From contig NW_001915051.1 in NCBI RefSeq assembly GCF_000208925.1, positions 3,051-26,445 on the forward strand: a DNA stretch of 23,395 nt, written 5' to 3'. The position numbers and the translations under genes were made by a program. The notes under the pieces were generated by a model, which did no database searches, was not told the DNA's origin, and saw nothing but the letters and a program-made list of their open reading frames with translations. Positions 1 to 23,395 of the stretch are shown here, piece by piece. This DNA comes from Entamoeba histolytica HM-1:IMSS. Lineage: Eukaryota > Evosea > Mastigamoebida > Endamoebidae. Numbering within the stretch: the first letter of the stretch is position 1; each line of letters opens with the position of its first letter.

Positions 1-42
1 CCTAGTTTAGCCGAGATTAATCACATCTCTTTAGCTGTTTAA
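1..42 (+). CDS. 3' end of an upstream gene (partial)
   Basis: Reading from base 1, thirteen sense codons are followed by TAA at 40-42 and give PSLAEINHISLAV. The other two forward frames hit stops at once. The codons include GCC, GAG, CAC and ATC, which are uncommon in this AT-rich DNA and more typical of a well-expressed Entamoeba gene. Directly after the stop the sequence becomes a T-rich 3' flank. The protein family cannot be named from 13 residues, and a chance open frame remains possible. Confidence 0.5.
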   Translation, partial: PSLAEINHISLAV

Positions 43-312
43 AAAGAGTAATCTTTTTGTTTAACTTATCATTTATGTTTTTCTTGCAAAATGAGAAAAT
101 CACTTCTTTGTTTTATTTTTTCCTATTAATGTCTTCTCATCCTTCTTCTGCTTATTTCTTCTTTTTAATCATTTGTTTATTTTCTGTCTTAATTTTAAAC
201 ATTTTCTTTTTCCTTTTTTCTTTATTTTATGAATGAGAGAAGAGAGTATTTCATTCCCATTATATTATTATGTTTAATTTTCTTTTAGTCTTAAAAACAC
301 TTTAGTACTTCC
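43..312. other. Intergenic, AT-rich
   Basis: T-rich tracts (runs of TTTT and TTCTT on the plus strand) are consistent with the 3' flank of the gene ending at 42. I see no convincing coding frame or RNA gene here. Confidence 0.5.
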
Positions 313-461
313 TTATATTACACCATGTAATATTCTATCATAATATCTTGCTACACCCTTTGCAGTTTTACCTAATACATTTCTAATTCAAATACACCGT
401 CATAACCAGAAATAACTGGAAGTGTCGGTGCTTGAATTTGTACTAGGGTTTGTGTGGTGTT
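313..461 (-). pseudogene. Possible decayed coding fragment, frameshifted
   Basis: This block is clearly richer in GC than both flanks. Read on the minus strand from 461, one frame gives about 25 sense codons, including PVISGYDGVFELEMY, and then hits TAG near 384. A frame switch at that point continues as LGKTAKGVARYYDRILHGVI and ends at TAA (315-313). The two parts read as one protein interrupted by a frameshift. No donor or acceptor of the local GTTTGT...AG type bridges the break. The family is not recognised; it could be the remnant of a dispersed Entamoeba repeat or of a dead gene. Confidence 0.35.
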
Positions 462-469
462 TCAGACAT

Positions 470-935
470 GCTACCTTCGATATAAGAAGACACACAAGAA
501 ACAAAGTAAAATAATAGTTGATGTGTTGGATTGTTTTAAATGAAATGATTAAATAAGAAAAAAGAAAACATAATAAAAGTGCTAAACAATAATCAAAAAG
601 ATAATTTCAATAAATAAGAGAATAAGTGAAGAAAGATATAATAAGATTAATGAAAGAAATAACAATTGAAAATAACAATATTAAAAGAAGTTAAAAATTA
701 TGTAATTAAAAAACAAAAAAAAATGTCATACAACATTGATTCTACAACAACAAAAAAATCAGTTATTAGAATAAATTGACAATATTGTAATATCATTAAT
801 CTTTAAAGAACAATAAACAATAAAAAACAACACAATCCATATTTAATTTTTTAATTTTTGAATTTCAATTTTTGTTTATTAAAAAAAAAATAGAGACTAA
901 AAAGAACTTAAAAATTAAGAAAAAAAGAATTAATT
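470..935. other. Intergenic, A-rich leader region
   Basis: An A-rich stretch with several oligo-A runs, without a convincing reading frame. It should contain the promoter of the 936 gene. Confidence 0.5.
904..918 (+). promoter_or_regulatory. Possible GAAC and Inr-like core promoter
   Basis: GAACTT is followed directly by AAAAATTA about 20 bases before the ATG at 936. This resembles the Entamoeba core-promoter elements GAAC (AATGAACT) and Inr (AAAAATTCA), and the very short 5' leader typical of this genus fits. The match is imperfect and rests on motif recall only. Confidence 0.3.
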
Positions 936-3634
936 ATGGAAATTGCTGATACTGAAATTCAACTTTCAGAAAGTCTTCAACATTTACAACAAATGTTGAA
1001 TGGATATAGTAATGGACAAGGAATTGTTACATCGAAATTTTTATATCAAATAAAAGAAATAATAGAAGCTTCTAAAATGGTTGTTGAAACTACAAAAATT
1101 ATTACTCGGGAAATATTTTTAAAAGAACCAGCATTAAGAAATGAATTAGTTTCTCTATCTATTGAAATTGTAGATGCATATATTGCTTTAGAAAAATTAA
1201 CTAATACATTAAAATATAATTTAATGGATGAAACAACTCCATCAGTTGTTATGTCTAGTTGTGAGATAATAGCATTAAATTCTGCAACAATTTTACATAT
1301 TTTTAATGGTTCTTCATTTACTCGATTATTTTCTGAATCACATTCATTACTGTTTGTTATTTCTTTTTATTTTGTTATATAATTATTATCATATTTATCA
1401 TATTTAGTGAAAAACTAGATCAAGTTACTCCTTCATCTATTACTAATTATACTACTTCAACTATCATCGCTGAAATAGCTGTACAACTCCATACTCATTT
1501 AACTCATTTATTAACTCAAGTTAATTTATCAACAGATGAACCACATCAATTACATTCTCTTCATCATTTATTATCAGATCAATATGCTACATTTATTTCT
1601 GCATTTGATGAATATTTAATTTCAAATAAAACAACAGAAAAAGCAGAACTTGTTTTTAAAGCTTGTAAAGAACTTTCAACATCTCTTAAGAATGAAATTC
1701 ATTTAATATCACCAGTACATCCATTACCATCACGTCCATGGAAAGGAACACGTTTAAGAGCAACAGAACTTCTTAAAAGTGAAGATTTTGAAGGAATTAC
1801 ACCAATATTATTAAAATGGGATTTTCCTACACCAAGAGTATTACCATTAATTGATTCATTAGAAAAAGCAGTCCGTGCAGGTGCATATGATTCAGCTGAT
1901 GATACTAAAGTAGAATTATTAGAATATTTCCAACAATTTGCAACAGGAGGAATAATGAAATATCAAGAAGATCCATGTAGAGAACAAACTGCAAAAATGT
2001 TACAATTAACACTTCATAAATTTGAATCCAAATATTGGAAATTTAAAGATAAAAGAGATGTTGGATTTGCATTAGCATCATTAGAAGAAACATTAGTACC
2101 ATCATCATTAGAAGAAGATATAGTAATACAAGAAATTAAAGAAATTGGAGAATGTCTTCGATATGGTACATTAAATTCACTTTATCTATTACCTAAATAT
2201 TCTGAAAAATTAAGATTTTTAGGAGCACCAAAAGTAACAATAGGAAATATTGATTCAATTCAAAATATATCAAATATTGAAGAATTACAAGAATTTTATA
2301 ATAATTTACCACCATTACCTGATAATGATGCATTATTAGTATTAAAAGAGATGGTAATAGAATTAATAATTCTTGATATTTTATTAACATCACCTGATTA
2401 TCATAATGAACAATTTGAATATTTAACTCAAAGAGTTGTTCATTCAGTTACTAAAATTACACGATCAAGTCTTTTTTTAGCATATCTTATTGAAAATCCA
2501 TTTAATAGAGAAATTTGTTTATTAGCAGCTAAAAGTATTGAACAATCAATTACAGATATTGCATTATTTTTAAATGAATTAGTTAGAGTTAAAATAAGAG
2601 AAGAAAGAGATTGGGTTGTTAAACAAGATATTGTAAAATTTATTCGTGGTGTTGAAATAATAATGTTTTATAGTCAACCACCTCCAATTTATCATGCTTA
2701 TAACTTAGTAGAAAATATTGTTAGAGATGCTGAAGCACTTCAAGTTTATCAATTTGCAAATATTTCAAAAGAAGTTGAATTTAGAATAAAAGAAAATTAT
2801 GAAGAATTTAAAATTTGTGTTCATCCTAAAAATTGTAATTCTGATTTACTTTCACCTTCATTAATAAATGAATTTTCTTCTGCAATTGAACTTTTAGATG
2901 ATACTGAAATAAAAAGAATTGGAACAGAAATATTAAAATTACTTAAAAAACATCATTGTGGTGATTTAATTCGTGTAAGTATTAATGTTGCTACAATGTG
3001 TGCACAACAATCGTGTTTGTCTGTTTTTGAAAAAACATATGATGGTATTACAAATGCAATGAAAGCTTTTACTTTAGATGAACAATTTTTATTTAAACAA
3101 ATTAATGAAGAATTTGTAAGTAAAGGAAGAGCTGTTGTAAAAGATCAAAGTAGTATTGAAGAAATGTATAATGCATCTACTCGTTTAAGAAAAGCTTTAG
3201 ATAATTGTTTTATTGTTGATGAAGTTAATCCATTACAATCTGGATGTAGAGAAGTTCGAGAAGTAATGTCATCTGTTCAAAGTGAAGTTGTAAAATTAAT
3301 TGTTCCTGACGTTGAAGTTAAAAAGATGTATAAAAAATTAGATGAAATTAATCATTTAATTTTAATTAAAAATTGGACTGAAGCACTTGAATCAGAATTA
3401 GTAGCATTATTGACTATTTATCATGGTGATAAAGATTTAAAAGGAAGAATTATTACTACTTTACAATTACTTGAATTATTATTAGATTTCTTTGCTCAAA
3501 ATCATGTTCTTTATAGCAAACTTGAAAATATTAAAAGAAAAATTGCAACTGGATTAATTTTTATTAAATGGGGTTATTCTGATATTGTTGATGTAATTCA
3601 AGAAATTAATGAAGTATTAGATGAACAAGAATAA
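936..3634 (+). CDS. Large all-helical protein, function unknown (spliced)
   Basis: Two exons, 936-1351 and 1408-3634, join in frame across a 56-bp GTTTGT...TTTAG intron to give 880 residues. The junction reads SESHSL-LEKLDQ. Without splicing the first exon stops at 1382. The second exon runs open without an ATG until 1955, where a shorter call would wrongly start. The protein is almost entirely amphipathic helix, rich in Leu, Ile, Glu and Lys. It has no signal peptide, no membrane segment and no catalytic motif I can recognise. Long helical bundles of this kind occur in cytoskeletal adaptor or scaffold proteins such as the vinculin and talin types, but I see no diagnostic match and do not claim one. 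The gene converges on the DENN gene, with 121 bases between the two stop codons. Confidence 0.85.
1352..1407 (+). other. Intron, 56 bp
   Basis: It begins GTTTGTTATT and ends TATTTAG, the usual Entamoeba intron boundaries. Removing it joins two open frames (2 nt of exon 1 plus 1 nt of exon 2 form CTT) and bypasses the TAA at 1380-1382. Confidence 0.85.
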
Positions 3635-3755
3635 AATAATCATTTAAATTTACCTTCATTTTTTTTTAATTTTATTTTTCAATAACAAAAAAAAAAACTA
3701 AAATATAATTTAGCAATTGATTGATTAATTTTATTAAAAAAAATACTCAAACTGT

Positions 3756-5776
3756 TCATATCAAGGGATCAACAAATTCATTTTTATTTTCTTGGTTTGT
3801 TGGTTCAATTGTTACTTGATTTTCTTTTACTTCATTAATTAAATTTTCATTGGATTTGTCATCTTTAATTATTTCTGGTGGAATTTGTTTTTCTTCTTTG
3901 TCATCAGTTTCAATTGTTGGTTTATTAATTTCTTCATTTTTCTGTTGGTTCAGATGAATCTGAATTGGTTGTTGTTTAGATTCTTTAGATTCTGATTTGA
4001 TTATTACTTTTTCATTATATGACTTTCTTAATGAACTTTGTGGAATTGCTGGTAATTCTTTTGCATATGACTCTATTTTTAAATCTCCATTAAATTCTTC
4101 AATTGTTCTAACATCTGGAGTTCTACATGGTGATAATATTGATGTACTACTTGCTTTAGAACCACCAAGAGAAATAGGAGAAGGAGAACCTGTAACTGAT
4201 ACCTTACATAATTCATTCATTTTATTACGATACCACCAAACATTAAAATGTTGGCTTCCAATAAATTCTTTAATAAATTGTTTATGTGATTCATGTTTAA
4301 TAATTTGAGGAAATCCTTGTTGGAATTGTGGTAGATCAATTGGTCCTTTAGAAATACAATAATTACGAACAAAACTTAATAATTTATCATATAAATGATG
4401 TTTAATCTTTTGTTGAACATCAGAACTAAATGAAACTAATTTTTGTTGAGGAATATTTTCAAGAGCACGTTCTCTTTCATTAAAAGTTTTAAATTTAATT
4501 ATATCAGCAAAAGTAGCTTGAACACAACTACCAAGTGCAGAAGATAATTCAGCAGCAAATGGTAAAGCATGACGAATAACTGGATTTGTTTTTATAATTC
4601 TTTTTTCAAGAGTAGGATCAAATACACTTCCTTGTTCAAGTTGAATGACATCTGCCATGACACGAGTAATATCTTTCGGGATTTCAGTTCCATATAAACT
4701 AGGAACAGGAGATTCTAAGAATTCTTGTAATTGAACAGGAACAAATGGAATTAAAACACCTTGCCAAATAAAAGGATATAATAATGTTAATAACCCAAAT
4801 ACTGAACTAGTAATAAGTGATGCATTATTACCAACTAAAATGACAGAATTACCACTTAATAATGATGATAATGCACTTAATATAACTGGTATTTGAACTC
4901 CAACAAATAATCGAGGTAATGCATAATCTGCAATCATTTGTAAACAACATGCTGCCTGTTTATCTCCAGGTGCAAGAGAATCATATAAACAAGAACGATA
5001 AAATGTTCTTGTTGGAGCAGGTGGAATTGTTATAGAAAATGAATATTCTTTTAAATCAGGTGCTTCAACTGCTAAAACTTTATTTAAATAATCAATCATT
5101 CGTGATTTACTTGAAACATATTTTTCAGAAGGATTTCCACCATTTCTGAGATAAAATGCTTTAATATAATTGTTTTTAGAATGAAAATCCAATATTTCCA
5201 TATCTTCTAACATTGAAAATAATGCATTAATATGAGGACATTCACTAACAAAGCAATAAATTCTATCAACAACAATTGGATTGGCTCCAATTGTATATAT
5301 TTTTTGAATAACAGTTTCTTCAATAAAATCACTAGGAAATTGTAATAACTCTTTTCTTACAATACAAACACCTGAAATAATTAAAATTTCTTTTCTTTTT
5401 CTTCTTTTTATCTTTTTTATTTAAATAAAAAAAAAGAATCTTTTAACAAACAGAACGATGTTGATGTTTCTCCTGGAAGAATTAATAAATATTTTTTTGG
5501 TGCTTCAAGAAGAACATTAAGTTTATTTGTTTGTGTTGCTGTAACTCCTTGTGGTGCAATAAATTTAGAAAAGTGTTCTTGAAGATCAGCTTGTGGTGGA
5601 TAACAAAAAAGTTTTTGGGCATCATAAGTGTATGACTTCCTCCAAAAACTAAATTCATCAGTTTTAAAATTTGAAGGAAGTCCCCATATAGAAAATGATG
5701 ATACAAGATTCGATGATGTCAAAGTAATTGCTCTTTCTAATGGAGATGAACAAATATCACTAAGAGGAGCACTCAT
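3756..5776 (-). CDS. DENN-domain protein, probable Rab guanine-nucleotide exchange factor (spliced)
   Basis: Exon 1 is 5776-5452 and exon 2 is 5371-3756, joined across an 80-bp intron to give 646 residues. The central DENN core (about residues 260-340) carries the family hallmark: SLLSGNSVILVG, a hydrophobic helix, then LLYPFIWQGVLIPFVP and SPVPSLYG. An upstream-DENN-like part fills residues 1-200 (IWGLPSNF and similar segments), and a helical downstream-DENN-like part lies near 425-495, with FIKEFIGSQHF. From about 505 to the end the chain is low-complexity, first Ser/Pro-rich and then Lys/Glu/Asn/Gln-rich, and probably disordered. DENN proteins catalyse GDP release from Rab GTPases during membrane traffic; the Rab partner cannot be told from sequence. 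An annotation starting at the internal ATG at 5213 would lose the first 161 residues. Confidence 0.85.
5372..5451 (-). other. Intron, 80 bp
   Basis: On the minus strand it starts GTTTGTTAAA at 5451 and ends TTATTTCAG at 5372, with a long T/A-rich interior. The exons join as TTC-T|GT-GTT (Phe-Cys-Val) and keep the frame through to the DENN core. Reading straight through would stop within 11 codons. Confidence 0.85.
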
Positions 5777-6263
5777 TGAATGTTCTGATGATATGAAAAG
5801 GAACTTATATTTTATGATCTTTTTTTTTTCTGGTTGAATTTTCTTTCCACAATTCTTTTTTTTTTGTTTTTTTTTTGTTATTGTAAAAATAACTCTACTT
5901 ATTTTTCTTTAGATTTAATTAAAAGAATAATTATACCTATTTTTAAATTATTTATTCTTGCAAATAATAGAAAATACAATAAACTATCTATCAATTCATT
6001 AAATTATTTGAATGATTAAAATATTATTTTACTATTTAATCAATTAAATTACTCATTAATTAAATAATTGTTTAAATAATTATTTATGTTATTAAATAAA
6101 TAAACAAAACACATTTTGTATTAAAATGAGATTTTAGATTTGATAATGTAATTCAAGTAGAATAAAAAAAAAAGAGAATCAAAACAGAAAATTTAAAAAT
6201 AATTTTATTTAAGATATAAATTAAAATAACAAAAATTAAAAAAGAATTTAAATAACATAATTT
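5777..6263. other. Intergenic, strongly AT-rich
   Basis: This is the 5' flank of the DENN gene and the 3' flank of the next minus-strand gene. On the minus strand, AGAACATTCA abuts the DENN start codon and resembles a GAAC element fused with an Inr. The rest is homopolymeric T and self-complementary AAATAATT/TTTAAATAATTATTT blocks around 6050-6100, with no coding signal. Confidence 0.45.
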
Positions 6264-6878
6264 CTAGAGTTGATTTTGATAAGGACAAGAACAACTGGAA
6301 TGAAATTCTCCACTATCGTCGAAATATGTTGAAAGTGTATAACAAAGACCTTGTGCACAAGGTTGAGAAGATGATTGATAATGAGGACACATACCTAAAC
6401 AAGTAGAAGAAGAAGAATTTGTTGAAGTAGAAGAAATATTATTTAAACAATCACCATATTGTTTGATACATTCCATACAACGAGGCTCTAAACATATTAG
6501 ATGTTCTTGTTGAAGTTCTTGTTGGATTTCTTGAGGAGATTGAGAAGGAATTAATATTTGTCTTAATTGGTTATGTGTAAATGGATCATTTTGAGTACCT
6601 TGTAATAAAGTATTTGCATCAATTACACCATTGAACATTAATACATGAACTACTCTACTCCAAAATGTATCAGATGGAATATTTTGTGGAATACTATCTT
6701 TAGTTTCTGGTTGTTGTAATTTTGTATATTCATTTATTAAATAATCAATTAACTGAGTTAATGTTTTAAATCCAAGCTTTTGTTGTAATTGTTTTAATTT
6801 ACGATATAACTCTGGTTCTAATCGAACACGACTCTCTTGTTGTTTTGGTCGCTTTTGAGGTGAAGTAGTGCTTTGCAT
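6264..6878 (-). CDS. Ribbon-helix-helix-like protein with cysteine-rich C-terminus
   Basis: The protein has 204 residues and a single exon. Residues 16-52 have the ribbon-helix-helix pattern: a short basic strand (SRVRLEPELYRKL), a first helix, a Gly-containing turn (KLGFKTLTQL) and a second helix (IDYLINEYTKL). In bacterial CopG/Arc/MetJ-type proteins this fold dimerises and uses the strand to contact DNA. The first 15 residues are basic and polar. The middle is Gln-rich. From residue 129 there are ten cysteines (129, 134, 137, 144, 160, 164, 174, 179, 196, 198) and a His at 166 in short spacings that suggest metal binding. There is no signal peptide or membrane segment, which fits an intracellular, possibly nuclear, DNA-binding protein. 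The role is inferred from the fold pattern only. Confidence 0.7.
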   Translation of the reverse strand: MQSTTSPQKRPKQQESRVRLEPELYRKLKQLQQKLGFKTLTQLIDYLINEYTKLQQPETKDSIPQNIPSDTFWSRVVHVLMFNGVIDANTLLQGTQNDPFTHNQLRQILIPSQSPQEIQQELQQEHLICLEPRCMECIKQYGDCLNNISSTSTNSSSSTCLGMCPHYQSSSQPCAQGLCYTLSTYFDDSGEFHSSCSCPYQNQL

Positions 6879-7063
6879 TTGAAATGATTCGATCTTTTAT
6901 TTTAATGGGTTTTTTGTTTTTTATTAAAAAATCTATAAGGAAAAAACAGATGCCAACCAAAAATCTGTTTTTCTTGTTTGTTTCTTCCCCTTCATAAAGT
7001 AATTTCTTTATTTTTGTTATTTCCATTTTTATTATAGAAGTTTTGTTTTGTTATTGAACTTTA

Positions 7064-7095
7064 TTTTGGACCATTTTTTATTCTTTTTGGACCAT
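7064..7095 (+). repeat. Two 11-bp direct repeats spaced 21 bp
   Basis: TTTTGGACCAT occurs at 7064-7074 and again at 7085-7095, exactly 21 bases apart from start to start, about two turns of the helix. Each core TGGACCA is a near-palindrome (TGG-A-CCA). The location between two divergent genes suggests a regulatory-protein site, but no binding protein is known to me. Confidence 0.45.
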
Positions 7096-7250
7096 AAAAA
7101 TGTGTAGAAGTTGAACACAATTCAATATCATTTTCATACTACAATCTTTAATTGTTTCATTCGGTATTGATGAAGGTTTGTTGGTGAGTCTTGTACAGCG
7201 TCATCAATGGATTACAAATGAAATGGTTCAAAGAAGAAAAAGGAGTTGTT

Positions 7251-7290
7251 AAAAAAAAAATTAAAAAAAATTAAAAAAAAATTAAAAAAA
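7251..7290 (+). repeat. Spaced A-tract repeat
   Basis: Four runs of 7-10 adenines are separated by TT, with periods of about 12, 10 and 11 bases. A-tracts repeated near the helical period are known to curve DNA. The array lies 34 bases upstream of the AMP deaminase ATG. It may also be simple slippage-prone low-complexity sequence. Confidence 0.5.
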
Positions 7291-7323
7291 GTAACTTAAT
7301 AAAAAGAAATTTAAAAGAGGGAA

Positions 7324-10300
7324 ATGAAACCAAATTTTATAAATTTATTTGCGATTGACCAAAAGTTAACAAATACAGGAACTGTAAGTTGTCCACGAAA
7401 AATGTCTCTTCATCGAACATTTTCACCAAATCAATCACAAACCCAATTAGGGTCATCATTAAAAAAATCAAATCCATATTCTATTATCTTTAATGCTGCA
7501 AAAGGAATTAATGAAGAATTTAAAAAATCACATAATGAAGGAGAAGAACAAAACTTATCACCATCACTTGCTGATGATGCATTTCTTGAAATTCATAGAT
7601 CAACAAAATGGATAACAAATGAAAGAAAAGTAGCAGCTGAAAAAATTAATTCAGCATTAAAATTAAGAAAAAAATATCAATATGTAGAAGTACCAAAATT
7701 AATAAATTCAATTAATCATAGATATCTTACAAAAGAAGGAATTAGTGTATTTCCAGTACATTATTCTGATGGAATTATTCCAATAGAATTACCAAAAAAT
7801 GATACAACAATATATTATGAACAAAAAGATGGAGTATTTCTAGTAAAATTAAAAGAAAATCAAGAAAATATATTTACACCTATTACTTTAACAGAATTTA
7901 TTGAAGATTATAAAGAAATATTAAGAATAATTGATAGTGGACCAGCAAAAACATTTTCAATGGAAAGAATGCAAGAAATGCATCATCAATTTGAATTACA
8001 TAAAATCTTTTCATTTGATAAAACAAATACTGGAAAAGATTTTTTTTCAGCAGGAAAAGTCGACACACATATTCATGCGGATAGTTGTTTTACAGAAAAA
8101 GAATTATTTAGATATATAAAAAGTAAATACGAAAATAAAGAAATAGTTCATGAAATAATAAATAAAGAAGGAAAAAAAGAAAAAGAAACATTAAAAGATA
8201 TGTGTAAAAGAAAAGACATTAATATAAATAAATTAACATTACATAAAATTGGAGTAAAAATATATAATTATGATAGATATAAAGAAGATGATTTACGTAC
8301 TGTATTTTTAAATATAAATAATATTATGGAAGGTGAATATTTTGCTGATTTAGTTAAAACAGAAATGAAACATTTAGAATTAACAAATTGTTATTTTGAA
8401 TTAAGATTAAGTATTAATGGTAAAAATGAAAATGAATGGAATTTATTATCTCAATGGGCAAAAAAATGGAATGTTAATTCAACTCATAATAAATGGATTA
8501 TTCAATTTCCTAAAAGATTTGTTGAAATTAAAGGAGATAATACATTATTTACATATTCTAATTTTCTTTCAAATTTATTTAAACCATTATTTGAAGTATC
8601 ACAAAATCCACAAAATAATGAAATATTAGCAAATTTCTTAGAAAAAGTTTCAGGATTTGATCTTGTTGGAGATGAAAATGAAATTGAACAAATCATTGGT
8701 TCAGATACTTTTAATCCTACAAATTGGAATAAATCAGTTAATCCATCATATTTTATTTATATGTATTATTTATATGCAAATATTGTTTCTTTAAATATTT
8801 ATCGTATGTCTAGAGGATTAAGTACTTTTGATTTTAGACCTCATTGTGGTGAAACTGGTCATTATTCTCATCTTGCTGCTGCTTTTTTAACTGTTAAAGG
8901 AATTTCTCATGGAATTAAATTAACTGATTCTCCAACATTAAAATATCTTTATTTATTAACTCAAATTGGTATTACAATGTCTCCAATGGCAAATCATTTA
9001 ACTCAATGTCAATATAATCAAAATCCTTTTAATAATTTCTTTAAACGTGGATTAAATGTTACTTTATCATCTGATGAACCTCTTCAAATTCATAGAACTC
9101 AAGAACCTTTAATGGAAGAATTTGCTATGGCACAACAAACATGGAAATTTGAAGATGTTGATTTAGTTGAAATGTGTAATAATTCAATTAAACAAAGTGG
9201 ATTTTCATTAATGAAAAAGACTACATTATTTGGAAATAAAAATGATGTTCTGATAAATGGAAGATCATTATTTAGAAATAGATTACTTGATACTGAATTT
9301 GCTATTATTAAAGCTTTAATTACTGATAACTCAAATAAAATTTTTGGTGATATTCCTGCAACAACTATTGATTTAAATTATAAAACAAAAGATCCAAAAG
9401 AAATTGATGTTATGAAAAAAATTACTTATTGGATGTTAGTTAGAGAAAAATATTTTGCAGAAAATTTACCTCAAGTTATGAATGATTCTATTCAATTAAA
9501 TAATCCTACAACTCCTCAATTATTTTGTGCTATGTCTAATGGAATTTATAATATTTATAATACTCCTGATGCAATTTGTGATATTGATCATTATCATAAT
9601 GCTTTTGTTTATTGTTTTGATTGTAGAAAAAATTATTGTAAACATTGTTTTAAAGAAGCTCATAAAGACCAATATCATTCTATTAGAAGAACTAAACATT
9701 TATCATATTATCCAATTATTGAATTTTCAGAATATATTAATGATTATAATGACCTTGTTAGATTTAGTACTGATGGTCCTTCAAGAACTTTTTGTTATAA
9801 ACAATTACATTCTCGAGAACAACTCTTTATTCTTCATAAAATTCTTAATAACTCATTAGAAAGTCAAGAAATTAAAAAATTACCTATTGACTTTGAAAGA
9901 AGTACTAAAGTTGATACTGTTGTTGCTGCTTCTAGGTCATTTCATCCTAGAGATCTTCTTATGCTAATTTGGGATAAATTAAAAGAAGATGGAGATAGAG
10001 TTGTATTTCCTGAAATATCAATAAAAACTGAGTCAGGTACAAGAGTTTATAAACATGTTACATTAAGAAATGCATTTTCTATTTATCAAATTAAAGACTT
10101 TTCATTAGACAATTTGTCAGTAACATTTGATCCATCATTAATTCAAAGGTATGATTTATGGGATTCAAGAAATACTATTTTTAATGTAAAAGAATTAAGA
10201 GACTTATTTTTAACAACTACTAACAGTGTGGGTGGTACTTATTTTTGTGAATTCTTAAAGAAAACAAGATTTGATCAAGTTGAAGAACAACCTAATCAAA

Positions 10301-11307
10301 AAACTGAAATGCATATGTGTCTTTATGGTAGAAGAATGAATGAAATTGAAGATATTGCTAAAGTTATTGTTAAAAATGGATTAATTTGTCCTGAAAAAAA
10401 TAATTTTAGCATTCAATTACCTAGAAAATATGCAATGATTAAAAAAGAAGGAAATGTTAATACTTTTGAAGAATTATTACGTCATATGTTTGAACCATTA
10501 TTTGATGCAACATTAAATCCAGAAAAACACCCTGAACTTGTTACTTTTCTTGAAAATGTTGGTGCATTTGATTGTAAAGGAGATGAATCTGAATTTGAAG
10601 GAAAAATATCATTATCCTCATTACCTGTTCCAGCAAAATGGGATTCATATAAAGAACCTCCATTTGCTTATTGGATTTATTATGTTTATACTAATGTCCA
10701 TGTATTAAATAATTTAAGAAGAACATTACAAATGAATACTTTTGATTTTAAACCTCATTGTGGTGAAACTGGAGATCCAATGCATAATGCTGCTGCATTT
10801 TTAACTGCTGATGCTATTTCTCATGGTATTACATTAGATAAACAAAATACATTACAATATTTATTTATTCTTGCTCAAATTGGTATTTCTTGTTGTCCAA
10901 TTTATGATAAATTTTTATATGATATTATTGAACATCCTTTTTATAAATATTTTATGCGTGGAATGCTTGTTACTTTAGCTACTGATTCACCTATGCATAC
11001 TCACACTACTAAAGAACCTCTTGTTGAAGAATATGCTTCTGCAATTAAAATATTTAAATTAACTGCTTCTGACATTGCTGAAATTGCTCAAAATTCTTTA
11101 CTTATTTCTTCATTCTCTGAAGATACAAAACAAAATTGTTTAACAACTGAAGAAGGTGAAAATTCAAGTGTTCCTCAAACTCGGCTTCAATTTAGAGCAA
11201 AAATTTCTAAATTGGATTTTGATACTTTACTTAAATTTAATATCGGTAGATCAAATTTAACTGAAAAAGAACAAGATATCATTTTACAAGCATCAATGCA
11301 TCTCTAA
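7324..11307 (+). CDS. Tandem-module AMP deaminase with B-box-like zinc motif
   Basis: The protein has 1327 residues in a single exon, much longer than a usual AMP deaminase because the catalytic region occurs twice. AMP deaminase converts AMP to IMP and ammonia in the purine nucleotide cycle. Module 1 (about 110-650) carries the family signatures: DGVFLVKL, SGPAKTFS, KVDTHIHA (metal ligands H249 and H251), RPHCGET (H507, E510), ISHG (H529) and LSSDEPLQ (D584). Module 2 (about 735-1270) aligns along its length and keeps PHCGET (H1145, E1148) and ISHG (H1167). Its HxH is replaced (KVDTVVAAS; V866, A868) and its Asp motif reads ATDSP, so it should not bind the metal normally. Between them, residues 752-785 have C/H spacing typical of a B-box zinc finger. 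In module 1 the second Asp of the usual STDDP motif is Glu (E585). No membrane segment is seen, so it is probably cytosolic. Confidence 0.9.
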   Translation: MKPNFINLFAIDQKLTNTGTVSCPRKMSLHRTFSPNQSQTQLGSSLKKSNPYSIIFNAAKGINEEFKKSHNEGEEQNLSPSLADDAFLEIHRSTKWITNERKVAAEKINSALKLRKKYQYVEVPKLINSINHRYLTKEGISVFPVHYSDGIIPIELPKNDTTIYYEQKDGVFLVKLKENQENIFTPITLTEFIEDYKEILRIIDSGPAKTFSMERMQEMHHQFELHKIFSFDKTNTGKDFFSAGKVDTHIHADSCFTEKELFRYIKSKYENKEIVHEIINKEGKKEKETLKDMCKRKDININKLTLHKIGVKIYNYDRYKEDDLRTVFLNINNIMEGEYFADLVKTEMKHLELTNCYFELRLSINGKNENEWNLLSQWAKKWNVNSTHNKWIIQFPKRFVEIKGDNTLFTYSNFLSNLFKPLFEVSQNPQNNEILANFLEKVSGFDLVGDENEIEQIIGSDTFNPTNWNKSVNPSYFIYMYYLYANIVSLNIYRMSRGLSTFDFRPHCGETGHYSHLAAAFLTVKGISHGIKLTDSPTLKYLYLLTQIGITMSPMANHLTQCQYNQNPFNNFFKRGLNVTLSSDEPLQIHRTQEPLMEEFAMAQQTWKFEDVDLVEMCNNSIKQSGFSLMKKTTLFGNKNDVLINGRSLFRNRLLDTEFAIIKALITDNSNKIFGDIPATTIDLNYKTKDPKEIDVMKKITYWMLVREKYFAENLPQVMNDSIQLNNPTTPQLFCAMSNGIYNIYNTPDAICDIDHYHNAFVYCFDCRKNYCKHCFKEAHKDQYHSIRRTKHLSYYPIIEFSEYINDYNDLVRFSTDGPSRTFCYKQLHSREQLFILHKILNNSLESQEIKKLPIDFERSTKVDTVVAASRSFHPRDLLMLIWDKLKEDGDRVVFPEISIKTESGTRVYKHVTLRNAFSIYQIKDFSLDNLSVTFDPSLIQRYDLWDSRNTIFNVKELRDLFLTTTNSVGGTYFCEFLKKTRFDQVEEQPNQKTEMHMCLYGRRMNEIEDIAKVIVKNGLICPEKNNFSIQLPRKYAMIKKEGNVNTFEELLRHMFEPLFDATLNPEKHPELVTFLENVGAFDCKGDESEFEGKISLSSLPVPAKWDSYKEPPFAYWIYYVYTNVHVLNNLRRTLQMNTFDFKPHCGETGDPMHNAAAFLTADAISHGITLDKQNTLQYLFILAQIGISCCPIYDKFLYDIIEHPFYKYFMRGMLVTLATDSPMHTHTTKEPLVEEYASAIKIFKLTASDIAEIAQNSLLISSFSEDTKQNCLTTEEGENSSVPQTRLQFRAKISKLDFDTLLKFNIGRSNLTEKEQDIILQASMHL

Positions 11308-11609
11308 ATTATTAATTCTCTTTTTTTAATAATATTTTAATATTTTTATTTTTAATTGAACGTCAAAAGAACTTTAAAAACTAATAATGTAAAACAGCAG
11401 ACTACCGTTTTTCTAAAAATATTTATTATATAAAACTATAATTTAAATTAATATTTATTATAATTGAAAGAGGGATTTCATAAAAAATACTTAAAACAGA
11501 GGAGAAGTATTACTTTTTTTTTTAAATAAGAAGCTTCTAGAGAAAAAAAGAAATTATCGGAGATATTTAAAGTGTTGTTGAATCTGTTCTAAACATTAAT
11601 CATAAACTA
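11308..11609. other. Intergenic with CaBP1 promoter
   Basis: The first part is the 3' flank of the AMP deaminase gene and contains a T-rich run and GAACTTTAAAAACTAATA around 11369-11387. The last 50 bases hold the CaBP1 core promoter. There is no additional coding frame. Confidence 0.5.
11563..11572 (+). promoter_or_regulatory. TATA-like element of CaBP1
   Basis: ATATTTAAAG matches the Entamoeba TATA variant GTATTTAAA(G/C) in nine of ten positions. It ends 37 bases before the ATG. Transcription would then start in the AAACATTAATCATAAACTA leader, giving the short 5' UTR usual for this genus. Confidence 0.5.
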
Positions 11610-12014
11610 ATGGCTGAAGCACTTTTTAAAGAAATTGATGTTAATGGAGATGGAGCTGTCTCTTATGAAGAAGTTAAAGCTTTTGTTTCAAAGAAGAGAG
11701 CAATTAAGAATGAACAACTTCTTCAATTAATTTTCAAATCTATTGATGCTGATGGAAATGGAGAAATTGATCAAAATGAATTTGCTAAATTCTATGGATC
11801 AATTCAAGGACAAGATCTTTCTGATGATAAGATTGGATTGAAAGTACTCTATAAACTTATGGATGTTGATGGAGATGGAAAATTAACTAAAGAAGAAGTT
11901 ACTTCATTCTTTAAAAAGCATGGTATTGAAAAGGTTGCTGAACAAGTTATGAAAGCTGATGCTAATGGTGATGGATATATCACACTTGAAGAATTCCTTG
12001 AGTTTTCACTCTAA
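11610..12014 (+). CDS. CaBP1: Calcium-binding protein 1, four EF-hands
   Basis: The protein has 134 residues, and I recognise its length and sequence as Entamoeba CaBP1. Four complete EF-hand loops are visible: residues 10-21 ([12 protein letters not shown]), 46-57 ([12 protein letters not shown]), 85-96 ([12 protein letters not shown]) and 117-128 ([12 protein letters not shown]). Each has acidic residues at positions 1, 3, 5 and 12 or the usual substitutes, so all four should bind calcium. It is shorter than calmodulin (about 148 residues), mainly at the N-terminus and linker. From the literature, EhCaBP1 is a cytosolic calcium sensor that binds actin and is recruited to forming phagocytic cups, where it is needed for phagocytosis and pinocytosis. 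Codons include more AAG, TTC and ATC than neighbouring genes, consistent with good expression. Single exon; converges on the next gene with 83 bases between stops. Confidence 0.95.
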
Positions 12015-12097
12015 ACTCATTCTTCTTTAAGAATATTGTTTTGTTTTATTTTTCATATTTTATTTATATAAAAGAAAAAAAGAAGAATAGACAAAAG

Positions 12098-12928
12098 TTA
12101 AATTAAATTATCAAGACATTTCTGAGCAGTGTTATAAAATGATAAAAATGCACCAATATTTTGCACCCATATTGATCTATTGACCATAAATTTGTAATTA
12201 ACACCATTTTGGATTATAGTTTCTAAAATCTTTTTAAAAGCAGGACAAGAAACAAAGAATTGTGTTTCAATATCTGAAATATCAATAGATATTGATGAAT
12301 GGAATTTTTTAGCTAATTCAATAGCATCATCAGTTGAAGAAGTTTCAAAAGTATTAAAATAATTAAAATGAATTGCTCTAATATCAGGGAATTCAGAACT
12401 AAAATCATTAGAAATATCAAATTGTTGTAAAACAGATGCGTCCATTATATCCATTCCTAAATAATTTTCATATGTTTTAAATTCATCATCAATACTTTTT
12501 AATTTTTGAATATCTTCTTTAGTTGCTGTTCCTAAACATTTTCCTGAAGAAGTTTTTTGAAATAATAATCCTATTCCTCTTTTTGGTGCTGTTATATCAT
12601 GATTTAAATAAGGTAATAATAATGTTTTAATATCTTCAATATTTGATGTTGGTGTTAAGAATGTCATATTATATGGTGACATTAAATCATAAAATGTAGT
12701 TGAAATTGTGTCTATATTAACTTTTTGATTTAAATAAAAGTCTGGAATATGATAAACCATTGTTATTTCTTTCATAAATATTTCATGAAAGTCTAATATA
12801 TATTTCCAATTTTTCCATATTTTTGTTTGATCAGTTTTCCATTCTGGTAATACGTGTGGTAATAAATACATATTTAATTCATATCCATAACTTATATAAA
12901 AACTTATTAATATTATTATCATCTTCAT
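12098..12928 (-). CDS. Predicted secreted protein, function unknown
   Basis: The protein has 276 residues and one exon. The first 15 residues (MKMIIILISFYISYG) form a short hydrophobic signal peptide. No further membrane segment follows, so the product should enter the secretory pathway and be released or kept in vesicles. Three cysteines (131, 228, 271) and two N-glycosylation sequons (NMT at 87, NRS at 250) are visible. The mature chain is rich in Asp, Ile, Phe and Tyr. I do not recognise a family or catalytic motif. On the minus strand a TATAGAACT element about 50 bases upstream of the ATG resembles the Entamoeba GAAC box. Confidence 0.75.
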   Translation of the reverse strand: MKMIIILISFYISYGYELNMYLLPHVLPEWKTDQTKIWKNWKYILDFHEIFMKEITMVYHIPDFYLNQKVNIDTISTTFYDLMSPYNMTFLTPTSNIEDIKTLLLPYLNHDITAPKRGIGLLFQKTSSGKCLGTATKEDIQKLKSIDDEFKTYENYLGMDIMDASVLQQFDISNDFSSEFPDIRAIHFNYFNTFETSSTDDAIELAKKFHSSISIDISDIETQFFVSCPAFKKILETIIQNGVNYKFMVNRSIWVQNIGAFLSFYNTAQKCLDNLI

Positions 12929-14237
12929 TTCTTTTTGTTTTTTCTCTTTTTTTTTAAGTTTTATTTTTTTAGTTCTATATAAATTTCATTTTATTTTGAA
13001 AATTTCATTTGTTAAATAAAACAATTGATAAAATTTATTATCACACTATTTTTGATGTATTTTAATGTTTTATTGATGTGTTGGGAATTATTCTTTAATT
13101 TTATCATATTTTGTTGAATAAATAAATTCTATAACTGCCTCTTTATTAAATTGAAACACATTTTCTTGTCTTTTTATTTATTGTTTTGTTTTGAGTCATA
13201 AATCAGTTGAAACTAAATGAATAATAATTCATTTTCAAAAAAAAACATTCTTCTTTTTGAATAGTAAAAGTTGATGGATAATATCTTTGATTAAATTATT
13301 TAATTCCTTTATTTCATTGATATTAATAAATTGAATTAAAAACATTGGATGAGACAAATTTATGGGTTGATATAATTCAAAGTCATTAAAAAAAAGCTAT
13401 TATCAATATATTTGACATAAATGTAAACATATTCTATTAAAATATTTGTGTGATAATATTCATTCATCAAATGATTATTAATGTTATCTTTTATCTATAT
13501 AAATAATAGAAAATAATAATTTAATACAATATTATTGTTTAAATCATTTAAAATTCATTTAAAAATGAAATATTTAATATTTAAACTAAATATCAATTCC
13601 ATGAGTTAGAGTAGTTATGAAATATGAAAAAAAAACAAGATAGAGTGATGTATAAAATGAATTATTAAATATTAATAGAAATGAACCATTTAGTTATTGA
13701 TATTCATAAATATTGTTTCTTATTAAATTACAATAAAATCAAATAATTAAATAAATAAACAATTAATTAAGTGTTAATAGAAATTTTCTACTATCTTATT
13801 TTTTGTTGTCCATAAAATAATAAAGAGTAACTTTACTTATTCATAGATTGATATTATTCAATAACTACAGGTGATTAAGAAAAGAAGAAATGTTGAATTT
13901 TTATTGTTGCTCAATAAAACAAAATAAATCTTTTTGTTTTATACATAAACAACTAACCAAGAATGACTTTAAAGAAGAGATTATGGAAATAGATTTTATC
14001 AACAAAAACAATTCTAATAATTTAGGATAACACCATAATACAAGGAAAAAACAAGTAATTAAATCAAATAAATTACTAAACAATATTTTGAAATAATAAC
14101 ATCAAATATCAATAACAAGTAATTTTGAATAATTGAAATATTAAAGTATTTGAACACTTTATTAAGTAGTTTGTTTAATTAATTGGTGATGAGATGTTAA
14201 AAGAGAATTAACCACAACTGTTTTTTATTGTTTTGTT
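12929..14237. other. Long intergenic stretch, AT-rich
   Basis: About 1.3 kb without a convincing gene. The first 60 bases should be the promoter of the secreted-protein gene. The remainder is AT-rich with many short A/T palindromes. The only coding-like item is a 46-codon plus-strand frame at 13890-14030, listed separately. Confidence 0.5.
13890..14030 (+). CDS. Small doubtful ORF, 46 codons
   Basis: ATG at 13890 opens a frame of 46 codons ending TAA at 14028-14030. The second half (TKNDFKEEIMEID and following) has a plausible protein composition, with acidic and basic residues mixed. There is no recognisable motif, signal peptide or core promoter, and the opposite strand is also open over part of it. 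It may be a chance frame or a relic exon. Confidence 0.15.
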   Translation: MLNFYCCSIKQNKSFCFIHKQLTKNDFKEEIMEIDFINKNNSNNLG

Positions 14238-15470
14238 TTAAAAATTGTGCTGACTAGAAGTATCATTTGAGTCAGTTGATTCATCTAGTTTACTTAGTTC
14301 ATAATTCCTCACAACAACTATTTTCTTATTTCTATTTTTATTTGATTTTAGTGCTGAGTTTTCGCTTTGAGAAGTAGCTGAGGATTGGACTTCACTTGTT
14401 TGTTTTATAACAACTGTTTCAGTAGTATTATTCGGAAGATTAAGTTTTAATGACTTGCGTTTTAATTTTTCTTTCTTATCTTTTTTTAGTTTTTTTGTGA
14501 TTTCTTTATGAGTAATGTCATTGAAGAGGTGAATGTCAATTAAACTCTTTTCATCAATTTTTAATACTCCACAACTATTCATGAATTTTCCTTGATAAAA
14601 TGATGCAGAAAATATAGAAATACACGGCATTTTGATGTCAATTCCATTGACAAATGAATGTCCTCGAATTAGTGTTGTCAAATTATTCTCTTCAAGAAAA
14701 GTTTCTAATGTTTTCTTACCAAATACAACTGATATTCCTCGTTTAACATTCTCAACAAATCCTGAAGTTGTACTATTAAAATCACTCCAAACTAAATCAC
14801 ATAACATTCCATCCCATGGAATATCAGTTGGTCTACTAATTCGTTTTAATTGATCAATTCTTTGAAGATATGGTGATAACCCACCATGTACACATAACAT
14901 TTTCTTGTTAATAACGGCAGAAAATGGATAAACATTAAATGTAGAAACAAATGCATTCCAAACCAACAAGTCTCCATATTTTATTAAGCACTCATTTTGA
15001 AATCCAAATAACCGATTCATATAAGCACATTCATGATTCCCTCTAATAAAATGAATATTATCTGGATATTTTATCTTTAATGCATACAATAAACATAACA
15101 CTTCAACTCCATATTTTCCTCTATCAACATAGTCTCCAAGAAATAAATAATTTATTTCACCAGGATATCCTTCTCGAAGGAATATTCTGAGTAAGTCATA
15201 TAACTGTCCATGAATATCCCCAACTACTATTATCGGTCCTTCTAGTAATAAGTGTGAACAACTACTTAACAATATTGTTCTAATCTGTTGACACAAATAA
15301 CTACTTAATTAGTACTTTATTTTGTTTTTCTGCTGACCTACAAACTATATTGTAGTTGCTGGAATTATACTTGGTTTATTATATCTTGAATTGAATATAT
15401 CCACAATTAATTGGTCAATATCAGGGATAAATGATGTGATAGGAACCATTAATTTACCTCGTTGTGCCAT
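14238..15470 (-). CDS. Divergent PPP-family serine/threonine phosphatase (spliced)
   Basis: Exon 1 is 15470-15346 and exon 2 is 15300-14238, joined across a 45-bp intron to give 395 residues. The PPP signatures appear in order: GDIHG (69-73), GDYVDRG (97-103), RGNHE (128-132), VHGG (179-182) and RGHSF around H256. These supply the two-metal centre and the catalytic His, so activity is expected. The N-terminus (KPSIIP, then LCQQIRTILL) matches the helical region before the core of PP1-like enzymes. The usual SAPNYC loop near the C-terminal end reads SASFYQ, so the cysteine targeted by microcystin in PP1 is absent. Residues from about 305 form a Lys-rich then Ser/Asn/Thr-rich tail of about 90 residues. 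The exact subfamily is unclear. A start placed inside exon 2 would have no ATG and would drop the first 43 residues. Confidence 0.85.
15301..15345 (-). other. Intron, 45 bp
   Basis: On the minus strand it begins GTTTGTAGGT at 15345 and ends AATTAAGTAG at 15301, with a TACTAAT branch-point-like sequence 9 bases before the end. Removing it converts TA|T into Tyr and joins an ATG-started 41-codon exon to the phosphatase core. The later AG (after GTCAAC) would break the frame. Confidence 0.8.
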
Positions 15471-16033
15471 TCTTTTTTATGTTTTTTGATCATTTTTAGT
15501 TTTTTTTATGTTGCCTAACTTAGCCTTTTTTATTTTCTGTTTGAATAAATAATTTTTCTTTTAAGGAGATTCTCCTTTTTCCATAGCAGTATAACTGAAA
15601 CAAATTAACTTGCAACCAATTAGGGAAGAACTAATTATAAAAATAATAGTTTGATTATTTTATGTCATTGTATTTATTTATTGTTTTTATTTCTGTTTTA
15701 TTACTTGAACTTATTTAAAATATTGGTAATTTCATTGTACATATTCATAATATATATTTTTCTCTTTGAACAAACATTCCTGTTTTTTTATTTAATTTGT
15801 GTTAACTGAAAACGTTGATACTCTTCTAATTCTTTGAAGTTGAAATAAATTAAAAAAAAACAAGAATTGTTTTTAAGAAATAAAATCACCATTTATTCTG
15901 TTCTTTTAAATATTTTTTGTTTTAAATCACCTTTTTAACTCTCAAACTTTGCTTTGAAATAATATTTCTTAATTTTTAATAGAAATAAAATATGTCATTT
16001 CAAAAACAAGATGTGTGAAACAAATTATTCTTT

Positions 16034-16149
16034 GTAAGAAGAAAATTTTCACAAATATAATTTTTGTGTTGATTGGTTTTGTATAATATTTTTTAAAGAA
16101 ATATTCCATTTTATTAAAAAACATATATTTGTGAAATTTTCATTCTTAC
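16034..16149. repeat. Inverted repeat, 26-bp arms
   Basis: The left arm 16034-16059 (GTAAGAAGAAAATTTTCACA...) matches the reverse complement of the right arm 16124-16149 at 23 of 26 positions, around a 64-base spacer. It is longer and more exact than the chance A/T palindromes elsewhere. It could be the ends of a miniature element or an RNA hairpin. No target-site duplication is obvious. Confidence 0.5.
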
Positions 16150-16247
16150 TGTCTTTAAACAAAACATTAATGATAAAAGACTATCATATTATATTACACA
16201 AATACAATAACATTTTCAAAATTAAGATTTTTGTTTTATGTTTTTAG

Positions 16248-16421
16248 CAAGACAATAGAGATGCTATTAAATGTATCAACTTTCTTTTTGATATGTTTGT
16301 TATGTCTATAAAATATAACATGAATTATCTCTGTTATTACTAACATTTACAAAGAATGAATATTCTGTGTTTTTTTATAAATATAAGTGATTGTAATTCT
16401 ATTATAAAAACAGAGCTTTGA
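16248..16421 (+). CDS. Possible unannotated short exons
   Basis: A GC-richer block at 16248-16294 follows TTTTTAG (acceptor-like) and encodes QDNRDAIKCINFLFD. It is followed at 16295 by GTTTGTTATG (donor-like). A 60-bp putative intron with TACTAAC ends ACAAAG at 16354. Joining 16355 keeps the frame for 22 more codons to TGA at 16419-16421 (IMNILCFFINISDC and following). An upstream first exon is uncertain: ATG at 15992 gives MSFQKQD, but its donor would be the atypical GTGTGA. The signals fit the local intron style, but the peptide is very short and unrecognised, so this is a hypothesis. Confidence 0.25.
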
Positions 16422-16973
16422 TTAAATATAATAGTATTATATAAATAATACATTCTTTTCATAATGTAGTTTGATAAATATAGTTAATAAAACAATATTA
16501 TAATATAAACATAATATAATATTCATTAGAATAAATAATACTTTTTTTAATTCGTTAAACATAACATACTTAATTCATATTATTTGTAGTTGTATTTTAA
16601 ATAATGTTATTTCTGAGAGATTAGAAGATATTACAATATTTCTTTACTAGAACAAACAAAAATTCCTGGTTATTACGACAAGTATTTGGATAAACTCTTC
16701 TTCTATTATTTATATAAAGTACATTTAGAAAAATTAACAACAAATTATTTAATTTTTTTTTTATTAATTCTTTCTTTAAAAACTTTAATTGAAATGATAT
16801 TTTCAATAATTAAATCTATAATAAACTAATATCACTAACATTGGCATCTGTTAATATCCATCAGTAAATTTATTCTTTTTATTAGACTATGAACAAAACA
16901 ACAAAAACACAATTATCAATGATAATCCATTAAATAATTTTTCAAATAAATAACAATTCGTGGATAATTAATG

Positions 16974-19900
16974 TTAGTTCTTACTATTCTGAATTTTTTC
17001 TAGCATTCTTACAATTTCATCTATCGTTATTCTTTCTTTTGGTTCTTGTTGCCATGACTTTTCAATAATTTCTTTTATATCTTCTTCTACTTCTTGTATT
17101 ATGTTTGGTCGTTTACCTGTTGTGATTGTGTCTGCTATTAGCCATGGATGTGGATATAATGTTTTAGGAAATGGATCTTGCCATGTAATGATTTGTAACA
17201 TTGTTATTGAAAATGAATATATATCTGATTGCATTTTGTAATGTTCTCGATTTAATACTTCTGGTGCCATGTATTTTGGTGTTCCTATTCCTTTTGTGAA
17301 TGTCATATTTGTCATCATCATATTAATATTTCTTGCACTTCCAAAATCAGTTAATTTACAATTAACTTCAATGTTATCATCAAGTGATACAACAAGGAAA
17401 TTATCTGGTTTAATATCTCGATGTAATATTCCATTTGAATGAAGATATGAAATTCCTTTTGCTCCATCTATCATAAATTTGATTCGTATTTTCTTTGATA
17501 TTTCTGTGATGTTTCTTTTATTCATTATATCTTGTATTGACCCATATTTTGCATATTCCGTTACCATACATATTTTATTAGGAATAAATACTGCTCCATA
17601 AAAATGAATAATATATTCATCTCGAAATTTATCTAACATTGCTACTTCTTTCTCAAATTCTTTCTTTTTATCTTCACTTTCTTCAACTTGTTTCATTTTC
17701 TTAATTGCTACTTTATTTCCTCTAAATTCTCCAACATAAACAATTCCAAATGATCCTTCTCCTATTTTCTTTTCTTCTTTTATTTCATCAGGATCAAGTC
17801 GTGTTGATATTTCTGTTTCTCCTTCAATAGAAATACTTTTGATTGTTTCTTCTTGTGCTTTATTAAGTGTTTTACTAATTATCATTATTTTATCTTTGAT
17901 TTTAGTTGTACATTTGATTGTAATGAATAATTCAAATTCACATGCATATCCTCCTTCAATTGTAATGACATTTGGGTTTGTTCTAATTGAATATTTCTCA
18001 TTTTCTTCTTTACTACTTATTTGTATCTTCATCTTCTCTTTTTTATCATTTCCAATACAAATTAATTCTCGTATTTCTTCATTCACTTTAATTTCTTCTC
18101 CTTCTTGAAGTTCAATTTCTTTCTTATTTGTTAATATTCCATCTCCAAGTGATATGAATCTAATATTTGATTGTGTTATTTTGAATATTGTTGTTGTTTT
18201 CTCTCGTTCTTTCTTTTCTTTTCTCTTCATTATGTAATTAACCATCATTATTATCATTACAATTGTTATAATAATGATAATAACTATAATAATGACAATT
18301 ATCATTATCATCCACCATACTACTTCTTTATTACATTCATTTCCTTCTTCATTCGTTCCATACCAAAATGAACATTTCCAACATTTATTATTCTTTACTT
18401 CTTTACATTTATTAATATCTAAATAGTAAATACATTCTTTATTTTTTAATATATATTCATCTCTACAACTATTACATTCATTCTTTATTGAACATCTTGT
18501 ACAATTCTCTTTACATTTTGAACATTCTTTATTTATTAAATAATATCCTTCTGAACATTCTCTACATCCATATTCTTTATCTATTTCTCCTTTACATCCT
18601 TTAATTTCTGTTGTTAGTTTACATTCTCCTATCCAACTCATGAAATATCCATCTGCACATGTTATACATTTATCTTTTTGATTACATGTTGCACATTTTT
18701 CTTCACATTCTGAACATCCTTTCCCATTTCTATAATATCCTTTCTTACATATTCCACACCCACTTCCATCTGCTAATAATTGTAAACATGTTCCATTTAA
18801 TTCGTTATTTGATTGACATGTTCTATTACTACTTAAATATTTATCACTAGAACAACTCATACAATATGTAGATGAACCATAACATGTTGTACAATTATCA
18901 TCACATTTTGAACATTTCATATTTGTTGTTAAATAATATCCATCTGAACATCGTTTACATCCATATGTATTTTGTTCTTCACAATTTTCTATTGTTGTAT
19001 TAATACATTCTCCTTTTGAATCAGGTGAATATGTTGTTAAACATTCAACACATTTTCCATTAACATATAACTCATTTGAACAATTTGAAATATTGGAATT
19101 ACATTTTCCATTTTGATCTTTTATCTTTCCTTCTTCACATGTTTTATTTATACATGTATTATTATCTAATTGTTGGTTATTTTTACATTTTAATTTAATA
19201 CCATCTGAATTACATATTGCTGATTCTGTACATTCTATACATGTATTATCCTTGATGTATTTTCCATTTTCACAATATATTTCTTCATTCTTTCCATTTT
19301 TATTTTCTTTACTTCCACATTTTCCATTATTTAATGTATATTCATTTGAACATGAAACACATTCATTTCCTTCATAATAACATTCTTTTTCTTTATCTTT
19401 AACACATGTATTATTTTCTATTTTATATCCATTTGAACATTTTAAACAATAATTCCTTTCTGACTTCTTACAATTATTCATTTCTTGACATTCTCCATTT
19501 TCATTGACATATCCTTCTCCACATTGATAACAATGTGTTTCATTTCCAATTTTACATCCACTCGGATTTTTAGTACATACTTGTATTGAATTAAGATAAT
19601 ATCCATATGCACATTCAATACAATGGTTTTGATTATTTAATTTAATACAACGTGAATTTTTTTGACATTTATTGTTTGAATTAAGAGAATATCCATTTTT
19701 ACATTTAATACATTTAAATTCTTCATTTGATTTACCAGTTAAAATAATACAATTTGGAAATGGATCAATTAGTATTATATTTTCATCAATTGTCATAATA
19801 TTATTATTACCTTTACCTTTAATAGTTAGTGTTGTTGGTGTAGAAGAAGCAGTGAAATAATAAATACAATCACTAACAAAAGAATTACAAGTGAGATTAC

Positions 19901-21068
19901 CATTTATAATTAAATTGAATGGTGTATTTGATGGATTTGATAAATGTTTTATGTGGTTACTTCCATCAATTTCTAATGTATTTGTTTCTGAATTGTATTT
20001 AAATTGTGATCTAATACTTGGTTTTCTAATATTCGTAATTTCAAAATTATTAAATTTTATCATTTGTTTGTACTCGTTGATTAATGTAAGTGAACCTATT
20101 TTTAATAGAACATTATCATCAACACTAATTTGTTTAGCATACTCAAAGTTAAATAATGTAATTTCATGGTCAATATGAAGAATTGTATTGCTGATATTAA
20201 CTATGTTAAAATTTACTGATTCTAAACTTGATTGAATATTAAGAATACATTCAGTTCTATTATCATCACATGGACAATGTGGATAATTAAATATATAATC
20301 ACCTCTTCCTGAATATGATGATGGTGAATAAGTCATATCATTTAGTGTACAAATAACAGTTTTATTCAATTTAATTCCATTTGGACAAAATCTCATTAAT
20401 TTCTTGTTTGATAGTAAATATGCTTTACCAAATCTCATACTAAGTCCTTTATCAAAGTCTTTTGGTAAATAATGATTATCTGATTTTTTATCAAAATCAA
20501 GTGCATTGTTATTATTAAATGACATCACATCAAAACATTGTTTATTACCACCTGGATTTATAATTTCAAATCCTTTATATGTTGGTGTTGTAGTTGTTTT
20601 GTAAAGATGTATCCAATTACTATTCCAAATAATTAATTGAGGTTGATTTAATGATGGAGTTGTTTTAAATTTAACTAGTTGTTGAAATGAAAGACTGCCA
20701 TACCACATCACCTTTGAATTAGCCCCAAAAATAAATTCAGTGTTTGATTCTAAATTAGCATGAAATTCAATTTGAGAGTTTTCTAAAAACTCTACAGTAG
20801 ACACATTTATCCAATAATTTCCTGTATTTATTATAGATAAACTACCCTCGAAAGTCATACTTTTACAACTTATGACATTTGTTGAAAAAGTATAATCATG
20901 TTTAAAAAGATATGAGTAGTTTTTTATTTTATCAAACTCCTTACATTGGAATTGCGTTTTTCGAGTCTGACTGTTAAATTCAACAATACAGTCTGAATTA
21001 GTTGTAATACAATCATATTCCTTACCAATAACATAGTTGACAATCAATAATATATCAATTAATAACAT
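16974..21068 (-). CDS. Transmembrane kinase with CxxC-repeat ectodomain (Entamoeba TMK family)
   Basis: The protein has 1364 residues and one exon. A signal peptide (1-15) is followed by a large extracellular part. Residues 16-437 are beta-rich with scattered cysteines, and residues 440-912 hold many repeats of the type CxxC-x(n)-GYY...C, as in Entamoeba intermediate-lectin-like and TMK ectodomains. Many N-x-S/T sites are present. One membrane helix (about 917-945, almost all Ile, Met, Val) is followed by a basic KRKEKKER stop-transfer. Residues 965-1085 look like a beta-sandwich. The kinase domain (about 1096-1357) is complete: GEGSFG (1103-1108), AIKK (K1123), HRDIKPDN (D1218, N1223), DFG (D1241) and APE (1268-1270). 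It is tyrosine-kinase-like in style but carries the HRDIKPDN loop typical of serine/threonine kinases. TMKs act in surface sensing, serum response and phagocytosis. The ligand is unknown, and I do not assign a subgroup firmly. Confidence 0.93.
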   Translation of the reverse strand: MLLIDILLIVNYVIGKEYDCITTNSDCIVEFNSQTRKTQFQCKEFDKIKNYSYLFKHDYTFSTNVISCKSMTFEGSLSIINTGNYWINVSTVEFLENSQIEFHANLESNTEFIFGANSKVMWYGSLSFQQLVKFKTTPSLNQPQLIIWNSNWIHLYKTTTTPTYKGFEIINPGGNKQCFDVMSFNNNNALDFDKKSDNHYLPKDFDKGLSMRFGKAYLLSNKKLMRFCPNGIKLNKTVICTLNDMTYSPSSYSGRGDYIFNYPHCPCDDNRTECILNIQSSLESVNFNIVNISNTILHIDHEITLFNFEYAKQISVDDNVLLKIGSLTLINEYKQMIKFNNFEITNIRKPSIRSQFKYNSETNTLEIDGSNHIKHLSNPSNTPFNLIINGNLTCNSFVSDCIYYFTASSTPTTLTIKGKGNNNIMTIDENIILIDPFPNCIILTGKSNEEFKCIKCKNGYSLNSNNKCQKNSRCIKLNNQNHCIECAYGYYLNSIQVCTKNPSGCKIGNETHCYQCGEGYVNENGECQEMNNCKKSERNYCLKCSNGYKIENNTCVKDKEKECYYEGNECVSCSNEYTLNNGKCGSKENKNGKNEEIYCENGKYIKDNTCIECTESAICNSDGIKLKCKNNQQLDNNTCINKTCEEGKIKDQNGKCNSNISNCSNELYVNGKCVECLTTYSPDSKGECINTTIENCEEQNTYGCKRCSDGYYLTTNMKCSKCDDNCTTCYGSSTYCMSCSSDKYLSSNRTCQSNNELNGTCLQLLADGSGCGICKKGYYRNGKGCSECEEKCATCNQKDKCITCADGYFMSWIGECKLTTEIKGCKGEIDKEYGCRECSEGYYLINKECSKCKENCTRCSIKNECNSCRDEYILKNKECIYYLDINKCKEVKNNKCWKCSFWYGTNEEGNECNKEVVWWMIMIIVIIIVIIIIITIVMIIMMVNYIMKRKEKKEREKTTTIFKITQSNIRFISLGDGILTNKKEIELQEGEEIKVNEEIRELICIGNDKKEKMKIQISSKEENEKYSIRTNPNVITIEGGYACEFELFITIKCTTKIKDKIMIISKTLNKAQEETIKSISIEGETEISTRLDPDEIKEEKKIGEGSFGIVYVGEFRGNKVAIKKMKQVEESEDKKKEFEKEVAMLDKFRDEYIIHFYGAVFIPNKICMVTEYAKYGSIQDIMNKRNITEISKKIRIKFMIDGAKGISYLHSNGILHRDIKPDNFLVVSLDDNIEVNCKLTDFGSARNINMMMTNMTFTKGIGTPKYMAPEVLNREHYKMQSDIYSFSITMLQIITWQDPFPKTLYPHPWLIADTITTGKRPNIIQEVEEDIKEIIEKSWQQEPKERITIDEIVRMLEKIQNSKN

Positions 21069-21097
21069 TAATGAATTATAAAGAATATGATATTATA

Positions 21098-21111
21098 AGA
21101 TTTAAATTTTA
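21098..21111 (-). promoter_or_regulatory. TATA-like element of the transmembrane kinase
   Basis: On the minus strand AAAATTTAAATCTT lies about 30 bases upstream of the ATG at 21068. Its ATTTAAATC core resembles the Entamoeba GTATTTAAA(G/C) element. A TTCATTA directly before the ATG could serve as the initiator. Confidence 0.35.
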
Positions 21112-21388
21112 GTATAAAACTTCTTTTTTTCCAGTCGTTAGATATGAACATTCTACTGAATCATTCTATTTTTGTACCGACTATAAATAGAATATTAAAT
21201 AATACAATAAAAGATAAAGTCTTTTACTATTCAAATCAGCATGAAACTAAATATTCTAAAACTAAAGATGAAATGATAAACTTTTCCTTCTTCAAAAAAA
21301 AATTAACACTTCATAAGATTGTAATACTACATTCTTCTATATTTTTTTTTGGTTATTAAATCAAATTTAAATTTGTAAAAGTTGTTAA

Positions 21389-21419
21389 AAAAACAAACCA
21401 GGATCCAAAAACAAACCAG
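21389..21419 (+). repeat. Two 13-bp direct repeats
   Basis: AAAAACAAACCAG occurs at 21389-21401 and 21407-21419, separated by GATCC. It lies about 320 bases upstream of the kinase gene on its promoter side. It is too short to assign a function. Confidence 0.45.
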
Positions 21420-22615
21420 AACATGACAACAAAAAAAAAACATTATAATAAGATTTTTATGTATAAACCATAACTGATTCTTTCTTAATTTGGACTACAA
21501 TCGTTTTCCATAAATTAATCCTATTCCAATAAAATACAATTCAATTAAATTCTCTTTGATATAACATTAGGTTAAGCTGTTGTTATTATTTTTAACAAAG
21601 TATCTTTTTAATTATTTTATAATAGTTTGTGTTGTTTATAATGAATAAACCACGACTATAATTCAAGTAAGATAAAGAACAAAATAGTCTTGAAACAAAA
21701 ACAAACTGTAATAATATTTTTTTAAGAAATGCATATTGACTGACTTATTACTCATTTAAAAAGAATATCATTTTCATAAATAGTTTTGACTTCTCCAATG
21801 AATATATGTCTAGAAGCATATCTAAAAAAAGAAAATTATAATATGAGTATTAAGTCTATAATAAAGTATATTCATAACTTCCGTTTATTCTATTTTTATT
21901 GAAACTCTTAATTTTTATTCTAAACCTATTTCACTCAAAACAATTGACAAAACATCACCTTTAAATTATGATAAACAATGTATAATATTCTTTGATTTGA
22001 ATAAATTATGTAAATTATTAAAAAAAGTTAATCACTAAGGTATTTAAAAAATAAAAAGAAAAAATTACTCTTTTTATTGCTTGGAGTTAATTTTCATATG
22101 AAACAATCACTTTTGAAATAAAAAGTTAATGTTTCATTAATCTAAAGACGGAAACAAAAACTTTGTTTAATAAAGTTTTGTTTAACTAATTTAGTGCTAA
22201 TCAATAATATAAGACTTTAGTTGTTTTCTTGTTGAGTTAATATTATAATCCTTTCTTTTTTACAACCTAAAAACACTTAATTCTCTGTTTTTAAAAAATT
22301 ATTTTTCATAAAAGAATTGTTCTTTATAACTTATTTGTTCTATCAAATAAAAAGTTTTGTATTTTATCATAGAATTATTTTTGGACTTTTTTAATACCCA
22401 TCTATACTTATTTGAAATAGGTGTTTATTGGTAATTATCTTGACCAAATCATAAGTTGATAGTTTTTTTAATGAACAATATTGAAAAAAGAATGAAAATC
22501 TACAAAAAATATATTTCTAAGCATAAAATTTTCAATGAAAACGTTATTTATTAATTTTTGTAGAAGAAAAAGACGTACAAAAACAAAAAAACAACGGAAA
22601 AATAGGAAAATTTGA

Positions 22616-22711
22616 ATGAAACAAATTGAGCAGGAAGCTATTGAAGGTATTATTGAATGTCGAGGTTATAGAATATTCTATTTATTAGTAATTGGTGTTA
22701 ATAAAAAATAG
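22616..22711 (+). CDS. Small coding-like ORF, 31 codons
   Basis: ATG at 22616 is preceded by AAAATTTGA, which resembles the Entamoeba initiator, and opens 31 codons to TAG at 22709-22711. The peptide begins MKQIEQEAIEGIIECRGYRI and its codons (GAG, CAG, GCT, CGA, GGT) stand out from the AT-rich flanks. It could be a first exon, a relic, or a short peptide gene. No following exon with a GTTTGT donor was found. Confidence 0.25.
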   Translation: MKQIEQEAIEGIIECRGYRIFYLLVIGVNKK

Positions 22712-22813
22712 CACTATTATGTCAGTGTCACACAACATTTTATGAAAAGTTAAAAAGTTGTAAGTATTTTATTCCATGTTAATGTAAAAAAAACAATAAA
22801 AAGAATATATTAA

Positions 22814-23395
22814 TCAATTGATTATGTTGTGTTGTTTAAAATAGTCTAAATTCAAAATGTGTTTTTGTTCACTTCTCATCATTTTGATAGATTCAACAGT
22901 TATTGGTAATTCTATTTTAGTAAGCTTCATACATCGCATACATTGGAATGTTTTTAAAGACTTATTGAATTTGATTTCTTCTAAATTATCAAGATTGTTT
23001 AACACTAAATCTTTTAATGATTCTGGACATTCAATGTTTTTAAACTCACTACTACTGATTTCTAATCGTTCTACTTGATTTCCAAGATGTAATGAATGAG
23101 AAAAACAGTCTCTAATAATGACTTTCTTTGCAGTGGATTTATCAAGATTTAATTCTTGTCCTCTATAATAAAAAATATGAATCTCTTGACATTTTAATTT
23201 TTCAATTCCATCAAAGTCATGTGGTTCATATAATTCTAATGTAGTTAATTGTTCTAATGAACATTGTGGAATAGATGAGAATGTTAATTCTTTTAATTGT
23301 TGTAATTGATTTAAATTAGTAATATTTTCTTTAAGTGCACTCAATTCAGTTATTGTTGTTGGTAAAATCCATTCACATTGAACATCCATTGGTCC
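22814..23395 (-). CDS. Leucine-rich-repeat protein (5' partial)
   Basis: The stop codon is at 22816-22814, and the frame is open to the right edge, with codons for Gly-Pro ahead of the first Met at 23389. That Met is therefore probably internal and the N-terminus missing. The 193 visible residues are built from irregular leucine-rich repeats of about 20-23 residues (LQQLKELTFSSI, LEQLTTLELYE, QVERLEISSSEF, SLKDLVLNNLDNLEEI). Such repeats form a curved solenoid for protein contacts. LRR proteins are a large family in Entamoeba, often of unknown role. No catalytic domain, signal peptide or membrane segment is visible in this part, and the binding partner cannot be inferred. Confidence 0.75.
   Translation of the reverse strand, partial: GPMDVQCEWILPTTITELSALKENITNLNQLQQLKELTFSSIPQCSLEQLTTLELYEPHDFDGIEKLKCQEIHIFYYRGQELNLDKSTAKKVIIRDCFSHSLHLGNQVERLEISSSEFKNIECPESLKDLVLNNLDNLEEIKFNKSLKTFQCMRCMKLTKIELPITVESIKMMRSEQKHILNLDYFKQHNIIN

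What the first reader, a model, noticed from the sequence alone, without database searches (positions are those of the whole stretch)
7324..11307. AMP deaminase with two tandem catalytic modules, the second missing its metal-binding HxH
Seen: both halves carry AMP-deaminase landmarks in the same order. In module 1 the HIH motif is intact, while in module 2 it reads VVA (V866-A868) and the Asp motif is ATDSP. HCGET and ISHG persist in both. Known: in the adenosine/AMP deaminase superfamily the two His of HxH, the His of HCGE and the Asp of STDDP hold the metal. Inference: module 2 is a pseudoenzyme kept for nucleotide sensing, allostery or an internal dimer mimic, since AMP deaminases normally act as oligomers. 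An active enzyme fused to a degenerate copy would be an unusual control design.
Basis: partly seen in the sequence, partly recalled or inferred. Interest (0 to 1): 0.75.

Follow-up and report, generated by a model that had tools for sequence, protein, structure and literature searches.

The report
Double AMP deaminase, both halves altered
This Entamoeba gene encodes two fused copies of an AMP-processing enzyme; the second copy has lost its metal grip and the first has lost part of its AMP pocket, while most related fused proteins found keep one working-looking copy, so this one looks like a protein kept for something other than ordinary AMP breakdown.

Summary
In detail: one uninterrupted 1327-aa frame (7324-11307, +) holds two AMP-deaminase modules; M1 keeps HIH, M2 reads VVA (866-868) and ATDSP. 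M2 looks like a pseudoenzyme half, and Val at the first metal His is shared by orthologues in E. invadens and E. marina. But M1 is not a normal AMP deaminase either: STDDP reads SSDEP, and much of the AMP-holding loop is missing. The fusion itself is not odd: of 110 tandem AMP deaminases among the listed search hits, 98 have exactly one module with all seven catalytic residues (38 first, 60 second); 11 have neither intact, six of them this Entamoeba line. In this line the metal-less M2 is the better conserved half in 10 of 10 pairs, against 1 of 666 pairs of tandems with an intact M1. The same genome holds a paralogue with an intact M1. Best reading: a duplicated copy that gave up AMP deamination and is kept mainly for its M2 half, as a binding or regulatory subunit. 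No activity was measured.

The parts
7324..11307 (+). Tandem AMP-deaminase-like gene, 1327 aa plus stop
   Evidence: Pfam PF19326 two stretches
7324..7575 (+). N-terminal extension, aa 1-84, poorly conserved
   Evidence: alignment A1
7576..9306 (+). Module 1 (aa 85-661): AMP-deaminase fold, zinc site intact, AMP pocket altered
8062..8076 (+). M1 DTHIH (aa 247-251), two metal His H249 and H251 present
8260..8292 (+). M1 shortened AMP loop (aa 313-323, IYNYDRYKEDD) where animal, plant and Dictyostelium enzymes read RFDKFNxKYNPxGxS
8836..8853 (+). M1 RPHCGE (aa 505-510): metal His H507, catalytic Glu E510 present
8902..8913 (+). M1 ISHG (aa 527-530): catalytic His H529 present
9067..9081 (+). M1 SSDEP (aa 582-586): metal Asp D584 present, substrate Asp replaced by E585
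9307..11304 (+). Module 2 (aa 662-1327): AMP-deaminase fold without the HxH metal ligands
9577..9678 (+). B-box-like Cys/His motif (aa 752-785) in the N-terminal part of module 2; below Pfam cut-offs
9913..9927 (+). M2 DTVVA (aa 864-868) in place of DTHxH; Val at 866 in 5 of 5 line-B rows compared
10135..10185 (+). M2 AMP-loop region (aa 938-954), full length but substituted (L945, W946, R949, N950)
10750..10767 (+). M2 KPHCGE (aa 1143-1148): H1145 and E1148 retained
10813..10827 (+). M2 AISHG (aa 1164-1168): H1167 retained
10978..10992 (+). M2 ATDSP (aa 1219-1223): D1221 retained, substrate Asp replaced by S1222

Best explanation
The gene is the divergent paralogue (here 'line B') of an old tandem AMP deaminase. 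In its relatives M1 keeps every catalytic residue and M2 is already altered but mostly keeps its zinc ligands (shown for line A and other tandem rows). After the whole gene duplicated inside Entamoeba, line B lost the HxH of M2 and, in the rows from E. histolytica/nuttalli and E. invadens, the substrate Asp and the AMP loop of M1; E. marina has the first change but not the second, which suggests that order. I infer that the line-B protein no longer deaminates AMP at a useful rate and that selection now holds mainly its M2 half, as a non-catalytic subunit: most likely it pairs or competes with the line-A AMP deaminase of the same cell through the shared AMP-deaminase surface, or binds a nucleotide in the metal-free M2 pocket (H1145, E1148, H1167, D1221 kept), thereby tuning AMP-to-IMP flow. 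Partner and ligand are guesses by analogy with the catalytically dead paralogues that activate two trypanosomatid enzymes.
Against: M1 keeps all four metal ligands plus catalytic Glu and His, so some hydrolase activity is possible. Loop residues K169 and K173 are also changed in otherwise canonical M1s (V or L, and S, in line A), so the loop alone does not prove loss of AMP use. Asp->Glu is conservative. E. marina P0004 keeps SSDDP and the loop in M1; it counts as altered only for an odd HxH stretch that may be mis-annotated. No evidence for a physical partner, ligand or expression. The 10 line-B pairs come from 5 rows of 3 species and are not independent; the P0005-P0006 difference is small (68.3 vs 69.9%).
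Confidence: 0.58

Rival explanations
1. One reading: M1 is an active AMP deaminase and M2 an internal regulatory pseudoenzyme that senses nucleotides or mimics the second subunit of a dimer.
For: M1 zinc site, catalytic Glu and His intact; 38 of 110 tandems have a canonical M1 and a broken M2; the line-A paralogue is of this kind.
Against: E585 and the shortened AMP loop in M1; Lys at the same site in E. invadens P0003; M1 is the less conserved half in line B.
Confidence: 0.15
2. Substrate switch: M1 is still a zinc deaminase but for another adenine compound. The second-Asp position is where the CRISPR protein TaqCad1 carries Asn and acts on ATP with little adenosine activity.
For: Metal ligands, E510 and H529 kept; PMC12669630 (section 8 and passages read): TaqCad1 has Asn at the mouse Asp296 position, shows no adenosine deamination by UV and weak by mass spectrometry, and has an activated ATP deamination.
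Against: The residue is not held within line B (E, K, K, K, and D in E. marina), and two E. invadens copies have lost Glu and His as well; M1 is under weaker constraint. In TaqCad1 reverting both substituted residues raised but did not rescue adenosine activity, so the position is not the sole switch.
Confidence: 0.17
3. Decay: line B is a redundant copy on its way to becoming a pseudogene.
For: Catalytic residues lost in both halves; the line-A paralogue could cover the function.
Against: 1327-aa open frame; orthologues in E. nuttalli, E. invadens and E. marina, extra copies in E. invadens; M2 65.2-71.9% identical among P0001, P0003 and P0004 and one metal His changed to the same residue in 5 of 5 rows.
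Confidence: 0.1

Closest known systems
AMP deaminase family (PF19326 / TIGR01429; solved: Arabidopsis 2a3l, human AMPD2 8hu6)
   Same: Fold and order of motifs in both halves
   Different: Two modules in one chain; M2 lacks HxH and second Asp; M1 lacks second Asp and has a shortened AMP loop; each half alone falls below the TIGR01429 equivalog cut-off
Tandem AMP deaminases with intact first module (Entamoeba line A, Pelomyxa, Planoprotostelium and others)
   Same: Same two-module layout; M2 altered; B-box-like motif in several
   Different: They keep a canonical M1 and many keep the M2 zinc ligands
Tandem AMP deaminases of trypanosomatids and Diplonema
   Same: One canonical and one broken module in one chain
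   Different: Reversed order: broken first, canonical second; separate branches of the tree
Catalytically dead paralogues in trypanosomatids (AdoMetDC prozyme, DHSp)
   Same: Maintained pseudoenzyme derived from the enzyme itself
   Different: Separate subunits of other enzymes, with measured activation; nothing measured here
CRISPR-associated ADA-fold protein Cad1
   Same: ADA fold with a changed Asp next to the metal Asp

Membership tests
AMP deaminase (structural family) | Match to PF19326 over the cut-off in each half | tested here: met
   436.9 and 423.4 bits, cut-off 27
AMP deaminase (structural family) | AMP-deaminase fold by model comparison | tested here: met
AMP deaminase (functional equivalog) | TIGR01429 equivalog cut-off 726.3 bits by one half | tested here: not met
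   431.1 (aa 1-700) and 412.9 (aa 701-1327); the whole protein passes at 834.1 with two stretches. The canonical line-A M1 also fails (557.2), so this cut-off is not decisive
AMP deaminase (functional equivalog) | HxH + His + Asp metal site in at least one module | tested here: met
   M1: H249, H251, H507, D584. M2 lacks it: V866, A868
AMP deaminase (functional equivalog) | Substrate Asp of STDDP and AMP loop KFNxKYNP | tested here: not met
   M1 E585 and shortened loop; M2 S1222 and substituted loop
AMP deaminase (functional equivalog) | AMP to IMP activity | not testable with these tools
   no assay
Tandem one-canonical-one-broken AMP deaminase | Exactly one module with all seven catalytic residues | tested here: not met
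   both altered; 98 of 110 collected tandems meet it
Prozyme-type regulatory pseudoenzyme | Physical complex with and regulation of the active paralogue | not testable with these tools
   line-A paralogue exists in the genome, no interaction data
B-box zinc finger | Pfam cut-off | tested here: not met
   PF22586 23.3 (cut-off 27), PF00643 18.3 (24.1). Weak hits at the same place in 5 of 7 other tandems scanned (P0003, P0004, P0008, P0011, P0122; none in P0010, P0012)

The most novel reading that the evidence does not exclude
Eukaryotes built fused 'prozymes' for AMP deaminase at least twice, in opposite order (one in the lineage of Entamoeba and its relatives, one in that of trypanosomes and diplonemids); Entamoeba then duplicated the fusion and stripped AMP catalysis from one copy altogether, so that the metal-free half became the selected part: a trans-acting regulator or nucleotide sensor for the remaining AMP deaminase, possibly used in early encystation.
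Probability: 0.3. Interest if true: 0.8.

Novelty: new variant of a known kind. Interest (0 to 1): 0.6.

Why it matters
AMP deaminase drains the adenylate pool, and how protists control it is little known. A recurrent fusion of one intact and one broken module, seen also in trypanosomes and Leishmania, would be a natural test bed for how pseudoenzyme halves control their partners. The Entamoeba line B is the informative exception: catalysis appears lost while the metal-free half stays conserved, so a non-catalytic role can be tested apart from chemistry. It also warns that whole-protein family scoring can pass an equivalog cut-off by adding two halves that each fail it.

Tried and rejected
Misassembly or two transcripts: argued against by the open frame and by two-module proteins listed for three other Entamoeba species; no transcript data were seen. 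Chance motif match: rejected. Decay of M2 alone: argued against by its conservation. Module interface: the 1200-aa model has pTM 0.77, but coordinates could not be read, so whether M1-M2 mimics the AMP-deaminase dimer is untested. Literature: ten searches; none of the rows listed is a report of tandem or pseudoenzyme AMP deaminases, judged by title and start of abstract; some searches held more papers than were listed and the library holds open-licence papers only, so this is not proof of absence. Which E. invadens genes rise at encystation could not be checked (no supplement look-ups). Root and number of origins of the broken modules: the two large trees are quick, midpoint-rooted and have long branches. 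P0004 M1 HxH stretch: possibly a mis-predicted intron; no DNA at hand. In the whole-module Fisher tests line A is not significant (p 0.24, 0.35), the line-B pairs and two other tandem pairs are, in opposite directions. Dropped rows: P0008 left out of the active-broken pair count as a near copy of L002A; 68 of 1770 broken-active pairs left out for over 90% identity or short overlap; 3 of 113 long proteins did not split into two modules. One helper column, labelled E(RLSIYG), was mis-indexed and not used.

Full report
What is there. The frame 7324-11307 (+) encodes 1327 aa without interruption. Pfam finds PF19326 AMP_deaminase in two stretches; each half alone scores far above the cut-off and matches the solved AMP deaminases 2a3l and AMPD2. 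The next gene, 11610-12014, encodes a protein identical over 134 aa to the calcium-binding protein 1jfj (that this is EhCaBP1 of E. histolytica is recalled), so the source is E. histolytica or a very close relative.

Not an artefact, not unique. A 99% identical protein is listed for E. nuttalli, and 58% and 57% identical ones for E. invadens and E. marina, all two-module. The window's own genome (16.95 Mb, 392 contigs) gives one more match, a 1261-aa tandem paralogue at L002 (the tool calls its counts lower bounds). I call the L002/P0007/P0008/P0009 group line A and the focal/P0002/P0003/P0004/P0005/P0006 group line B; the trees separate them in both modules.

Active sites. Positions follow the description of the Arabidopsis-based AMP pocket in PMC3042610 (passages read) and were read off an alignment to 211 single-module AMP deaminases (filled in 205-211 of them). 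Focal M2: H97->V866, H99->A868, D445->S1222, with H1145, E1148, H1167 and D1221 kept. Focal M1: metal ligands, catalytic Glu and catalytic His kept, but D445->E585 (Asp in 206 of 207 singles filled there; the corresponding Asp296 of ADA contacts N7 of the substrate, PMC12388660, one passage read), and the AMP loop is shortened. The H97-to-R183 stretch is 76 residues in the focal M1, 71 in P0003, 66 in P0005 and P0006, against 90 in line A and a median of 85 in singles (5th percentile 84, minimum 62). P0004 (E. marina) also counts 76, but there the loop is present and the gap lies at the HxH. Against over-reading the loop: line-A M1s have V or L and S where K169 and K173 should be, yet have all seven catalytic residues.

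The wider family. Three protein searches (each lists at most 120 hits, and one search had 3625) together with L002 gave 113 proteins of 1050 aa or more, of which 110 split into two modules. Two of the three queries were alignments of tandem proteins, so these are not natural frequencies. Taking seven catalytic residues (HxH, His, Glu, His, Asp, Asp), 38 of 110 have a canonical first and a broken second module, 60 the reverse, 1 (P0247) both canonical, 11 both altered. The 11 are the six line-B rows (P0004 only by its odd HxH stretch), P0124, P0125, P0288, P0304 and P0265 (whose M1 start looks truncated). Rows with names in the reverse order include Trypanosoma, Leishmania, Strigomonas, Phytomonas, Angomonas and Diplonema; in the first order Entamoeba line A, Pelomyxa, Planoprotostelium and Amoebophrya, and labels that I read from memory as Mastigamoeba (m51a1) and Physarum (Phypoly). 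P0124, P0125, P0288 and P0304 have also lost the AMP loop, in their second module (68-69 residues): a second group in which loss of catalytic residues goes with loss of that loop.

History. In a careful tree of 35 rows (14 tandems, 7 singles) the M2s form one side of a branch (91/90; 95% of 200 bootstrap trees), while the M1s need two changes (one change in 20% of bootstraps), the Entamoeba M1s standing apart from the other M1s. So one tandem origin for this set is likely but not proven. M2 changed early: among the 38 active-broken rows the substrate Asp of M2 is replaced or gapped in 37 and the catalytic Glu in 29. In line B the HxH of M2 is gone in all five rows compared (three species), including E. 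marina, whose M1 still has SSDDP and the loop; this suggests that M2's metal ligands went before M1's pocket.

Constraint. Comparing the same species pairs, line A keeps M1 better than M2 (78.4 vs 71.7%; 71.0 vs 61.9%), line B the reverse (56.0 vs 68.6%; 55.8 vs 71.9%). Across active-broken tandems M1 is the more alike half in 665 of 666 pairs, across broken-active tandems M2 in 1702 of 1702 counted, and in line B M2 in 10 of 10; in the four other both-broken rows the once-canonical M2 is still the more alike half in 6 of 6. In general, then, the canonical or once-canonical half is the conserved one; line B, where it is the half without HxH, departs from this. Fisher tests on whole modules give p of 3e-6 to 1e-10 for three line-B pairs; two line-A pairs are not significant (0.24, 0.35), and two other tandem pairs go the other way (0.004, 6e-6).

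Annotation. Each half alone misses the TIGR01429 equivalog cut-off of 726.3 (431.1 and 412.9); the whole protein passes at 834.1 with two stretches. The line-A M1 misses it too (557.2), and a Dictyostelium AMP deaminase passes at 1070.6, so the cut-off is strict, not diagnostic.

Function. That a dead copy can be kept as an activator of its live relative is established for T. brucei AdoMetDC and trypanosomatid DHS (abstracts). PMC12669630 (section 8 read) reports from earlier work that Asp296->Asn in mouse ADA severely impairs binding and catalysis, and that TaqCad1, with Asn there, has little adenosine activity but an activated ATP deamination. Hence two live options for line B: a non-catalytic subunit (preferred, from the constraint pattern) or a switched substrate in M1. 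In E. invadens, PF00962 domains are enriched among genes up at 8 h of encystation (4 of 10), as are B-box domains (3 of 15) (PMC4053983, Table 4 in part 1 of section 10 read); that these are the same tandem genes is my inference.

Shown: sequence, homology, residue losses, conservation contrast, predicted fold. Inferred: loss of AMP activity, role of M2, partner, ligand, link to encystation.

Noticed in passing
   Followed up: partly
P0124, P0125, P0288, P0304: A second group has both modules altered and the AMP loop deleted from the module that is canonical in its nearest relatives in the tree.
   Followed up: partly
P0247: The only one of 110 tandems with both modules canonical; its two modules are each other's nearest relatives in the quick tree, suggesting a separate duplication.
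   Followed up: no
M2 rows of active-broken tandems: Where the substrate Asp became N/S/A/T/C, the Asn of SPLSN is often Glu, Asp or Gln: an acidic group may have moved across the pocket.
   Followed up: no
window 9577-9678: B-box-like Cys/His motif inside the N-terminal part of module 2; weak hits at the same place in 5 of 7 other tandems scanned, below Pfam cut-offs.
   Followed up: partly
P0014: Tandem AMP deaminase labelled as from an archaeal MAG groups with eukaryote tandem sequences in the tree; probably eukaryotic contamination of the MAG.
   Followed up: no
window 11610-12014: Gene for a four-EF-hand calcium-binding protein identical to 1jfj, about 300 bases downstream of the focal gene.
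   Followed up: partly
window 16974-21068 (-): Large cysteine-rich protein with a C-terminal protein kinase domain.
   Followed up: no
window 3756-5213 (-): DENN-domain protein.
   Followed up: no
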